Source of the DNA: Natronorubrum texcoconense | Lineage (GTDB): Archaea > Halobacteriota > Halobacteria > Halobacteriales > Natrialbaceae | Assembly (NCBI RefSeq): GCF_900100335.1 | Contig: NZ_FNFE01000003.1 | Coordinates: forward strand, 248,001-312,000 | Reading direction: 5' to 3' | Length of the DNA stretch: 64,000 nt | In this document: positions 1 to 64,000 of the stretch, piece after piece | Numbering within the stretch: the stretch's first letter is position 1 | Layout of the letters: each line of letters opens with the position of its first letter | Made by a program: the position numbers and the translations under genes | The notes under the pieces: generated by a model | What the model was told of the DNA's origin: nothing | The model's input: only the letters and a program-made list of their open reading frames with translations | Databases searched by the model: none

Positions 1-15
1 TTCGCGACAGGAAAG

Positions 16-89
16 CGGGCCGGGCGCGATTTGAACACGCGACCGTCTGATTAAGAGTCAGACGCTCTCCCTAACTGAGCTACCGGCCC
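16..89 (-). tRNA. tRNA-Lys (anticodon CTT)
   Basis: On the minus strand the sequence folds into a complete cloverleaf. The acceptor arms are GGGCCGG and CCGGCCC, the anticodon stem is TCTGA/TCAGA around loop CTCTTAA, and the T-arm carries TTCAAAT. The anticodon CTT reads lysine AAG codons. The discriminator base is G at position 16. No intron is visible and CCA is not encoded, as is normal in haloarchaea. Confidence 0.95.
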
Positions 90-277
90 TGTACCTGCGA
101 CTTTTTCGTGGGCAGGGATATACGTTTCCCTTAGACGGCGTTGTGGCAGGCGTAACCATACGTCAACCGACTCACAGCGTACGTACCCGCCGTACGACGG
201 CGTTCCGACACGAACGCACATTCGCTACGTAACAATCTTCGGGAGCGTTAAGTGCGGTCGGTCCGACCACACGTTCA

Positions 278-1729
278 ATGAGTACGGGGGTTACGATCTC
301 GTCGATCTCTGACTACGCGATCTTGGGCTGTGGGAGCGTCGGCTACGCCGTCGCGGAGGAACTCGTCGAACAGGGCAAGGACGTCCTGATCATCGACCGC
401 GACGAGAGCCGCGTCGAATCGCTCCGCGATCAGGACTTAGACGCCCGTACGGCCGACATCCGCGAGCCGGAAACCGCCGACCTCGTCGCCGACCGTGACG
501 TCGTCCTCATCCTCGCCTCCGATGTCGAATCCAACAAACAGGCCGTCGAACACGTCCGCGCCGTCGACGACACCCAGTTCCTCGTCGCCCGCGCGAGCGA
601 TCCCGTCTCCGGCGACGAACTGGAGGAGCTCGGCGCCGACATCGTCATCAACCCCTCTTCGGTGATCGCCGAGTCCGCGCTTCGGGCCCTCGAGTCCGGC
701 GAACTCGAGTACAACGCGGGGAAACTCGCCCAGCTGTTAGAGCAGACCTCCGAGCGGCTGGCGATCGTCACGCAGGACAGTCCGGACCCGGACTCGATTG
801 CGAGCGCAGCGGCCTTACAGGCCATCGCTTCCCATCTCGGCATCGAGTCGGACATCATCTATCTGGGTGACGTCGGTCACCAGGAGAACCGCGCGTTCGT
901 CAACCTGCTGGGTATCGATCTGGTCCAGTGGGACGAGGTCGAGGACCACACGGTGTACGACACCGTCGCGCTGGTCGACCACGCGACGTCCTCCGAGATG
1001 GATCTCTCGGTCGACATCATCGTCGACCACCACGAACCCGAGGAGGAGTACGAACCCGAGTTCGTCGACATCCGGCCCAACATGTCCTCCACGTCGACGA
1101 TCATGACGAAGTACATCCAGGAGTTCGACATGAACGTCTCCGAGGAGGTCGCGACCGCGCTCCTCTACGGCATTCGGGCTGAGACGCTGGATTTCAAACG
1201 CGACACTACCCCCGCCGATCTCACCGCCGCGGCCTATCTCTACCCCTTCGCGAACCACGACACGTTAGAGCAGGTCGAGTCGCCGTCGATGTCCCCCGAG
1301 ACGTTGGACGTTCTCGCCGAAGCGATCACCAACCGGGACGTCCAGGGCAGCCACCTGGTCTCGAACGCCGGACTGGTTCGCGACCGCGAGGCGCTGACCC
1401 AGGCCGCCAGCCACCTGCTGGATCTCGAGGGCGTCACGACGACGGCGGTCTTCGGCATCGCCGACGAGACCATCTTCCTCGCCGGCCGCTCGAAGGACAT
1501 CCGCATCAACATCGGCAAAGTGCTCGAGGACGCCTACGGCGAGATGGGCGAGACCGCGGGCCACTCGACGCAGGCCAGCGCGGAGATTCCGCTGGGCATC
1601 TTCACCGGCATCGAAATCTCGGATGATACGCGGGATACGTTGCTCGAGTTGACCGAGGAAGCGGTCAAACGGACGCTGTTCGACGCGATGGGTGTCGAAG
1701 GCACCAGCGAAGGGTCGAACGGAAACTGA
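278..1729 (+). CDS. DHH-family phosphoesterase with N-terminal RCK/TrkA-N-like domain
   Basis: This is a 483-residue cytosolic protein. Residues about 12-125 form a Rossmann RCK-N domain (GCGSVG at 17-22, acidic ligand D40), which in the family binds NAD or a nucleotide. Residues about 160-300 are the DHH phosphoesterase core, with DSPDPDS at 167-173, VDH at 233-235 and the name-giving DHH at 250-252. A DHHA1-type substrate domain follows, including a GHSTQAS stretch. Such proteins hydrolyse phosphodiesters or phosphoanhydrides of small nucleotides (nanoRNA, pAp, cyclic dinucleotides); the substrate cannot be told from sequence. The first His of the usual HxxPDxD motif is Gln166 here. The RCK-DHH fusion is a known archaeal architecture. 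The gene stands alone. Confidence 0.9.
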   Translation: MSTGVTISSISDYAILGCGSVGYAVAEELVEQGKDVLIIDRDESRVESLRDQDLDARTADIREPETADLVADRDVVLILASDVESNKQAVEHVRAVDDTQFLVARASDPVSGDELEELGADIVINPSSVIAESALRALESGELEYNAGKLAQLLEQTSERLAIVTQDSPDPDSIASAAALQAIASHLGIESDIIYLGDVGHQENRAFVNLLGIDLVQWDEVEDHTVYDTVALVDHATSSEMDLSVDIIVDHHEPEEEYEPEFVDIRPNMSSTSTIMTKYIQEFDMNVSEEVATALLYGIRAETLDFKRDTTPADLTAAAYLYPFANHDTLEQVESPSMSPETLDVLAEAITNRDVQGSHLVSNAGLVRDREALTQAASHLLDLEGVTTTAVFGIADETIFLAGRSKDIRINIGKVLEDAYGEMGETAGHSTQASAEIPLGIFTGIEISDDTRDTLLELTEEAVKRTLFDAMGVEGTSEGSNGN

Positions 1730-1846
1730 CGAGTCGGTTCCAGTTGCGGTACCCGTTCTCCGATCTCGCATCGTCGACAGCGGACACGAAACGGATGCGA
1801 GTCGCTCATCGCGCTATCGACGGGCAACGAACAGTGTGAACCGCGC

Positions 1847-2140
1847 TTAAGCGATCAGTTCGTCCTCTTCCTCGTCGGGCTGGCGGACGCGCTCGACGAC
1901 GTCGTTGATCAGAATCACGTCGCCGACGGCGCGAACCCAGCGGTACGGCACGATAACGCCCTGTCCGCCGTGGGCTGTGCTCGTGAATAGTTCGGAGTTC
2001 AGGTCGCCGAGTGCGAGTCCGGTGACGGTCTGACCGTCGACGTTCAGGCGGAGATCCTCGACTTCGCCGACGAAGACGCCGTTGTTCGAGTACACCTCGC
2101 GTCCGACGAGAGAGGTAATTTCTTGCGGAGTGTCGTCCAT
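1847..2140 (-). CDS. PRC-barrel domain protein
   Basis: A 97-residue single-domain protein. The PRC-barrel pattern is clear: a short N-terminus, then LVGREVYSNNGVFVGEVEDLRL and a second half with VPYRWVRAVGDVILI. PRC-barrel proteins of archaea are small beta-barrels thought to bind RNA or partner proteins; several act in ribosome assembly or with FtsZ. An in-frame ATG lies four codons upstream (2152). I prefer the ATG at 2140 because an AT-rich TATA-like stretch centred near 2172 would place a leaderless transcript start just before it. The function is not identifiable further. Confidence 0.8.
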   Translation of the reverse strand: MDDTPQEITSLVGREVYSNNGVFVGEVEDLRLNVDGQTVTGLALGDLNSELFTSTAHGGQGVIVPYRWVRAVGDVILINDVVERVRQPDEEEDELIA

Positions 2141-2243
2141 GTCTGGGTTCATGCGTGGTGGACTCTTTAATCTTGGTCAGACATGACAGTCGTCGGGACG
2201 TGCATACGTAAATTCAGAACTGGGTCTTCCCAGAGGCTACCGA

Positions 2244-3440
2244 CTACTGATCCTCGAGAATCGCGTCGACGGCCGTGTGATCGGACAGCAGTTCCTCCAT
2301 CCGATCGACCGTCTCGGCGTCGCGCGTCCGTCCGCTCCGAACGACGTCTTCGGCCCGCTCGACCGTCGTGAGCGTGTCCGTCTGCACCGAGAGGATCGGC
2401 AGCCCCTGCTCCGTCGCCTGTCCGATGATCGCGCCGGACGGCCGGTGGCCCCCGGTTAGTATGAGACAGCGGACGCCGGGGGCCTCGAGCGCGGCCGTAT
2501 GGATTTCGGCGCGATCGCCGCCCGTGATCACGGCCGCGTCTTTCGTCCGCCGGAAGTGACGCAGCGCGCTGTCCGGCCCCATCGCGCCGACGCTGAACCG
2601 TTCGACGTAGCCGTCCGTCTCGCCCTCGACGAGCGTCGTCGCGCCGAGTGCCTCCGCTAGCTCGGCGACCGTGACGCCCGACAGCGTCCGTTCGCTCGGC
2701 ACCGCCCCGAAGACCGGAACGCCCCGGCTCTCGAGGAAGGGAACGACGTCGGTCTCGAGCGGATCGTACGCCGCGTCCGCGACGTCGTTGAAGACGACGC
2801 CGGCCAGCCGATCCCCGAAGGCGTCCGCTGCGGCCAGCACGTCGTCAATGTCGCCGGGAACCGCGTACGAGGCGACGAGAACGACGCGAGCGTCCAATAG
2901 CTCTGCGATGTCGACATCGGTCAGTTCGACGATCCCACCAATATCGTACTCGCCGCCGCCCTCGAGGAACAGTCGGTCCCGATCGGCCGCGAGCGTCTCG
3001 AACGCCTCGACGACGCGGTCGCGGAGTTCCCCGGGATCCTCGCGGCCGCGCATCGCCTGCTCGACGAACGTCGGCGAGTAGACGATCGGCTCCAGATCGT
3101 GCATCTCGGCCTCGAGGTCGAGCAGCTCTCGAGCGAGCATCGGATCCTCGTCGAGCGTCTTGCCGACGTTGCTCTGTAGCCGGGTCCCCTTGGGTTTCAT
3201 GTAGCCGACGCTGTCGCCCTCGCGCTGGGCGATGCGGGCGAGCGCGAGGGTGATCGCCGTCTTGCCGGTGCTCTCCGCGAGCGACGCGACGAGAATCGCG
3301 TCGGTGTCCCGCTCGCTCGTGGCATCGTCCGTCGCGGCCGCGGTCGATTCGTCGGCGGCCGTCTCGGGGTCGGTGCCGGTTTCTGGGTCGGTGCCGGTTT
3401 CTGGGTCGGTGGGTGGGTCCGTGGGTTCGGTGTCGGTCAT
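2244..3440 (-). CDS. phosphotransacetylase-family protein (P-loop NTPase plus DRTGG domain)
   Basis: A 398-residue protein. The first 45 residues are a disordered acidic leader with three near-perfect TDPETG repeats. A BioD-like P-loop domain follows, with LAESTGKT at about 55-62, then a DRTGG domain at about 220-345 containing a GGDRAEIH segment. This is the N-terminal half of some bacterial Pta enzymes, where it senses nucleotides; the catalytic phosphotransacetylase domain is absent. Its ATG overlaps the stop of the ADP-forming acetyl-CoA synthetase by four bases (ATGA), so the two are translationally coupled. A role as regulatory partner of the synthetase is inference; family annotation as a phosphotransacetylase should not be read as proven activity. 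Confidence 0.85.
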   Translation of the reverse strand: MTDTEPTDPPTDPETGTDPETGTDPETAADESTAAATDDATSERDTDAILVASLAESTGKTAITLALARIAQREGDSVGYMKPKGTRLQSNVGKTLDEDPMLARELLDLEAEMHDLEPIVYSPTFVEQAMRGREDPGELRDRVVEAFETLAADRDRLFLEGGGEYDIGGIVELTDVDIAELLDARVVLVASYAVPGDIDDVLAAADAFGDRLAGVVFNDVADAAYDPLETDVVPFLESRGVPVFGAVPSERTLSGVTVAELAEALGATTLVEGETDGYVERFSVGAMGPDSALRHFRRTKDAAVITGGDRAEIHTAALEAPGVRCLILTGGHRPSGAIIGQATEQGLPILSVQTDTLTTVERAEDVVRSGRTRDAETVDRMEELLSDHTAVDAILEDQ

Positions 3441-5557
3441 GCTTTCTCCGTATCGTCCGTCTCGAGCGTCTCCGCGTCAACGGTCAGTCTGAGATCGATC
3501 GCCTGTACGCCGTCCGGCCCCGCCACGAGCGGGTTCACGTCGAGTTCGAGGATCGCCGGGAAGTCAGTTACCAGCTGCGAGAGGCGTTGAATCGTCTCGA
3601 CGACTCCCTCGACGTCCGCGGGCTCGCGCCCGCGAGCGCCGCGCAACAGCGGTGCGGCTCGAATCTCGTCGACCATCTCTCGGGCCTCGTCCGCCCCGAT
3701 CGGGGCGACGCGAACCGAGGTGTCCTCCAGGATCTCGACGAAGATGCCCCCGAGCCCGAACAGTAGGAGGGGACCGAACTGCGGATCGCGGTTCACGCCG
3801 ACGATCGTCTCCGTGGCGGTGTCGAGATCGACCAGTTCCTGGACCTGTACGCCGAGAACGGCCGCGTCGGGCTGGTAGTTGCGCGCTCGAGCGACGAGGT
3901 CCTCGTAGGCGTCGTAGACGTCGTCGTCCGCGACGCCGACCTTGACACCCCCGATGTCGGACTTGTGGGAGATATCGGGGCTGACGATCTTCATGACGAC
4001 GTCGCCCTCGATCGATTCTGCGACCTCGCGCGCCCGCTCCGGATCGTCGACGATCTCGCCGTCGGGCGTCGGAATCCCGTAGGCCTCGAGCAGCTCCATC
4101 GACTCGACGCCGAGTCGGTTGTCGTCGCGTCGCGCGGCCCGCGCGAGAATCTCGCGGGCCCGTTCGCGATCGACGTCGAAGTGTTCGGGATCGTCGACAG
4201 TCCGCTCGCGAATCTCCCGGAAGCGAGCGAGCGCGTCGAGACCCGAGACGGCTCGCGCGGGATCGAAGTAGTTCGGGATGCCGAACTCCCGGAGGACCTC
4301 CTCGGCGGCCCGTGCGCGCTCGCCGCCCATCAGGCAGGTGACGACGGGAGTGTCGTGATCCTCGCGTTTCTCGATCACCGTTTCGGCCAGTTTGTCGTAC
4401 TTGAGGACGGCGGTCGGCGCGCTGACGACGACCGCGCTGCCGACGTTGGGATCGCCGAGCGCGGTGTCGAGCGCTTCGCCGAATCGTTCGACGTCCGCGT
4501 CCCCGATGGCGTCGATCGGATTGTAGACGTTGGCCTCCTCGGGCATCGTCTCGGTTAACGCGGCGATCGTCTCGTCGGTGAACGTCGCCATCTCGAGGCG
4601 CGAGTCGCCGACCGCGTCGGTCGTGAGCACGCCGGGTCCGCCGGCGTTCGTCACCACGGCGACGCCGTCGTGTTCGGGTTCGGGGAGTCCCGACAGCGCC
4701 CGCGCGTAGTCGAACAGCTCCTGGACGGAGTTAGCCCGAATAACGCCGGCCTGCTCGAGACCGGCCTCGTACGCTCGCTCGCTGCCGGCGATCGCGCCCG
4801 TGTGCGAGGATGCCGCCTGTGCCCCGGCGTCCGTCCGGCCCGACTTGACGAGGACGATCGGCGTGTCGTCGGTCACTTCGCGAGCGGCGTCGATGAACTC
4901 ATCGCCGTCGTCGATCCCCTCGAGGTAGCCGATGATGACGTCGGTGTCCGGATCGTCGCCCCACTCTCGAACGAAGTCCGTCTCGTCGAGGACGGCCTTG
5001 TTACCGAGCGAGACGACGTCTTGAAAGCCGATCTCCTGTTCGTTGGCCCAGTCGAGGACGGCGGTGATGAACGCTCCCGACTGGCTCATAAAGGAGATCG
5101 ACCCCTCGAGTGCGTTCTCGGGGCCGAACGTGGCGTTCATCCCGTTCGGTGTCGACATGATTCCGAGGCTGTTCGGGCCGACGACGTTGAGATCGTACTC
5201 GTCGGCGACCGCGCGGAGTTCGCGTTCGCGCGTAGCCCCCTCACCGCCCGTCTCGGAGAAGCCGGCGGTGATGACGACGACGTTCTCCGTTCCGGCCTCG
5301 CCGGCGTCCCGCAAGGTTTCGATCACGGCGTCGGGCGGAACCACGACGACCGCCAGATCGACAGCCGGCGCGCTCGACACGTCCGTGTAGCATTCAAGCC
5401 CCAACACCGCCTCACGCGTCGGGTTGATCGGCACGACCTCGCCGTCGAACTCGTCGCGCAAGTTCTCGAGGATCGCCCGGCCGACGGCGCCCTCGCGATC
5501 GGTGGCACCGACTACGGCGACGGATTGGGGATCGAAGAGTGCGGATAACCGTCCCAT
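3437..5557 (-). CDS. acd: acetate--CoA ligase (ADP-forming), fused alpha-beta
   Basis: A 706-residue single-chain enzyme that converts acetyl-CoA, ADP and phosphate to acetate, CoA and ATP; this is the usual archaeal route of acetate formation. The N-terminal CoA-binding Rossmann domain starts with DPQSVAVVGATDREGAVG. Succinyl-CoA-synthetase-like domains follow, with the phospho-histidine region SSHTGAIAG near residue 255. The C-terminal ATP-grasp (beta-subunit) domain covers about 465-690, with DVVMKIVSPDISHKSDIGG. The fused arrangement is normal in haloarchaea. It is the first gene of an operon with the P-loop/DRTGG protein. A symmetric TATA-containing promoter precedes it. Specificity for acetate against other acyl groups is assumed from the family. 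Confidence 0.93.
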   Translation of the reverse strand: MGRLSALFDPQSVAVVGATDREGAVGRAILENLRDEFDGEVVPINPTREAVLGLECYTDVSSAPAVDLAVVVVPPDAVIETLRDAGEAGTENVVVITAGFSETGGEGATRERELRAVADEYDLNVVGPNSLGIMSTPNGMNATFGPENALEGSISFMSQSGAFITAVLDWANEQEIGFQDVVSLGNKAVLDETDFVREWGDDPDTDVIIGYLEGIDDGDEFIDAAREVTDDTPIVLVKSGRTDAGAQAASSHTGAIAGSERAYEAGLEQAGVIRANSVQELFDYARALSGLPEPEHDGVAVVTNAGGPGVLTTDAVGDSRLEMATFTDETIAALTETMPEEANVYNPIDAIGDADVERFGEALDTALGDPNVGSAVVVSAPTAVLKYDKLAETVIEKREDHDTPVVTCLMGGERARAAEEVLREFGIPNYFDPARAVSGLDALARFREIRERTVDDPEHFDVDRERAREILARAARRDDNRLGVESMELLEAYGIPTPDGEIVDDPERAREVAESIEGDVVMKIVSPDISHKSDIGGVKVGVADDDVYDAYEDLVARARNYQPDAAVLGVQVQELVDLDTATETIVGVNRDPQFGPLLLFGLGGIFVEILEDTSVRVAPIGADEAREMVDEIRAAPLLRGARGREPADVEGVVETIQRLSQLVTDFPAILELDVNPLVAGPDGVQAIDLRLTVDAETLETDDTEKA

Positions 5558-5580
5558 CGTTCGACGAATCGATTCCCGAG

Positions 5581-5595
5581 CGGTTAAAAACCGCC
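5581..5595 (-). promoter_or_regulatory. symmetric TATA promoter element of acd
   Basis: GCGGTT-AAA-AACCGC is a perfect inverted repeat with 6-base arms, 24-38 nt before the acd start codon. Read on the minus strand it holds the T/A-rich core expected of an archaeal TATA box at the right distance. Its symmetry could also make it a regulator site; this is inference. Confidence 0.5.
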
Positions 5596-5660
5596 CTTAC
5601 TCCCGACTACTGGGGACGACTCGAGACGGTTGCGGCGGTAACCCGTTACGGAAACCCGTC

Positions 5661-6800
5661 TCAGTGCATCGACAGCGACGTCGACCGGTCGGAGACTGCG
5701 ATCGCGAGCAGGTAGAACGCGATCGCCACGACGATGATCGAGCCACCGGAGGGGAGACTCTGGCTGATCGCGAACGCGAACCCGCACAGCACTGACGCCT
5801 GACCGATCAGAATCGAGAGATACAGCGTCTCCCGAAAGCTACTGGCGATCTGGGAAGCGGCTGCGACGGGGATCACGAGCATGCCGGCGACGAGGATCAC
5901 GCCGAGCACCTGCATAGCGCCGACGACGACGACCGCCGTCATCACCACGAGCAGGGTGTTGTACCCCCTGACGTTGAACTGCGCGACCCGGGCGGCCTGT
6001 TCGTCGAACGTGATGAACAGGAGCTGTTTGTACGTGATGGCGACGATCGCGACGACGGCAACGCTCAGGACGGCCATCATTCGGGCGCCGCCGGGCGTAA
6101 CGACGGCGAGAGTCCCGAAGAGGAAACTCTCGATGTCGATCGTCACCGCAACCGTGCCTCGAGCCCAGCTAATGAGCAACGTCCCGACGGCGAAACTCCC
6201 GCTGAGCATGATGGCGATCGGCACGTCGCCGAACGTACTCGTTTGCTCGGTGAGCCACTGGACGGCCAGCGCGCCGATCACGCTCACGATGAGCGCGATG
6301 AACAGCAACGAGCCGCCAAACCCGGTGAAGCCGGTGACGAGGATGCCGACCGCGACGCCGGCAAACGCCGTGTGGGCGAGGGTTTCGCCGATCAGTGCCA
6401 TCTGCCGGTGAACCAGATAGGTGCCGACCAGCGGGGCGACGATACCGATGAGGACGCCGGTCGCGATCGAACGCCACATGAACGGATGTTTGAAGACGTT
6501 CGTTCCGAGGTAGTAGTCCATCCACATGCCGACGATCATGAGCTGATCGAAGAGCTGTCCGATCACGGGATCGATCTGGGTCGCCGAGTACAGCGATTCG
6601 ACGAACGGGTAGCTGTCAGCGTACGGATACAGGCGGAGCCAGTCGAGCGCGATGAAACCGACCATCACCGCCGCCAGCACGCCGACCAGTCCGATGCCGA
6701 CGAGTTCGAGCGTCCGTACCGGATCGGAGGACGCGACGTGGGCAGAACCACCGGTCTTCGAGACGTCGTGGTCGACGGCGGTGTCTTCAGGTTGGCTCAT
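5661..6800 (-). CDS. znuB: metal ABC transporter permease (ZnuB/MntB family)
   Basis: A 379-residue integral membrane protein of the ABC-3 permease family, which moves Zn2+ or Mn2+ across the cytoplasmic membrane. There is a cytosolic N-tail, one helix at about 30-52, and then the usual block of eight to nine helices from about 105. A family signature is visible at VGTYLVHRQMALIGETLAHTAF. The extra N-terminal helix and loop (to about residue 100) is longer than in bacterial ZnuB. The gene ends a three-gene operon and starts 3 nt after the ATPase gene stops. The metal is inferred: the His-rich neighbours favour zinc. Confidence 0.9.
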   Translation of the reverse strand: MSQPEDTAVDHDVSKTGGSAHVASSDPVRTLELVGIGLVGVLAAVMVGFIALDWLRLYPYADSYPFVESLYSATQIDPVIGQLFDQLMIVGMWMDYYLGTNVFKHPFMWRSIATGVLIGIVAPLVGTYLVHRQMALIGETLAHTAFAGVAVGILVTGFTGFGGSLLFIALIVSVIGALAVQWLTEQTSTFGDVPIAIMLSGSFAVGTLLISWARGTVAVTIDIESFLFGTLAVVTPGGARMMAVLSVAVVAIVAITYKQLLFITFDEQAARVAQFNVRGYNTLLVVMTAVVVVGAMQVLGVILVAGMLVIPVAAASQIASSFRETLYLSILIGQASVLCGFAFAISQSLPSGGSIIVVAIAFYLLAIAVSDRSTSLSMH

Positions 6801-6803
6801 CGA

Positions 6804-7544
6804 TCAGTGGTGGTGGTGGACGACCGTTCCCGTCGTGCCGTACGCTTCGCTCAGGGCGTCGCTTTCGACGAACGACTCGGTGTCGCCGTGGTGGTACAGT
6901 TCCGTATTGATACAGGCGATACGATTCGCACGGTCCGTAACGACGCCGATATCGTGTTCGATCAGCACGATCGTGATCCCGGCGTTGTTCAGCGAATCCA
7001 GCAACTGATAGAAGGCGTCTCGAGAGTCGGCGTCGACGCCGACGGTTGGCTCGTCGAGTGCGAGCAGGTCGGCCTCCGAGGCCAGTGCCCGCGCGATGTA
7101 CGCTCGCTGGCGCTGGCCGCCCGACAGCTGGTTGACTCGACGATCCGCGAGATTCATAATATCGACCGTCTCGAGAGCCTCCTCGGCGATCCGGCGGTCT
7201 TCGTCGGTCAGCCTCGAGTGACCGACGTGGGCGAACCGGCCCATCCGGACGCACTCCCGGACGGTAACGGGCATGGTGCCGCCGCGGCTGGTCGCCTGCT
7301 GGGAAACGTAGCCGATTCGCTCGCCCTGATCGAAGGAATCGACGGACTGACCGAACAGTTCGATCGAGCCGCTATCGGGCGAGAGCAGGCCGAGCATGAG
7401 ATGCAAGAGCGTCGTTTTGCCCGAGCCGTTGGGGCCGATCAATCCGAGAAAGTCCCCTTCCTCGATGGTCAAAGAGACGTCATCGACGGCTGTCTGCTCG
7501 CCGTAGGCAAACGAGACGTTCTGAATGTCGACGACCGAACTCAC
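6804..7544 (-). CDS. znuC: metal ABC transporter ATP-binding protein (ZnuC family)
   Basis: A 246-residue ABC ATPase that powers the metal importer. Walker A is GPNGSGKTT at about 37-45, the signature is LSGGQRQR, Walker B is LLALDEPT, and the switch His lies in LIEHD. The C-terminus is HHHH, a natural short His run that may bind metal. The start is GTG at 7544; it overlaps by four bases (GTGA) the end of a possible 20-codon upstream frame. Neighbours are the permease (3 nt downstream) and the binding protein (132 nt upstream). Confidence 0.92.
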   Translation of the reverse strand: MSSVVDIQNVSFAYGEQTAVDDVSLTIEEGDFLGLIGPNGSGKTTLLHLMLGLLSPDSGSIELFGQSVDSFDQGERIGYVSQQATSRGGTMPVTVRECVRMGRFAHVGHSRLTDEDRRIAEEALETVDIMNLADRRVNQLSGGQRQRAYIARALASEADLLALDEPTVGVDADSRDAFYQLLDSLNNAGITIVLIEHDIGVVTDRANRIACINTELYHHGDTESFVESDALSEAYGTTGTVVHHHH

Positions 7545-7603
7545 TGTGTACTCACTCCGTGCTCAAACGCGAGCGTGCTTAGTTCTTCCAGTTTCAGTTC
7601 CAT
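7541..7603 (-). CDS. possible 20-codon leader peptide ahead of znuC
   Basis: ATG at 7603 opens a 20-codon frame whose TGA overlaps the GTG start of znuC (GTGA), a typical translational-coupling geometry. The predicted peptide, beginning MELKLEELSTL, is acidic like real haloarchaeal proteins. It lies in the 132-nt spacer between the binding-protein and ATPase genes. With so few codons it may be chance; an N-terminal extension of ZnuC is ruled out because the frames differ. Confidence 0.25.
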   Translation of the reverse strand: MELKLEELSTLAFEHGVSTQ

Positions 7604-7676
7604 TGGTCTATCAGCTAGTTGCACGGAGGCAGCGTCCGGGTCCGTGACACGCTTCCTCGTTCTCGGCTCGGTCCGC

Positions 7677-9056
7677 TCACTCCGCATCGAGTGCCTGCCG
7701 AAGCGACGGGAGGTTCAACTCCTCCATCTGTTCGATCCAGCCCCAGTCGTCCTCGCTCCACTCCTCGGTCGTTCCCTCGACTGGACTGATCGGTTTCGCG
7801 TCGCTGGCTCCGCTCCCCTCCAGTATGAGTTCGGCAGTGTCCGGGAGGTCGCCGTCGGGACTCTCGAACGGATCGTAGAGGATCGTCTCGATACCGTGTT
7901 CGTCGACGAGATCGATCGTGTCGGCGACGTCCTCCTCGGTCAGATCAGCGTCGGGAGAGATGCTTACCGGCGTGTGTAGCTCGAAATCGTACCGGTGTTC
8001 GAGATACTGGAACGAGTCGTGGCCGGCGAGGATCGCGAGATCCCGGTCCGCGTCCGCGGCCAGTTCCTCGAACTGCTGGTGGATCTCCTCGAGTCGGTCG
8101 TTGTAGTCGGCAGCGTTGTCAGCGTACAGGTCGGCGTTGTCCGGATCGATCTCCGCGAGGCCGTCGGCGATAGTCTCGACGATGTCCTGTGCGAGGACGG
8201 GGTCGACCCAGACGTGCGGGTCGTACGACTCGGGTGGCTCGGCGTCTTCGACCACGTCGACGCTCATGTTGTCCGCACTCGTGTCCCAGACGACTTCCCC
8301 GTCGGCGAGCAGTTCGAAGACGATCCGTGTGCGGCCGGTCTCGTGGCCGCGGAACACGATGTGATCGTCACGGCTCTCGATTGTGAGGACGTCCTCGTTC
8401 GCGCCATCGACAACACGAGCGTCGATCTGGAACGGTTCGTCCTCACCGAGCGGGAGGACGCGACCGTCGTCGTCCTCGAAGATACCGTCGATGGCGACGC
8501 TGCCGTCGACGGAAATTTCTGGGACTGCACCGTGCCAGTGATCGTTGTGCCAGTAGGCAACTTCCGTCCCCGACGAGCGGTGGTAGACGTCGAATCCACC
8601 GACCGAAACATCAGTCGGATCACCGTCGTACTCGTCCGGTTGACGGTCGGCACCGTCGTCTCCCTCGTCTCCCAACGGGAGCAACTGGTTCTCGAGTCCC
8701 GCCATCCCGTCGATCAGTTCGACGTGTTCGTAGTCGATCTCGAGGTCGGCGGCGACGTCCTGTGCCCACGCGAACTCGACGGTATCCAGGTAGACGAACG
8801 CGCTCGAGTCGGCGATATCGCGCTGGAGGTCGCCCGGGGGCTCCCAGCCGTGTCCCATCTCGCCCGCCGGGACCGGATTCTCGAAGCTCAGTTCGTCGCC
8901 GGCGATCTGTTCGGCCCAGTCCTCGAGGGTGAAAAACGCCGCGTATCCCCCATCTGGATTGTCCCCGTTGTCGGGCTCGCTCAAACAGCCAGCGAGCGTG
9001 CTGATCGCGAGCGCCCCGGCACTCGTTTGTAGCACCGAACGGCGTGACAGCTTCAT
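7677..9056 (-). CDS. znuA: metal ABC transporter substrate-binding lipoprotein with an inserted extra domain (ZnuA family)
   Basis: A 459-residue secreted binding protein. A Tat-like SRRSVLQ motif and lipobox LAGC put the lipidated Cys at residue 24. Cluster A-1 metal-site features are present: His69, His281 in DPHVWVDP, a His in LAGHDSF, and an Asp in ILYDPFES. Bacterial ZnuA carries a flexible His-rich loop just before DPHVW. Here that position holds about 140 residues (132-274), including a folded-looking module at 152-269 rich in His (AYWHNDHWHG). The same module makes up most of the lipoprotein encoded upstream (9258-9917). It delivers metal to the permease/ATPase pair downstream. Zinc is the likeliest metal by family and His content. 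Confidence 0.9.
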   Translation of the reverse strand: MKLSRRSVLQTSAGALAISTLAGCLSEPDNGDNPDGGYAAFFTLEDWAEQIAGDELSFENPVPAGEMGHGWEPPGDLQRDIADSSAFVYLDTVEFAWAQDVAADLEIDYEHVELIDGMAGLENQLLPLGDEGDDGADRQPDEYDGDPTDVSVGGFDVYHRSSGTEVAYWHNDHWHGAVPEISVDGSVAIDGIFEDDDGRVLPLGEDEPFQIDARVVDGANEDVLTIESRDDHIVFRGHETGRTRIVFELLADGEVVWDTSADNMSVDVVEDAEPPESYDPHVWVDPVLAQDIVETIADGLAEIDPDNADLYADNAADYNDRLEEIHQQFEELAADADRDLAILAGHDSFQYLEHRYDFELHTPVSISPDADLTEEDVADTIDLVDEHGIETILYDPFESPDGDLPDTAELILEGSGASDAKPISPVEGTTEEWSEDDWGWIEQMEELNLPSLRQALDAE

Positions 9057-9079
9057 ACGCGACAGTACGGATGGGTAGG

Positions 9080-9115
9080 TAAAAGGATTATTATTCCGAT
9101 ACCGGTTGTTAACAA
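9080..9115 (-). promoter_or_regulatory. znuA promoter with TTGTTAACAA palindrome
   Basis: An AT-rich TATA-like stretch lies at about 9081-9095, 25-39 nt before the znuA ATG. Just upstream of it, TTGTTAACAA at 9106-9115 is a perfect 10-base palindrome. A metal-responsive regulator site is plausible but unproven; it does not match the TTAGG-N4-CCTAA iron-regulator motif found at 16643. Confidence 0.4.
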
Positions 9116-9257
9116 TCTGTGGCGAGTAGCTCGGTGTGAACTAGCAAGGGTCGTTGGACGGTCGATTAACTGAGAGCTATCATCGAAAATTCGCGGGCGA
9201 TGGGATGAACGTAGAAACCCGAGTCCCTGAATCAGCGGTTATCGGTCAACGACGAGA

Positions 9258-9917
9258 TCAGTGGTCGTGGTCGTCGTCGTGGTCGTCGTCGTGGTCGTGG
9301 TCGTCGTCGTGGTCGTGGTCGTGGTCGTCGTCGTGATCGTGGTCGTCGTCGTCGTGGTCGTGACCGTCGTCCGGGTCCGTGTACTCTTGCTCGCCGTCAC
9401 CGACTTCGACCTCGAGCGGATGTCCATCGGGCGTTTCGTAGACGACCTCGCCGTCTTCAACGAGGTGGAAGATGAGATCGCTGAACCCTTCTTCGGTCCC
9501 TTCGATGTGTAGGTGATCGCCGTGCGAGTCGATCTCGAGGATGTCGTTTCCGTCTTCTTCGGCCTCGAGTTCGAGGCCATCGCCTAGTTCGATCTCGTGT
9601 CCGTCGTCGTCCTCGACGTACGCACCGACCGAGACGTAGTCGCCCTCCGGAACCATCAGCGGACCGTGATCCCAGTGGTCGCCGTGGACGTACGCGATGA
9701 CGTCTTCATCGTGGTCTCGGTCGAGCAGATGGAACTCCTCGACGTGGAGGTGGCTGTCGTCATCGTCGCCGTTGTCGTCGCCTCCATCATCGTCGCCGTT
9801 GTCGTCGTCTCCATCATCGTCGTCGCCACCCAGACAGCCGGCGAGACCAGCAAGTGTGATCGAACCGGACGCTGCGAGCAGCTTTCGGCGAGTTGCCGAT
9901 CGTGGGTCTACAGTCAT
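9258..9917 (-). CDS. metal-binding lipoprotein with His/Asp-repeat tail, homologous to the ZnuA insert
   Basis: A 219-residue protein starting at the ATG at 9917; an earlier in-frame start would put 34 residues before the signal peptide and is rejected. The signal sequence ends in lipobox LAGC (Cys28) and is followed by a 25-residue Asp/Gly linker. A module at 58-172 (AYVHGDHWDHG, VEDDDGHEIEL, HLVEDGEVVYET) aligns along its length with ZnuA residues 152-269. The tail from 185 onward is almost only His and Asp in HD/HDDD units, a typical low-affinity divalent-metal sponge. Position and strand put it just upstream of znuA. I infer that it captures zinc at the cell surface and hands it to the importer. 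I cannot name a family for the module. Confidence 0.85.
   Translation of the reverse strand: MTVDPRSATRRKLLAASGSITLAGLAGCLGGDDDDGDDDNGDDDGGDDNGDDDDSHLHVEEFHLLDRDHDEDVIAYVHGDHWDHGPLMVPEGDYVSVGAYVEDDDGHEIELGDGLELEAEEDGNDILEIDSHGDHLHIEGTEEGFSDLIFHLVEDGEVVYETPDGHPLEVEVGDGEQEYTDPDDGHDHDDDDHDHDDDHDHDHDDDHDHDDDHDDDHDH
9261..9362 (-). repeat. tandem codon repeat encoding the His/Asp tail
   Basis: About 100 bases of GTC/GTG triplets (plus-strand view) encode the HD/HDDD tail of the lipoprotein. The unit is irregular, 6-15 bases, so length variation between strains is likely. It is coding sequence, not a CRISPR array. Confidence 0.85.
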
Positions 9918-9943
9918 GATAGGTATCAACGGAGAATTGCGAC

Positions 9944-9956
9944 TCATTAGTAATGA
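9944..9956 (-). promoter_or_regulatory. inverted repeat upstream of the metal-binding lipoprotein gene
   Basis: TCATTA-G-TAATGA is a perfect palindrome with 6-base arms, 27-39 nt before the ATG, in an AT-rich stretch where the TATA box should lie. It could be the operator that controls the lipoprotein gene in response to metal. It differs from the palindrome before znuA. Confidence 0.35.
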
Positions 9957-10081
9957 AGCTGACGATCTTATTAAGGGAGAACAAGCGATCTCGGGAGGAT
10001 AACATAGCCCCAATAACACAGCCGTTCGCGGCCTCGAGCCCCGAAAACAGGGACGGCTTAGCGTCAGCGAGATGTTGCGTG

Positions 10082-10558
10082 TTAACTGGTGACGACTGTC
10101 GGCTCGGCGTCTGCGAGCCGTCGTAGCTCGTCGGGATCGATGGGGAAGACGGCCTCGGGAGTGCCCGCAGCCGCCCAGACAGTCTCGTGCTCGAGCAACG
10201 TTTCGTCGACGACGACCGGAACGGCTCGGTCGTGACAGAACGGTGGAACGCCGCCGATCGACCAGCCGAGTTCGTCTTTGATCTCCCCGGCGTCCGCCAT
10301 CGAGACGGCGTTGCCGCTGACGTCGAACGCCGCACCGAGTGCGGCCTCGTCGACGCGGTTCGCACCGCTCGTCACCGAGACGACGAGCGAACCGTCGACG
10401 TCGAACACGAGCGAACTGGCGATCTGAGCGACGTCACAGCCGACCGCGTCCGCGGCGTCGGCCGCCGTTTTCGTTCCTTCGGGAAACTCCTCGACGTCGG
10501 GGTCGAACTCGTACTCGTCGCGCGCACGTTCTGCGAAGGCCGTCGCACGTGGATGCAT
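10082..10558 (-). CDS. YbaK/EbsC-family aminoacyl-tRNA deacylase
   Basis: A 158-residue single-domain cytosolic protein of the YbaK/ProX editing family, which hydrolyses mischarged aminoacyl-tRNAs. Typical features are IASSLVFDVDGSLVVSV, the loop GGVPPFCH and the end region WAAAGTPEAVFPIDP. Length and order match the family. The exact tRNA edited (Cys-tRNA-Pro or Ala-tRNA-Pro) cannot be read from the sequence. It is monocistronic or forms a loose pair with the next minus-strand gene, 33 nt away. Confidence 0.88.
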   Translation of the reverse strand: MHPRATAFAERARDEYEFDPDVEEFPEGTKTAADAADAVGCDVAQIASSLVFDVDGSLVVSVTSGANRVDEAALGAAFDVSGNAVSMADAGEIKDELGWSIGGVPPFCHDRAVPVVVDETLLEHETVWAAAGTPEAVFPIDPDELRRLADAEPTVVTS

Positions 10559-10591
10559 GGGCTCTTGTTACGATTAGGGCCACAAAAACGT

Positions 10592-11014
10592 TCACTCGAG
10601 CGAGACCGAGAGCCGAACGCCGTTTCGGCGTCGGTACGCCGGCAACTGTCCCGTCTCGTGGTCACGAACGACGTCGAAGACGTCGAATCGGACGACCAGC
10701 CGTCCGGGATCGATCGTCGCACGCAGGACCGGCCCGCGACTCGTGACGACGACGTACGGCGGCGCGGCGACCGGCTGCGCTCGCAGTTCGTAGCCCGTCG
10801 CGTCGACGACGTCGGCGAGCACGAGCGGTAGCTGCTCGAGCAGACCGGTCGCCTCGAGCGCCCCTCGAAGCCCGTCGACCACCGCGTCGCGGTCGGTCGT
10901 GCGAGCGGTGTCCCAGGGGTCGGCGACCTGCGTCGCGCAGTGATCGATCCCGTCGACGATCGCGGCGTGCTCGTCCTGAATCCGGCGTCGAGCGTCTCGG
11001 ACCGGGTACGACAC
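10592..11014 (-). CDS. conserved haloarchaeal hypothetical protein
   Basis: A 140-residue protein I do not recognise. The first half is helical with acidic and His residues (EHAAIVDGIDHCATQ). The second half looks like a beta-rich domain (VVVTSRGPVLRATID, LVVRFDVFDVV). No signal peptide or membrane segment is visible. It lies between the YbaK deacylase gene and the YihY gene, all on the minus strand, with short gaps of 33 and 48 nt. The real codon bias and family-like beta pattern support a true gene; no function can be given. Confidence 0.7.
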   Translation of the reverse strand: MSYPVRDARRRIQDEHAAIVDGIDHCATQVADPWDTARTTDRDAVVDGLRGALEATGLLEQLPLVLADVVDATGYELRAQPVAAPPYVVVTSRGPVLRATIDPGRLVVRFDVFDVVRDHETGQLPAYRRRNGVRLSVSLE

Positions 11015-11062
11015 GGCTACGAGTGCGAGTGGGAGTCACTAAGGTGTCCCGACTCGTCCCGG

Positions 11063-12235
11063 CTACTCTCGCCGGCGATCGACGGTCCCGATCTTCAGCG
11101 TCTGTACGTGTCGTGCCACCGTTCGTAGCGCTCGTCGCCACGCCGGATCGTCCGTCGCCGCTCGTTGGTGCTCCTCGAGTTCGCGTCGGAGTCGTTCGTT
11201 CGCCTCCGACAGGTCCCGGTTTTTGGCTTCGAGGTCGTCGACGCGGTCCTCGAGTCGGTACCGACGGTCCCGCTGGGCCTCGAGGTCGAGTTGTATCTGC
11301 TTTCGCTCACGCTCGAGGCTGTCTACGCGGTCGGCGAGTCGCTCGCGCTCGCGTTGGTCCTCGTCGACGAACGACTCGCGTTCGGTCGCAGCGATAGACT
11401 CCTCGGAGAGATCCATCTCCTCGTCGTCGGTCTCGGACTCTTCCTCGGGGACGAGATAGCCGGTTCCGATCGCGTTGACGACGGCGCCCGAGAGCAGGAT
11501 GAGGCCGCCGAAGTAGAGCCACGTCAGCAACAGGAGGATGGCACCGACCGCTCCACCACCCGAGTCGGCGGCGAAGGCGACGTACACGCGAAAGAGCGAC
11601 TGCAGTGCCATCCAGCCGACGGCTGCGACGATGACCCCGGGAATAACCTCGCGTTTGGAGATTCCCTCGATGTCGGGGAAGTAGTAGTACATCGGATAGA
11701 ACGCGGCCGTGAGCACGATGAGGAGCAAGAGCGACTGCAACAGACCGAACCCGGGAATACTCGGCAGGAACGCGAAGACGATCCCCATGCCGGCCGCCGC
11801 GATCAGTGCGCCGCCAATCGCACCGAAGACGAGCAGGGCGTCACGCAGCTGTTCGACGAACGAGTTCTCCCCCGCCGTCCCGTAAATCTCGGAGAACGCC
11901 TTGTCCAGTCCCCTGAAGATCTTCAGTGACCCCCAGACGAGGACGACAACCCCGATTATGGTCGAGCCCGCCGTTGCGGGTGAGTCCTCGAGGGACTCCT
12001 CGACGAGTAGCTGGCCGCTCTCCGGGAGGGTGCCCTGCGTCGTCTCCGTGACCTGCGTCGCGAACTGTTCGTCCGGGACGAGCGTCACGAGGAAGAAGAC
12101 GAGCACGAGCAACGGAATCAGCGAGATAAAGGCCTGATAGGCGATGCTCGCGGCCATGAAGGGCACGTTTTTCTCCTGAATACCGTCGACGACCGTCTTT
12201 CCGAAGGCGATGCCGTCCCGAACGTCCGTAGACAT
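11063..12235 (-). CDS. YihY/BrkB-family membrane protein with C-terminal coiled coil
   Basis: A 390-residue protein. Residues about 25-270 hold six membrane segments with the YihY/BrkB pattern (MAASIAYQAFISLIPLL near the start, VVVLVWGSLKIFRGLDKAF in the middle). The function of the family is unsettled. After the last helix comes an acidic linker and about 80 residues of heptad-rich coiled coil (RERERLADRVDSLERERKQ onward), which bacterial members lack. A basic end follows (VARHVQTLKIG). The start at 12235 is chosen because translation from an upstream ATG would add a basic, non-haloarchaeal stretch. The tail faces the cytoplasm if the usual topology holds, and could tether a partner or oligomerise the protein. 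Confidence 0.85.
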   Translation of the reverse strand: MSTDVRDGIAFGKTVVDGIQEKNVPFMAASIAYQAFISLIPLLVLVFFLVTLVPDEQFATQVTETTQGTLPESGQLLVEESLEDSPATAGSTIIGVVVLVWGSLKIFRGLDKAFSEIYGTAGENSFVEQLRDALLVFGAIGGALIAAAGMGIVFAFLPSIPGFGLLQSLLLLIVLTAAFYPMYYYFPDIEGISKREVIPGVIVAAVGWMALQSLFRVYVAFAADSGGGAVGAILLLLTWLYFGGLILLSGAVVNAIGTGYLVPEEESETDDEEMDLSEESIAATERESFVDEDQRERERLADRVDSLERERKQIQLDLEAQRDRRYRLEDRVDDLEAKNRDLSEANERLRRELEEHQRAATDDPAWRRALRTVARHVQTLKIGTVDRRRE

Positions 12236-12301
12236 ACGATAGAAACGGCACCGGACCACGATAGCCCGTTGGCTTGCAGCCACCGTGTTCGCTATGACCC
12301 C

Positions 12302-13363
12302 TCAGCTATCGGTCGGGCGGCTCTCCGCGCCGTCCTCCAGAATCGAGTCGACCGCGCCCCGTGTCGGGAGCGCGGTCATCGCCCCCGTGCCGGTCGTCGT
12401 CGTCGCCGCGACCGCGTTCGCGAACGCGAGCGTCGCCTCGAGCGATCGGTCGTCGCGCAACCCGGCGATCACGCCCGCGACGAACGCATCGCCGGCGCCG
12501 GTCGTATCGACGACGTCGACGTCGAACCCGGGGTGGTCGACGAGACGAAGATCGGTTTCGGCCGTGGTCGACCCCGGATCGACTGTCGGCCACGGCGCAC
12601 GCGGGGACGACAGCCCGACGGCTCCCTCGCCTCCACGCGTCACGAACACGGTATGCGGGCCGTCTTCCTCCCCACCGTTTTCGAGTACGGCTCGAGCGAT
12701 TCTCTCGGCTTTCGATACCGACCCGGAACCCGTCGAAACGGATCCGGCGTCGAATCCGAGCCGTTCGAGCTCCTCGACGGTGGCCTTGCAGACGTCGACG
12801 TGGGCGAGCGCGTCGCGGCCGACGCGGGCGAAGGTCTCCGCGTCGGGCCACAGCTCCGGCCTGAAGTTCGGATCGAACGAGGTGGTACACCCCGCCGCGG
12901 ACGCCCGCTCGAGCAGGTCCAGCGTCGCCTCCCGCGACGCGCCGCTCGCGAGGGTGACGCCGCCGGCGTGAACCCATTCGAACTCCGCGAGCGTCGCGTC
13001 GTCGACTCGACCGGGCTCGAGGCGCGTGTCCGCGGTTCCGTCGCGATAGAAGCTGAACTCGCGGTCGCCCGTCTCGTCGTGGGTGACAAACGCCAGCGTC
13101 GTCTTCGCGTCGGGATCGCGTTCGACGAATCGGGTCGGAAGCCCCGCCTCCGAGAGCGTCGACTCGAGGTAGCGACCGAACGGATCGTCGCCGACGCGGG
13201 TCCAAAACTGTGGCGCGTGCTCGAGACGAGCGAGCCCGACGGCGACGTTCGCCGGGGCGCCGCCGGGTCGACGCTCGAAGCCCGGGACGTCCTCGAGCGG
13301 TCCCGGTCGTTCGGGCAAGAAATCGATCAGCGTCTCGCCGGCCACGAGTACGTCGTGCGTCAT
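12302..13363 (-). CDS. PfkB-family sugar kinase
   Basis: A 353-residue ribokinase-fold kinase that phosphorylates a sugar with ATP. PfkB signature 1 is present as GGAPANVAVGLARLE near residue 35, and signature 2 as DTTGAGDAFVAGV with the catalytic Asp. It resembles fructokinases and 2-keto-3-deoxygluconate kinases; which one cannot be decided from sequence. The neighbouring GAPN-like dehydrogenase (same strand, 171 nt upstream) suggests sugar or sugar-acid breakdown. The chosen ATG (13363) avoids an N-terminal tail without family likeness. A partial match to an iron-regulator site lies 26 nt upstream (see rejected items). Confidence 0.88.
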   Translation of the reverse strand: MTHDVLVAGETLIDFLPERPGPLEDVPGFERRPGGAPANVAVGLARLEHAPQFWTRVGDDPFGRYLESTLSEAGLPTRFVERDPDAKTTLAFVTHDETGDREFSFYRDGTADTRLEPGRVDDATLAEFEWVHAGGVTLASGASREATLDLLERASAAGCTTSFDPNFRPELWPDAETFARVGRDALAHVDVCKATVEELERLGFDAGSVSTGSGSVSKAERIARAVLENGGEEDGPHTVFVTRGGEGAVGLSSPRAPWPTVDPGSTTAETDLRLVDHPGFDVDVVDTTGAGDAFVAGVIAGLRDDRSLEATLAFANAVAATTTTGTGAMTALPTRGAVDSILEDGAESRPTDS

Positions 13364-13534
13364 AGCTGCCACTCGCGCAGCCGACAAGTTAGGCGTACCT
13401 GTGTCGAGCGATCGCTCTCGAGGAGGAAGCGCTGCAGACGGTCGCAAACGAGAGAGCGAGGAGAGTTCGCAACGCGGTCAGCGGGGACGGCTGACCGGCG
13501 AGGTGCGTGGGTGTGGCAGTTCGTGTGCCGCCGG

Positions 13535-15004
13535 TTAGAGGACGATGCTCTTCTTGCGGAGCATCGCGTGGATGGAGGCGTCGAGCCCCTCGCGGCCGAT
13601 CCCGGAGTCCTTGTTGCCGCCGAAGGGGATGTCGCCGAGGCCGTGGCTCGGCGCGCCGTTGATGCGGACGGCACCGGCGTCGACGCGGTTCGCGACGTCC
13701 ATCGCACGGTTGTGATCGCTGGTGAAGACGGCGGCGTCCAGGGCGAGGTCGGAGCCGTTCGCGATCTCGAGCGCTTCCTCCTGGTCCGAGAAGGTCGTGA
13801 CGACGGCGACGGGGCCGAACTGCTCTTCGTCGACGATGCGGGCGTCGTGGGGGACGTTCGCGAGCAGCGTCGGTTCGAAGAACTGGTTGCCGAGCTCCTC
13901 GGGGACGCCCTCGGGTGCGCGGCGTTCGCCACCGCGGACGAGGTCGGCGCCCTTCTCGATGGCGTCTTCGACGAGTTCCTCGACCCAGTCGGCCTGGTCT
14001 TCGCTGATGAGCGGCCCGAGGGCGGTGTCCTCGTCGAAGAGGTCGCCGGGCGTCCAGCTATCCATCTCGGCGTCGATTAGCTCGACGAGGTCGTCGTGAA
14101 CGGATTCGTGGGCGAGCACGCGCGAGACGGCCGAGCAGCGCTGGCCGGCGTACTTGAACGAGCCCTTGGCGCAGTTGCCCGCGACGTCCTCGAGGTCGGC
14201 GTCGTCGAAGACGATCGCCGGCGCGTTGCCGCCGAGTTCCATGTGGAGGTTGACCATGCCGCTCTCGCGGGCGACGTGTTTGCCCGCGCCCGAGGAGCCG
14301 GTCATTGCGATGGCGTTGACGCGGTCGTCGCCCGACAGCACGTCGCCGATCTCGCTGGCTTCGCCGGGAACGAAGTTGAACGCGCCGTCCGGGATGCCGT
14401 CGACGTCGGCGATGACGTCCGCGAGGATCGCGGCCGAGATCGGCGTCTTGCTCGCCGGTTTGAGCAGGACGCTGTTGCCGGCGGCGAGTGCAGGGGCAAC
14501 CTGTAACGCCGTCGTCGCTAACGGATAGTTGTACGGCGTGATACAGAGCACCGCACCGATCGGCTCGTGTTTGACGATGGCCTGCCAGCCCTCGTGGCCC
14601 TCGGTCGAGCCCTCGCGATACTCGCCCTTGCTGACGATGTTTCGAGCCTCTTCGGCCGCGCGGTCGAATCGCTCTGCGGCCTGGCCGACCTCGCCGCGTG
14701 CCGAGGAGACCGGTTTGCCGGCCTCGCGGACGATGATCTCCGTCAGTTCCTCCTCGCGCTCGCGAAGCCCGTCAGCGATCTCCTCACACCAGGTTGCGCG
14801 CTCGACGACCGACGTCTCGCGCAGTTCCGGTTTGATCTCGTGGGCCGCCTCGAGCGCGGTCTGTGCCGTCGCCGGATCCGCGGCGTCGACCTGGGCGAAG
14901 GTGCCGCCGTCGGCGAGATCCGAGACCGTGATGACGTTCTCCATCTCGAGCCACTCCCCGTCGACGTAGATCCGCTCTCTCCGCTGTGCGACTCTCGTTG
15001 CCAT
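13535..15004 (-). CDS. aldehyde dehydrogenase, GAPN-like
   Basis: A 489-residue NAD(P)-dependent aldehyde dehydrogenase. Catalytic parts are visible: PYNYPLATTALQ (the Asn of the oxyanion hole), MTGSSGAGKH (cofactor loop), the general base Glu in MELGGNAP, and the nucleophile Cys in KYAGQRCSAV. It ends with FGGNKDSGIGREG. The GQRCSA neighbourhood and length resemble archaeal non-phosphorylating glyceraldehyde-3-phosphate dehydrogenase (GapN), but lactaldehyde or succinate-semialdehyde activity is possible. The start at 15004 is seven codons inside the longest frame and matches the usual N-terminus. The gene lies upstream of the PfkB kinase on the same strand. Confidence 0.88.
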   Translation of the reverse strand: MATRVAQRRERIYVDGEWLEMENVITVSDLADGGTFAQVDAADPATAQTALEAAHEIKPELRETSVVERATWCEEIADGLREREEELTEIIVREAGKPVSSARGEVGQAAERFDRAAEEARNIVSKGEYREGSTEGHEGWQAIVKHEPIGAVLCITPYNYPLATTALQVAPALAAGNSVLLKPASKTPISAAILADVIADVDGIPDGAFNFVPGEASEIGDVLSGDDRVNAIAMTGSSGAGKHVARESGMVNLHMELGGNAPAIVFDDADLEDVAGNCAKGSFKYAGQRCSAVSRVLAHESVHDDLVELIDAEMDSWTPGDLFDEDTALGPLISEDQADWVEELVEDAIEKGADLVRGGERRAPEGVPEELGNQFFEPTLLANVPHDARIVDEEQFGPVAVVTTFSDQEEALEIANGSDLALDAAVFTSDHNRAMDVANRVDAGAVRINGAPSHGLGDIPFGGNKDSGIGREGLDASIHAMLRKKSIVL

Positions 15005-15175
15005 ACGAACGCTTAGGACGCCCACACTAAAAATGTTTACTCACTCTCGAAAAAACTACACTTCGTGTGGTGGTAGCAGCCACCAGTGGCGAGGGCGTGG
15101 CACGACCCGAAATATAACGGTGCAACGGGAAACAAAGGTTCCCATTTACGCAAGAAATTTTCTGTCATGGGCAAT

Positions 15176-15182
15176 CTTTAAG
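15176..15182 (+). promoter_or_regulatory. TATA box of dpsA
   Basis: CTTTAAG is centred about 32 nt before the dpsA ATG, giving a leaderless or nearly leaderless transcript. Further upstream (15127-15143) GGGAA and TTCCC form a small spaced inverted repeat that could bind a regulator; weak evidence. Confidence 0.5.
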
Positions 15183-15210
15183 TGGAACGCGCGTGTAGTA
15201 TCGAAATACG

Positions 15211-15756
15211 ATGAGCACCCAGAAGACCGTCCGTCAACAGGCCGACGTCGTCGAGGAGAACGAACTTCGCCTCGATCAGGAGAAGGCCGAACAGATCGTC
15301 GAAGCGCTCAACACGGAGCTGGCGAACGCGTACGTGCTGTACCACCAGCTCAAAAAGCACCACTGGGTCGTCGAGGGCGCGGAGTTCCTCCCGCTCCACG
15401 AGTTCCTCGAGGAGGCCTACGAAAACGTCGAACACGGCGCTGACGTCATCGCAGAACGCGCACAGGCGCTGGGCGGCGTCCCCGTCTCCGGCCCGACCAA
15501 CTTAGAACGTCGCGCGACCGTCGAGTTCGAGGGCGAGGACGTCTACGACGTCCGAACGATGTTCCAGAACGACCTCGAAATGTACGGCGACATCATCGAG
15601 TCGATGCGTGACAGCATCGAACTCGCGGAGAACCTCGGCGATTACGCCACCACCGAGATTCTGCGCGAGATCCTCGTGACGCTCGAGGAAGACGGTCACC
15701 ACTTCGAGCACTACCTCGAGGACGACACCCTCGTGCTCGAAGAGGCGACGAAATAG
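15211..15756 (+). CDS. dpsA: DNA-protecting ferritin-like protein DpsA
   Basis: A 181-residue Dps/ferritin-like protein that forms a dodecameric shell, oxidises Fe2+ and stores iron, sparing DNA from Fenton damage. The Dps ferroxidase pattern is present: HQLKKHHWVVEGAEFLPLHEFLEE near residues 46-70, with the H/D/E ligands, and ERAQALGG. A helix with EILREILVTLEEDGHHFEHYLED completes the bundle. The length matches the known haloarchaeal DpsA. It is monocistronic with its own promoter and a T-run after the stop. Less than 1 kb away lies a small gene under an iron-type operator, so iron homeostasis is a local theme. Confidence 0.95.
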   Translation: MSTQKTVRQQADVVEENELRLDQEKAEQIVEALNTELANAYVLYHQLKKHHWVVEGAEFLPLHEFLEEAYENVEHGADVIAERAQALGGVPVSGPTNLERRATVEFEGEDVYDVRTMFQNDLEMYGDIIESMRDSIELAENLGDYATTEILREILVTLEEDGHHFEHYLEDDTLVLEEATK

Positions 15757-15793
15757 AGCGCCTGACGACGACGGCAGTCCGCTTCGATTCTCG

Positions 15794-15800
15794 TATTTTT
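15794..15800 (+). terminator. T-tract terminator after dpsA
   Basis: A TATTTTT run about 37 nt after the dpsA stop codon is a plausible archaeal oligo-T terminator. No stem-loop is needed in archaea. Confidence 0.4.
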
Positions 15801-15873
15801 CACCCACCGTGAGCGACGGCCGTCGCTCGCGTTCGTCACGTAACGTCCCGTCGAGTACGGTCGAGAACGTCCC

Positions 15874-16266
15874 TCAATCCCGGTAGTAAATAATTCCGGC
15901 GAGGAGCCCGACGCCGACGAGACCGAGCAGCGGCCGGATCGGGTCGACGTAGGTCGCCAGCCACGACGCGCTGAAGAGCGCGACGAGCACCGCGTTGCAG
16001 TGAGGACAGGCGACGGCGACGAAGCCGGTCGCGGCACCGCCGTACGCACAGCCGTCGCCGCCGCAGTCGTCGAGCGTCGCTCGCTGCGTGACGTACGCGC
16101 CGACGAGAACGGCCGTCAGCGACAGCAATGCGTAATCGAGTGCGGTTCGGGGAACCATGCGGTCGAACAGCGACGTCTGGAGGAGACCGGTGACGACGCC
16201 GGTGAACAGGAAGAATCCGCCCGCAGCCAGAGCGCCCCGCAGGAGCGCCGCCCGAGTGGCCTGCAT
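15874..16266 (-). CDS. small membrane protein with Cys-rich CPHCN motif
   Basis: A 130-residue protein with four predicted membrane helices (about 10-30, 42-60, 75-95, 110-127). Between helices 2 and 3 it has DDCGGDGCAYG, and helix 3 opens with ACPHCN, so four Cys and one His lie close together. That is a plausible metal- or thiol-exchange site at the membrane surface. I do not recognise a named family. It lies downstream of, and on the same strand as, the 54-codon gene with an iron-type operator (16469-16633), 203 nt away, so co-transcription is possible but not shown. The start at 16266 gives a normal positively charged N-terminus. Confidence 0.7.
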   Translation of the reverse strand: MQATRAALLRGALAAGGFFLFTGVVTGLLQTSLFDRMVPRTALDYALLSLTAVLVGAYVTQRATLDDCGGDGCAYGGAATGFVAVACPHCNAVLVALFSASWLATYVDPIRPLLGLVGVGLLAGIIYYRD

Positions 16267-16468
16267 GATCGTCGGGTTCGAGGGCGGCGTACAAAGCCGC
16301 TGTGACTGTGCGTTCGAGACGGAAGTCGGTGGGGATCAGCGAGTAGCGGTCGATCCGAGTCAGCGAGACGAGAGAGAGTCGGCGAGACGAAATCGAGTGC
16401 GGTCGCTTCGCTCGGTCCCGAAGCGGTCGTCCAGCAGTGAGACGCGGGAGTCGACGGTCCCGACCGAC

Positions 16469-16633
16469 TCACCGCTCGAGGTCGACGGCGAGATCGGTGG
16501 CGATCCAGCCGTCCGTGTTGCCGCGTTCGGTAAAGATGAGTTTGCCGGGGCGGGGCTCGTGACTGCACACGACTGCCGCCGGCTCCTCGTGTTCGTCGGT
16601 GTCGGAATCCTGCCTGCGGGCGGGTACGTCCAT
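16469..16633 (-). CDS. 54-residue protein under an iron-regulator operator
   Basis: ATG at 16633 opens a 54-codon frame ending at TGA 16469. The protein is acidic, without signal peptide or membrane helix, and contains VVCSHEPRPGK and a C-terminal half with NTDGWIATDLAVDLE. One Cys-Ser-His set could bind metal. A DtxR/Idr-type operator and a TATA-like TTTTTAGA (minus strand) stand immediately before it at ideal distances. That strongly argues that this frame is a real, leaderless, metal-regulated gene rather than chance. I think similar short proteins occur in haloarchaea, but I cannot give a family name or a function. Confidence 0.75.
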   Translation of the reverse strand: MDVPARRQDSDTDEHEEPAAVVCSHEPRPGKLIFTERGNTDGWIATDLAVDLER

Positions 16634-16642
16634 CAGGTGAAG

Positions 16643-16656
16643 TTAGGCGAGCCTAA
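16643..16656 (-). promoter_or_regulatory. DtxR/Idr-type (iron-dependent regulator) operator
   Basis: TTAGGCGAGCCTAA is a perfect 14-base inverted repeat that fits the haloarchaeal iron-dependent repressor consensus TTAGG-N4-CCTAA. It lies between a TATA-like element (16658-16665) and the ATG of the 54-codon gene (16633), so a bound repressor would cover the transcription start. Consensus knowledge is from the Idr/SirR (DtxR) family; control of this gene is inference. Confidence 0.8.
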
Positions 16657-16762
16657 ATCTAAAAAGGTTTTGGTTGGCCTAAGACCCTGGGAGTGCGAAA
16701 ACCCACTCGCCTCGACGGCTGCATAGGGTACTTTCACACTGATCGCGGCCGTAGCCGCGCGC

Positions 16763-17302
16763 ATGGAGTACGACGTCGTCCAGGGCGATATCGCTGCACA
16801 GTCCGCCGACGCACTCGTCAACGCGGCCGGTACGAGCCTCGAGATGGGGTCGGGCGTCGCCGGCGCGCTCAGGCGAGGTGCGGGTGAGGAACTCAACGAG
16901 GAAGCCACGGCGAAGGGTCCGATCGACCTCGCCGCAGTCGCGGTCACCGACGCATACGATCTCGACGCCGAGTACGTGATCCACGCCGCTGCGATGCCAC
17001 ACTACGGAGACGGACGGGCGACCGAACAGAGCATCCGCGACGCGACCCGGAACGCGCTCGAGCGCGCCGACGAACTCGACTGTCGGTCGCTCGTGCTCCC
17101 GGCGCTGGGCTGTGGCGTCGCCGGCTTCGACCTCGCGGTCGGAGCCGAGATTATCGACGAGGTGATTCGCGACTACGAGCCCGACGTACTCGAGGACGTT
17201 CGGTTCATCGCCTACAGCGACGAGGAGTACGATACCGTACGCGCGGCGACCGGGAGAACGACCCAGTCCGAGTTCGCGGCGGCGGACGAGGCCGATCAGT
17301 AA
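16763..17302 (+). CDS. macro-domain (ADP-ribose-binding) protein
   Basis: A 179-residue stand-alone macro domain. Typical elements are VVQGDIAAQSADALVNAAG at the start, a Gly-rich GSGVAGALRRGAG loop, and LPALGCGVAGFD near residue 115. Such proteins bind ADP-ribose or O-acetyl-ADP-ribose, and many hydrolyse ADP-ribosyl groups from proteins, RNA or metabolites. The Asn of NAAG, needed for hydrolysis in several family members, is present. The last 15 residues are a disordered acidic tail. The gene is monocistronic; the iron operator about 110 nt upstream faces the other way. Confidence 0.9.
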   Translation: MEYDVVQGDIAAQSADALVNAAGTSLEMGSGVAGALRRGAGEELNEEATAKGPIDLAAVAVTDAYDLDAEYVIHAAAMPHYGDGRATEQSIRDATRNALERADELDCRSLVLPALGCGVAGFDLAVGAEIIDEVIRDYEPDVLEDVRFIAYSDEEYDTVRAATGRTTQSEFAAADEADQ

Positions 17303-17338
17303 CTGTGCGCCGAGTCCCGTTCGATCACGGCCGCCTGT

Positions 17339-17716
17339 TTACTCGACGGTGACTCGCGCCGAGCCGCCGGTCACTGTTACCTCGTAGTAGCCGTCGGTCG
17401 GGATTTCGACGTCGAAGGTCTCCTCGTCCTCGACGGTTTCGTCGAGCACGGGTCCGGAGTACGCCGTAGCTCCGTCCTCGTCGTCGTCCGCGTTCTCGAC
17501 CGTTTCGTCGAGATCGTAGCTGATCCAGACCTCGACGGCGTCCTCTTCTTCGACGGTGACGGTCACCTCGAGTTCGTCGCCCTCCTCGGCCTCGAAGGAT
17601 TCTCCGTCGTCGTCCTCGAGCTCCGCGGACAGCTCTGCTTCGTCCCCGAACGCACAGCCGGCCAGCGCGGCTGTGGCGGCGGTCGCAACGCCTGTCACGA
17701 ATCGTCGTCGGTCCAT
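17339..17716 (-). CDS. secreted lipoprotein, acidic beta-rich
   Basis: A 125-residue protein. The chosen start (17716) gives a Tat-like MDRRRFVTG signal and lipobox LAGC. The mature part is acidic and beta-rich, with VTVTVEEEDAVEVWISYDL and YYEVTVTGGSARVTVE, resembling an Ig- or CARDB-like cell-surface domain. No catalytic motif is visible. It converges with the macro-domain gene (36 nt apart). The function is unknown; many haloarchaeal surface lipoproteins of this size are ligand-binding or structural. Confidence 0.75.
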   Translation of the reverse strand: MDRRRFVTGVATAATAALAGCAFGDEAELSAELEDDDGESFEAEEGDELEVTVTVEEEDAVEVWISYDLDETVENADDDEDGATAYSGPVLDETVEDEETFDVEIPTDGYYEVTVTGGSARVTVE

Positions 17717-17858
17717 GGATCTGTGCTCAACGACGACAGTGTTAATATCACGGTTGTCACTCACGACAGGATACCGACCGATACGAAACGAGACGGCGGC
17801 AGAACGAGACTGACAGCAGAACCAAACGGTCAGTACCGAAACGGATCGGATTCGCGGA

Positions 17859-18854
17859 TTACTCGAGCGAGAGACCGCGAATCTCCACGCTCTCGCCGTC
17901 CTCGACGCGACCGATGACCCGGCCGTCGGTGGCGGACACGAGGTCGTCGGCTCGATTTTCGGGAACGGCGACGACGAACCCGGTTCCCATGTTGAACGTC
18001 CGGTGCATCTCTTCGTCGGTCACGTTTCCTTCCTCCTGGACGAACTCGAAGATCGGCTGGGCCGGGAACGGCTCCTCGACCACGTACTTGCGGTCGCCCA
18101 TCCGAAGCAGGTTCGTCCAACCGCCGCCCGTGATGTGGGCCGCCGCGCGGACGTCGTGTTCGCGTATCGGCTCGAGCAGATCCGTGTAGATCCGCGTCGG
18201 CCGGAGCAGTTCCTCGCCGATCGATCGGTCGGGGTTCGGGGGGAACGCGTCGGTGTACTCGTGCGCCCGCGTGACGGCCTCTCGGGCGAGCGTCAGCCCG
18301 TTCGAGTGGATGCCGTTCGAGGCGAAGCCGACGAGCACGTCGCCGACCGCAGCTTCGCCCTCGAGAATGTCGTCCTTCCCGGCGAGTCCAGCGCAGGTGC
18401 CAGCGAGGTCGAAGCCCGAGACGACCTCGGGCATGACGGCCGTCTCGCCGCCCAGCAGGGTCATGCCGGACTCCTCGAGACCGACGGCGAGCCCCTCACC
18501 GATCTCGTTCGTCAGGTCGTCGTCCGGTTCGTCGATCGCGAGGTAGTCGACGAAGGCGACGGGTTCGACGCCCGCGGCGACGAGGTCGTTGACGTTCATC
18601 GCGATGCAGTCGATCCCGATCGTCGAGAAGTCCGAGATCGCCTCGGCGACGATGAGTTTCGTTCCAACGCCGTCGGTCGCGAGCGCGAGATAGCGGTCGC
18701 CGATGTCGAGCAAGCCGGCGTACTCGGTCGTCAGGTCGCTGCCGAACGCCTCGAGCAGCGCCGCGGTCGCGTCCTCGCTGGCGTCGATATCCACGCCCGT
18801 CTCGGCGTAGGTGAGCCGTTCCTCCTCGCTCCCGTCGTCCGCTGAATCGGTCAT
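17859..18854 (-). CDS. purM: phosphoribosylformylglycinamidine cyclo-ligase
   Basis: A 331-residue AIR synthetase, the fifth step of purine biosynthesis: FGAM plus ATP gives AIR. Family landmarks are YAETGVDIDASEDAT at the start, LATDGVGTKLIVA, DCIAMNVNDLVAAG, LLGGETAVMPE, and AHITGGGWTNLLRM. Full length, with a short acidic haloarchaeal N-terminus. It is a single gene, not clustered with other pur genes here. The ATG at 18854 is preferred to an upstream one because the extra residues are not family-like. Confidence 0.95.
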   Translation of the reverse strand: MTDSADDGSEEERLTYAETGVDIDASEDATAALLEAFGSDLTTEYAGLLDIGDRYLALATDGVGTKLIVAEAISDFSTIGIDCIAMNVNDLVAAGVEPVAFVDYLAIDEPDDDLTNEIGEGLAVGLEESGMTLLGGETAVMPEVVSGFDLAGTCAGLAGKDDILEGEAAVGDVLVGFASNGIHSNGLTLAREAVTRAHEYTDAFPPNPDRSIGEELLRPTRIYTDLLEPIREHDVRAAAHITGGGWTNLLRMGDRKYVVEEPFPAQPIFEFVQEEGNVTDEEMHRTFNMGTGFVVAVPENRADDLVSATDGRVIGRVEDGESVEIRGLSLE

Positions 18855-19148
18855 GTCTGAACGACCTCTCGGGGCGAGCAAAAGGTCACCGGTCCGAGAG
18901 CGGCCGGGAGTTCGCGTGCCGAACGCGGTGCACTCGTCGTCGCCTCACTTGAACACCTCGAGCGGCGCCGTCGGCTCGTCCTGCTGCTCGGCTCACAGGA
19001 CTAGAATCCCTGTCTAATAGATCACTCTCCAGCACAAACTACTGATTAGTTCGTATGCAACGTCTCGCGCCGAGACGTAGCAATCAGCCGGATTCAGCAG
19101 TTCGAGCGGAATTCGAACATCAAACCGCGTTCGGTCGCTCGGCGAGAA
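18855..19148. other. intergenic region with one strong hairpin
   Basis: No convincing gene lies in these 294 bases. A perfect 8-bp stem, ACGTCTCG-CGC-CGAGACGT, sits at 19060-19078. It may be a terminator-like or regulatory structure; no T-run follows it on either strand. The promoter of purM must lie at the left edge. Confidence 0.5.
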
Positions 19149-19778
19149 TCAGAACAGGCCGACGAACAGCAACACGTAGGCCGCAAGCAGCACGCTCGGG
19201 ACGAAGACGACCGCGAAGACGCCCTTGTTCCAGTCGTAGACCGACTTGCCGTCCAGCGGACCGAACGGGATCATGTTGAACGCTGCCAGCAGGAGATTGA
19301 TCCAGACGCCCATCTGTCCGATGGTGCCGAGCAGCCCGGGAAAGAGCATCAGCGGGAGGAACATGAGCGCGAGCAGGTGGTTGGTGATCGGCCCGGCGAG
19401 GGCGATCATCGCGTTCTCCTTTTTGGTGATTCGGCCCCGGTGGTAGACGGCTCCCGGCGCGGCGAAGAGGAGGCCGATCAGGGCGCTCATGATCGCCAGA
19501 AACAGCATCTGGTAGTCGGCGCGGAACTCGGCGATCTGGCCGTACTCGATCGCGACGACCTTGTGGGCGAGTTCGTGTAACAGAAAGGCGACGCCGACGG
19601 TGACGAAGCTCAGGCCGACCATCGCGCCGAAGTAGCCGACCTCGGCCAGCCCGCGGTGAATCGGGGCGAACAGCAGCGCGAACGCGACCGAAAGTGTGAC
19701 CCACGCGACCGCGAGATCGAACAGCTCTTTGCTGGAGAAGGTCAACTCGGGCTCCGACCGGCGGGTTCGCGTGCTCAT
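19149..19778 (-). CDS. site-2-protease-family (M50) membrane metalloprotease
   Basis: A 209-residue integral membrane protease. The zinc-binding HExxH is HELAH at about residues 68-72, and the third ligand is in NMIPFGPLDG at about 168-177. Roughly six membrane helices are predicted. S2P-type enzymes cut membrane-embedded substrates, often releasing regulators. There is no PDZ or CBS domain, so this is a minimal form. It follows the TraB-family gene by 19 nt on the same strand, so the two are very likely one operon of membrane proteases. The substrate is unknown. Confidence 0.9.
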   Translation of the reverse strand: MSTRTRRSEPELTFSSKELFDLAVAWVTLSVAFALLFAPIHRGLAEVGYFGAMVGLSFVTVGVAFLLHELAHKVVAIEYGQIAEFRADYQMLFLAIMSALIGLLFAAPGAVYHRGRITKKENAMIALAGPITNHLLALMFLPLMLFPGLLGTIGQMGVWINLLLAAFNMIPFGPLDGKSVYDWNKGVFAVVFVPSVLLAAYVLLFVGLF

Positions 19779-19797
19779 AATCGTCGTTCGCCGGCGT

Positions 19798-21567
19798 TCA
19801 TGTCAGCAGTCCCCTGAGCAGTTCGAGCGTGTTCTCGGCGCCCTGGAGCAGTTCTCCGAACAGCGCGTCGACGCCGCCGATCTCGGGGGCCAGCCACGGG
19901 AGGACGACGACCGGGAACAGCAGCGTGGCGATCATGCTCCCGATGTTCGTCAGTGCGACGATCATGATGAGCCGGAACAGCGGCACGTCGAACATCTCCG
20001 AAAGCGCGTCCTCCATCGGTCGATCGGCGTCGCCGACGATGTCGTTGAGTCGCTGGATGTCCCGCACGTTGACCGGCCGGTGTCGGAGTTCGACGTAGCC
20101 GGCGAACCAGCCCGGAGCCAGCAGCGGGTTGATGCTGGTCAGCCAGGCGACCGCGCCGCCGACGCCCGCGCTGGTCCAGCGCGCGCCGGCAAGGCGCGCG
20201 AGCGTGAACGCAAAGAAGCCGTTGAACAGGAACCACGCGGCGAACAGTTGCAGGAGGAACGTATCCTGCACGCCGGCCATAATCAGGAGGAAGAAGAAGC
20301 CGACGAAGCCGAGCGTGACGAGGTAGCCGACGATTTTCACCGGGGAGAACCGCCGCCCCGAGGCGGCTCCGGAGAGCGACTCGAGCGTCGGGATCTCCGT
20401 CGGATTCGCCAAGTGACGTTCGATACCGGCTTTGTGGCCGGCACCGACGACGGCGACGACGTCGTACCCCTGAGAACGCAACTGGTGGAGATGGTTCGCG
20501 ATGTAGGCGTCGCGTTCGTCGATCAGTGCGTTCGCCCCGCGGGGGCTAAACTGGCGGAACTCCTCCATCATCGCTCTGACGACGTCGCCGTCGGTCATCT
20601 CCTCGATGTCGACCTCCTCTATGTCCTCGACGTCGCTGCCGAGGGCGTCGAGGAAGAGTCCGACCACGGCACCGATAGCGACCCCGATACCGAGACCGGC
20701 GACGACGCCGACCGTTCCCCGGATCGCGTAGGTGCCGGCGCTCTCGAAGGTTCCCGCCGAGAGCGGCCCGACGAACGTCTCGGTCGCGACCAGCGCGAGA
20801 CAGCCGCCGACGCCCAGCACCGCACCCCCGATGAGTCGTATCGAGAAGCCGCTGAGTACGCCGGTCGACTCGCCGACGGACTCGAGCGAGGGGAGAAACA
20901 GGAGTCCGACGAGCGCCCCGCCGACGGCCCCGCCGATGGCGGCGCCGGCGTACTGGAGCGTGGTCGCGTCGGAGATGCCGAGCAACAGCGCGTCGCCGAG
21001 GCCGAGCATCGGTGCGAGGAACGCGGCGAAGACGAACCCAGCGAAGAGACCGGCCGCGGCACCGAACGCGAGTCCGATGGTTCGCGGGTCGGTGACGCCG
21101 AGGGCGAGTCCGCCGATCATCTTCAGCTTCTCGGTGAACGATAACCGGCTCCAGAACCGCTGGATCGTCACCTGAATGTCCCGGTCGACGAGTGCGACGC
21201 CGCTTCCGTTGCGTTCGGCGGCTTCGATGGCGGCGCGCATGTCCGCACCGGGTTCGATGTCGAACCGCTCGCCGAGTCGCGACTGGACGTAGGACAGCAT
21301 CCAGTAGGCCAGAAACTGGAAGACGGTGTTACCCGAGAGGAGGTCCTTGGCCTCGATATCGTCGGGCGTGCCGCCTTGCATCTGGTTGTACCGGTCCTCG
21401 TCGAGTTCGACGGCGACGACGTCCGGCTGTTCCCGATCGATCGTTTCGTGGACTTCGTCGACGCTCGCCTGCGAGACGTGTGCCGTCCCGAGGACGTGCA
21501 CCGAGCCCTGTTCGTCAGCGGGGGGCTCCGGTGGCTCCGGCACGCCGGCGTCGCCTGCATCGCTCAT
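19798..21567 (-). CDS. TraB/GumN-family membrane protein
   Basis: A 589-residue protein. The N-terminal TraB domain has the GTAHVS motif (residues about 27-32), VVAVELDEDRY, the loop DRDIQVTIQRF and VVAVVGAGHKAGI, which form the conserved active-site-like set of the TraB/Tiki group, some of whose members are metalloproteases. It contains an unusual membrane insert: hydrophobic Gly/Ala-rich segments lie between the two TraB halves (about 145-285), and further helices form the C-terminal 200 residues. It is the first gene of a pair with the S2P protease. Proteolytic activity is inferred from the animal Tiki relatives, not shown for archaea. Confidence 0.88.
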   Translation of the reverse strand: MSDAGDAGVPEPPEPPADEQGSVHVLGTAHVSQASVDEVHETIDREQPDVVAVELDEDRYNQMQGGTPDDIEAKDLLSGNTVFQFLAYWMLSYVQSRLGERFDIEPGADMRAAIEAAERNGSGVALVDRDIQVTIQRFWSRLSFTEKLKMIGGLALGVTDPRTIGLAFGAAAGLFAGFVFAAFLAPMLGLGDALLLGISDATTLQYAGAAIGGAVGGALVGLLFLPSLESVGESTGVLSGFSIRLIGGAVLGVGGCLALVATETFVGPLSAGTFESAGTYAIRGTVGVVAGLGIGVAIGAVVGLFLDALGSDVEDIEEVDIEEMTDGDVVRAMMEEFRQFSPRGANALIDERDAYIANHLHQLRSQGYDVVAVVGAGHKAGIERHLANPTEIPTLESLSGAASGRRFSPVKIVGYLVTLGFVGFFFLLIMAGVQDTFLLQLFAAWFLFNGFFAFTLARLAGARWTSAGVGGAVAWLTSINPLLAPGWFAGYVELRHRPVNVRDIQRLNDIVGDADRPMEDALSEMFDVPLFRLIMIVALTNIGSMIATLLFPVVVLPWLAPEIGGVDALFGELLQGAENTLELLRGLLT

Positions 21568-21739
21568 TAGCGGGTCAACTCGGCGGGGACTTTTACCAGT
21601 ATCGAACTCAGTAGAAATAATAAATTCGGTTGATTTTTCGTTGTATCTATATATGGGAGGGAGGAGCTGTCAGCCGAATGCGTCCCGATAGCGAACGGCG
21701 ACGACAAGAGTGATTGGGGACCTCGCGCAAGAACGACCG

Positions 21740-22186
21740 ATGACGACTCTCATGGAGACGCTGGTCGAGAACCGCGAGATGGTCCAACCCAACCACGCCA
21801 ACATGCTCGATACGGCCCACGGCGGGAACGTGATGAAGTGGATGGACGAGGTGGGTGCTATGTCGGCTATGCTCTTTTCCGGCGAGACCTGCGTCACCGC
21901 ACGGGTCAATCAGATGAACTTCGAGCGCCCGATTCGCGTGGGCGATACGGCCTACATTACGGCCTACGTCTACGACTCCGGGACCTCGAGCGTGAAGGTT
22001 CGACTGATCACCGAGCGCGAGGACCTGCGAACTCGAGAGCGCGAGAAAACCACCGAGTCCTACTTCGTCTACGTCGCGATCGACGAGCACAAGGAACCGA
22101 CGACGGTTCCAGAGTTGACCGTCGACTGCGAGGATGCCGAGCGGCTGCGACGGGAGGCACTCGAAGGAGAGAACGGAGACTGTTGA
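21740..22186 (+). CDS. acyl-CoA thioesterase (hotdog fold)
   Basis: A 148-residue hotdog-fold thioesterase. Features are MVQPNHANMLDTAHGGNVMKWMDEVGA, with the catalytic Asn/Asp helix, and VNQMNFERPIRVGD, matching the YciA/BfiT-type acyl-CoA hydrolases. It hydrolyses acyl-CoA to free acid and CoA; chain length is not predictable. The ATG at 21740 is chosen over one 10 codons upstream because the family N-terminus begins here. It is transcribed divergently from traB across an AT-rich 170-nt region and convergently with the S66 peptidase gene. Confidence 0.88.
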   Translation: MTTLMETLVENREMVQPNHANMLDTAHGGNVMKWMDEVGAMSAMLFSGETCVTARVNQMNFERPIRVGDTAYITAYVYDSGTSSVKVRLITEREDLRTREREKTTESYFVYVAIDEHKEPTTVPELTVDCEDAERLRREALEGENGDC

Positions 22187-22223
22187 CCACCTTCGCCACG
22201 AATCCGAGCACAACCGTTCGGTC

Positions 22224-23276
22224 TCAGTCGAACCGAATCGTCTCGGCTTTCGGATCGATCTCGACGCGACCCCCGATCGGGATCGGCGTCGTCGGATAGG
22301 TGTGTCCAAAATCGACGTCGAAGACGATCGGTGCGTTGGGGTTGTAGCGATCGAAGACACGCGAGATCGCCTCGCGCTGATTCGTTCGATACTGTTCGCG
22401 CTGGTCGGACGGCGTAGCCTCCAGGTGCGAGCGCGCCGCCGGTCGACCGACGAGCACGCCGTCGAATCGCTCGAGCAGCCCTCGCTCGCCGAACGCGCGA
22501 AGTACACCCGCGACCCAGGTGTGGGCCGGCAACTCCTCGGACGTTTCGATGGCGAGGATTGCGCCGTCGAGATCGGTCGGGTCCGGGAGATCTCGGCCGG
22601 CGAGGTACCGCTGATCGAGGATCTCGAGACAGCCGCCCCAGAGGCGTCCCTCCACGGCGTCCCGTCCGCCGGCCCACCGCCAGCCCGGATTCGGCTCGGT
22701 CTCGCGAGGCGTCTCGAGCGAGTCCGGGTCCGCCCAGTCGCCGGGTTCGTCGGTGAACTCGGGAGCCGGCTCGAGCGCCCCGAACGAGTCGTCGAAGAAC
22801 GCACGCTCGACGTACTCGATCGTGTGCTCGAAGAGTTGCCCATCCATTCCGAGTTCGACGATTACGCTCGGCCCGTAGTAGGACACGATGCCGAGATTCC
22901 ACAGCGAGAGTGCGAGTTGCGTGTTGTCGCTGTAGCCGTAGAACCGGGTCGGATTCTCGCGCAGCACGTCGGAATCGAGGTGCTCGAGGATGCGTATCTG
23001 GTCGTTGCCGCCTTTCGTGCTGATCACGCCGCCGATCTCGGGATCTTCGAACGCGTCCATCACGTCTCGAGCGCGCTCTGCGGGGTGACCGGCGAGATAG
23101 TCCGCGCTCTTCGTTGCCGTCGGGTACTCGACCGGTTCGAGGTCGAACACCTCGCGGAGTCGTTCGAGGCCGAGTTCGTAGACGTGTGGAAACCGCTTCG
23201 CGCCGTTCGAGGCCGGCGCGACGACCGCGATCCGATCGCCGCGCTCGAGCGGCGGGGGCGTGTCGAATTCCGTCAT
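22224..23276 (-). CDS. S66-family serine carboxypeptidase (LD-carboxypeptidase/MccF-like)
   Basis: A 350-residue enzyme of peptidase family S66. The nucleophile elbow is YGYSDNT with Ser116; the Glu (LAIETSEE) and His (DFGHTYPT) of the Ser-Glu-His triad are present. In bacteria S66 enzymes trim murein tetrapeptides or inactivate microcin C-like peptide-nucleotides (MccF). Haloarchaea lack murein, so a detoxifying or peptide-recycling role is more likely. An IS element ends only about 5 nt before the start codon, so its own promoter has been replaced. The ribbon-helix-helix gene inside that element points the same way and could now drive it. Confidence 0.88.
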   Translation of the reverse strand: MTEFDTPPPLERGDRIAVVAPASNGAKRFPHVYELGLERLREVFDLEPVEYPTATKSADYLAGHPAERARDVMDAFEDPEIGGVISTKGGNDQIRILEHLDSDVLRENPTRFYGYSDNTQLALSLWNLGIVSYYGPSVIVELGMDGQLFEHTIEYVERAFFDDSFGALEPAPEFTDEPGDWADPDSLETPRETEPNPGWRWAGGRDAVEGRLWGGCLEILDQRYLAGRDLPDPTDLDGAILAIETSEELPAHTWVAGVLRAFGERGLLERFDGVLVGRPAARSHLEATPSDQREQYRTNQREAISRVFDRYNPNAPIVFDVDFGHTYPTTPIPIGGRVEIDPKAETIRFD

Positions 23277-23295
23277 CTCCTGGTAGCGAGGAAAC

Positions 23296-23313
23296 CCCGC
23301 CCCAAGGGGCGGG
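23296..23313. repeat. left-end hairpin of the IS element
   Basis: CCCGCCCC, then AA, then GGGGCGGG: a perfect GC-rich stem. It echoes the right-end hairpin (CCCGCCC-TTTA-GGGCGGG), as expected for single-stranded end recognition by IS200/IS605 transposases. Confidence 0.8.
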
Positions 23314-23345
23314 AGGAATCGCGTTCGTTCGTGTCTCGACTCGCC

Positions 23346-23480
23346 CTATAACGGTCCATCGGTGTCCAACGATCTCGCACCTTGGAGCAGCATCCCTTTC
23401 CAGGTGAGGCCGTGTGCGTCCTTGATTTCGCTCAGGCGGTCGTACTCGTCTTGATCTACTTCGATATTCAAGTTGGGCAT
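23346..23480 (-). CDS. 44-residue ribbon-helix-helix (CopG-like) protein encoded inside the IS element
   Basis: ATG 23480 to TAG 23346 encodes a 44-residue protein. It starts MPNLNIEVDQDEYDRLSEIK, which gives a short beta strand followed by helix 1. A turn (DAHGLTWKG) and helix 2 (MLLQGARSL) follow: the beta-alpha-alpha pattern of RHH DNA-binding proteins. It is divergent from tnpB, and both starts lie within 60 nt, separated by a perfect inverted repeat (23501-23516) suitable for an RHH dimer. It is probably an autoregulator that also limits tnpB expression; an antitoxin-like role is possible. Its transcript runs towards the S66 peptidase gene. Confidence 0.7.
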   Translation of the reverse strand: MPNLNIEVDQDEYDRLSEIKDAHGLTWKGMLLQGARSLDTDGPL

Positions 23481-23500
23481 CTTCACACATGGTTACTTTT

Positions 23501-23516
23501 TAGTTAGTTTTAACTA
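23501..23516. promoter_or_regulatory. palindrome between the RHH gene and tnpB
   Basis: TAGTTA-GTTT-TAACTA is a perfect inverted repeat with 6-base arms, in the AT-rich divergent promoter region. It is 21 nt before the RHH start and 23 nt before the tnpB GTG. The AT core doubles as TATA material for both directions, so an RHH dimer bound here would repress both genes. Inference from position and symmetry. Confidence 0.55.
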
Positions 23517-23538
23517 TTGTGCTCTCGTACTCGTAGTT

Positions 23539-24774
23539 GTGACGACGACCGCCACGAAAACGCTCGAAGCCACGCTTGTTCCACCCACTACGGGCAAAGA
23601 GAAACGCCTCGAGCAGACCGTGACGACCTACCGCCGTGCGCTCTCGGACGCTTTCGAGAGTGGTGCGGATACGCAGTCGGCGGTCAACGACATTGTCACA
23701 CCCTACACGCTCACGTCCTACGCCAAGGACGCACTCAAGAACTACGTCCCGAAGCTTCGCCGAACGTACAACGCCTCGGAACTCGAAGACGACCACCCAG
23801 TTCGGTACACGAACCGCGGGTTCACTCTCGACCATTCCGACGAACGTGCGTACGAGTTCTGTTGGCGCGTTCCACAGGCCGGACGTGGCAACGCCTTCTG
23901 GATTCCGCTTCGGATTAACCCCGAACAAGAATCCTTGTGGTTCGACCTGCTCGACGAGAGCGTGACGGTCGGCGAGTTCCGACTGCAACAGCACCGAGCC
24001 AATTGGGTGTTGCACGTCACCGTCGAGTACGACGTAGCCGAACCGGAAACGCCGGACGACCCGACTCGAATCGGGTTCGATATCGGCGAGTCCAAGCTTC
24101 TGACGGGCTGTGCCTGTCAGAACGATACACCGACCCAACCGTACATATACGACGGAGGACGCGCCCGACAACTCCGCAAGGAGATGTACACCACACTGAA
24201 GCGTCTGCAAGAGCGTGACGCCGAACAATGGCGGATCGACGAGCGGTTCGACCATTACCAGAACGCCCTGACGGATATCGTCGAGAAAGCGTCTCGTGAC
24301 GCCGTCGAGTACGCCGAGTCCTTCGAGGACGCGGTGATCGTACTTGAGGACTTGTCCTATATCCGCGAGAACCTGGATTATGGGAAGTACATGAACCGGC
24401 GCTTGCACTCGTGGGCATTCGCTCGGCTCACCAACCGTATCGAGGACAAGGCCCTCGAAGTCGGCATCCCCGTCAAGTTCGTGAACCCGCGTTACACGAG
24501 TCAGACGTGCCACGCCTGCGGGCACATCGGTCGTCGCGGGTCGCAAGCGGAGTTCAAGTGTACGAACGCGGAGTGTTGGGTGACGGAGTATCAGGCAGAT
24601 ATCAACGCGAGCGCGAACATCGCCGCTCGCGTTGATCCGTGGGGAGAGAGCGTTCCTTGGAAACCGGAATGCGATGACTCGCCACGGAATGGGAGCCGTT
24701 GTGACACGGCCACAGGACACCGCACGCCGAGTCGGCAATCCCGACAGACGACGCTTGCGGTCTTCGAGTCCTGA
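23539..24774 (+). CDS. tnpB: TnpB RNA-guided nuclease (IS200/IS605 OrfB)
   Basis: A 411-residue TnpB from a GTG start; this matches the usual N-terminus of haloarchaeal TnpB (VTTTATKTLEATL), and residues before it are not family-like. The RuvC triad is intact: Asp181 (GFDIGES), Glu270 (VLEDLSY) and Asp354 (YQADINAS). The zinc finger has Cys324, Cys327, Cys341 and Cys346. TnpB is a reRNA-guided DNA endonuclease that helps keep the element at its site after transposon excision. No frameshift or missing catalytic residue is seen, so it should be active. No tnpA is present. The guide RNA would come from the 3' end of the gene and the right-end hairpins, with the guide read from flanking host DNA. 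Confidence 0.93.
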   Translation: MTTTATKTLEATLVPPTTGKEKRLEQTVTTYRRALSDAFESGADTQSAVNDIVTPYTLTSYAKDALKNYVPKLRRTYNASELEDDHPVRYTNRGFTLDHSDERAYEFCWRVPQAGRGNAFWIPLRINPEQESLWFDLLDESVTVGEFRLQQHRANWVLHVTVEYDVAEPETPDDPTRIGFDIGESKLLTGCACQNDTPTQPYIYDGGRARQLRKEMYTTLKRLQERDAEQWRIDERFDHYQNALTDIVEKASRDAVEYAESFEDAVIVLEDLSYIRENLDYGKYMNRRLHSWAFARLTNRIEDKALEVGIPVKFVNPRYTSQTCHACGHIGRRGSQAEFKCTNAECWVTEYQADINASANIAARVDPWGESVPWKPECDDSPRNGSRCDTATGHRTPSRQSRQTTLAVFES

Positions 24775-24840
24775 AACCTCCGATGCGAGGCTTCCCTTGT
24801 AGGAAGCCCCGCCCTTTAGGGCGGGCGAGGATGTCACGCA
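24775..24840 (+). ncRNA. right-end hairpins, likely 3' part of the TnpB guide RNA (reRNA/omegaRNA)
   Basis: Two adjacent perfect stems follow tnpB: GCTTCC/GGAAGC (24790-24807) and CCCGCCC/GGGCGGG (24808-24825). In characterised IS200/IS605 elements the scaffold RNA overlaps the tnpB 3' end and the right end, and the guide is the next ~16-20 nt of flank. Here the flank beyond about 24838 would serve as guide. Only structure and position support this. Confidence 0.5.
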
Positions 24841-24969
24841 CAGTTGCTGTCGCCACAGTAATAAATCAGTTCGGACGACACTCGAGCGTCGCTCACGGTC
24901 TCCATGAGCACTCGTATCCGTCTCTCTGGATTGTAAATCGGATAAAACGGTCCCTCGACGAAACCGACG

Positions 24970-25221
24970 TCAGTTCTGGGCGCCGTCGCCGTCACCGTCG
25001 TTGTCGCTCGAGAGCGAACCGAACTCGACCGCTCTGGCTTCCTCGAGGTAGCTACTCGCCGAGTCGCGGGTGTCCGCGACGGTCATCCCGACCATCGCAC
25101 CGATCGCGCCGCCGGTACTGGCTGCGTTTCGACTGAAGACTGAACCGACTGCGGCCCCGACCGCCGCACCCATGGCTGCATACCGGGCGCGGAGCAGGAC
25201 ACGTTTGAGACGTGCTTTCAT
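24970..25221 (-). CDS. small glycine-zipper-like protein
   Basis: An 83-residue protein starting at ATG 25221. A basic N-terminus (MKARLKRVLLRARY) is followed by two Gly/Ala-rich hydrophobic segments (GAAVGAAVGSVF and GGAIGAMVGMTV), typical of glycine-zipper membrane hairpins. The last 30 residues are acidic and soluble. It may insert in or lie on the membrane. No named function. It lies between the IS element and the HAD phosphatase gene, alone in its transcription unit. Confidence 0.6.
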   Translation of the reverse strand: MKARLKRVLLRARYAAMGAAVGAAVGSVFSRNAASTGGAIGAMVGMTVADTRDSASSYLEEARAVEFGSLSSDNDGDGDGAQN

Positions 25222-25316
25222 ACGTGTAGTACCGTTACAGTTGCTGATAAATATGTCTCTCGGATGCACTATCTGCAGCGGATCGGCCGATATCGATGCG
25301 GAAACGACAGTCTCCC

Positions 25317-26096
25317 TTACAGCAACGTTTCGATCTCGGCAAGGGAGTCGAGGACGTGATCGGGCTGGACGGCCGCGGCCTCGAGATCGGCCTGCTCCGT
25401 GACGCCGGTGCGGACGAGGACGGTCGTCATGCCGGCTCGCTCTCCCAGCGCGATATCGGTGTTCAGCCGGTCGCCGACGACGAGGGTTCGTTCGGGATCG
25501 CTCTCGAGGCGGTTCATCGCCGTCGCGGCGGCGATCGAGGAGGGCTTGCCCAGGATCGAATCGGCCTCGCGGTCGGCGACGGCCTCCATCGCGGCGATGA
25601 TCGCGCCGGAGCCGGGGATCAGCCCGCCGTCGATCGGAATCGTCGTGTCCGGGTCGGTCCCGTAAAACGGCACGTCGCCCTCGAGTGCCCGCAGGGATTC
25701 CCAGAGCGTCCCGTAGGAGAACTCACTGTCGAACGATCCCAACACGACCTCGGCCGCGTCGGGATCGTCGGTCAACTCGACGGCTGCTTTCTCGAGGATC
25801 GCCTCGAGCCGGTCGCTGCCGACGAGGTAGACCCGTTCGTCCGGATGGGTCGTCGCGAGGTACTCCGCCGATACCGTCGCGGAGGTGAGCACCGCGTTCG
25901 GATCAACTTCGAGTCCGTGGGGCTCGAGCGTCTCGCCGTAGTGGTCGCTGCCGCGCGTCGGGTTGTTCGAGAACAGGAGTCGTTCGATACCGGCGTCCTC
26001 GAGCGCGTGCAGGCCGTCGGTCACGTTCGGCAGCAGTTCCTCACCGCGAACGATCGTCCCGTCGACGTCGAGGATCGCCGCCTCGTAGTCGGTCAT
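25317..26096 (-). CDS. HAD-IIA-family sugar/glycolate phosphatase (NagD-like)
   Basis: A 259-residue haloacid-dehalogenase hydrolase of subfamily IIA. Motif I is ILDVDGTIV (nucleophile Asp9), motif II is LFSNNPTR, motif III is around ILGKPSS (Lys), and motif IV is VVGDRLNTDI. The large cap sits between motifs II and III. Relatives dephosphorylate phosphoglycolate, glycerol phosphate, p-nitrophenyl phosphate or sugar phosphates. The gene is monocistronic with no informative neighbour. Confidence 0.9.
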   Translation of the reverse strand: MTDYEAAILDVDGTIVRGEELLPNVTDGLHALEDAGIERLLFSNNPTRGSDHYGETLEPHGLEVDPNAVLTSATVSAEYLATTHPDERVYLVGSDRLEAILEKAAVELTDDPDAAEVVLGSFDSEFSYGTLWESLRALEGDVPFYGTDPDTTIPIDGGLIPGSGAIIAAMEAVADREADSILGKPSSIAAATAMNRLESDPERTLVVGDRLNTDIALGERAGMTTVLVRTGVTEQADLEAAAVQPDHVLDSLAEIETLL

Positions 26097-26259
26097 CGTT
26101 CGTCTCTACGGTCGACCGGCGATTGAGTGTTGGGTTTGAGGAGGGTCGAGACGCGTTCGCTTTCCAACAGACGAATGCGATCTCTGCCAAGCGAGCAGTC
26201 GCTCGAGATCGTCGTTTTCAGATTCCAGGCCGATACGGATCCTCTCTCAGGAACCACCG

Positions 26260-26646
26260 TCACCGAGAGCGCTCGAGTTCGAGTTCCTCCGTATCGATCC
26301 CGGCCGCCTCGGCCTGCTCGTTGGAGTCGATCAGACGGTCGAGTTTCGTCTCGAACTCCTCGTCGGAGAGCTCACCGGCCGCGTATCGCTCTTGGAGTTT
26401 CGTCACGGGGTCGCGTTCTGGCGCCGAATCAGCGACTGCAGCGCCGTCTTGGCTTTCGTCCGTCTCCGAACGCTCCACGAGATACCAGATGAGAAACGAG
26501 GTCACCACGAACAGGAGCGTGATCGCGAGGGCGAACCATGGGCCGGCCAACAGCAAGACCGCGATGATCACGATGTCGGCGAGGACGAACTTGATGGCGA
26601 AGATCTCCGTGAGGCTGTAACTCCGGCCACCGCTCTCACTGCCCAT
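26260..26646 (-). CDS. membrane protein with SHOCT domain
   Basis: A 128-residue protein from ATG 26646. Two predicted membrane helices occupy about 15-57. A SHOCT domain follows at about 85-112 (DPVTKLQERYAAGELSDEEFETKLDRL), the common short C-terminal oligomerisation motif of prokaryotic membrane proteins. The earlier ATG would add about 49 non-family residues and is rejected. No specific function is known. Confidence 0.8.
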   Translation of the reverse strand: MGSESGGRSYSLTEIFAIKFVLADIVIIAVLLLAGPWFALAITLLFVVTSFLIWYLVERSETDESQDGAAVADSAPERDPVTKLQERYAAGELSDEEFETKLDRLIDSNEQAEAAGIDTEELELERSR

Positions 26647-26814
26647 AGCCGACGTTCGGGCCGTCCGGAAATAATTGTAGGGATCGACCACGACGAGTGA
26701 CAGTATCGCGCCAGAACCGTGATCGACGGGTGCAGTGAGCGAGAGACGCGACCGCGACCGACAGTCCCGTTCGAGGTGGGAATTCTTTTGCACGCACCGA
26801 CCCTACGGTCGGCT

Positions 26815-27285
26815 ATGACACTCGAGGTCGAAGCCCCCGATCCGCCGGAACTGGACTTCGTCGATCCCAACGAGTACGAGGACGCGACGATCAGCGCCGA
26901 CGGCGACGAAGAGATCGACTACCGTCGCGAGGAACTCCAGGCGTTCCTCGAGGAGGGCGCCTGGGAAGAGGCGTTCGCGGAGTGGCTCGAAGACACCGAC
27001 CTCGAGGAACGCGCCTACGGAATCGCTCGCGATCTCGACCTGTTCGCCGGCTTCGACTTCTTCTGGGACGATTTCGCCGATCGCGTCGGCTATCACGCGC
27101 CCGGCATTCCGGAGGACTGGCAGGAGCGGGAGTACCACCCGGAGCTCGATACGTGGGGCACCGTCTCCTCGATCAACGCCGAACTGACCGAGTTCGGCCA
27201 GATCGTCTCCGTGATACTCAAAGAAGAGTACATCGACTGGGAAGCGGAGTACGAACCGCCGGAGGATCTGCCGGACTTCGACTGA
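26815..27285 (+). CDS. conserved haloarchaeal hypothetical protein
   Basis: A 156-residue very acidic protein with many aromatic residues (LDLFAGFDFFWDDFADRVGYHAPGIP). No signal peptide or membrane helix. The first ATG giving a typical N-terminus (MTLEVEAPDPP) is at 26815, with a TATA-like TTCTTTTG stretch about 30 nt upstream. I do not recognise a characterised family. It resembles haloarchaeal proteins of unknown function. It is monocistronic. Confidence 0.75.
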   Translation: MTLEVEAPDPPELDFVDPNEYEDATISADGDEEIDYRREELQAFLEEGAWEEAFAEWLEDTDLEERAYGIARDLDLFAGFDFFWDDFADRVGYHAPGIPEDWQEREYHPELDTWGTVSSINAELTEFGQIVSVILKEEYIDWEAEYEPPEDLPDFD

Positions 27286-27389
27286 CGAAGCGAACGACGG
27301 GATGGTACCAGCGGTGACTCGAGCGCCGGAGCGCCGAAAAATCGAAACGGACTGCTGCGTGAGCTATGGGCTGTTGCCGGCCGAGCGAA

Positions 27390-27530
27390 CTACTCCCGCC
27401 CGACGGCGATATTTCTCGTGGCACCGTCGCAGTCCGGACAGCTCCGAAGCGACTCGGTCGCTTCGCGGTAGCCACAGTCGAGACATTCGTAGTACGATCG
27501 AGTCGGCGTGTACGGATCCGAGTAAACCAT
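27390..27530 (-). CDS. 46-residue rubrerythrin-like zinc-ribbon protein
   Basis: ATG 27530 to TAG 27390 encodes 46 residues with YYECLDCGYRE and LRSCPDCDGATRNIAVG. The two CxxC pairs form a zinc ribbon of the rubredoxin/rubrerythrin C-terminal type, widespread as tiny single-domain proteins in haloarchaea. It matches the 42-residue protein at 29500-29628 in layout. These proteins are thought to bind zinc or iron; the role is unknown. An AT-rich stretch 40-60 nt upstream is a likely promoter. Confidence 0.8.
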   Translation of the reverse strand: MVYSDPYTPTRSYYECLDCGYREATESLRSCPDCDGATRNIAVGRE

Positions 27531-27764
27531 ACCGGGATGAGATACCATGCCACGCAAAAGCATTGTCCTGATAGTCGATAAAACAACTATATCCGGATAG
27601 ATGTCCTATGATAGTGGACAACCGTCCAAAAGAACCTGCCGGTGACAGCCGACGTTCGCTGGACATCACCCGTTCGATCGTTCGGCACGGCCGTTGACCG
27701 CTCGACACCGACCGTTCGACCACTCGAGTCAGCGCTCACACGGGCATCAGCCACGGCGGACCGC

Positions 27765-27947
27765 TTACCCGGACCACTCGCCGGCGAGGTCGCCGCCGAC
27801 GTTCTCTCGCCAGTGGTCGAACTCGGTGTTACAGTCGGGATTGTCGTCGATGTGGTCGACGAATCCGGAACCGGGTGATGCGAGTTTCTCCCCGCAGAAC
27901 GGGCAAGCGATGGGGTCGGTCCAGTCTGCCGTCGTGTTAACTGCCAT
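27765..27947 (-). CDS. 60-residue zinc-finger protein
   Basis: A 60-residue protein. ACPFCGEKLASPGSGFVDHI supplies CxxC, and HIDDNPDCN supplies His and a third Cys, giving a CxxC-x(n)-H-x(n)-C zinc site; a DHW near the end is conserved-looking. It probably binds zinc and a partner or nucleic acid. The family is common in haloarchaea, but I cannot name it safely. It is divergent from the MFS gene across a long AT-rich region. Confidence 0.75.
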   Translation of the reverse strand: MAVNTTADWTDPIACPFCGEKLASPGSGFVDHIDDNPDCNTEFDHWRENVGGDLAGEWSG

Positions 27948-28201
27948 TCGTGCCCCGGTCTATCAGGAACAATCATATAGGTTTAATCGGTTAAGATCTA
28001 GTACAATTAATATGGCATATAATCACGATGCGAGATCGATACTCGTCACGTGAAACGCCCCTTCGCATCACAGCGTACCACTGGGCCGAGAGACCGCCCG
28101 CCGTCCGTTGCGCCGGCGCGAATCCGCACGGGGATCGGGCCTCGAGTCGCGAATCGGAGGCTATTCCTCCGTCGCTTCGCGTATTGTTCCTCGAGAACGA
28201 G
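27948..28201. promoter_or_regulatory. AT-rich divergent promoter region
   Basis: The stretch 27970-28025 is far more AT-rich than its surroundings (TTTAATCGGTTAA, AATTAATATGGCATATAA). It should hold the promoter of the zinc-finger gene (leftward) and possibly that of the MFS gene (rightward). The distance to the chosen MFS start would then imply a leader of about 170 nt, or a start at the in-frame ATG at 28028. Confidence 0.45.
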
Positions 28202-29422
28202 ATGTCGGTTCGAGAGCGGGCCGGTCGGCTCACCCACTACGACGTCCTCGTAGTGACGGCAGCGATCTGGTTTCTCGCGAAATTTCTGCGATACGCCTTT
28301 CCGCCACTGTTCGAGTCGTTTCAGCTGAGTTACGGCGTTTCGAACGCCGTGCTCGGTGCCGCGTACACCGGATTCATGCTCGTCTACGCCGCGATGCAGT
28401 TCCCGTCGGGCGTGCTCGCGGATCGATTCGGCTCGGTCGTCGTCATCACGACGGGCGCGCTCGTCGCCTCGGTCGCCGCGCTCGTCCTGGTCGTCGACTC
28501 GCCGTTTCTCGTCCTCGTCGCCGCTATGCTCGTCATGGGTGTCGGCACCGGTGCACACAAGACCGTCGCGGTTCGGCTGCTGTCACAGGCCTACCCGTCC
28601 CGAACAGGACGTGCGCTCGGCATCCTCGACACGTTCGGCGCCTTCGGCGGCGTCGTCGCTCCGGCCGCCGTCGTCGCCGTCGCCGGCATCGGCTTCGTGC
28701 TGGGGGCGAGCTGGCGCCTGCTCTTTCTCGTCGCCGGACTCGTCGGACTCGCACTCGCCGTTGCCTTCTGGATTCGGGTGCCGGAACGGGTCCCGAGCGC
28801 CGCCGAGGGCGACGCCGCCACGAGTGCCGTCTCGGCTTCCGGCTTCTCCGAGTACGCGACGCTCTTCCGTGACTGGCGATTCTCGGTCTTCGCGCTCCTG
28901 ACGGTACTGTTTTCCTTCACGTACAACGGTTTCGTCGCGTTCGCCCCGCTGTATCTCACCCAAGAGGCTGGATTGGCCGACGCAACGGCGGGCTTGCTCT
29001 ACAGCGCGCTCTTCCTCGCGAGCCTGAGCCAACTCGCGACCGGCGACCTCAGCGACCGCGTCGGGAAGCTTCCAATCATCGTCGCGCTGCTCGGACTCGC
29101 TTCCGCCGCGCTGGTCGCGTTCGTCTCCCTGACCGACACCGCCGGGCCGTTCCTCCTCGGCGCCGCGCTGATCGCCGTCGGCATCGGTGCACACGGCTTT
29201 CGTCCCGTCAGAGGAGCCTACCTGATGGAAGTCATCCCCGACGACGTCGCCGGCGGCGGGCTCGGCGTCGTCCGAACGCTGCTGATGGCCGCCGGTGCCG
29301 TCGCTCCCGTGATCGTCGGTACGCTTTCGGAGGTCGCCGGCTTTCAGCCCGCGTTCTGGCTCCTCGCGGCGTCGATTATCTCCGCGACGGTGCTCGGCGC
29401 GTTGCTCTGGGCTCTGGAGTGA
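28202..29422 (+). CDS. MFS transporter
   Basis: A 406-residue major-facilitator protein with 12 predicted membrane helices. The loop 2-3 motif is GVLADRFGS (motif A form GxLaDrxGr) and its C-terminal echo is GDLSDRVGK. The substrate is not predictable; the family includes sugar, drug, oxalate/formate and nitrate carriers. The start at 28202 places a short cytosolic tail before helix 1. A start at 28028 would add 58 residues without family likeness. A 42-residue zinc-ribbon gene follows after 77 nt on the same strand. Confidence 0.88.
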   Translation: MSVRERAGRLTHYDVLVVTAAIWFLAKFLRYAFPPLFESFQLSYGVSNAVLGAAYTGFMLVYAAMQFPSGVLADRFGSVVVITTGALVASVAALVLVVDSPFLVLVAAMLVMGVGTGAHKTVAVRLLSQAYPSRTGRALGILDTFGAFGGVVAPAAVVAVAGIGFVLGASWRLLFLVAGLVGLALAVAFWIRVPERVPSAAEGDAATSAVSASGFSEYATLFRDWRFSVFALLTVLFSFTYNGFVAFAPLYLTQEAGLADATAGLLYSALFLASLSQLATGDLSDRVGKLPIIVALLGLASAALVAFVSLTDTAGPFLLGAALIAVGIGAHGFRPVRGAYLMEVIPDDVAGGGLGVVRTLLMAAGAVAPVIVGTLSEVAGFQPAFWLLAASIISATVLGALLWALE

Positions 29423-29499
29423 CGACTCCCGGGTCGATGCGCTCCGAGACCCGATTTACCACGGAAAGAGTTAACACACCTCGTGACGTACTCGTTCGT

Positions 29500-29628
29500 A
29501 TGTCACTCGCCGAATCACTCGAGTACGAGTGTCTGTCCTGTGACCACCGAGAGACGGTCGCGGACGCGCTCGTGAGTACCTGCCGGCGATGCGGGGGCGA
29601 GATGCGCAACGTGGATCCGGTTCGGTAG
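29500..29628 (+). CDS. 42-residue rubrerythrin-like zinc-ribbon protein
   Basis: ATG 29500 encodes 42 residues with YECLSCDHRE and CRRCGGEMRNV: two CxxC pairs of a rubredoxin-like zinc ribbon. It is a close structural sibling of the protein at 27390-27530, differing mainly in linker length. The position after the MFS gene may be chance. Metal binding is inferred from the four Cys; the function is unknown. Confidence 0.75.
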   Translation: MSLAESLEYECLSCDHRETVADALVSTCRRCGGEMRNVDPVR

Positions 29629-29756
29629 TCGGAGTTGCTGTACGGTCGAGTCGTCGCCATTGCGCGGACGCCCGTGAGCGGCTGCCACCGATTCTGCAGT
29701 CCGCCGTACCGATCTCTCCGAGTCCGTCGGATCGATTCGGAACTCCCTTCGACGCG

Positions 29757-32700
29757 TTATCGGCTGAGAGCGGCCGCGACCCCGAACAGTACGACGCCGA
29801 GCACGACCGCGAGGGCACCGACGACGGCGTCTCCGGCGAAGACGAGCGTCCCACCGGCGACGAGTCCGGCACCGCCGCCACCGGCGGCCGCTGGGACACC
29901 GAGGTGCTGGACAGTACTCGAGTTCGATCGGCTCTCGACCGCCGCTCGAGACTGGTGTCGATTCCGTACCTCGTCCAGATCCGCGCGGAGGGCTTCGAGA
30001 TCCGTCTCCCGGGAGTCCGACGTCGCCCCGTCGACGGCCGACTCGAGGTCCTCGATCTCCGCCGCGAGCGAGTCCAGTCGAGCGTCGTGGCGCTCGAGGT
30101 CGGTCGTACGGCTCTCGAGTCGCTCCCCGTGATCGCTCGTCCGGTCGTCGAGCAGTTCGGTACGAGTCGCGACTCCGTCGAGTCGGTCCCTCACCTCGTC
30201 TACCGCACCTGCGAGATCGTCGACGCGCTCGGGCTCGCCGTCGGAATCGGTGGCTGCCGCTCGAAGCGAGGCGATCTCGGTCTCGAGCGACTCGACCGTT
30301 TCCGCAAGCGCTGTAACGTCGTTCTCGGAGACGGACGTCTCCTCGAGCGCCGCTACGCGCTCGTCGACGGTGGCCACACGCTCGACGAGGGTGTCGGTCG
30401 TTGTCTCGAGATTCCCGACCGCGTCGTCGAGATCCTCGAGTTCGGCGTCGACCGTCTCGGCGGTCGTCGCGACGTCCTCGAGTCGATGCTCGACGTCGGC
30501 GGACCGACTGTCGACGGTCTCGAGACGCGACTCGAACCGATCGGTTTGGCCCTCGACCTCCGCCCGAAGATCGGTGACGCCATCGTCGAGATCGTCCTCG
30601 AGCGCGTCGACACGATCTGTCAGCGTCGTCTCGACGTCCCCGATTCGTGTTTCCACTTCCTCGAGATCGGTCTCGAGCGTCCCGAGGTCGCCGCCGACGG
30701 AATCGACCTCGGCGGTGAGCGATTCGACCGTCTCTCGCGTGCCGGCGAGCGAGTCGGACAGTGCTTCGAGCGCGTCGTCGTCAACGGTCTCGTCGTCGAG
30801 TCGGTCGACGGCCGTTTCGAGGGCCTCGAGATCGACCATCGTTTCGTCGAGACGTGACTCGAGCGTCTCCTCGAACGCTTCGACCTCGTTCGTGAGCTCC
30901 GCGACGTCGCCGTCGATCGACTCGAGATCTGCTCCAAGATCGTCGACCGTCGTCTCGAGCGCCGTTTGCTCCTCGAGTTCGGCCACCGTCTCCGAGACGG
31001 CCGCCATCGAGTCGCCGAGTTCGACGAGTTCGGCCTCGAGCGACGCGAGTTCGGCTTTCACCTCGTCGACGCGGTCGCCGTCGGCCGCCGTCGACTCGAT
31101 CTCGTCGATCCTCTCCCGAGCGTCCTCGAGCCGGTTCTCGAGATCCTCGGCGCGATCGGATACGGACTGCCGAACGTCGGCCACCTCGGTTTCGACCGAT
31201 TCGACGTCGCCTTCAACCGCTTCGACGGTGTCCTCGAGCGCACCGACGTCGCTTCCGACGGTTTCGACGTCCGCCTCGACGACTTCGAGTCGTTCATCGG
31301 TCGACTCGAGGTCGTCTGCGACGGTTTCGACCTGGTCGGTCGTCGACTCGAGATCGGTTTCGACCGTCTCGACGCGGTCGTCCGTAGCCGTAAGTCGCTC
31401 GTCGACGCTATCGATCCGTTCGTCGACGCTCTCGAGTTCGGTACCGACGTCGTCGATCTCGTCCGAAATCGTCGTTTCGACGGCGTCGATGGCATCCTCG
31501 AGCCGCTCGCGTTCGTCCTCCGCCAGCTCCGTCTCCTCGTCGAGTCGGTCCGAGACGCCGGTGAGCTCGACCGACTGCTCCTCGAGCCGACCGGCGAGTC
31601 CTTTGGCCCGAGTCTCGAGTCGATCGACGTCCTCGTCGACGGCCTCGAGCGCGTCGTCGAGTTCCGAGACGGTCTCCGTGACTGCCTCGAGGTCGGCTGC
31701 GGAGGCGGTTTCGGCGTCCAGCGTCTCCAGGTCGGATTCGAGTGCCTCCAACTCCGTTCGCCGGTCCTCGAGTCGATCGTCGAGCCGCTCCGTTCGATCG
31801 GTTACCGTCTCGAGATCCGCGGTGAGATCGCCGATGCGGTCGCCGAGGGCCGCTCGTTCGTCCGCGGTGGTCTCCTCGATCGCCTCGAGAGTCTCTTCGA
31901 CGGACTCGAGGTCGTCCGCGATGTCCGCCTCGAGCGTCTCGATATCGTCGACGAGCGTCGACTCCACCCCCTCGACATCGTCTTCGAGCGCGTCGAAGGC
32001 CGCCGACAGCCCGTCGAGGTCGTCCCGAAGGTTACTCTCGAGTTCGTCGACGGTTCCCTCGCTCGCGTGCGTCTCGCTTTCGGCTTCGAGATCGCGCAGG
32101 TCGTCGGCGAACGCCTCGAGTCGCTCGTCGAGATCCGCGACGGACTCGGCGTCGGCCGCCCGTTCCTCGACGTAGTCGAGTTCCTCGAACGCGGACTCGA
32201 GGTCGGTACGGACCGACTGTATCTCCTCGTCGCGGGTGGCGAGGCGGTCGAACAGCTGATCGATGGCGTCGTTCGCCCGGTCGTGGCCCGTGCCACTCCC
32301 ACCGTCGACCGCGTCGTCGAACGCGAGCGTCGTTCGGCCGCCCGCGCCGCTCGCCTCGGCCGTGTCTATCCCGGGCCCGTCTCCGTCGGTCCCACTCCCG
32401 TTCGAACCGTTCTCCGACCACGTGACGTCCTCGTAGGCGTCGACGTCGTCCTCGGCGGCTGCGAGTGCCCCTCTGACCGCACTCGAAGCGGGATCGTCGG
32501 CCAGACGGACCCCGCGGACCGAGAACGGCAGCGGAGCGGCGTCGAACCGACCGCCGAGCAGGTACTCGAGTCCCTCGACGGTCCCCGACCCGGCGACCGC
32601 GATCGGGACGGCCAGCCCCTGCTGGACGTCGTTCTCGTCGGCTTCGGCCTCGATCGCGTCGACGACGTCGCCGATCAGCGCGTCGAACGCCTGTGCGAGC

Positions 32701-33404
32701 GCGCTCTCGATGTCGCCGGACGCCGCGTCGGGATCGAGCGCGAACTCCTCGAGCACGCTCGCAACCTGTGCGGACTCGTGGCCGGTATCGCCGGCCGCCC
32801 GCTGGACGACCCAGTCGCTCCCGGTTCCCACCGAGAACGCCAGCGCGGGGACGCCGTAGTAGGCCAGCGAGACGCTCGTCGTCTGCGAGCCGATACAGAT
32901 CCCGAGTCCGGTGTAGTTGTCGTCCGCGAACTGGTCGTAGACGACGGCGAAGCCCTTGCTGGTCGGCGTCGCGTCGACACCGAGATCGGCGAACACCGAG
33001 TCGACGGTGTCGCGGTGTGCGTCGGTCGGTTCAGCCGCGTCGACGACGGTTCCCGGCGTCGTATAACAAAGTCGGTCGTCGTCGGTATCGATCTCGAGCA
33101 CGTCGTCGACGAGCGCCTCGAGCGCCGGTTCGACGTACTCGTCGACGGTGAGAACGCCGTTCGAAAACAACGATTCGGGGGGTTCTCCCGTCGTGTCGGC
33201 GACGGCGAGAGCCGCTGACCCGACCGCGTAGGTGGTCTCGCCGTGTTGGACCAGTAGCTCCTCGTCCACCCCGCCGTCGACCGACTCGAGCGTCTCGTCG
33301 TCGGTCGAAACGACGACCGGCGGTACCGATTCGATCGCCACCCCATCGGCCGTCTCGGTGGCCGCGCGGAGTGCCCCAGGTCCGATATCGAGACCGTATC
33401 CCAT
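29757..33404 (-). CDS. actin/Hsp70-fold ATPase fused to a very long coiled coil with C-terminal membrane anchor
   Basis: A 1215-residue acidic protein. Residues 1-325 look like an ASKHA (actin/MreB/Hsp70) ATPase: phosphate-1 loop GLDIGPG (4-10), connect-1-like KGFAVVYD (150-157), phosphate-2 GICIGSQTTSVSL (168-180), and adenosine loop AVAGSGTVEGLEYLLGG (269-285). A disordered Gly/Ser/Asp linker (328-378) follows. About 770 residues of almost unbroken heptad coiled coil (about 380-1150) come next, rich in Asp, Glu, Leu and Val with short LES/VET/DDL modules. Residues 1165-1215 form two close hydrophobic segments, a membrane hairpin. I infer a filament- or scaffold-forming cytoskeletal protein tethered to the membrane. 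Salactin and volactin are known haloarchaeal actin homologues but lack such a coiled coil. The gene stands alone, divergent from a hypothetical gene. Confidence 0.85.
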   Translation of the reverse strand: MGYGLDIGPGALRAATETADGVAIESVPPVVVSTDDETLESVDGGVDEELLVQHGETTYAVGSAALAVADTTGEPPESLFSNGVLTVDEYVEPALEALVDDVLEIDTDDDRLCYTTPGTVVDAAEPTDAHRDTVDSVFADLGVDATPTSKGFAVVYDQFADDNYTGLGICIGSQTTSVSLAYYGVPALAFSVGTGSDWVVQRAAGDTGHESAQVASVLEEFALDPDAASGDIESALAQAFDALIGDVVDAIEAEADENDVQQGLAVPIAVAGSGTVEGLEYLLGGRFDAAPLPFSVRGVRLADDPASSAVRGALAAAEDDVDAYEDVTWSENGSNGSGTDGDGPGIDTAEASGAGGRTTLAFDDAVDGGSGTGHDRANDAIDQLFDRLATRDEEIQSVRTDLESAFEELDYVEERAADAESVADLDERLEAFADDLRDLEAESETHASEGTVDELESNLRDDLDGLSAAFDALEDDVEGVESTLVDDIETLEADIADDLESVEETLEAIEETTADERAALGDRIGDLTADLETVTDRTERLDDRLEDRRTELEALESDLETLDAETASAADLEAVTETVSELDDALEAVDEDVDRLETRAKGLAGRLEEQSVELTGVSDRLDEETELAEDERERLEDAIDAVETTISDEIDDVGTELESVDERIDSVDERLTATDDRVETVETDLESTTDQVETVADDLESTDERLEVVEADVETVGSDVGALEDTVEAVEGDVESVETEVADVRQSVSDRAEDLENRLEDARERIDEIESTAADGDRVDEVKAELASLEAELVELGDSMAAVSETVAELEEQTALETTVDDLGADLESIDGDVAELTNEVEAFEETLESRLDETMVDLEALETAVDRLDDETVDDDALEALSDSLAGTRETVESLTAEVDSVGGDLGTLETDLEEVETRIGDVETTLTDRVDALEDDLDDGVTDLRAEVEGQTDRFESRLETVDSRSADVEHRLEDVATTAETVDAELEDLDDAVGNLETTTDTLVERVATVDERVAALEETSVSENDVTALAETVESLETEIASLRAAATDSDGEPERVDDLAGAVDEVRDRLDGVATRTELLDDRTSDHGERLESRTTDLERHDARLDSLAAEIEDLESAVDGATSDSRETDLEALRADLDEVRNRHQSRAAVESRSNSSTVQHLGVPAAAGGGGAGLVAGGTLVFAGDAVVGALAVVLGVVLFGVAAALSR

Positions 33405-33560
33405 GGCATCGATGAGTCAGAGCGTCCTCTTTGAGCTTTGGTCTCGAATACCAGATGTGAAAATCAGCGCAGCGCCGACGCAGTGCGTGGAATCGGTCGA
33501 CCGGCTCCCGCGTTCACCTGCCGGCACCCAGTTTTTCGCCGTCGGTCACGACCGTCGACT

Positions 33561-33902
33561 ATGGAGCACGAACGCCAGCTCGAGTCCGACCTCGAGGCGG
33601 CGATCCTGGACGTCCGGCGGGACGACGACGAACTCGATATCGGGCAGATCAGCGAGTACCTGCTCTCCGAGGACCGTATCAATCGCTACCTGATCGGCCT
33701 GCAGGACGAGTGTACGCGAGCGTCGTTCTACTGTACGGCGACTCGATCGATCGCGTACAAACCGGTCACGGGTGAGTCGCCGTCGAAACTCGTCGATACG
33801 GTTCCTGGTCTCGCCAACCGCCAACAGCTGCGCGATTGGATCGTCGATCAGGAGTGGTCGTGGATCCACCCGCGATATCGGTGGCTGCTCGAGTCCGAGT
33901 AA
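33561..33902 (+). CDS. hypothetical protein
   Basis: A 113-residue soluble protein, charged at both ends, with LDIGQISEYLLSEDRINRYLIGLQDECTRASFYCTATRSI in the first half and a WIVDQEWSWIHPRYRWLL end rich in Trp. No motif I recognise. It is divergent from the actin-like coiled-coil gene, whose start lies 156 nt away, so they may share a control region. The start at 33561 follows the first ATG giving a haloarchaeal-like acidic N-terminus. Confidence 0.65.
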   Translation: MEHERQLESDLEAAILDVRRDDDELDIGQISEYLLSEDRINRYLIGLQDECTRASFYCTATRSIAYKPVTGESPSKLVDTVPGLANRQQLRDWIVDQEWSWIHPRYRWLLESE

Positions 33903-33937
33903 CGTGAGCGGATCGAGCGACGGCAGTTCGATCGACG

Positions 33938-34774
33938 TCAGTCGGCCGAACTGGGATCGACAGCGGTCTCGCTGATGGTGACGGAATCGTCGACGGAAAG
34001 CGTCTCACCCCACGACGACTCGGGGACGCGCGTGTTAGTCATCAGCCGGAAGTAGTGGTCGAACCAGGCCTCGCTCGCCCACTCCGGGAGGGTCGCCTCT
34101 CGCCGCTCGACGAACGTCTCGCGAAAGCCCTCGGTTGCCTCGCCCGTCTCTGGGTCGCGCGTCGGCACGACACAGCGCTGGCACGGATTGACGCCCTGCA
34201 GCGTACTCGAACCGATATCGAAGGGGACGACGTTTCCGGGTGCGTCGTACAGTCGATCCTCCCAGAACGCCGGCGCGTCGAGGACGAGGTTCGGCCGCAG
34301 TCGACGACACATCTCGTCGGGAGCGATGTCGTCGTACCACGAGGCGACCGCCTCGAGGGTGTCCGTGGCGATGACCGTCGGTCCCGAAGCGTCCGTATCG
34401 TCGGGAAATCCGCCCTCGTCGTCGCGAACGACCTCGACCGGGTAGCCAAAGCACTCCGACAGCCACGAGGCGAAACAGTCCCGATCGAGTTCGAGGTGGA
34501 ACGTGTTGGTTTCGTCGCTCCCGTGTTCGCCCACCGTGACCGTTTCGCGATCGAGATCGAACGTCGCCTCGAGGTCGTGAACCTTCCGCTCGCGTTTGCC
34601 GTTGACGTACTGCCCGACCGAATCGGCCGTCGAACCGGTCTCCGACGGCTGCTCGACGATCGCGTACCGTCGATCCCACGCGAGTCCACCGTTGTCGACG
34701 ATCTCGCCCGCCGCAATCGACACGGCGTCGAGGGATTTGATCGGATGGACGCGAATGCGCTCGAGGTGTACCAT
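33938..34774 (-). CDS. MOSC-domain protein (mARC/YcbX-like)
   Basis: A 278-residue protein. The N-terminal MOSC beta-barrel is at about 1-110 (IRVHPIKSLDAVSI, RRYAIVEQ). The MOSC domain follows, with the molybdenum-ligand Cys expected in GVNPCQRCVVPTRDPETG (about residues 193-210). Such proteins carry molybdenum cofactor and reduce N-hydroxylated compounds (mARC type) or handle sulfur. No ferredoxin domain is fused. It is monocistronic, convergent with the gene at 33561. Confidence 0.9.
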   Translation of the reverse strand: MVHLERIRVHPIKSLDAVSIAAGEIVDNGGLAWDRRYAIVEQPSETGSTADSVGQYVNGKRERKVHDLEATFDLDRETVTVGEHGSDETNTFHLELDRDCFASWLSECFGYPVEVVRDDEGGFPDDTDASGPTVIATDTLEAVASWYDDIAPDEMCRRLRPNLVLDAPAFWEDRLYDAPGNVVPFDIGSSTLQGVNPCQRCVVPTRDPETGEATEGFRETFVERREATLPEWASEAWFDHYFRLMTNTRVPESSWGETLSVDDSVTISETAVDPSSAD

Positions 34775-34876
34775 TGACGGTACGCTCAGTCCGACACCTC
34801 TTAGCTGTGTTCGTTTCAGTCGTATTCCGACTGGATTCGACTCCGACGGAGTCGGATCAATCAGCTGAGTGCCCGA

Positions 34877-35134
34877 TCACGCGCTTACTTTCGTCGCCGT
34901 CGCGTCGGGCGTCGGCTCCGACACGCGAACGTCGCCCTCGCCGTCGACTCGAACGGTGTAGCCGCAGTACTCGAACGCCACCGACGCGTCTACTCCCGGC
35001 GTCGCAAATAGCGACTCGAGCGCTTCCGTGTCGATGGCTTCGTGCAACGGGGACGCCAGTTGGGTGATATCGACTCCCTCTCGCGCGGCGACAGTCTCGG
35101 CGATCTCGAGGACGAGTTCGTTTTCTTGGACCAT
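34877..35134 (-). CDS. stand-alone HalOD1 output-domain protein
   Basis: An 85-residue protein equal to one HalOD1 domain: VAAREGVDITQLASPLHEAIDTEALESLF and VAFEYCGYTVRVDGEGDVRV. HalOD1 domains occur at the end of haloarchaeal signalling proteins and as small separate proteins; their role as output modules is inferred by the field. It starts at ATG 35134, since translation from an upstream ATG would add unrelated residues. It is divergent from the dCTP-deaminase-like gene. Confidence 0.85.
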   Translation of the reverse strand: MVQENELVLEIAETVAAREGVDITQLASPLHEAIDTEALESLFATPGVDASVAFEYCGYTVRVDGEGDVRVSEPTPDATATKVSA

Positions 35135-35294
35135 ACTCAGCGGGCCATTATCGTCCCATATAACAGTAGGGGATCGTATTCTGACGGGCGACAGACGCCC
35201 GTCAGACGTTCGGTAGACGCGTGGAACACATTGCCTTCGCGCCGGCCCGTCGAAGCCATCCTTTTTGCCGTTCGAACGCGTCAATGAGACCGAC

Positions 35295-35750
35295 ATGTCA
35301 GCCGCAAACGCGCTCGCCGAGGTCGTCGACAACCTCGTCTACGAATCGGTACAGGTCCACGAGCACGGCGTCGATCTGACCGTCGGCGCGATCTACGAGG
35401 TCGTCGGTCCCGGCCGACTCGACTTCGGCGGTGACGAACTCGAGGACGCGGAGCTCGAACCGGTGTCCACCGAACTCCGCAATCCGGACGACGAGTACGG
35501 CTGGTGGGATCTCGAGGGCGGCCAGTACGTGATCCAGCACAACGAGTTTCTGACTGACCTCGAGGAGCCGGTCCAGCTCCAGCCGCGAAACGAACTCCTC
35601 GCTCGCGGCGGTTCGCATCCGTCGGTACTGGTAGCGTCACACCTCCCGTTGATGCCGCTAACCGTTGCTGAGGGCGGATTGCGGATCAAGGAGAACGCAC
35701 GGGTGTCGACGCTGGTGTGGTCTGGCGAGCGGTCGCTCGACACGGAGTAA
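35295..35750 (+). CDS. dCTP deaminase/dUTPase-family protein
   Basis: A 151-residue member of the trimeric dUTPase/dCTP-deaminase fold. VQVHEHGVDLTVGAIYEV holds the dCTP-deaminase-like substrate strand, and LARGGSHPSVLVASHLPLMPL corresponds to the region that forms the active site between subunits. It is short (typical archaeal dCTP deaminases have about 200 residues), so it may be a paralogue with a nucleotide-binding or dUTPase role. The start at 35295 matches family position. It is monocistronic. Confidence 0.75.
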   Translation: MSAANALAEVVDNLVYESVQVHEHGVDLTVGAIYEVVGPGRLDFGGDELEDAELEPVSTELRNPDDEYGWWDLEGGQYVIQHNEFLTDLEEPVQLQPRNELLARGGSHPSVLVASHLPLMPLTVAEGGLRIKENARVSTLVWSGERSLDTE

Positions 35751-35884
35751 GCGACGCGGTTCGGTCGTTGCCGACCGACGTGACGGTCTCGAGTGCAATC
35801 ACGACACCTCCGAGTCGCGATCGACTGCTACAGGTGGTGAACTCGGGATTATGAACGGAAAATGAATCGAATAAAATTGCGGTG

Positions 35885-36685
35885 CTACCGGCCTTCGAAC
35901 TCGGGCTCTCGGTCCTCGAGGAAGGCGTTGACACCCTCCGCGTGGTCGTCGGTGTCGAAGACGATTCCCTGCGCGACCGCTTCGTCGGTCAGGGCCTGCC
36001 CGAGGGACTTCTCGAGCCCTTCGCCGACCAGTCGGTTGGCGTGGCGCAACGCGATCGGCGGGCCGGAGACGATCTTCTCGACGAACTCGTCGACCCGCTC
36101 GTCGAACTCGTCGCCGCCGTAGACGTGGTTGACCAGTCCGAGCTCCTTCGCGCGGTCGGCGCCGAAGATATCGCCCGTCAGGACGAGCTCCTTGGCGACG
36201 TTCTCACCGACGATCCGCGGGAGGAGGTAGGAGGTTCCGGCGTCGACGCTCAGGCCGACCTGCCGGAAAACGAAGCCGAAGACGGACCGATCGCTCGCCA
36301 GTTGGACGTCACAGCCGATCGCGAGGTTCGCGCCCGCGCCGACCGCGGGGCCGTCGATCGCCGCGATCGTCGGAATCGGGAACTCGACGAGCGTCGTCAT
36401 CATCTCTTTCGTCCGCTGCTCGAGACTCTGCGCCCGGTCGTCGGCCGGGAGATCTTCCTCGAGTGCACTCGTCATTCGCTTCACGTCGCCGCCGGCCGAG
36501 AACGCACCGCCTGCGCCTTCGATGACCACACAGCGGGCGTCGCTGCCCTCGATCTCCTCGAGAGCCGCGACGAACCCCTCGTGGATTTCCGTGGAGAAGG
36601 CGTTGCGCCGATCCGGCTGGTTGAGCGTGATCGTCGCCGGGCCGTCGTCCTCGATCTCGAGGAGGACTGCATCGCCGAGCGCCAT
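35885..36685 (-). CDS. enoyl-CoA hydratase/isomerase (crotonase family)
   Basis: A 266-residue crotonase-fold enzyme. LNQPDRRNAFSTEIHEG is the start of the core, GGAFSAGGDVKRM the oxyanion hole, and AIDGPAVGAGANLAIGCDVQLAS the second signature with a catalytic acid in the next helix. It hydrates enoyl-CoA or isomerises it in beta-oxidation. Its ATG overlaps the acyl-CoA ligase stop by one base (TAATG), so the pair is coupled. Activation of an acid and its oxidation by the two products is a simple joint role. Confidence 0.9.
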   Translation of the reverse strand: MALGDAVLLEIEDDGPATITLNQPDRRNAFSTEIHEGFVAALEEIEGSDARCVVIEGAGGAFSAGGDVKRMTSALEEDLPADDRAQSLEQRTKEMMTTLVEFPIPTIAAIDGPAVGAGANLAIGCDVQLASDRSVFGFVFRQVGLSVDAGTSYLLPRIVGENVAKELVLTGDIFGADRAKELGLVNHVYGGDEFDERVDEFVEKIVSGPPIALRHANRLVGEGLEKSLGQALTDEAVAQGIVFDTDDHAEGVNAFLEDREPEFEGR

Positions 36686-38250
36686 TATTCGGCCTCCTCT
36701 CCGCGGAGTTTGAACTTCTGGACCTTCCCGGTCGTGGTCCGCGGCAGTTCCTCGACGAACTCGACCTCGCGGGGGTGTTTGTACTCCGCGAGGTTGGTCA
36801 GGCAGTACTCTCTGATCTCGTCCGCCGTCACGTCGGCGTCGGGCGTGGGGACGATGAACGCCTTGATCGTCTCGCCGCGACGTTCGTCGGGAATGCCGGC
36901 GACGGCGGCGTCGGCGACGGCCTCGTGTTCGAAGAGCAACTCCTCGACCTCACGGGGGTAGACGTTGTAGCCGCCGGTGACGATCATGTGCTTCTCGCGG
37001 TCGACGACGTAGTAGAACCCGTCCTCGTCGCGGTAGCCGATATCGCCGGTGTGGAACCAGCGTCGGCCGCCCGCCTCGGTAAAGGCCTCCTCGTTAGCTT
37101 CGGGCAGCCCGTAGTAGCCTTTCATCACGTTCGGTCCGGCGACGACGATTTCGCCGGTGATCTCGCGGAGATCCGTGGTCTCCTCGTCGATCGGCCCCTC
37201 GTCGACCGGTGTGACTTCCTCGAACGCCTCGTCGACGACCTTGGAGTCGACGCCGGGGACGGTCTTGCCCACGCTCCCGACGCGTCGCCCTTCGATCGGG
37301 CTGTTGAAGTGGGTGATCGGGCTTGTCTCGGTCAGTCCGTAGCCCTCGTAAACCTTCGGCTCGTACAGCTCCTCGAACTTACGGAGGACTTCGACCGGAA
37401 TCCCGGAGCCGCCGACGCCACAGAGCCGAACCGACGAGAGATCGAACTCCTCGGCGTTCGGCTGGTTGATGACGTCGTTGTACATCGCGGGCACGCCGTG
37501 CATCAGCGTCAGTTCCTCGTCTTCGATGAGCGAGACGGCCTCCTGGGCGTCCCACGACGGCAGCGGGTAGAAAGCGCCGCCGTTGAACAGCGTCGAGTTC
37601 ATGACGACGGTCATGCCGTAGATGTGGAACAGTGGGAGGACGCCGAGCTGTTTGTCGTCTTCGCGGATCCCGTCAGGGATCAGCTCCGAGGCGGCGTTCG
37701 CGTTCGACGCGAGGTTGTCGTGGGTGAGTTGGACCCCCTTCGGCTGCCCCGTCGTCCCGGACGTGTAGGGCTGGACCGCGACATCGTCGTCGTCTCGCTC
37801 GACGATGTCGGGGTCGCCGGGCTCGAGGAACTCCGTTAGTTCCGTCGCACCGTCGGCATCACCGCCGACGCTGACGATGTGTTCGACGCTCGTCTCGTCC
37901 TGTACCTCAGTGACGAACGGGACGAGATCCGCGAGCGCGACGACCACTTTGGCCTCGCTGTCGGAGAGCAAGTGACCGATCTCCCGGGCTTTGTACTGCG
38001 GGTTCATCGGGACGACGGCCCCGCCGGCCCGAAGCGTCCCGTGGAAGGCGATCAGAAACGGCGGAACGTTCGGCAGATAGATCGCGACGCGATCGTCGGC
38101 CCCGACGCCGCGACTCTCGAGTGCGGTCGCGAAGGCGCCGGTTTGCCCCCAAAACTCCTCGTAGCTGGTTTCAGACCCCTGATAACCGATCGCGGTGTTG
38201 TCGCCGTATTCCTCGACGGCTGCCGCGAGATTAGTGACAAGATTTGTCAT
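36685..38250 (-). CDS. long-chain-type acyl-CoA ligase (AMP-forming)
   Basis: A 521-residue ANL-superfamily adenylating enzyme that makes acyl-CoA from acid, CoA and ATP. The P-loop-like motif is YTSGTTGQPKG (about 166-176), the hinge DTGD-type motif is FHTGDIGYRDEDG, and the C-terminal catalytic Lys is in TTGKVQKFKLR. It fits the fatty-acyl or aryl-acid CoA ligases; the acyl group is not predictable. The start at 38250 gives the usual TNLVTNLAAA N-terminus. It is followed by the hydratase gene and preceded by a palindrome/TATA region. Confidence 0.92.
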   Translation of the reverse strand: MTNLVTNLAAAVEEYGDNTAIGYQGSETSYEEFWGQTGAFATALESRGVGADDRVAIYLPNVPPFLIAFHGTLRAGGAVVPMNPQYKAREIGHLLSDSEAKVVVALADLVPFVTEVQDETSVEHIVSVGGDADGATELTEFLEPGDPDIVERDDDDVAVQPYTSGTTGQPKGVQLTHDNLASNANAASELIPDGIREDDKQLGVLPLFHIYGMTVVMNSTLFNGGAFYPLPSWDAQEAVSLIEDEELTLMHGVPAMYNDVINQPNAEEFDLSSVRLCGVGGSGIPVEVLRKFEELYEPKVYEGYGLTETSPITHFNSPIEGRRVGSVGKTVPGVDSKVVDEAFEEVTPVDEGPIDEETTDLREITGEIVVAGPNVMKGYYGLPEANEEAFTEAGGRRWFHTGDIGYRDEDGFYYVVDREKHMIVTGGYNVYPREVEELLFEHEAVADAAVAGIPDERRGETIKAFIVPTPDADVTADEIREYCLTNLAEYKHPREVEFVEELPRTTTGKVQKFKLRGEEAE

Positions 38251-38560
38251 ACTCCGTGCGATACGTTTCCGTGTACCGTAAAAAAGATTGTTAAAGAAGG
38301 GGACGGCTGCCCCTTCCAAGAGAAAACGAACGATCGAACAACAGGGACGATTCCCTCACACGGCAGAACTCGGGTCGGTATCGATCCGGTTGCGGGAGAA
38401 CACGCACGTTGCAGTCAGCCCTCGAGTCCGTCGTCACGATCCGAGGGACTGAATCGATACTCGACGGTCGGATCGCTGCTCGAGCGGGCTGACACGTTCG
38501 ACGGCGAAGCCGTCGTACTCCTCGAGGACGCCAGATCGGCCGAGAGACGAGTGCCTACGG
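38251..38560. other. 310-nt intergenic region
   Basis: No gene can be supported. The left part (38251-38320) holds the acyl-CoA ligase promoter: a T-run TATA (minus strand, about 38278-38284) and a palindrome beside it. The right part encodes in one minus frame a short piece after the E2 stop codon, without its own start, probably chance. Confidence 0.5.
38296..38316 (-). promoter_or_regulatory. palindrome upstream of the acyl-CoA ligase TATA box
   Basis: GAAGGGG, seven bases, then CCCCTTC: perfect 7-base arms. It lies 46-66 nt before the ligase ATG, immediately upstream of the presumed TATA (TCTTTTTTAC on the minus strand). That is the position of an activator or BRE-overlapping regulator site. 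A hairpin terminator is less likely because no gene reads into it. Confidence 0.4.
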
Positions 38561-39313
38561 TTAGGGGACGAATCGCTCGGCGGTCTCCGTATACTCGGCG
38601 AGCGACTCGAGGAACCGAGCGGCGTCGGCTCCGTCGACGATTCGGTGATCAAAGCTGAGATCGAAGCTGATTCGCTTGCGAAACTCGAGTCCGTCGTCGA
38701 CTCGCTGTGGCCGTTCTCGGATGCGATTGACGCCGAGAATCGCGACCTCCGGCGGGTTGATGACCGGCGTGAACGAGTCGACGCCGAGCACGCCGAGGTT
38801 CGTGACGGTAAACGTCCCTCCGCGGAGGTCGCTCATCGTGTACTCTCCGGACTGAACCCCCTCCGTCAGTCGTCGGCGTTCCGTTGCGACCTCTCCGAGC
38901 GACTTCGAACCGATATCGCGGAGTACGGGTGCGACGAGTCCCGCGTCGATGTCGACGGCGACGCCGACGTTGTGCTCCTCGTACAGCCGGTGGGTCTCGT
39001 CCTCGAACGTCGCGTTGAACGCCGGATGGTCGTCGAGCGTCGCCGAGACCGCATACAGCAGGAGATCGACAACGGAGACGTCCGCTTCGAGTCGATCGTC
39101 CGCGGTCTCGGTCGCCTGGAGCAGTTCCTCCGCGTCGACGTCCCGATTCGCGGTCACGTGAACCGCGTTCTGATAGCTCTCCTGCAGTCGGTTCGCGATG
39201 GTCGCTCGCATCGGCGAGAGCGATCGTTCCTCGCGGACGGAGCGCCCCGTCTCGTCAGTGTCCGCCGTCGACTCGTCGTCGTTCCGGTCGGACTCCGTAT
39301 CGATCGGTGGCAT
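38561..39313 (-). CDS. 2-oxoacid dehydrogenase E2 catalytic subunit lacking a lipoyl domain
   Basis: A 250-residue acyltransferase. The chloramphenicol-acetyltransferase-like catalytic domain runs from about 30 to 245, with the catalytic His223 in FDHRIVDGADAA and SDLRGGTFTVTNLG before it. The N-terminal 30 residues are only an acidic disordered leader; the usual lipoyl and peripheral-subunit-binding domains are missing. The lipoyl domain is encoded separately just upstream (39346-39609). It transfers the acyl group from lipoate to CoA. It is the last gene of the E1alpha-E1beta-lipoyl-E2 operon. Confidence 0.9.
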   Translation of the reverse strand: MPPIDTESDRNDDESTADTDETGRSVREERSLSPMRATIANRLQESYQNAVHVTANRDVDAEELLQATETADDRLEADVSVVDLLLYAVSATLDDHPAFNATFEDETHRLYEEHNVGVAVDIDAGLVAPVLRDIGSKSLGEVATERRRLTEGVQSGEYTMSDLRGGTFTVTNLGVLGVDSFTPVINPPEVAILGVNRIRERPQRVDDGLEFRKRISFDLSFDHRIVDGADAARFLESLAEYTETAERFVP

Positions 39314-39345
39314 ACGATGATTGTACGATCCACGGTCGAGTGCGA

Positions 39346-39609
39346 TCAGTCCGGACGAATCCAGGCGAGGACGTTCCCCCGTTCGAACTCGTCGTCTTCG
39401 TCGAGGACGATCTCCTCGAGCGTGCCGGAGGTCGGTGCGGGGACGTCGACGCTCACCTTCTCGACCTGGAACTCACAGAGATCGTCGCCGGCGTCGACGC
39501 GGCTCCCCTCGCGCAGGAACCAGTTGACGACGACGCCCTCGTCCTCGTCCGTATCCTCGGGCCAGACGTCGTCCGTGTCGACGGCGACGCGGTCGTCGTC
39601 CGAACTCAT
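39346..39609 (-). CDS. free-standing lipoyl-domain protein (biotin/lipoyl attachment)
   Basis: An 87-residue protein consisting of one lipoyl domain: VVVNWFLREGSRVDAGDDL, then EKVSVDVPAPTSG with lipoyl Lys51. It swings acyl groups between the E1 and E2 active sites. Its ATG overlaps the stop of the E1beta gene by four bases (ATGA). Haloarchaea commonly encode this domain apart from the E2 catalytic domain; here it lies 32 nt before the E2 gene. Confidence 0.9.
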   Translation of the reverse strand: MSSDDDRVAVDTDDVWPEDTDEDEGVVVNWFLREGSRVDAGDDLCEFQVEKVSVDVPAPTSGTLEEIVLDEDDEFERGNVLAWIRPD

Positions 39610-40658
39610 TCGCTGGCGTGCACGTCGCGGATGGCGTTCTCGACATCATCCGCGTCCGGGATGACCTCGTTCTCCATCGGCCGCGCGTACGGTATCGGGA
39701 CGTCCGGCACGGCGACTCGCTCGACGGCTTCCAGATCTGCGAGTCCGCCTTCGGCCTCGACCACGCTCGCGACGATTTCGCCGGTGACGCCGAACGAGCG
39801 GTAGTCCTCGTCGACGACGACCAGACGGCCGGTCTTCGCGACTGAGTCGGCGATCGTCTCGGTGTCGAGCGGGACGAGCGTCCGGAGATCGATCACTTCG
39901 ACGTCGATCCCGTCGTCGGCGAGGGACTCGGCGGCCTCGAGCGCCCGGTGGACGTGCAAACCGAGCGTGACGACGGTCACGTCAGCCCCCTCGCGCTTGA
40001 CGTCGGCGCTGCCGAACGGGATCGTGTACTCGTCCTCGGGAACGCCCGTCTTCGGCCCGTCCGGGGCCGGCATCCAGCCGATGCCCATCAGTCGCTTGTG
40101 GAACAGGTAGACGACCGGGTCGTCGTCGCGGATGGCGTTGTGCATCAGCCCCTTCGCGTCGTAGGCGGTCGAGGGGACGACGACCTTCATGCCCGGCAGG
40201 TGCGCGAACGTCCCGTAGAGCGTCTGGGAGTGCTGGGCGGCGTCGTTGTACGTCCCGCCGACGGCGGCCGTGAGCACCATCGGAACGCTCACGGAGCCGC
40301 CGCTCATGTAGGTGTTCTTCGCCATCTGGTTGTAGATCTGGTCCATCCCGACGCCGAAGAAGTCGACGAACATGAGTTCGGCAATCGGCCGCATGCCGGC
40401 CTGCGCCGCACCTACAGCGGCCCCGATGTACGCCGTCTCGCTGATGGGCACGTCCATAATCCGTTCGTAGCCGAACTCCTCGAGCAGCCCGTCGGTGCTG
40501 TCGAAGATGCCGCCGTAGTCCGCGACGTCCTCGCCCATGTAGAAGACGTCGTCGTCCTCGCGCATCTCGTGGGCGATGGCCTCGACCATCGCTCGACTCA
40601 TCGTCAACGATCGGTCAGTCCGTCCGTCGCTCGCCGGCTCTCGCTCCTGTTGGGCCAT
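39606..40658 (-). CDS. 2-oxoacid dehydrogenase E1 component, beta subunit
   Basis: A 350-residue E1beta of the pyruvate/branched-chain/acetoin dehydrogenase type. Family motifs include EDVADYGGIFDSTDGLLEEFG and VPISETAYIGAAVGAA, then RPIAELMFVDFFGVGMDQIYNQ. It forms the thiamine-diphosphate heterotetramer with the alpha subunit. The start overlaps the alpha stop (ATGA). Substrate: acetoin or a branched-chain 2-oxoacid is as likely as pyruvate; sequence does not decide. Confidence 0.92.
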   Translation of the reverse strand: MAQQEREPASDGRTDRSLTMSRAMVEAIAHEMREDDDVFYMGEDVADYGGIFDSTDGLLEEFGYERIMDVPISETAYIGAAVGAAQAGMRPIAELMFVDFFGVGMDQIYNQMAKNTYMSGGSVSVPMVLTAAVGGTYNDAAQHSQTLYGTFAHLPGMKVVVPSTAYDAKGLMHNAIRDDDPVVYLFHKRLMGIGWMPAPDGPKTGVPEDEYTIPFGSADVKREGADVTVVTLGLHVHRALEAAESLADDGIDVEVIDLRTLVPLDTETIADSVAKTGRLVVVDEDYRSFGVTGEIVASVVEAEGGLADLEAVERVAVPDVPIPYARPMENEVIPDADDVENAIRDVHASE

Positions 40659-41698
40659 CAGTCGTCACCCCCAGTTTCCGCAACGGATGGCTCGCTATCA
40701 GTCACGCCCGAGGCCGGGTTCACGAACACGTCCTCGTAGGCGTCTGCCGGCTCCGGTTCGGGTTGGTCCTTCGCCCACTCGATGGCCTCCTCGACGCGCT
40801 CGTGAGCGCGGTCGCGGAGGTCGTCTATCGTTTCGTCGTCGACGTCGTGGCCTCGGAGATCCGCTTCGAGTCGCTCGATCGAATCCCGTCGCTCGGCCGC
40901 CGCTTTGTCCTCGTCGGGGCGATAGCCTTCCGGATCGCCCATGAAGTGGCCCATCCGTCGGTGGACCTGTACCTCGAGCAGCGACGGCCCGTTCCTGTCG
41001 CGAGCGCGGCCGACGGCCGCTCTCGCCGCCTCGTATACGGCGACGGCGTCGTCGGCGTCGACACGCTCTCCTGGCATGTCGAAGCCGTCGGCACGGCGGG
41101 CGCCGTTCGCGACGTCGGTGATGCGATGTTTCGGCATACTGATCGCCCAATCGTTGTCCTCGACGACGAAGACGACGGGGAGGTTCTGGACGCTCGCCAT
41201 GTTGAGCGACTCGAGGAACGCCCCCTGATCGATGGCGCCCTCGCCGAGGAACGCGACGGCGACGCTGTCGGTGTTTCGCTTCTTCGCGGCCAGACCGGCC
41301 CCGACGGCGGGCGGACAGCCCTCGGCGATGATCCCGCTACACGCGAAGTTGACCTCGGGATCGAAGAGGTGCATGTGTCCGCCCTTTCCCTTGCTCAGGC
41401 CGGTCTCGCGGCCGAAAATCTCGGCGGTCATCCGCTTCAGATCGACGCCCTTCGCGATGGCGATGTGGTGGGGTCGGTGGGGTGCCGTCACCGTATCGTC
41501 GTCCCGTAAGTGTTGACAGACGCCCGCGCCGGACGCCTCGTGGCCCGCGGCCAGATGCAGTTCACCCGGAATGGGGCCGGCGGAGATGTCGAACGCCGGC
41601 TGTTTGCCCTCGAGGTACTCCTCTTGCAGACGCTCCTCGTAGTGACGCGCCGTCACCATGTTCTCGTACATTGATTGTAGTTCGTTAACAGACACCAT
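40658..41698 (-). CDS. 2-oxoacid dehydrogenase E1 component, alpha subunit
   Basis: A 346-residue E1alpha. The thiamine-diphosphate motif is GEGAIDQG...N (FLGEGAIDQGAFLESLNMAS) and the phosphorylation-loop-like region is HRRMGHFMGDPEGYRP. The early segment SKGKGGHMHLFDPEVNF resembles acetoin dehydrogenase (AcoA) as well as pyruvate types. It decarboxylates the 2-oxoacid or acetoin substrate and hands the acyl group to lipoate. It is the first gene of a four-gene operon; no E3 gene lies nearby, so E3 must come from elsewhere. Confidence 0.92.
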   Translation of the reverse strand: MVSVNELQSMYENMVTARHYEERLQEEYLEGKQPAFDISAGPIPGELHLAAGHEASGAGVCQHLRDDDTVTAPHRPHHIAIAKGVDLKRMTAEIFGRETGLSKGKGGHMHLFDPEVNFACSGIIAEGCPPAVGAGLAAKKRNTDSVAVAFLGEGAIDQGAFLESLNMASVQNLPVVFVVEDNDWAISMPKHRITDVANGARRADGFDMPGERVDADDAVAVYEAARAAVGRARDRNGPSLLEVQVHRRMGHFMGDPEGYRPDEDKAAAERRDSIERLEADLRGHDVDDETIDDLRDRAHERVEEAIEWAKDQPEPEPADAYEDVFVNPASGVTDSEPSVAETGGDD

Positions 41699-41844
41699 GC
41701 CGCGTAGAACTGACGGGACACGCGGCTAAATAGCTATATTCCGCATCGAGGACGGTTCAATAGCCGTGAGTATTCACACTGGCGGCTACTCGGCCATCGC
41801 GGACCGACAGCGACCGACGCGCCCGCCGACCGCGCCGCGAGCGA

Positions 41845-42672
41845 TCAGTCGTCGACGAAAATTTCGTCCGGCTCGAGGGCCTCGAGCGGGCCGACGTGCT
41901 CGTCGTCGGTCGCGTACTGGTAGAGGGCGGCGCGGACGATCATGCCGAGGACCTGTGCGAGCACGATCGACGCGACGAGGAGCAGACCGCCGGTCACACC
42001 CATCGCGTACGCGGCGAGCCCGGATGCCGAAACGTAGGCTGCTGCGAGCAGGCAGATGCCGACGATACTCACCGGAAGCAGGGCCAGCCCGATTCCGAAG
42101 GCTGCGGTGATGCTCTCGCCCCACGTTCGGGAGAACGCGGCACCGATCTTTCGCAGGTCCGACCGCAGTGAGTCGGTCTGATCGGTGACGATCACCGGGA
42201 CGACGAAGAACGTCAGGAGTCCCCACGCCAGATCGAACAGGGAGTGCGTGAGCGTTCCGACGCCGGGGACGGTGTCCTCGACGACGTAGAACGCGGTTCC
42301 GATCGTCGCGGAGACGAGGCCCCACGCGACGATCTTCCGGCGGACCGCCCACGCGGCGGCCAGCCCCCCGCCGACCGTCGGCTCCTCGCCGGCGAAGTGA
42401 CGCGTCGCGCAGTGGACGACCGCGGCGTTGAAGAAGATGCCGACGCCGGAGGCGATGGCGATCGCGACGAACATAACGCTATACTGGACGACGTTGCTCG
42501 TGAACACCGCACCGACGAGATCGTAGTGCAAGATCGCCACGGCGAGGACTGCGTACGCACTCCCGACGGCGGCGAGACTCAACAGGGGGAGGACGGCGAG
42601 CCGAGGACGCGCACGAAACACGCCGAGGCTGGCGTCGATGACCCGGAGCCCGTGTCGGAACCGTCCAGTCAT
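41845..42672 (-). CDS. DUF6159-family membrane protein
   Basis: A 275-residue protein with six predicted membrane helices and an acidic C-terminal tail. Its pattern (GLRVIDASLGVF at the start, a middle section EPTVGGGLAAAWAVRRKIVAW, and WGLLTFFVVPVIV) matches the DUF6159 family of unknown function. The start at 42672 is preferred because TATA (42697-42704) and an operator-like palindrome stand right before it; an upstream ATG would lie inside the neighbouring promoter. It is divergent from a UspA gene 122 nt away. Confidence 0.85.
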   Translation of the reverse strand: MTGRFRHGLRVIDASLGVFRARPRLAVLPLLSLAAVGSAYAVLAVAILHYDLVGAVFTSNVVQYSVMFVAIAIASGVGIFFNAAVVHCATRHFAGEEPTVGGGLAAAWAVRRKIVAWGLVSATIGTAFYVVEDTVPGVGTLTHSLFDLAWGLLTFFVVPVIVTDQTDSLRSDLRKIGAAFSRTWGESITAAFGIGLALLPVSIVGICLLAAAYVSASGLAAYAMGVTGGLLLVASIVLAQVLGMIVRAALYQYATDDEHVGPLEALEPDEIFVDD

Positions 42673-42681
42673 ATTACACAG

Positions 42682-42696
42682 TATTCGGACCGAATA
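42682..42696 (-). promoter_or_regulatory. palindromic operator candidate of the DUF6159 gene
   Basis: TATTCGG-A-CCGAATA is a perfect palindrome with 7-base arms. It follows a TATA-like ATATATATT (42696-42704 on plus) and ends 10 nt before the start codon, so a bound protein would block transcription start. Position and symmetry support a repressor site. Confidence 0.55.
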
Positions 42697-42761
42697 TATA
42701 TTCCTGTTGGACCGTTGACTCGCGGGGTCGGCGGATCGAGTTCGGCCCCTCGATTCGAGGC

Positions 42762-42767
42762 TATATA
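42762..42767 (+). promoter_or_regulatory. TATA box of the universal stress protein gene
   Basis: TATATA, about 30 nt before the ATG of the UspA gene, with a plausible leaderless start near 42790. Confidence 0.55.
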
Positions 42768-42794
42768 CGTTCGTCTCCCGAAGATGCAACTCAG

Positions 42795-43418
42795 ATGTAC
42801 GACGACGTGCTCATCCCGACGGACGGGAGCGACGGGACGCGCCAGTCGATCACCCACGGCCTGACGATCGCGAAGCGGTTCGATGCGACGATCCACGCCC
42901 TGTCGATCGTTCCGGAGGGACCGCTCGGGACGCTGCAGAACGATGCGGCGGCACCCGCCGCCCACCGAGCGGTCGAACGCGTCGAGGTCGACGCCGAGCG
43001 AGGGGGCGTCGACGTCGAGACGGCGGTCGAACAGGGCGTTCCACACGAGGAGATCCTCGCGTACGCCGACGAGAACGATATCGACATGATCGTGATGGGG
43101 ACGCAGGGCCGGACCGGCCTCGATCGCGTGCTGGTCGGCAGCGTCACCGAACGGGTCGTCCGCATGGCCGATGCCCCTGTCGTCACAGTCCGATTTACGG
43201 ACGACATCCGAATCGAGGACGCCGACGAGGCCGACCGAATCGCTCGAGAAGCCCTCGCGGCCGAGACGCCCGGCGTCGACGCCGAGGCGATCACCTCGCT
43301 CGAGGAGCCACATCGGACCAGCGCGTCCTGGATCGTCCCGCTCGAGATCGACGCGGGAACCGCACACGTTCACGTCGACGCCTTGACTGGAGAGGCACGC
43401 GTCGCGAGACGCGAGTAG
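42795..43418 (+). CDS. universal stress protein (UspA family) with C-terminal extension
   Basis: A 207-residue protein. The first 140 residues are a full UspA domain: ILIPTDGSDGTRQSI-like start (VLIPTDGSDG) and ATP motif GTQGRTGLDRVLVGSVTE. A further 65 residues follow (IRIEDADEADRIAREALAA and a SWIVPLEIDAGTAHVHVD strand set) that usual UspA proteins (about 145 residues) lack. UspA proteins bind ATP or AMP and help cells survive stress. The extension may be a small added domain with a beta-sheet; its role is unknown. It is divergent from the DUF6159 gene. Confidence 0.88.
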   Translation: MYDDVLIPTDGSDGTRQSITHGLTIAKRFDATIHALSIVPEGPLGTLQNDAAAPAAHRAVERVEVDAERGGVDVETAVEQGVPHEEILAYADENDIDMIVMGTQGRTGLDRVLVGSVTERVVRMADAPVVTVRFTDDIRIEDADEADRIAREALAAETPGVDAEAITSLEEPHRTSASWIVPLEIDAGTAHVHVDALTGEARVARRE

Positions 43419-43672
43419 CCAACCGAGTACAGTTCTCGACTGACGACAGTGTCTCGACCGACGACCGATCGGTTCGTCCGAACGGATCACCTATCCCAGC
43501 CCCGTCCGATTTCGCCGCTGCTACCGTTGTTAACCGGAGACAACAGCAGGGTAACGTCATCCATCGAATATACGTTGAGAGCGACACGATCCAAATATCC
43601 GATTAGTGCGCACAACGGTACTCCCCCTTTTTGCTGTGATTCCGGGTTGACGACCGGTAGGAGGTTAGACAC

Positions 43673-45052
43673 GTGAACAGACGAACGCTATTGAAAGGGG
43701 TTGCAGTCGGAAGTATCGTCCCGGCTACGAGTGTCGCTACGACACCGGCCGGTGCACAGGACGGCGGAACGTCGAGTGATGATTCGAACCCGGACGACGC
43801 CGAACCGGACGACACCGCTCCCGGGCCGGACGAGGCCGATAACGGACCCGTATCCGTTCGGATCGTCGAAATTCCGGAGGCAGTTACGGGTGGGGCGCTG
43901 CTCGACTGGACCGTCGAGGTCGAGAACCCGACGGACGAGCCGATCCGACCGACGATCGAGTACACCGTCGACGGCGAGTCGCTCGGAACCGTGACGCTGA
44001 CGGTCGATCCCGGCGAGACGGTACAGCCGACCGCCCCGAGCTACCAGACCGAGCCCGTCGCGACGGCGGACTCGGTGACGGTCCGGGTCGAGGCGAACGG
44101 CGATTCGGACGAGCGAACCGTCCAGATCCTCCCTACCCAAGAGCTGGACGAGGCGCTTCAGTTCCCCGCGCCCGAACTCACCGTCGAGCCGGAGACGACG
44201 GTTCACTTCGAGGTCGGAGCCGTCGATCCCGACGCGCCCCAGACGACCACGTGGTGGGTCGACGGCGAGCGAGTCGGCGACACGTTCGCCGATCCGTGGC
44301 AGGGAACCTACTTCTTCGAACAGGACGCCCACTACTGGCAGGAGACGTTCGAGGCCCAGGGCACGTCCGAGGTCGTCGCCGGCGTCGACGTCGACGGCGA
44401 GCAGTATCGGGCGAGTTGGACCGTCACCGTCGCGCCGGGGGGCCTCGCCGATCCCACTATCGAGGCCGCCCGTCCGGAAGCGGGCATCCTCGAGTTCGAT
44501 CGCGAGGATCCGTCGCCGACAACGCTCGAGATCGACGTCGCCGATCCGGACGGCAACCTCGATCGGGTCGTCTGGTGGCTCACGCAGGCCGACGCGATCC
44601 TCGGCGTGAGCGAGGTGTCGGGTGCCAGCGATACGGCGACGCTCACCGTCGACGACGACCTGTGTCACACCTGCGTCGTCGTGCCGTGGGTGATCACCGG
44701 CGACGGGACGTTTACGTCCGAGTTCCTCTGGGAGGTCGACGACGTGGACGTCGATTTCGGGGAGCCGGACGACGACCCGAGCGAGCCCGACGACCCGACA
44801 GATCCGGACGATCCCGGAGTAGAACCTGATGATCCCGCAGATCCGGACGACCCCGACGAACCGGTGAAAGAGCCGGAACAACCTCGAGACGAGCCGAAGG
44901 GTTCTCGAGACAGACACGACGGGCCTCACACTGATCCCGAGAAACCAGACGACAAACACGACCAGCACGGATCAGACGATGCGAAGCCTCGAGACGATCA
45001 CACGAAGACGAAAGCGTCCGACTCCACCCCGGACGGCGACTGCTCGACCTGA
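43673..45052 (+). CDS. Tat-exported surface protein with Ig-like domains and Asp/Pro-rich tail
   Basis: A 459-residue exported protein from GTG 43673. MNRRTLLKGVAVGS is a Tat signal followed by a short cleavage region (ATTPAGAQ). The mature part has one or two Ig/CARDB-like beta domains (IPEAVTGGALLDWTVEVENPT; later ASWTVTVAPGG). A low-complexity tail of about 100 residues (EPDDPTDPDDP units, then Lys/Asp-rich) follows. There is no lipobox or PGF-type anchor. It is probably an extracellular, surface-associated structural or binding protein; the function is unknown. It stands alone, with 250 nt of AT-richer upstream sequence. Confidence 0.7.
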   Translation: MNRRTLLKGVAVGSIVPATSVATTPAGAQDGGTSSDDSNPDDAEPDDTAPGPDEADNGPVSVRIVEIPEAVTGGALLDWTVEVENPTDEPIRPTIEYTVDGESLGTVTLTVDPGETVQPTAPSYQTEPVATADSVTVRVEANGDSDERTVQILPTQELDEALQFPAPELTVEPETTVHFEVGAVDPDAPQTTTWWVDGERVGDTFADPWQGTYFFEQDAHYWQETFEAQGTSEVVAGVDVDGEQYRASWTVTVAPGGLADPTIEAARPEAGILEFDREDPSPTTLEIDVADPDGNLDRVVWWLTQADAILGVSEVSGASDTATLTVDDDLCHTCVVVPWVITGDGTFTSEFLWEVDDVDVDFGEPDDDPSEPDDPTDPDDPGVEPDDPADPDDPDEPVKEPEQPRDEPKGSRDRHDGPHTDPEKPDDKHDQHGSDDAKPRDDHTKTKASDSTPDGDCST

Positions 45053-45471
45053 TCTGAGCCGTTACGATCGGCCGATCGGGTCCCGCATTCGTCGACTCCG
45101 CGGCGGCAGCAATGATACCACAGTCACCGGCAGTAACGTCGGCGGCGGCAGTCTCGACGAGCGTCCCTGCGTGTGGCAACTCCCGTGACAACGACTCGTC
45201 GCGGGCTTCGATACTGGCTCCTCGAGAAAGCACCACCTACATGATTTGGAACCAGAACTATCAGTAGGTGCGATGTTCATCCTATCGACGAGGGTAGAAC
45301 GCCAGTCGTTGCCACGAAGGGGGTTCGACTATGAGACATCGACCCTCGTCGATCGATCATCTCGTTCCAACGTCGGCCTTCGCCGGCCGGCATTTCGGAT
45401 ACCACACCCAGTAGCGATCGCTATACGACGGCCGAGTCTCACCGAAACTCTAGGGGTGGTGCCTCCTCGCA
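45053..45471. other. 419-nt intergenic region without a supported gene
   Basis: Open frames here are short, basic and Ser/Arg-rich, with no family likeness. It holds a possible loose stem (CACCTAC/GTAGGTG near 45233-45272) and the terminators of the converging genes on both sides. Nothing else can be supported. Confidence 0.6.
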
Positions 45472-46467
45472 TCAGCTTCTGCCGCGCAGGGCGGCGACGT
45501 CGAGCGGCCACCACTCACGGTCGCGGACGGCGACGTGAATCTGTGCGATGATCCCCAGTAACGGCAGTTCTAACAGCGGTCCGATGACCAGCGCCAGCGG
45601 GATGAGCGGTTCGTTCGGAAACGCGACGACGGCGATTGCGAGCGCCGTCGGGGAGTTCCGCGAGAGAATCGTGTTGTTGAAACAGACCAGCTCTTCGTAG
45701 GAGAACGACAGCAGTCGACCGACCCCGAAGCCGACGCCGAGATTGATCGCGTAGAAGGCGATCACGGGAACGGCGAGGAGGGCGAGGAGTTCCGGATTCT
45801 CGAGGATTACCTCTCCCTGTGAGGCGAACATCGCCCCGATCGCGAGGCTCAGAAAGACGATCTGAATCGGACTCAGTGTAGGGAGGAATCGCCTTGCGAA
45901 CCACTCTCGCCCCTTCGTTCGCGTCAGTCCCCACCGAGCGATCCCGCCGAACACGAGCGGGACGACGAGCACGAGAACCACGCTCTCAACCAACACGCCC
46001 AGCGGCAGTTCGACCAGCGTGCCTGCGAACGCGTATAGATACACGGGGAGCAGCACGAGTTGGAGGACGAGATTATACGGCAGGATGGAGGTCGCCAGCG
46101 GCACGTCGCCGTCGGCGATATCGGTGAAGATGAGATACCAGTCCGTACACGGGGTGACCATGAGCATGATGAGGCCGACCCACAGCGCAGGGTGGTCTCG
46201 AAGGAAGACGGCACCGAGCCCGACGGCCAGCAGCGGGCTCCAGATGAAATTGACGAGCAGGCCCGAGCCGACGACGCGTCGATTCCCGAACGCATCACGG
46301 AGCCGCGACAGCGGAATCCCGGCGAACGCGGCGAACAGCATGACCATCAGAAACGGCAGAATGAGGCGGTCCGCGACGGCAGGAACGCCCGAGACCTGAC
46401 CCAGCGCGAGTCCAACGACGATGGCGACGAGAACGAACACCGTCTGATACTTCTCGACGAAGTCCAT
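45472..46467 (-). CDS. BASS/ACR3-family transporter
   Basis: A 331-residue protein with ten predicted membrane helices, of the bile acid:sodium symporter/arsenite (ACR3) superfamily. PCTDWYLIFTDIADGD is the helix-4 region with the Cys that marks ACR3-type carriers, followed by LVLQLVLLPVYLYAFAG. No arsR or arsC gene lies next to it, so arsenite efflux is possible but not supported by context; an organic-anion role is the alternative. It is monocistronic. Confidence 0.82.
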   Translation of the reverse strand: MDFVEKYQTVFVLVAIVVGLALGQVSGVPAVADRLILPFLMVMLFAAFAGIPLSRLRDAFGNRRVVGSGLLVNFIWSPLLAVGLGAVFLRDHPALWVGLIMLMVTPCTDWYLIFTDIADGDVPLATSILPYNLVLQLVLLPVYLYAFAGTLVELPLGVLVESVVLVLVVPLVFGGIARWGLTRTKGREWFARRFLPTLSPIQIVFLSLAIGAMFASQGEVILENPELLALLAVPVIAFYAINLGVGFGVGRLLSFSYEELVCFNNTILSRNSPTALAIAVVAFPNEPLIPLALVIGPLLELPLLGIIAQIHVAVRDREWWPLDVAALRGRS

Positions 46468-46665
46468 CTGGGCAGTTCTTACGCGTGGAGCGTGCTAAGG
46501 CTGTGGTTTCGGGACGGATAGTGTCTCGAGGAGTCGGTATCGGTGGCCGGAGACAGCGGTTCCTGCTCCGACGCACGGTTCGGTCTGGGCGATCGACGGA
46601 TATCGAGTCGAGCGACAGGTGTTCGATCGCTTCGCTTCGTCAGTTTGCAGGAATAGTCTGGTCGG
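46468..46665. other. intergenic spacer before the tRNA-Thr hairpins
   Basis: No gene is supported here. Small open frames are chance. The region should contain the transporter promoter at the left edge. Confidence 0.5.
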
Positions 46666-46735
46666 GCGGGGATTTGAACTACGCCCGAGAACCTGCGCCT
46701 GCGGCGCAGAACCTCGGTCTCATTCAAATCCCCGC
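46666..46735. repeat. 70-nt inverted-repeat element with arms copied from the tRNA-Thr T-arm
   Basis: GCGGGGATTTGAA (46666-46678) pairs with TTCAAATCCCCGC (46723-46735). Inside, CCGAG/CTCGG and CTGCGCC/GGCGCAG form two more perfect stems with symmetric AAC bulges. Extended to 16 bases, the first arm (GGGCGGGGATTTGAAC, 46664-46679) is an exact copy of tRNA-Thr positions 46781-46796. It lies 3' of the tRNA. It may be an attachment-site scar or a structured tRNA trailer. Confidence 0.7.
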
Positions 46736-46739
46736 ATCT

Positions 46740-46778
46740 GCTCTGCGAACGCTCACGTCCGTTCGCGTTCAGCAGAGC
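46740..46778. repeat. second hairpin directly 3' of tRNA-Thr
   Basis: GCTCTGC-GAACG (46740-46751) pairs with CGTTC-A-GCAGAGC (46766-46778), one bulged base, loop about 14. It ends at the last nucleotides of tRNA-Thr (the tRNA 3' end is 46776). Possible processing or termination structure. Confidence 0.55.
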
Positions 46779-46849
46779 CAGGGCGGGGATTTGAACCCCG
46801 GGAGTCTCGATTACAAGTCGAGTGCATGAACCACCCATGCTCCCCTGGC
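46776..46849 (-). tRNA. tRNA-Thr (anticodon TGT)
   Basis: Minus-strand cloverleaf: acceptor arms GCCAGGG/CCCTGGC, anticodon stem CTCGA/TCGAG with loop CTTGTAA, T-arm CGGGG-TTCAAAT-CCCCG. Anticodon TGT reads threonine ACA. Discriminator U (position 46776), as usual for archaeal tRNA-Thr. No intron. Confidence 0.95.
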
Positions 46850-46860
46850 GCAACTGGCGA

Positions 46861-47385
46861 TTAGCGATCCTCCTTTGAATGTGTATCGTTTTCCGACCGG
46901 TCGTCGTCCACGAGTTCTCGCTTCATCGCGACCCGGTACGTGTCGTAGCCGTGTCGGTCGTAGAACCGGCGTGCGTCGTCGTTCGCCGCCATCACCTCGA
47001 GAATCACCGTCTCGGCGCCCTGCTCGGCGAGTTCGGCTTCGGCGGCTTCGAGCAGCGCCGTCCCGATTCCGAGATTTTGGTAGCCGGCATCGACGTAGAT
47101 GTTCGAGAGGAGTCCGCGGGTCGTATCGAGGGCGAGCGAGCCGCGCTCGAGGGTGAACGATGCGAAACCGACGATCGCGCCACCGACGCGGGCGACGAGT
47201 AGGCCGTCGTTGACCTGGTGGGCCGCGAGCGTGTCACGGATCATCTCGCGATTCGGGTCGGCGAGGACGACAGAATCGTACTCACGCTGGTCGCGGGCGA
47301 GTCGCACCCAGAGGTCCGCGACCGGCTCGATATCGTTCTGAGCGGCGTGTTCAATCGTCGGCTGGCTGTCGTTGGGAGGGTCCAT
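46861..47385 (-). CDS. GNAT-family N-acetyltransferase
   Basis: A 174-residue acetyl-CoA-dependent acetyltransferase. The fold is evident: a long helix region with DLWVRLARDQREYDS, the LLSNIYVDAGYQNLGIGTALLEAAE motif A (acetyl-CoA loop Q/R-x-x-G-x-G/A) and the ARRFYDRHGYDTY motif B. The substrate (amine, aminoglycoside or protein N-terminus) is unknown. Its 5' end overlaps the 3' end of the phosphoglycerate kinase gene by 35 nt on the same strand, which suggests one transcript. Confidence 0.88.
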   Translation of the reverse strand: MDPPNDSQPTIEHAAQNDIEPVADLWVRLARDQREYDSVVLADPNREMIRDTLAAHQVNDGLLVARVGGAIVGFASFTLERGSLALDTTRGLLSNIYVDAGYQNLGIGTALLEAAEAELAEQGAETVILEVMAANDDARRFYDRHGYDTYRVAMKRELVDDDRSENDTHSKEDR

Positions 47386-48577
47386 TCTCGAGTGCCGTGA
47401 CGGCGGGAAGCGGTTCCGCAGTGAGCATCCGCAGGGCGGCCCCGCCGCCGGTGCTGACGTGAGAAAAGCCTTCGACGCCGAGTCGGCGGAGCGCCGAAGC
47501 GGTGTCGCCGCCGCCGACGATACTCGTCTCGACGTCGGTCGCCGCCTCGTAGAGCTGTCGTGTCCCTCGCGCGAACGCATCCTCCTCGAAGACGCCGGCG
47601 GGGCCGTTGAGGATCACCGTGCCCGCATCCTCGAGAAGCCGTTCGTAGTAGGCGAGCGTCGAACTCCCGATGTCCATCGCGGCTTCGTCGTTCTTCGGTG
47701 GGAGCGCGTTGACGCCGATCTCGTGTCGCTCGCCGTCGCGTTCGACGGCGACGTCTCGAGGGAGGGCGACCTGCTCGCCGTAGGCGTCGAGCAGGTCCGC
47801 GGCGCGGTCGATCTCGTCCCAGTAGCCCTGGTCGTAGATGAAGTCCGAACTGGCGTCGCCGAGGTCGACGCCGTCGGCGATGAGGAAGACGTTGCCGACG
47901 ACGCCTGCGGTGAGGACGTGATCCGCGAGCCCCTTCTCGAGGACGGACCAAGCGACGTCGATCGAGTCGGTGACTTTCGCTCCGCCGAGGACGTAGACGC
48001 GGGGTTCGGGCGTCTCCTCGATCGATCCCAGCACGTCGAGTTCGGACTCCATCACGCGACCCGCGTAGCCGGGTAACACGGTCGGAAAGCCGACCAGCGA
48101 GGGCTGTGAGCGGTGAGCCGCGGCGAAGGCGTCGTTGACGTAGGCGTCGAGTACCGGCGCGAGGCCTTCCACGAGGTGGGTCCGGGCGGCGCGCTCGGGT
48201 TCGAACTCCATGTACTCCTCGCTGTAGAAGCGGGTGTTCTCGAGGACGACGCAGTCGCCGTCGTCGAGGTCGTCGACGATCTCGCGGGCGGCGCCGCTGA
48301 ACGTCACGTCGACGTAGTCGACGGGTTGGCCGAGCAGTTCCGAGAGCCGGTCGGCGTGGGACTCGAGGGAGACGAAGTCGTCGCCGCCGGGTCGTCCCTG
48401 ATGGGCGAGGACGGCGACCCGGCCGCCGCGGTCGAGCAGTTCCGAGAGGGTGTCGACGTGGGCACGCAGTCGGGCGTCGTCGGCGAGGGTACCGTCGTCG
48501 CCGATAGGACTGTTGATATCGACGCGGACGCCGACGGTAGTCCCTTCGACGGCCAGATCGTCGAGGGTATCGGTCAT
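47351..48577 (-). CDS. pgk: phosphoglycerate kinase
   Basis: A 408-residue glycolytic/gluconeogenic kinase: 1,3-bisphosphoglycerate plus ADP gives 3-phosphoglycerate plus ATP. N-domain features are GVRVDINSPIGDDG and VLAHQGRPGGDDF; the lower hinge is ENTRFYSEEYMEFEP; the C-domain ATP site is LGGAKVTDSIDV, NGPAGVFEEDAF and VGGGDTASAL near the end. Length and order are complete. It makes ATP and links to the sugar-metabolism genes in the 12-15 kb region. It shares 35 nt with the GNAT gene. Confidence 0.95.
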   Translation of the reverse strand: MTDTLDDLAVEGTTVGVRVDINSPIGDDGTLADDARLRAHVDTLSELLDRGGRVAVLAHQGRPGGDDFVSLESHADRLSELLGQPVDYVDVTFSGAAREIVDDLDDGDCVVLENTRFYSEEYMEFEPERAARTHLVEGLAPVLDAYVNDAFAAAHRSQPSLVGFPTVLPGYAGRVMESELDVLGSIEETPEPRVYVLGGAKVTDSIDVAWSVLEKGLADHVLTAGVVGNVFLIADGVDLGDASSDFIYDQGYWDEIDRAADLLDAYGEQVALPRDVAVERDGERHEIGVNALPPKNDEAAMDIGSSTLAYYERLLEDAGTVILNGPAGVFEEDAFARGTRQLYEAATDVETSIVGGGDTASALRRLGVEGFSHVSTGGGAALRMLTAEPLPAVTALENGPSQRQPADD

Positions 48578-48744
48578 TATCGATCAGTCCACCGCGGCAC
48601 CCGAAAGGTCTTTCCATCGGAGAAATCGCTGACGGTGATCATCTTCGCGGAACGGAACTGCGTCCGCGGGTTCTGCTGGTCGCGGGTAGCCGTCGGACCG
48701 TTCGAAATCCGTGCCGACACCGCCCGCCCGAGAGCCACCTCGAC

Positions 48745-49368
48745 TTAGACCGTTCGGCAGTCCGCACAGACCAACTGGCCGTTCGAGTCCCACAGCGCGT
48801 CCGCGAGCGAGCCGCAGGTCTCACAGACGCCCTGCGTGGTGTACTCGTCGCCGCCGTTAGCGACTAGCCGCGTCTCGAGTTCCTCGCTCGCCGCGGCAGC
48901 CGACTGCGTGGCTCGTTCCTCGGCGGCTGGGTCCTGGTTTCGCTCGAGTGCGGCGTCACTCGATCGGAGCGGGGTCATCGTCGCCTGAAACGAGCCGGCA
49001 GCGGCGATGACGTCGCGCTGGGTGACCAGCCCCAGCACGCCGTCCTCGTCCTCGACGACGACGTTGCGGATGTTCTCGCGGGCCATCACGTCCGCGGCGT
49101 CGGTGAGCGACCGGTTCGGGTCGAAGGTGATGACCGGCGAACTCATCACGTCGCCGACGGTCGTCGCGTCCGGATCCTGGTCGTCGTCGACGACGCCGAG
49201 AACGTCCCACTCGGTCACGATGCCGACCGGGTTCGCGCCGCGAACGACGAGGACGCAACTCGCACGCTCCTCGCGCATGAGTCCCACGACGCTGCGAACG
49301 GTGTCTGACTCGCTAACACCGACGTAATCGTTCGTCAGGACATCCCTGACCGACAGTTCCGATTCCAT
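48745..49368 (-). CDS. CBS-domain pair protein with C-terminal zinc ribbon
   Basis: A 207-residue soluble protein. Two CBS domains (about 6-60 and 70-128; VGIVTEWDVLGVV, VLGLVTQRDVIAAAG) form a Bateman module that binds adenosyl ligands. A linker of about 50 residues follows, then a zinc ribbon with CETCGSLADAL and CADC. The ribbon hints at nucleic-acid or partner binding controlled by energy state. A TATA-like GCTTTTAGC element lies about 30 nt upstream. Confidence 0.88.
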   Translation of the reverse strand: MESELSVRDVLTNDYVGVSESDTVRSVVGLMREERASCVLVVRGANPVGIVTEWDVLGVVDDDQDPDATTVGDVMSSPVITFDPNRSLTDAADVMARENIRNVVVEDEDGVLGLVTQRDVIAAAGSFQATMTPLRSSDAALERNQDPAAEERATQSAAAASEELETRLVANGGDEYTTQGVCETCGSLADALWDSNGQLVCADCRTV

Positions 49369-49508
49369 GTGTGAACAATGACCACAGACGGGCTAAAAGC
49401 TACCTCCATCACACTTAAGCAAATTCGTCTCGAAGGTTCGTAATTCGGCTTGTTGAGGCTTCTGCCGTTCGGGTTCCGAAACGGGTCTGGCGGCGGGGTT
49501 CGGCCCGG

Positions 49509-50270
49509 TCACCACTCGAGTTCGACTCTGGTCCCGTCGGCGCGACAGGTCTCGAGGGCGTGTTTCGCAGCGAAGCCGGCGTCGTGGGCGCTCTTTCCGC
49601 GGCCGACGCCGACCTGAAGTTCGACGTCGACGGCCTCTTGGACGTGGTGAATCGCCTCTTCGTACTCGGCTTCGCCGAGATCCGGGCAGACGACGATGAT
49701 GTTGTCGCCGCCGACGAAAAAGGAGAGGCTGTCGTGGGCGTAGCGCATGTGGCGCATCAGTTCGGCGTAGCCCTGTTCGATCTCGATGAAGGTGTCGAAG
49801 GCGTTGAGTTCGTCGGTGTAGTTGCCGGTCGCGTCGACGACGTCGAAGTGAGCGATCTGGATGTCGTCGTCGGCCTGGTGGGCGTCTTCGACGACGCGTC
49901 CCTCGAGACACTCGCGTCGGTTCTTGTCCTGTGCGCTGCCGGCTTCTTGGACCAGTTCGGTCGCGTCCGCCAGCGCCTGGACGGGACTGGTGCCCGTCGC
50001 GACGCCGAGGCTGAGCGTCACGGGGTAGCGGTTGCCGACGGACTCCTGGAGGAGCGCGTGGTCCTCGAGGTCGAGACCGTTCGTGACGGCGACCATATTG
50101 TCGAAGCGAGTGAAGAAGGTGTAGCCGTCTCGGTTGCCGACGAACTGAGAGATGTCGGCGTAGAGCCGGGACTGGAGGGTCTGGAGGTCGGCCTCCCGCC
50201 GCGGTTCGGGAGTGACGGTCCACGGCCCGTAGTTGTCGATCTGAACGAGCGTCACCTGCGTATTAGTCAC
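49509..50270 (-). CDS. arfA: GTP cyclohydrolase IIa (type III)
   Basis: A 253-residue protein starting at GTG 50270 (VTNTQVTLVQIDNYGPWTV), the usual N-terminus. It hydrolyses GTP to the formylamino-pyrimidine nucleotide (FAPy), the first step of archaeal riboflavin/F420 synthesis. SLSFFVGGDNIIVVCPDL and VGVGRGKSAHDAGFAAKHALE match the GCH III fold, which is related to nucleotide cyclases; metal-binding acidic pairs are visible in FDVVDATGNYTDELN. It is monocistronic. Confidence 0.9.
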   Translation of the reverse strand: MTNTQVTLVQIDNYGPWTVTPEPRREADLQTLQSRLYADISQFVGNRDGYTFFTRFDNMVAVTNGLDLEDHALLQESVGNRYPVTLSLGVATGTSPVQALADATELVQEAGSAQDKNRRECLEGRVVEDAHQADDDIQIAHFDVVDATGNYTDELNAFDTFIEIEQGYAELMRHMRYAHDSLSFFVGGDNIIVVCPDLGEAEYEEAIHHVQEAVDVELQVGVGRGKSAHDAGFAAKHALETCRADGTRVELEW

Positions 50271-50364
50271 GGTGACGAATCCTTTCGAACGCCATCGTAT
50301 AAGTGATACGTAATCCAGATTCGTGATGGGGGCGAAAAACGGGAGTCGGGGAACGCGAGCCGGC

Positions 50365-50685
50365 TCAGGCCGGTTTCTTCTCGGGATCAGACCCCTTCGG
50401 GTGGTACTCCCAGAAGTCACCGGCACGCATCGCCGCACCGACGGCCTTGTGCATGTCGAGGATCGTCTCGAACTCTTCGGCTTCGACGTACTCGAAGATC
50501 TCCCGCATCGGAACGACTCGCTGGTAGTTGATCCGGATCGGATCGTCGCCGTGTTCCTCGACGAACTCGTCGCGGACCATCGGGAAGTCCTCCTCCTCGT
50601 CGACTTTGTCGGCGATGATTCGCATGTCGAACTTGCGCATCCCCTCGCTCCCCTGTTCACCGTCGGGATCGTGTGGCCAGTCCAT
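50365..50685 (-). CDS. DUF5785-family protein
   Basis: A 106-residue conserved haloarchaeal protein. MDWPHDPDGEQGSEG starts the real frame; VRDEFVEEHGDDPIRINYQRVV and DMHKAVGAAMRAGDFWEYHP are conserved-looking blocks. The family has no assigned function. The start at 50685 is chosen because the upstream nine residues are basic and non-conserved. It is divergent from the histidine kinase gene. Confidence 0.82.
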   Translation of the reverse strand: MDWPHDPDGEQGSEGMRKFDMRIIADKVDEEEDFPMVRDEFVEEHGDDPIRINYQRVVPMREIFEYVEAEEFETILDMHKAVGAAMRAGDFWEYHPKGSDPEKKPA

Positions 50686-50845
50686 ACGTCGATGTGTGCG
50701 GGGACCCCGCAAAAGAGTTACTCTCTATCGTCGAGACGGCGGCCGGACGGACGCGATGTTCGAAACGGGCGCGTCGACGAGCAATCCGTCCTCTCCGAGG
50801 GTCACTTTCGGAAACTCTACTCGATTGACACTCTTCTGAACAGAA

Positions 50846-50853
50846 TCTTATTG
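50846..50853 (+). promoter_or_regulatory. TATA box of the first histidine kinase gene
   Basis: TCTTATTG, centred about 29 nt before GTG 50879, supports leaderless initiation at that GTG. The competing TTG at 50870 would lie only about 20 nt after the box. Confidence 0.5.
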
Positions 50854-50878
50854 TAGGTGGCTACCCGGGTTGGCGATA

Positions 50879-52132
50879 GTGAGTCGCTGGAAACGGGTGG
50901 TGTCCGTCGTCGGACCACAGCGTATCGTCCTCGCCTTCGGCGTGGCGTACGTAGCGATCGCGCTCGGACGGACGCTCGTCCGAACCAACTACGGCGAACG
51001 GCTCTCGAGCCTGCTTTCGATCTTCTTTCTCATCGGCGTGTTCGGCGTGATCCTCTGTTACGGCGGCTACAAACTGCCCGAGACCGACATTCGCGAGGAG
51101 TACTTCCCTTACGTCGCCGGCTGGTGTCTCGGCGGATTCGCCGTAATGCTGGCCATTCTCGGCCTCTACGAGGTGCTGGCCGAGGGCGGCATCGCCAATC
51201 CGGATCGTGCCATCCCCATCCTCACCTCGTTCAGTACGACCGCCGGCTTCGGCGTCGGGATCCACGACGCACGGGCCAGAACGCGGGCCCACGAAGTCAC
51301 GCAGCGGAACCGTGAACTCGAGGAGATCCAGCTCGAACTCGAGGAGACGGTCGGCCGCCTCGAAGAGTCAAACGAGCAGCTCGCGGCGTCGAACGAACGA
51401 CTCGAGCAGTTCGCCTACGCGGCCAGCCACGACCTCCAGGAGCCGCTACGGATGGTCTCGAGCTACCTCCGGCTCATCGAGCGGCGAAACGACGACCTCG
51501 ACGACGAGAGCGAGGAGTTCCTCGCGTACGCGGTCGGCGGCGCCGACCGAATGCGCAGCATGATCGAGGGGCTGCTTCAGTACTCGCGCGTCGAAACAGA
51601 AGGACAGCCGTTCGAAGAAGTGGACCTCGACGCCGTCTTCGAGGACGTCCTCGAGGAACACTCCGTGAAGATCGACGACTGCGACGGAACGGTAACCGTC
51701 GACTCCCTCCCTCGCGTCGAGGGCGACGAGGATCAGTTGCGGCAGGTGTTGGGGAACCTGCTTCGAAACGCACTCGAGTACAGCGGCGACGCGCCGCCGG
51801 TGGTCCACGTCGGCGCCGAGCGAAATGGCTCGGTCTGGATCGTCTCGGTTCGCGACGAGGGGATCGGGATCGATGCCGACGAACAGGAGCGGATCTTCGA
51901 CGTGTTCGAGCGGCTGCACGCTCTGGAGGACCACGAGGGAACGGGACTCGGGCTGGCGCTCTGTGAACGCATCGTCGAACGCCACGGCGTTCGGGCGAAC
52001 AGCGCGGGGCCGGGCTCGACGGACGAGCGGCGTGAGTCCGTCGGCGGCGAGATCTGGGTCGACTCCGAACCGGGCGAGGGGGCGACGTTTTCGTTTTCGT
52101 TGCCGGCGAGCGACACCGTCGACCCGTCGTAA
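50879..52132 (+). CDS. membrane-bound sensor histidine kinase
   Basis: A 417-residue kinase. Four to five membrane helices occupy the first 140 residues and are followed by a coiled-coil linker. The HisKA H-box is FAYAASHDLQEPLRMV (His about 183), and the HATPase_c domain holds LGNLLRNALEYSG (N box), VRDEGIGID (G1) and DVFERLHALEDHEGTGLGLAL (F/G2 boxes). About 20 residues (RANSAGPGSTDERRE) are inserted between the last helix and GEIWVDSEPGEG. No PAS domain or response-regulator gene is near. It is paralogous throughout to the kinase at 60798. GTG 50879 is the likeliest start; TTG at 50870 is possible. Confidence 0.88.
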   Translation: MSRWKRVVSVVGPQRIVLAFGVAYVAIALGRTLVRTNYGERLSSLLSIFFLIGVFGVILCYGGYKLPETDIREEYFPYVAGWCLGGFAVMLAILGLYEVLAEGGIANPDRAIPILTSFSTTAGFGVGIHDARARTRAHEVTQRNRELEEIQLELEETVGRLEESNEQLAASNERLEQFAYAASHDLQEPLRMVSSYLRLIERRNDDLDDESEEFLAYAVGGADRMRSMIEGLLQYSRVETEGQPFEEVDLDAVFEDVLEEHSVKIDDCDGTVTVDSLPRVEGDEDQLRQVLGNLLRNALEYSGDAPPVVHVGAERNGSVWIVSVRDEGIGIDADEQERIFDVFERLHALEDHEGTGLGLALCERIVERHGVRANSAGPGSTDERRESVGGEIWVDSEPGEGATFSFSLPASDTVDPS

Positions 52133-52148
52133 GAAGTTCGCGGTCCGT

Positions 52149-52280
52149 TCAGTTCTCGATCGCGCCGAGATACTCGTCGATGATCTCAGATTTGCGGTGG
52201 TGTTCGTGCATGTGAGATCGGACGTGGTTTCGGTGTTCACAGTCCGCTCCACACAGCGGACAGGTTGTTATCGACCCCAT
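52149..52280 (-). CDS. 43-residue C2H2-type zinc-finger protein
   Basis: ATG 52280, 43 residues: MGSITTCPLCGADCEHRNHVRSHMHEHHRKSEI. CPLC and HMHEHH give a C2H2-type finger (CxxC-x12-HxxxH form). It is a small DNA- or protein-binding protein, common in haloarchaea. It is convergent with the kinase gene. Its function is unknown. Confidence 0.7.
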   Translation of the reverse strand: MGSITTCPLCGADCEHRNHVRSHMHEHHRKSEIIDEYLGAIEN

Positions 52281-52709
52281 GCGGTGGAGTAACAGTCGAG
52301 CGTATATGACGACACCTCCAACGCTATGCGGTGGGGCTCGCATCGTCCGCAACTGTGCGGTTCGCAGTCCTCGGGTTCGAGTAAAGAAGATGTATTGGTT
52401 GAAGCGCGCGCTGTTCGCAACGATTAGTTCCTTTCCAATCGCAGTCGTTGCTGTCGTACTAATAGAACAATCTATTTCTTTTAAGCCTCATCGATTCTTC
52501 CATGATATTTAGCAGTGATTAAGCCGAGGATTGGGTAATCCGATCTGCAGGCCTCGGAGTTAGAACGGGACCTCGAGCGAATCTTGCGACAAATTCTCTG
52601 AGTACCGTTCCGTCCCGAAATCGTTCTGTTGGAAAATCGCTACCCTCGTCCGGTAGTCGTGATGTGGGCGAAACACGGAAGAGGTTTCCGTGTGTACATC
52701 GATGTATAC
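52281..52709. other. 429-nt AT-richer region with one doubtful micro-ORF
   Basis: This stretch has noticeably lower GC than its surroundings. A 40-codon frame (52390-52512) encodes a possible single membrane helix (ALFATISSFPIAVVAVVLIEQ-like core) but uses AT-rich third positions unlike normal haloarchaeal genes; I do not call it. The VapB promoter lies at the right edge. Confidence 0.5.
52695..52706 (+). promoter_or_regulatory. palindromic operator candidate of vapBC
   Basis: TACATCGATGTA is a perfect 12-base palindrome ending 4 nt before the vapB ATG. VapB antitoxins repress their own operon through such sites. Position supports an operator overlapping the transcription start. Confidence 0.5.
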
Positions 52710-52922
52710 ATGGGTGACAAAACCATTCGCGTTTCCGAGCGGACGTGGCGAAAGCTCCGGGCGCGCAAGCGAGGCTCCGAGAGCTTCGATGACGTTATCG
52801 AGCGTGAACTCGAGGACGACGATCCGCTCGCCGGATTCGGCGCGTGGAGCGAGACGCCGATCGACGAGGCCGTCGACGAAGTAAAGCGGGAGATGACCGA
52901 GGATTTCGACACTTCCCCATGA
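52710..52922 (+). CDS. vapB: VapB-type antitoxin
   Basis: A 70-residue acidic protein from ATG 52710. TIRVSERTWRKLRARKRG is a strand-helix DNA-binding start of RHH/AbrB-like antitoxins, and the C-terminal half (ESFDDVIERELEDDD on) would wrap the toxin. The stop overlaps the toxin start by four bases (ATGA), the hallmark of toxin-antitoxin operons. An upstream in-frame ATG at 52629 would put the operator palindrome inside the gene and is less likely. Confidence 0.85.
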   Translation: MGDKTIRVSERTWRKLRARKRGSESFDDVIERELEDDDPLAGFGAWSETPIDEAVDEVKREMTEDFDTSP

Positions 52923-53308
52923 AAGTCCTCGACAGCAGCTTCTGTGCCGATTTCCTCCGCGGCCGTGAGCACGCCAAGCAGTACCGACTCGACCACCAGG
53001 ACGAGAGTCTCGCCCTCCCCGAGATCGGGTTCTACGAACTGTATCACGGCGCTGTGAAGGTCGGGCGTGATCCCACCACGATCGACCGGGATTTACCCTG
53101 GGTGGACCGACTCGACTACACGCCAGCCCACAGCCGCGAGGGCGCACAGATTCGCGCCGAATTGGAGGACCAAGGGAAACGTATTCAACACCCCGACATG
53201 ATGATCGCTGGTGTTGCGCGATCACTTGACGCTCCCATCGTTGCCTCGGATACTGACTTCGGTCACATCGACGGACTCACCGTCGAGAACCCACGCGAAA
53301 TGTACTGA
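52919..53308 (+). CDS. vapC: VapC-type PIN-domain toxin
   Basis: A 129-residue PIN-domain ribonuclease. The acidic triad/quartet is Asp5 (KVLDSSF), Glu40 (IGFYEL), Asp93 (HPDMMI) and Asp111/Asp113 (ASDTDF). VapC toxins cut RNA (often tRNA or rRNA) and are neutralised by VapB. All catalytic residues are intact. Codon use and GC match or lie slightly below neighbours; TA pairs often move between genomes. Confidence 0.92.
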   Translation: MKVLDSSFCADFLRGREHAKQYRLDHQDESLALPEIGFYELYHGAVKVGRDPTTIDRDLPWVDRLDYTPAHSREGAQIRAELEDQGKRIQHPDMMIAGVARSLDAPIVASDTDFGHIDGLTVENPREMY

Positions 53309-53469
53309 AAGGGTTGTCTGTCGGCTCTACTGAGAACCGATCGAAGGGACGCGATGAGGGCAGATTGATCGTGCCAAAACAGTGGTCAAGGAAGTGCACT
53401 CACCTGAACAGACGACACACTCCCATGTCCCCCCGAATTTGAGTTACGCGAAACAGGGACCGAAGCTAT

Positions 53470-53805
53470 TCAGCGTTTTCGACGGAGTTGGTCTTCGAGA
53501 ACGATTCCGACTCCACCGAGAAGGAACACCCACCGTAGTGTCGCTGCTCCGGTATCCGTGAGCATTCCGAATACACCGGTACTTGCCACGAGGACTCCGA
53601 CGGTCGATAGAGGAAGATGGCCGATGTCGATGCCCGGAACGTACGGAATGAGTAGTGCGAACCCGATGACCACGCCAACGATAGCGATACTGACCGACTG
53701 CAGCGTCGGCTCGACGACCCCCAATAGGCCTGCACCGATGACGGCTCCGGCGACGAGAACGGCTGCGATCGTTTCGTGACTGGTCCACTGTAGTCGGGTG
53801 GTCAT
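53470..53805 (-). CDS. small three-helix membrane protein
   Basis: A 111-residue protein with three predicted membrane helices (about 12-32, 38-58, 68-98) and a basic end (LEDQLRRKR). No motif I recognise. The start MTTRLQWTSHET is normal. It lies between vapBC and the mct gene. Confidence 0.65.
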   Translation of the reverse strand: MTTRLQWTSHETIAAVLVAGAVIGAGLLGVVEPTLQSVSIAIVGVVIGFALLIPYVPGIDIGHLPLSTVGVLVASTGVFGMLTDTGAATLRWVFLLGGVGIVLEDQLRRKR

Positions 53806-53997
53806 TGGTGAAAATATGTGTTCGCTGTAGTTAACCTACCGACAATTACTGACTATACATCTGTTTGTCAGCACATATTCCGAAACAACAGATGGCCACT
53901 ACGAGTGGTAGCCGAGGGTTCGCATACGCAACCGACTCGAGACGTCGAACGCGTTCACTCCCGCAGATATCAACAGCACAAAAATGCCGAATTCTGC

Positions 53998-55182
53998 TCA
54001 GTCGTCGGCTGCTGTCTCGGCGTCTGCCGGCTCACTTTCACCGAGTACGTCCTCGCGGTGCTCGTCCAGCAACGGCGCACGGCCCCGGGGCCGTGGCATC
54101 GTCTCGCTCATCTTGATCGGATTGCCCGCAACCTCGACGTCGCGGTCGGCACCGGGCTGTTCGACGGGGACGAGCATGTCTCGAATCCTGACGTGCTCGT
54201 CCTTGAAGATCTCCGCGGTGGTCTGGACGGGTGCAGCGGGCACGCGGCCCTCGAGTTTCCCCACCAGTTCGTCGTTGGTCTGCTCGAGCGCCCAGTCGGC
54301 GATCACCCCGCGAAGCGAGTCGCGGTTCCGCAGGCGCTCGGGCGTCGTGGGGTACTCCTCGGCTAACTCCTCGCGGCCCATGATCTCACAGAGCTGCGCC
54401 CAGTGGTTGTTGTTGAACGCGGCGATGACGGCGTAGCCGTCGTCGGTCTCGAAGGCGTTGTAGGGGAACAGCGTCGGGTGGGAGTTGCCCCGACGGGTGG
54501 GTGCCTCGCCGGTGTAGGACTGCTGGTAGACGGCGCGCTCGGTGAAGCTGAGCATCGAGTCGTACATGGCGGTGTCGACGTACTGGCCCTCACCGGTCTG
54601 TTCGCGGTGGTTGACCGCAGCCAGAATGCCGATGCAGTTCAGCGTGGCGGTAAAGAGATCGCCGACGCCGGGGCCGGTTTTCGTCGGCGGGCCGTCCGAC
54701 TGCCCCGTCGTTTCCATGACGCCGCCCAGCGCCTGGGCGATGAGGTCGAAGGAGGGCTGACCCTGTCGGTCAGTTTCTCCCGTGCGCGGGTCGCCGAAGC
54801 CCCGAATCGAGGAGTAGATGAGATCCTCGTTGTACTCCGTGAGCGTCTCGTAGCCCAGATCGTACTTCTCCATCGTCCCCGCGCGGTAGTTCTCGACGAC
54901 GATGTCGACTTCTTCGACGAGCGAGAGGAAGTCCGCGCGGTCCTCCTCGTCGCCGAGGTTCAGCTCGATGCTCTTCTTGCCGCGGTTGACGCTCTGGAAG
55001 TAGCCGCCGTAGGCTTCCGCCTCGGGGTCGTCGACGAACGGCGGGTTCGAGCGGATCATATCGCCGCCCGGGCGCTCTACCTTGACGACGTCCGCGCCCA
55101 TATCCGCGAGCAACATCGTGCAGTACGGCCCAGCGAGGACCTGGGTCAGATCGAGCACGCGTAGATTCGAAAGTGCTCCCAT
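53998..55182 (-). CDS. mct: mesaconyl-CoA C1-C4 CoA transferase / succinyl-CoA:mesaconate CoA transferase (CaiB/BaiF family)
   Basis: A 394-residue class-III CoA transferase. Family features are LRVLDLTQVLAGPYCTMLLADMGADVVKVERP at the start, the catalytic-Asp region (DLIAQALGG...), and IEYDSMLSFTERAVY-like loops. In the methylaspartate cycle it moves CoA onto mesaconate. Its placement next to the complete glmS-glmE-mal-mch set is the main reason for the specific name; a general formyl/acyl-CoA transferase is the alternative. It is divergent from glmS. The start at 55182 follows the family N-terminus. Confidence 0.85.
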   Translation of the reverse strand: MGALSNLRVLDLTQVLAGPYCTMLLADMGADVVKVERPGGDMIRSNPPFVDDPEAEAYGGYFQSVNRGKKSIELNLGDEEDRADFLSLVEEVDIVVENYRAGTMEKYDLGYETLTEYNEDLIYSSIRGFGDPRTGETDRQGQPSFDLIAQALGGVMETTGQSDGPPTKTGPGVGDLFTATLNCIGILAAVNHREQTGEGQYVDTAMYDSMLSFTERAVYQQSYTGEAPTRRGNSHPTLFPYNAFETDDGYAVIAAFNNNHWAQLCEIMGREELAEEYPTTPERLRNRDSLRGVIADWALEQTNDELVGKLEGRVPAAPVQTTAEIFKDEHVRIRDMLVPVEQPGADRDVEVAGNPIKMSETMPRPRGRAPLLDEHREDVLGESEPADAETAADD

Positions 55183-55227
55183 GTACGCTCTCTTTCCCAG
55201 ACCACGACCAAAATCCTTACCATCGAT

Positions 55228-55237
55228 AATGTACATT
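55228..55237. promoter_or_regulatory. palindrome in the mct/glmS divergent promoter region
   Basis: AATGTACATT is a perfect 10-base palindrome about 46 nt before the mct start, upstream of its TATA-like region. A shared regulator of both directions would fit; no known binding protein matches. Confidence 0.35.
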
Positions 55238-55302
55238 GTGACATCGTCCCATAGGGAGCCTGTTAGGATGTTTAAGGAGTATTATCATGGAAGATCATTA
55301 GG

Positions 55303-55308
55303 TTTATA
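55303..55308 (+). promoter_or_regulatory. TATA box of the glmS-glmE-mal-mch operon
   Basis: TTTATA, centred about 30 nt before ATG 55336, implies leaderless initiation there and argues against the ATG at 55321, which is too close. Confidence 0.55.
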
Positions 55309-55335
55309 GGCGCGTTCCTCATGGTTCTGCATACG

Positions 55336-55776
55336 ATGTCCCAAACGGTCGTCCTCGGCGTGATCGGCTCCGACGCCCACGTCGTTGGAATCACAATCTT
55401 AGAGCAGGCCTTCAGCGCAGCGGGCTTCGACGTCATCAACCTCGGTGTTCAGACCTCCCAGGAGGAGTTCGCCGAGGCCGCGGTAGACCACGACGCCGAG
55501 GCCGTACTGGTCTCCTCGCTCTACGGCCACGCCGAGCAGGACTGTCAGGGATTTCACGAGGTCCTCGACGCGGCGGAGGTCGACGCCGTCACCTACATCG
55601 GTGGCAACCTCGCCGTCGGTCAGGACGAATTCGAGCAAACCCGGCGCACGTTCCGGGAGCTCGGCTTCGACCGCGTCTTCGATTCCGAAACCGACCCCGA
55701 AGACGCGATCGAGGCGCTCCGACAGGATCTGCAGATTACACCGACCGAGTCGGAACGCGCTACTATCAGTTCCTAG
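55336..55776 (+). CDS. glmS: methylaspartate (glutamate) mutase, S (cobalamin-binding) subunit
   Basis: A 146-residue B12-binding subunit. The signature DxHxxG is GSDAHVVG near residue 12, with the cobalt-ligand His. LLEQAFSAAGFDVINLGVQTSQEEF completes the Rossmann-like fold. With the E subunit it rearranges L-glutamate to (2S,3S)-3-methylaspartate. It is the first gene of a tightly packed operon (glmE ATG follows the stop directly). Confidence 0.95.
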   Translation: MSQTVVLGVIGSDAHVVGITILEQAFSAAGFDVINLGVQTSQEEFAEAAVDHDAEAVLVSSLYGHAEQDCQGFHEVLDAAEVDAVTYIGGNLAVGQDEFEQTRRTFRELGFDRVFDSETDPEDAIEALRQDLQITPTESERATISS

Positions 55777-57216
55777 ATGATACGAGACGAACGTATTCCC
55801 GCTGACGAGCTACGGCGTATCGACGAGGAGATTCGGTCCGACTGGCACACCGGTGCAGACGTCGACTTCGAAGAGGCCATCGAGTACCACGAGTCGCTTC
55901 CCGCACACAAGCGGTTCGCGGACGTCCTCGAGTCGGCCGATAAGCCGCTCCTCCAGCCTCGAGCCGGCGTTCCCCGGCTCGACGACCAGATCGAACTCCT
56001 TCAGTACCTTCTCGAGGAGGGTCAAGCCGACCTCCTCCCGACGACGATCGACTCGTACACGCGCGACAACGAGTACGAGAAGGCCCAGCAAGGGCTCGAG
56101 AAGGCCCGCGAGACGGGCGACGACACGCTCAACGGCTTCCCGGCCGTCAACCACGGCATCGACGGCTGCCGGAGACTGATCGACGAGGTCGACGCCCCGA
56201 TCGAAGTCCGCCACGGCACGCCGGACGCCCGGCTGCTCGCCGCAATTACGTTCGCGGGCGGCTTCCAGAGCTTCGAGGGGGGTCCGATCTCCTACAACAT
56301 TCCGTACACGAAACGCCACGGGCTCGAGGAGACCATCGAGAAGTGGCAGTTCGTCGACCGGCTGGCGGGGGCCTACACCGAACGCGGTATTCGGATCAAC
56401 CGCGAGCCGTTCGGCCCGCTCACCGGAACGCTGGTCCCGCCCTCGATCGCGATCGCGGTGATGTTGGTCGAGGGGAAACTCGCCGCCACGCAGGGCGTGC
56501 GCTCGATCACGCTCGGCTACGGACAGGTCGGCAACGTCGTCCAGGACGTCGCCGCCTTACACGCCCTCAAAAAGCTGGGCAACGAGTATCTGCCCGACGA
56601 GGTCGTCGTCACGACGGTCTTCCACGAGTGGATGGGGGGCTTCCCGCCGGACGAGGCTCGCGCCAACGGCGTGATCAGCTTCGGCGGCATGACCGCGGCC
56701 ATCGCACAGCCGGACAAGGTCATCACCAAGTCGCCACAGGAGTTCCAGGGCGTGCCGACGATGGAGGCGAACTCGGCCGGCCTGCGGACGACGCGACAGG
56801 TCATCGATATGGCCATCGAGCAGGATATCCAGATCGACGGCATCGAAGAGGAACAGGACCTGATCGAACGCGAGACCCGGTGTCTGATGGACACCATCTT
56901 CGAGCACGGCGACGGCGACGTCGTCCAAGGGACGCTCAAGGCCTTCGACTCGGGCGCACTCGACGTCCCCTTCGCACCCAGCGACAGCGCGGCAGGGGCC
57001 GTCCTTCCCGCTCGAGACGACGACGGTCGCGTCCGCATCTTCGAGTGGGCCGACCTGGCGATGGACGACGATATCAAGGAGATTCACAAGGCTCGGCTCT
57101 CCCAGCGCGCCGCCACGGAGGGCCGCGAACAGTCGTTCCGCATGGTCGCGGACGACGTCGACGCGATCAGCGACGGCAAGCTCATCGGCCGACCACAGGG
57201 TGACGTCAAGATATGA
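55777..57216 (+). CDS. glmE: methylaspartate (glutamate) mutase, E (catalytic) subunit
   Basis: A 479-residue catalytic subunit of the adenosylcobalamin-dependent mutase. It forms a TIM barrel with the cobalamin side supplied by GlmS. Family strings include LLQPRAGVPRLDDQIELLQYL (residues about 50-70) and TTIDSYTRDNEYEKAQ; VRHGTPDARLLAAITFAGG and MEANSAGLRTTRQV follow. Full length. It starts at the base after the glmS stop; its own stop overlaps the mal start (ATGA). Confidence 0.95.
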   Translation: MIRDERIPADELRRIDEEIRSDWHTGADVDFEEAIEYHESLPAHKRFADVLESADKPLLQPRAGVPRLDDQIELLQYLLEEGQADLLPTTIDSYTRDNEYEKAQQGLEKARETGDDTLNGFPAVNHGIDGCRRLIDEVDAPIEVRHGTPDARLLAAITFAGGFQSFEGGPISYNIPYTKRHGLEETIEKWQFVDRLAGAYTERGIRINREPFGPLTGTLVPPSIAIAVMLVEGKLAATQGVRSITLGYGQVGNVVQDVAALHALKKLGNEYLPDEVVVTTVFHEWMGGFPPDEARANGVISFGGMTAAIAQPDKVITKSPQEFQGVPTMEANSAGLRTTRQVIDMAIEQDIQIDGIEEEQDLIERETRCLMDTIFEHGDGDVVQGTLKAFDSGALDVPFAPSDSAAGAVLPARDDDGRVRIFEWADLAMDDDIKEIHKARLSQRAATEGREQSFRMVADDVDAISDGKLIGRPQGDVKI

Positions 57217-58490
57217 TGATTACAGGACTGTACGCCACGCCCGGCTACTCCGGGTTCTTTTTCGACGACCAGCGCGCGATCAAGCAGGGTGCCGAACACG
57301 ACGGCTTCACTTACGAGGGTGTCCCCGTCACCGACGGCTTCGACGAGATTCGCCAGGCGGGCGAGTCGATCATCGTCGACGTCGAACTCGCGGACGGCAC
57401 CGTCGTCCGCGGCGACTGCGCCGCGGTCCAGTACTCCGGTGCCGGCGGGCGCGATCCGCTGTTTCAGGCCGAGGAGTACGCGCCCGTCATCGAGGTCCCC
57501 GTCGCCGACGAACTCAAGGGACGGGACGCGACGGACTTCCTCGAGAACGCCGAGTTGCTCGAGGAGATGGAAGTCGACGGCGACCGTCTCCACACGGCGA
57601 TCCGATACGGCGTCTCCCAGGCGTTGCTCGCCGCAGCAGCCGAAGCCGACAACACGACCCGCACGGACGTGATGGCCGACGCCTTGGACACCGAACCCGC
57701 GAGGGAGCCGGTGCCCGTCTTCGGCCAGTCCGGCGACGACCGCTACAACAACACGGAAAAGATGTTCGTCAAGGGCGTTCCCGTTTTGCCCCACGCGCTC
57801 ATCAACAGCGCCGAGAAGATCGGCGAAAACGGAGAGACGCTCGTCGAGTACGTCGAGTGGCTCACCGAGCGCTCGCAGGAACTCGGACCCGACGGCTACG
57901 AGCCCCGGTTCCACATCGACGTCTACGGCATGATCGGCGAAATCTTCGGGGCACCCTACGACCGCGAGGAAGTCGTCGACTACTTCGCGGACCTCGAGGC
58001 GGCCGCCGCGCCGTATCCGATCCAGATCGAGGGACCGATGGACGTCGGCAACCGCGGGAAACAGATCGAGGCGATGGTCGAGCTCCGCGAGGGGCTGGCC
58101 GACGCGGGCGTCTCGGTCGATATCGTCGCCGACGAGTGGTGTAACACCTTCGAGGACGTCCAGGCGTTCGTCGACGCCGAAGCCGCCGATCTCGTCCAGA
58201 TCAAGACGCCCGACCTAGGCGGCATCCACCGCAGCGGGCAGGCGGTCCGCTACTGCGAGGGAACCGACACCCGGGCCTACCTGGGCGGGACCTGCAACGA
58301 GACGGAGACCTCCGCACGCGCCTGCGCCCACGTCGCGCTCGCGACGAACGCGGCGCAGGTGCTCGCAAAGCCCGGCATGGGCTTCGACGAGGGTTACATG
58401 ATCGTCGAGAACGAGATGCGACGGACGATCGCTCGGCGCGAACGCGAAGAGTTAACGACCGACACTGACGAAATTACCGCCGATGACTGA
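57213..58490 (+). CDS. mal: methylaspartate ammonia-lyase
   Basis: A 425-residue enolase-superfamily lyase that deaminates 3-methylaspartate to mesaconate. The N-terminal cap includes SGFFFDDQRAIKQGAEHDGF, and the barrel has the metal/acid-base region HIDVYGMIGEIF, DIVADEWCNTFEDVQ and DLVQIKTPDLGGIH. KPGMGFDEGYMIVENEM lies near the end. It feeds mesaconate to Mct. Its stop region overlaps the mch start by eight bases. Confidence 0.95.
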   Translation: MMITGLYATPGYSGFFFDDQRAIKQGAEHDGFTYEGVPVTDGFDEIRQAGESIIVDVELADGTVVRGDCAAVQYSGAGGRDPLFQAEEYAPVIEVPVADELKGRDATDFLENAELLEEMEVDGDRLHTAIRYGVSQALLAAAAEADNTTRTDVMADALDTEPAREPVPVFGQSGDDRYNNTEKMFVKGVPVLPHALINSAEKIGENGETLVEYVEWLTERSQELGPDGYEPRFHIDVYGMIGEIFGAPYDREEVVDYFADLEAAAAPYPIQIEGPMDVGNRGKQIEAMVELREGLADAGVSVDIVADEWCNTFEDVQAFVDAEAADLVQIKTPDLGGIHRSGQAVRYCEGTDTRAYLGGTCNETETSARACAHVALATNAAQVLAKPGMGFDEGYMIVENEMRRTIARREREELTTDTDEITADD

Positions 58491-59544
58491 CTGGACCGAT
58501 CCCGAGACATTTGCACAGGCACTCGAGCAGGTCGAGACCAAGGAGAAGGGCAACTGCTTCGAGGACTTCGAGGAGGGGGACGTCATCGAACACGACCCCG
58601 GTCTCACGCTCACCCAGTTCGGCAACGAGTCCTGGATGAGCCAGACCCTGAACCACGACCCCGCCTACTGGCGCACCGACGCCGCCGAGGCTCGCGGCTT
58701 CGAGGAACCGCCGATCCATCCGGACTACCTCACCGCCGCGACGCTCGGCATCACCGTCGAGGATTTGAGCGAGAAAGGGGGCTACTTCCTCGGACGCACG
58801 GACGTGCGGTTCCCCGAGACACCCGTCTACACGGGCACCGAACTCCACGTCGAGAGCGAGGTCGTCAACCGGGCGACCTCGAGTTCCCGACCCGAGTACG
58901 GCATCGTCTCCTGGCGCACCCGCGGGAAAGACGCCGAGACGGGCGACGTGCTCTGCTCCTACGAGCGCACGAACATGATCCCGCGTCGCGATCCGGTTGC
59001 AACCGACGGGAGCGGCACGACGGCCGCCGAGGACGGCGACGACGGCCCAACCCTCCCCGAGACGTTCGTCGCCCCCGAGGGCGGCTACTTCGAGGATTTT
59101 GTCGAGGCCCTCGAGGCGGCAGACGAGAACGCGGCCGTCGCCTACCGCCACGAGCGCGGCCGCACGCAGGACGACGTCACCGTCGCTGCCCTGCCGCTGT
59201 CGACGCTCAATACGGCCAAGCAGCACCACAACGTCGATGTGATGAGCGACTCGCCGTCGGGCGACATCGTCACCTACGGCGACGTCACCCGCTCGACCGC
59301 GCTGGGCCACGCCCGCTCGGACGAGGAGACCTGGCGCGAGGTCGGCTTCGACGACGAGTCGTTCCACACGTTCGTCGCGGTGGGCGACACCGTCTACGCC
59401 TTCACGCGTGTACTCTCCGCAGACGAGGACGCGTCGAGCGACGAAGCGGGAACCGTCCGCTTCCAGCACATCGCGTTCAACCAGAACGACGAACCCGTCT
59501 ACTCGGGGACGCGCACGGCTGAGATTCGAAAGCGCCCTAACTAA
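58483..59544 (+). CDS. mch: mesaconyl-CoA hydratase (MaoC-like)
   Basis: A 353-residue double-hotdog hydratase that turns mesaconyl-C1-CoA into beta-methylmalyl-CoA. Family features are FEEGDVIEHDPGLTLTQFGNESW, NHDPAYWRTDAAEARG and DYLTAATLGITVEDLSEKGGYFLGRTDV. Its placement after mal supports the assignment. The last 110 residues (FVEALEAADENAAVAYRHE) form the second hotdog. Confidence 0.92.
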   Translation: MTDWTDPETFAQALEQVETKEKGNCFEDFEEGDVIEHDPGLTLTQFGNESWMSQTLNHDPAYWRTDAAEARGFEEPPIHPDYLTAATLGITVEDLSEKGGYFLGRTDVRFPETPVYTGTELHVESEVVNRATSSSRPEYGIVSWRTRGKDAETGDVLCSYERTNMIPRRDPVATDGSGTTAAEDGDDGPTLPETFVAPEGGYFEDFVEALEAADENAAVAYRHERGRTQDDVTVAALPLSTLNTAKQHHNVDVMSDSPSGDIVTYGDVTRSTALGHARSDEETWREVGFDDESFHTFVAVGDTVYAFTRVLSADEDASSDEAGTVRFQHIAFNQNDEPVYSGTRTAEIRKRPN

Positions 59545-59601
59545 CACGATCGAATATCACAAACGACCGCAGCTAAATCCACTCCCATCCACTCACAAAC
59601 C

Positions 59602-60645
59602 ATGACCGAAGACATCCGACTCTGTCGTACGTTCCAGACCGCACCGGCCGCCGTTCCGAAAGACGACTCGGCGAAATACCTCCGCTCCGGCCTCACCGCC
59701 GAGGGGTTCCAGGCTCCCGACTGGCTCGTCCCCGACATGGAAGACGGCACGGCCCCGAACATGAAAGACGAGGGCCTCGAGAATACGATCGAACTCGTCC
59801 CAGAACACGAGTTTGCGGGCGAGATCTGGCCTCGCGTCGAGTGGAGCTACGAGGATGCCTCGTTCCGTGACCGTGGTCGCGAACAGATAGACCAACTCGT
59901 CGCCGAAATCGGCGACGAGATCGAAGGCGTCGTCGTCCCCAAGGTGGGCCGCCTCGAGGACGTTGAACGCGCCGCCGACGTCGTCGCTGAGGCCGAGGCC
60001 GAACACGGCTACGAGGAGGGGTCGATCAAGCTCTCGATTATTATCGAGACCGGCCGCGCCCGATCGGATTTGCGCGAGATTTCGAAGTTTGGCGCTGACT
60101 CTCGACTCACCGCACTCGTCTTCGGTCCCGTCGACTACGCGGCCGAACTCGGCGCTCGAGACCTCGGCGACGGTCGTCCGCGCTGGGATGGCCTGCTCGA
60201 GGCGCTCTCGAACGAAGCCAGCGCCGGCAACCTGCTCAGTATCGGCGGCCCGTTCGACGATCTGTTCAAGGAACGCGCCGGCTTGACCTACTACAACGCC
60301 GACGCCTACGCGGACCAGGTCGAACACGAGGCCCACCTCGGACTCGACGGCTCCTGGTCGCTCTACCCGAAGCAGACGATCCAGGCCAACACGATCCACA
60401 TGCCGACGCCCGAGGAGCTCGAACGCGACGTGAGCAAGATCGAGCGGTTCAACGAGGCCAAAGCCGAGGGGACCGGCGCGGTCACCCTCGACGGCCAGAT
60501 GGTCGACGAAGCCACGTTCAAGGTCTTCCGCAACACGGTCCAGCAGGTCCGATCGATCGACGATACCCGACCCGCCCAGACCGAAGAGTACTACGACGAG
60601 AGCCTGCTCGAGCGCGCTCGGGAGCTGGACCTCTCCTACCAGTAA
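59602..60645 (+). CDS. beta-methylmalyl-CoA lyase (CitE-like)
   Basis: A 347-residue HpcH/HpaI- or CitE-superfamily lyase. LVPDMEDGTAPNMKDE is the first catalytic acid pair, KLSIIIETGRARSDLREI the barrel strand with Glu/Arg, and VFGPVDYAAELG the second metal region. In the methylaspartate cycle it splits beta-methylmalyl-CoA into glyoxylate and propionyl-CoA. Malyl-CoA lyase or thioesterase activity is also possible. It lies 57 nt after mch, same strand, and closes the pathway set. Confidence 0.9.
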   Translation: MTEDIRLCRTFQTAPAAVPKDDSAKYLRSGLTAEGFQAPDWLVPDMEDGTAPNMKDEGLENTIELVPEHEFAGEIWPRVEWSYEDASFRDRGREQIDQLVAEIGDEIEGVVVPKVGRLEDVERAADVVAEAEAEHGYEEGSIKLSIIIETGRARSDLREISKFGADSRLTALVFGPVDYAAELGARDLGDGRPRWDGLLEALSNEASAGNLLSIGGPFDDLFKERAGLTYYNADAYADQVEHEAHLGLDGSWSLYPKQTIQANTIHMPTPEELERDVSKIERFNEAKAEGTGAVTLDGQMVDEATFKVFRNTVQQVRSIDDTRPAQTEEYYDESLLERARELDLSYQ

Positions 60646-60797
60646 CCTCGGACCGACCGGGACGGTTTCGAGGCCGGATTTCGCGTTTTCGTGCCGCAAC
60701 GAACGATCGGAACTCGTTCGGGCGTCGCTGTCCGATCCGCAATCGTCCCGCCGACCCAATCCGAAACTACAAACCGGCGTTTCTCCCAGTAGCCTCC

Positions 60798-61940
60798 ATG
60801 GTTCGCTGGAGCCCCCTCGTCGACGTGATCGGCGGACGCGGTCTCGTCGTCGCTCTCGGCGGGCTGTACGTCGCGATCGCAGTCGGCTGGGCGTTCGTGC
60901 TGATCGGGAACGCGGTCCCCGCGGGCAGTATCATGCTCGTCTCGCTGCTGATCGGCGTCCCCGCCGTGTTCGTCTGCTACGGTGGCTACCGACTACCTCG
61001 GACCGATATCCACCCCGCCTGTTACGATACGATCGCGAGCCGATGTCTCGACGCGCTCGCCGTCATGGTCTCTATCTTGCTCCTGTACCACATCCAGCCC
61101 GCAGACAGCCTCGCGGGCTCGTTTCAGACCGTCCTCATTCTAACGGCGCTCAGCACCGCCGCCGGGTTCGCCATCGGAACCAACGATGCACAGGCCAAAA
61201 CGCGGGCCCGCGAACTCGAGGAAACCGTCGCTCAGCTCCGCGCCTCGAACGAACGGCTCGAGCAATTCGCCTACGCGGCCTCCCACGACCTCCAGGAACC
61301 CCTGCGGATGGTCTCGAGTTACCTGCAACTCATCGACCGTCGATACGGCGACGCGCTCGACGAAGACGGCGAGGAGTTTCTCGAGTACGCGGTCGACGGC
61401 GCCGATCGGATGCGTGAGATGATCGACGGGCTGCTCGCGTACTCCCGCATCGACACCCAGGGAACGCCGTTCGAACCGGTCGATCTCGAGGACGTCTTCG
61501 AGGATCTGCTCGATGACCTCCAACTCAAAATCGAAGACTGCGACGCGGAGGTCACGTTCTCCTCGCTTCCGTCCGTCCACGGGGATCGCGAACAGTTGCG
61601 TCAGCTGTTCCAGAATCTCCTCGCCAACGCGCTCGAGTACGGCGGTGACGCCCCGCGGATTCGCGTTACGGCGGAGCGAACCGGCAAACGCTGGACGATC
61701 TCGGTTCGAGACGACGGGATCGGAATCTCGCTTGCCGATCAGGAACGGATCTTCGAGGTGTTTCGGCGCCTCCACAGCTACGAGGAACACGCCGGCACCG
61801 GCATCGGACTGGCGATCTGCAAGCGAGTCGTCGAACGACACGGTGGCGACATCACGGTCGATTCGGAGCCGGGAGACGGATCAACGTTCTCGGTGACGCT
61901 GCCGGCAGCGGCCGAGGCCGAAACGCCGCTGTCGATGTGA
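60798..61940 (+). CDS. membrane-bound sensor histidine kinase (paralogue of the one at 50.9 kb)
   Basis: A 380-residue kinase. Four membrane helices fill residues about 12-130, followed by a short coil. H-box FAYAASHDLQEPLRMV (His about 164), N box FQNLLANALEYGG, G1 VRDDGIGIS, and G2/F boxes EVFRRLHSYEEHAGTGIGLAI are all present. Compared with its paralogue it lacks the insert before GDITVDSEPGDG. No response regulator is adjacent. The downstream Asp/Glu-acylase-like gene overlaps if read from its GTG, but a later ATG is favoured. Confidence 0.92.
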   Translation: MVRWSPLVDVIGGRGLVVALGGLYVAIAVGWAFVLIGNAVPAGSIMLVSLLIGVPAVFVCYGGYRLPRTDIHPACYDTIASRCLDALAVMVSILLLYHIQPADSLAGSFQTVLILTALSTAAGFAIGTNDAQAKTRARELEETVAQLRASNERLEQFAYAASHDLQEPLRMVSSYLQLIDRRYGDALDEDGEEFLEYAVDGADRMREMIDGLLAYSRIDTQGTPFEPVDLEDVFEDLLDDLQLKIEDCDAEVTFSSLPSVHGDREQLRQLFQNLLANALEYGGDAPRIRVTAERTGKRWTISVRDDGIGISLADQERIFEVFRRLHSYEEHAGTGIGLAICKRVVERHGGDITVDSEPGDGSTFSVTLPAAAEAETPLSM

Positions 61941-62026
61941 GTTCCGCTGGAGACGACAGGAATCGCGCCCCATATTTTGAGCGCGACGACCGGTGGGACT
62001 ATCGCCGGTCGAGATCAGTCACGGAT

Positions 62027-63094
62027 ATGGATGCTCGCGATTCCGAACCCGAACCGTTCAGATACGACGGCGAGGTCGCACCCGGTGAGACGCGCCACAT
62101 TCGGTACGAAGTGGGCGAGACGTACCTCGGCGACCCCGTCGAAATTCCGGTGACGATCATCAACGGCCACCACGGCGGTCCGACGGTCTTCCTGACGGCT
62201 GCGATCCACGGCGACGAACTCAACGGCGTCAAGGTCGTCCAGGAGGTCGCGGACCGATACGACCCGTCGGACATTCACGGCACGCTCGTCTGCCTGCACG
62301 TCACCAACGTTCCTGCCTACCACGCCCAGCAGCGATACATCCCGATCTACGATCAGGACCTCAACCGCTCGTTCCCCGGAAAAGCTCGAAGCAACACGGC
62401 CGAACGGATGGCCAACCGGATCTACCGGACGTTCATCAGTCAGTGTGACTACGGCATCGACTTCCACACCTCCACGCGCAACCGGACGACGATGTATCAC
62501 GTCCGGGCGGATCTCGAGGATCCCGAGGTAACCCGACTGGCCCGAGCCTTCGGGGCGAACGTCCGCCTCTACGGCGGCGGCGACGGCGGCTCGCTTCGGT
62601 CGACGGCCACCGCGGACGGGATTCCGACGATCACCGTCGAGATGGGACGCGCCCAGCGACTCCAGCCGGCGCTGATCGAGAAGGCCGTCGCCGGCACCGA
62701 GAGCGTCCTCGCCGAGTACGACCTGCTCCCGGAACTCGAGCCGACCGAACCGAGCTGGATCACCGAGACCGCGGCCGACAGCACGAAGCAGTGGATCCGG
62801 GCCGATACCGGCGGGCTCGTCGAGATGCAGTGGGGTCCCTACCCGCTGGTCCACGAAGGCGAGACCATCTGCACCGTCTCGGATCACTTCAAAACCGAAG
62901 AGCACGTCGTCACCGCCCCGTTCACCGGCCTGATCGTCGGCAGCCTCGAGAACCCCGTCGCCCTCCCGGGCCATCCGCTCTGTCACCTCCTCAAGATCGA
63001 CGCGGAGACGCGAGACGAGATCGAAGCGGAGATCGACGCCGGCGAATTCGACGGCTACCGGGTCTGGAACCAGGACTTCTCGAGCGACGACTGA
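62027..63094 (+). CDS. succinylglutamate desuccinylase/aspartoacylase-family zinc hydrolase
   Basis: A 355-residue zinc-dependent carboxypeptidase-fold enzyme. Zinc ligands are His and Glu in AIHGDELNG and His in GIDFHTST; a catalytic Glu is in VEMGRAQRL. The last 90 residues contain HEGETICTVSDHFKTEEH and a beta domain typical of the family. Members cleave N-acyl amino acids or glutathione-like amides; substrate unknown. The GTG at 61937 would overlap the kinase stop, but its 30 extra residues are basic and unlike the family, so ATG 62027 is preferred. Confidence 0.9.
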   Translation: MDARDSEPEPFRYDGEVAPGETRHIRYEVGETYLGDPVEIPVTIINGHHGGPTVFLTAAIHGDELNGVKVVQEVADRYDPSDIHGTLVCLHVTNVPAYHAQQRYIPIYDQDLNRSFPGKARSNTAERMANRIYRTFISQCDYGIDFHTSTRNRTTMYHVRADLEDPEVTRLARAFGANVRLYGGGDGGSLRSTATADGIPTITVEMGRAQRLQPALIEKAVAGTESVLAEYDLLPELEPTEPSWITETAADSTKQWIRADTGGLVEMQWGPYPLVHEGETICTVSDHFKTEEHVVTAPFTGLIVGSLENPVALPGHPLCHLLKIDAETRDEIEAEIDAGEFDGYRVWNQDFSSDD

Positions 63095-63151
63095 TCGATA
63101 CGCGCCGAAATCCGGATCGGAGTCGCCGCGCCGAGACGCTCGGCGAGTCGA

Positions 63152-64000
63152 TTACTGCTCGACGACGACCATAACCGCGTCTGAATCCGCGCCGGTATCG
63201 ACTTCGACCGGGAACTCCTCGGTGTCGCCCGCCGGGTGGCCCGCCTGGAACGTCAGCGTGAGGTTCGCCGATTCGCCGGCCTCGAGCGTCAGCATCTGGC
63301 TGTCCTCGACCGCCGGATCGTGGCCGACGATGAGCACTACGTCGGTGGTCCCGGTTTCGTCGCCGACGTTCTGGATCGTTGTGTTCACCTCGAGCGTCTC
63401 GCCGCCGCCGACGGGCGAGTTGGTGCTGATACTCGCTACGTGGAACGTCGCCGGCGTCGGTTCTGCTTCGGATTCGACGACGACCATCTCCGACGCCGAG
63501 TCCGCGCCGGTGTCGACGACAACCGGGAACTCCTCGACATCGCCCGCCGGCTGTCCGGCCTGGAACGTGAGCGTGAGGTTGGCGGACTCGCCAGCATCGA
63601 GCGTCAGCATCTCGCTGTCCTCGACTACTGGATCGTGGCCAACGACGAGTTCGATATCGGTGGTTCCAGTTTCGTCTCCGACGTTCTCGATCGTGGTATC
63701 GACCTCGAGAAGTTCCCCGCCGCCGACCGGCGAGTTCGTCGACATCTCCGCCACCTCGAACGTCGCGGGCGTCGGCTCCCTGGACTCGACGGCGACCGTC
63801 TCGGAGGCCGTGTCCGCGCCGGTGTCGACCACCACCGGGAACTCCTCGACATCACCCGCCGGTTCGCCGGCTTCGAACAGCAGCGTGATCTCGGTCGATT
63901 CGCCGGGATCGAGGGTCAGCATCCGGCTGTCTTCGATCACGGGGTCGTGGCCGACGACGAGGTCGACGTCGGTGGTCCCGGTTTCGTCGCCGATATTGTG
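63152..64000 (-). CDS. CARDB-repeat surface protein, C-terminal part (runs off the window)
   Basis: The frame is open from the right edge to a stop at 63152; the true start lies beyond the window. The visible 283 residues form nearly three copies of a 104-105-residue unit: NSPVGGGE.LEV, TIxNVGDETGTTD, VGHDPxVEDS, MLTLxAGESANLTL and FxAGxPAGD.EEFPV. These are CARDB-like adhesion domains of extracellular proteins. There is no anchor or signal in view. Ligand unknown. Confidence 0.8.
   Translation of the reverse strand, partial: HNIGDETGTTDVDLVVGHDPVIEDSRMLTLDPGESTEITLLFEAGEPAGDVEEFPVVVDTGADTASETVAVESREPTPATFEVAEMSTNSPVGGGELLEVDTTIENVGDETGTTDIELVVGHDPVVEDSEMLTLDAGESANLTLTFQAGQPAGDVEEFPVVVDTGADSASEMVVVESEAEPTPATFHVASISTNSPVGGGETLEVNTTIQNVGDETGTTDVVLIVGHDPAVEDSQMLTLEAGESANLTLTFQAGHPAGDTEEFPVEVDTGADSDAVMVVVEQ
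63152..64000. repeat. tandem ~313-bp coding repeat
   Basis: The three CARDB units repeat at a spacing of 312-315 bases and are very similar at both protein and DNA level. Variation is concentrated between units (REPT, EAEPT, end). Copy number may differ between strains by recombination. Confidence 0.75.

Follow-up and report, generated by a model that had tools for sequence, protein, structure and literature searches.

A tailed paralogue of volactin with a degenerate nucleotide site, a coiled-coil stalk and a predicted membrane anchor in Natronorubrum texcoconense

The window, a stretch of 64,000 nucleotides from the genome of Natronorubrum texcoconense, contains a gene encoding an N-terminal actin-fold domain, a linker, a long coiled coil and a hydrophobic C-terminus (Table 1). 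The coordinates, strand and length of the reading frame, including its ATG start, agreed with those given in an earlier note made from the letters of the window. A chance or antisense reading frame was ruled out by the 52 complete orthologues and by dN/dS values well below 1. The gene is solitary: a convergent pair of MFS and rubrerythrin-like genes lies on one side and a MOSC gene on the other, and this order is shared by many relatives. No operon partners were found across the loci, where the recurrent neighbours (MFS transporter, rubrerythrin-like Zn ribbon, MOSC, SHOCT, and HAD) look functionally unrelated. In a genome of the same genus (G149, locus L210), the gene is cleanly absent, with only 75 bp between the MOSC gene and the rubrerythrin-like gene; thus, the gene is dispensable, and its product would be an accessory organiser rather than an essential part. 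Two genes upstream of the tailed volactin, at positions 34877-35332 of the reverse strand, a HalOD1-domain protein is encoded whose match to the model of the disk-determining factor DdfA stayed below the threshold (60.7 bits against a cut-off of 70) and which had no homologue in the same place at the other loci.

Table 1. Features of the tailed volactin gene and of its upstream region in the window.
Feature	Position	Strand	Basis
Whole gene, tailed volactin paralogue, 1215 aa	29757..33404, stop codon included	-	ATG start; plan shared by 52 complete orthologues of the family
Actin-fold (pseudo-volactin) domain, aa 1-323	32436..33404	-	PF25216, E=8.7e-123; AlphaFold2 pLDDT 91.6; Foldseek MamK/MreB; degenerate nucleotide site
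Acidic, Gly/Ser-rich linker, ~aa 324-385	32250..32435	-	Sequence; aa 331-385 without heptad periodicity
Coiled-coil stalk, ~aa 386-1161	29922..32249	-	Period 3.50, z ~30; aa 1057-1161 modelled as a single helix
Gly-rich hydrophobic segment (GGGGAGLVAGG), ~aa 1169-1190, possible first transmembrane segment	29835..29900	-	6 invariant residues in 40 sequences; low model confidence
C-terminal transmembrane helix, aa 1193-1214	29763..29828	-	Kyte-Doolittle 19-residue mean 2.71; helix, pLDDT ~87-89
Conserved upstream element, -60 to -22, ATTTTCACATCTGGTATTCG plus CCAAAGCTCAAAGAGG, promoter-like	33426..33464	-	45/52 loci at offset -60 or -59

Upstream of the start codon, the motif ATTTTCASWTCTGGTAYTCG is followed by a CCAAA-rich part; in the window this copy lies at 33445-33464 of the reverse strand. 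The element has a single exact copy in the genome, in addition to two other matches with three mismatches, and none was expected by chance in the window. Among four genomes without the long-form gene, it was absent from three and represented in one by a match with three mismatches. The genome search revealed no regulon sharing the element. An N-terminal coding extension was ruled out by an in-frame TGA in the window copy and by substitutions that were not codon-like. The element looks like an activator site combined with BRE/TATA elements of a putative leaderless promoter.

The actin family of the N-domain has a name already, Volactin (PF25216): residues 1-317 matched positions 1-321 of the Pfam model with 410 bits against a cut-off of 35. 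The AlphaFold2 model of residues 1-330, obtained with 57 homologues, had a two-domain actin fold with a pTM of 0.91, and the nearest solved folds found by Foldseek were MamK (5ljv, the best match, E=2e-13) and MreB, with E-values of ~1e-12 to 1e-13 and TM-scores of 0.64-0.67. Actins ranked after these, and adaptor-type actin folds such as PilM were also reached. The actin-superfamily fold that the earlier note had read in the first ~325 residues was thus confirmed by the profile match, by the structure prediction that it had suggested and by the fold comparison. A search of the PDB with the N-domain sequence alone gave no match, and the N-domain profile gave only a weak partial match to FtsA. 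Neither Hsp70 nor MreB proper was supported as the identity of the protein, the curated match being Volactin and the identity to MamK and MreB being below 20%; moreover, the catalytic motifs are intact in MreB and MamK, and neither has a coiled-coil stalk with a terminal membrane helix.

The genome of Natronorubrum texcoconense carries two volactin-family genes, one for a canonical volactin of 343 aa (G000:C4:74021-74983) and one for the tailed protein, which is therefore a volactin paralogue with a tail. By gene it is not an orthologue of VolA: it falls into a clade of its own (support 99/96) beside the canonical gene, and with its size, coiled coil and membrane segment it lies outside the definition of volactin as a protein of ~343 aa with the actin domain only. 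Compared with Volactin (VolA, HVO_2015), with which it shares the actin-fold family across the 321-position model and nests against salactin, the long form is ~33% identical, has replaced the nucleotide-site residues, is longer by 890 residues that make up the linker, the coiled coil and the membrane anchor, evolves fast and has its own locus and promoter-like element. The canonical and long genes are often ~50-90 kb apart, and ~206 kb apart in Natronorubrum texcoconense; such proximity may go back to the duplication of a region. Directly upstream of canonical volactin, 38 of 40 loci (e.g., L001:500-1402) encode DUF7139 (PF23600), a protein with hydrophobic N-terminal segments and a candidate for a general partner of volactin or for its membrane anchor. 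At one locus (L146, genome G060), an apparent in-frame deletion has joined the beginning of DUF7139 to the C-terminal portion of canonical volactin, and that genome gave no intact volactin match.

The nucleotide-binding motifs differed between the two forms. In the 31 canonical volactins, the phosphate-1 DxGTxN motif, the connect-1 Glu, the phosphate-2 GxG, the Lys of the adenine helix (IKE) and the GG of the adenosine loop were all invariant. In the long forms, by contrast, the phosphate-1 Asn and the IKE Lys were lost in 52 of 52 sequences, the connect-1 Glu was replaced by K, T, R, Q, S, or A in all 52, and the second Gly of GxG was lost in 50; the adenosine loop was one residue shorter, its first Gly being Ala in 38. 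The connect-1 Glu is catalytic in MreB. Its equivalence to volactin E152 comes from reading the sequences without gaps; in the MAFFT register its counterpart is E148, a residue that is also lost and is Thr in 94% of the long forms. The motifs seen by the earlier note are therefore alignable and, at the same time, degenerate, and its label of an ATPase is not supported, given that residues kept by canonical volactin are replaced throughout the orthologues. The loss of these nucleotide-site residues does not amount to gene decay, because pairwise dN/dS values of 0.19-0.30 indicate purifying selection on the N-domain. The tailed volactin apparently no longer has the residues for ATP hydrolysis and has kept the actin fold.

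It is improbable, in our view, that the head is still an ATP-binding actin or ATPase with an unusual site that forms dynamic, membrane-attached filaments of its own. The fold is intact and modelled at high confidence, the phosphate-1 Asp (49/52) and the phosphate-2 Thr (51/52) are kept, and the long copies of another family (f7) retain a GxG-like phosphate-2 motif. In addition, canonical volactin itself has Ser at the position of the phosphate-2 Asp of MreB; therefore, an unusual site need not exclude a nucleotide, a point that also weighs against the nucleotide-independent reading preferred below. However, Glu, Lys, Asn, and GxG were lost at sites that are invariant in volactin, and the variety of the Glu replacements looks like a release of constraint.

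The tail behaved as a long coiled coil. Hydrophobic periodicity over aa 386-1160 peaked at 3.50 residues, with a z-score of ~30 against shuffled sequences and one proline in 775 residues, whereas the N-domain gave a z-score of ~0. The ~770-residue coiled coil of the earlier note, as well as its remark that the known haloarchaeal actins lack such a tail, which is true of the experimentally known volactin and salactin, was thereby upheld. The same periodicity was found in all 57 complete homologues (z 9-38), although their lengths range from 575 to 1263 aa, so that a spacer role for the stalk is more probable than that of an exact ruler; at 0.15 nm per residue, its full extension would be ~115 nm. 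Matches of the tail to SMC and Rad50 were far below the curated cut-offs and were due to coiled-coil composition. In the AlphaFold2 model, aa 1057-1161 formed a continuous helix. Conservation along the tail was highest in the last ~45 residues, with the motif GGGGAGxVAGG and the final hydrophobic helix, and a comparable Kyte-Doolittle peak of the final segment was present in all orthologues. Hence, both C-terminal hydrophobic segments described previously exist and are conserved among the homologues. As for the membrane hairpin assigned to them, the last segment is a confident helix, whereas the Gly-rich first segment was modelled at low confidence (pLDDT ~47-60), so that a hairpin is likely, and the C-terminus may alternatively be a tail anchor with a single span.

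The distribution of the long form was determined in 292 genomes of Halobacteria, 74 of which belong to the family of the window, Natrialbaceae. The long form was present in 53 of these 74 genomes and complete in the sequence examined in 52. Two further families, f7 (three genomes) and f10 (two genomes), had more diverged long forms that are built in the same three parts and measure 775-878 aa when counted from the probable start. In a separate collection, named relatives included Natronorubrum, Natrinema, Haloterrigena, Natrialba, Halovivax, Halopiger, Halobiforma, Haloarchaeobius, Halorubellus, as well as others; the majority are Natrialbaceae. Canonical volactin has a wider range and extends to further lineages of the phylum, where it is one short gene; it is almost invariant, and the long form is fast-evolving. 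On the phylogenetic tree, the canonical forms, the long forms of Natrialbaceae and those of f7 and f10 made up three clades inside volactin, and the side uniting volactin with the long forms was separated from salactin with a support of 100/100. A single origin of all long forms was not rejected (p-AU 0.37); the tail may have arisen once or independently in each of the three families.

Salactin as the identity of the protein was ruled out by this tree and by the absence of any match to its profile (PF25229) in the whole genome of Natronorubrum texcoconense. Salactin, known from Halobacterium salinarum, is likewise a haloarchaeal actin-fold protein; it belongs to another Pfam family, is ~18% identical to the long form and has ~350 aa without a coiled-coil tail. 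It was found in 140 of the 292 Halobacteria genomes and in none of the 58 with a long form, and it was absent from every sampled genome of Natrialbaceae, f7, and f10; no other family yielded a tailed volactin. The control search also matched salactin in Haloferax volcanii, although PMC7617734 names volactin as the sole identified actin homologue of this species. The mutual exclusion could mean that the long form replaces salactin as a membrane-anchored partner in chromosome partitioning, acquired in a lineage that had lost salactin, whose filaments grow from the poles and influence DNA distribution (PMC10746226). We consider this very unlikely: the pattern could reflect one loss in one clade, 21 of the 74 Natrialbaceae genomes have neither protein, no partitioning genes adjoin the long-form gene at its locus, and the long form has a degenerate version of the nucleotide site on which dynamic instability depends.

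The best class of explanation for the tailed volactin is, we infer, a membrane-tethered cytoskeletal scaffold. The specific reading that we prefer, and that we hold to have about an even chance of being right, is a largely nucleotide-independent, membrane-tethered pseudo-actin paralogue that binds or organises canonical volactin filaments. In addition to the family assignment of the N-domain, the site losses under purifying selection, the coiled coil with its C-terminal helix and the dispensability seen in G149, it is supported by co-occurrence, as none of the 58 long-form genomes lacked canonical volactin; this co-occurrence is confounded by shared ancestry, because all sampled genomes of the three families have canonical volactin. 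It is also supported by the difference between the two domains of the fold: with subdomain borders set by hand from predicted secondary structure, long-form domain II was 39% identical to canonical volactin and domain I 27%. This bias was absent when salactin or MreB was compared with volactin, and it was weak in the f7 and f10 copies, which counts against the reading. Domain II provides the main longitudinal contacts of actin-like filaments, and its retained similarity is a weak hint that the binding of volactin subunits may have been kept. Mechanistically, the coiled coil would assemble the protein into a homo-oligomer projecting from the cytoplasmic face of the membrane; the pseudo-volactin heads would bind canonical volactin through the better-preserved surfaces of domain II, and the bound heads would cap, nucleate or bundle filament ends at the membrane.

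In Haloferax volcanii, volactin is required for the timely transition from rod to disk and forms dynamic filaments whose tips touch the membrane (PMC10869688); a membrane partner for volactin is therefore to be expected. In the accessible volactin literature, with its limited coverage of subscription papers and preprints, no description of a tailed or membrane-bound volactin paralogue was found, nor was a membrane tether or nucleator of volactin described. At the same time, volactin of Haloferax volcanii reaches the membrane although these accessible sources report no such paralogue there, and DUF7139, the regular neighbour of canonical volactin, may serve as its general partner; both points weigh against the tailed protein being an organiser of volactin filaments.

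A minority possibility, to which we assign about one chance in four, is that the protein is an independent membrane scaffold, in which the head polymerises without ATP turnover or acts as an adaptor, as do the actin folds of FtsA and PilM, and the coiled coil forms an envelope skeleton in which canonical volactin is not involved. The separate locus with its promoter-like element, the strong divergence from volactin surfaces at 33% identity and the Foldseek matches to adaptor-type folds are consistent with this. However, a long form without canonical volactin was found in no genome, and domain II was preferentially retained towards volactin.

Taken further, the organiser of volactin filaments could be a duplicated actin that no longer turns over nucleotide and serves as a membrane-anchored nucleator or cap, with a stalk of ~100 nm, of its own parental filament, an idea that we put forward tentatively. 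In the way it would work, it may be compared with RodZ, a membrane protein with a cytoplasmic head and an extended part that is tied to an actin homologue; the head of RodZ is a helix-turn-helix whereas that of the long form is an actin fold, and no sequence relation is claimed. The resemblance to the end-capping actin-related proteins of dynactin likewise concerns the proposed role only. If true, such a nucleator or cap would give archaea their own version of the way in which actin and actin-related proteins share out tasks.

Volactin is the actin with which haloarchaea change shape and become multicellular under compression, and a conserved, membrane-anchored, stalked paralogue is a concrete and deletable candidate for its partner. 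If the proposal is correct, the tailed volactin would represent a non-eukaryotic case of a duplicated actin that became a non-cycling accessory to the original.
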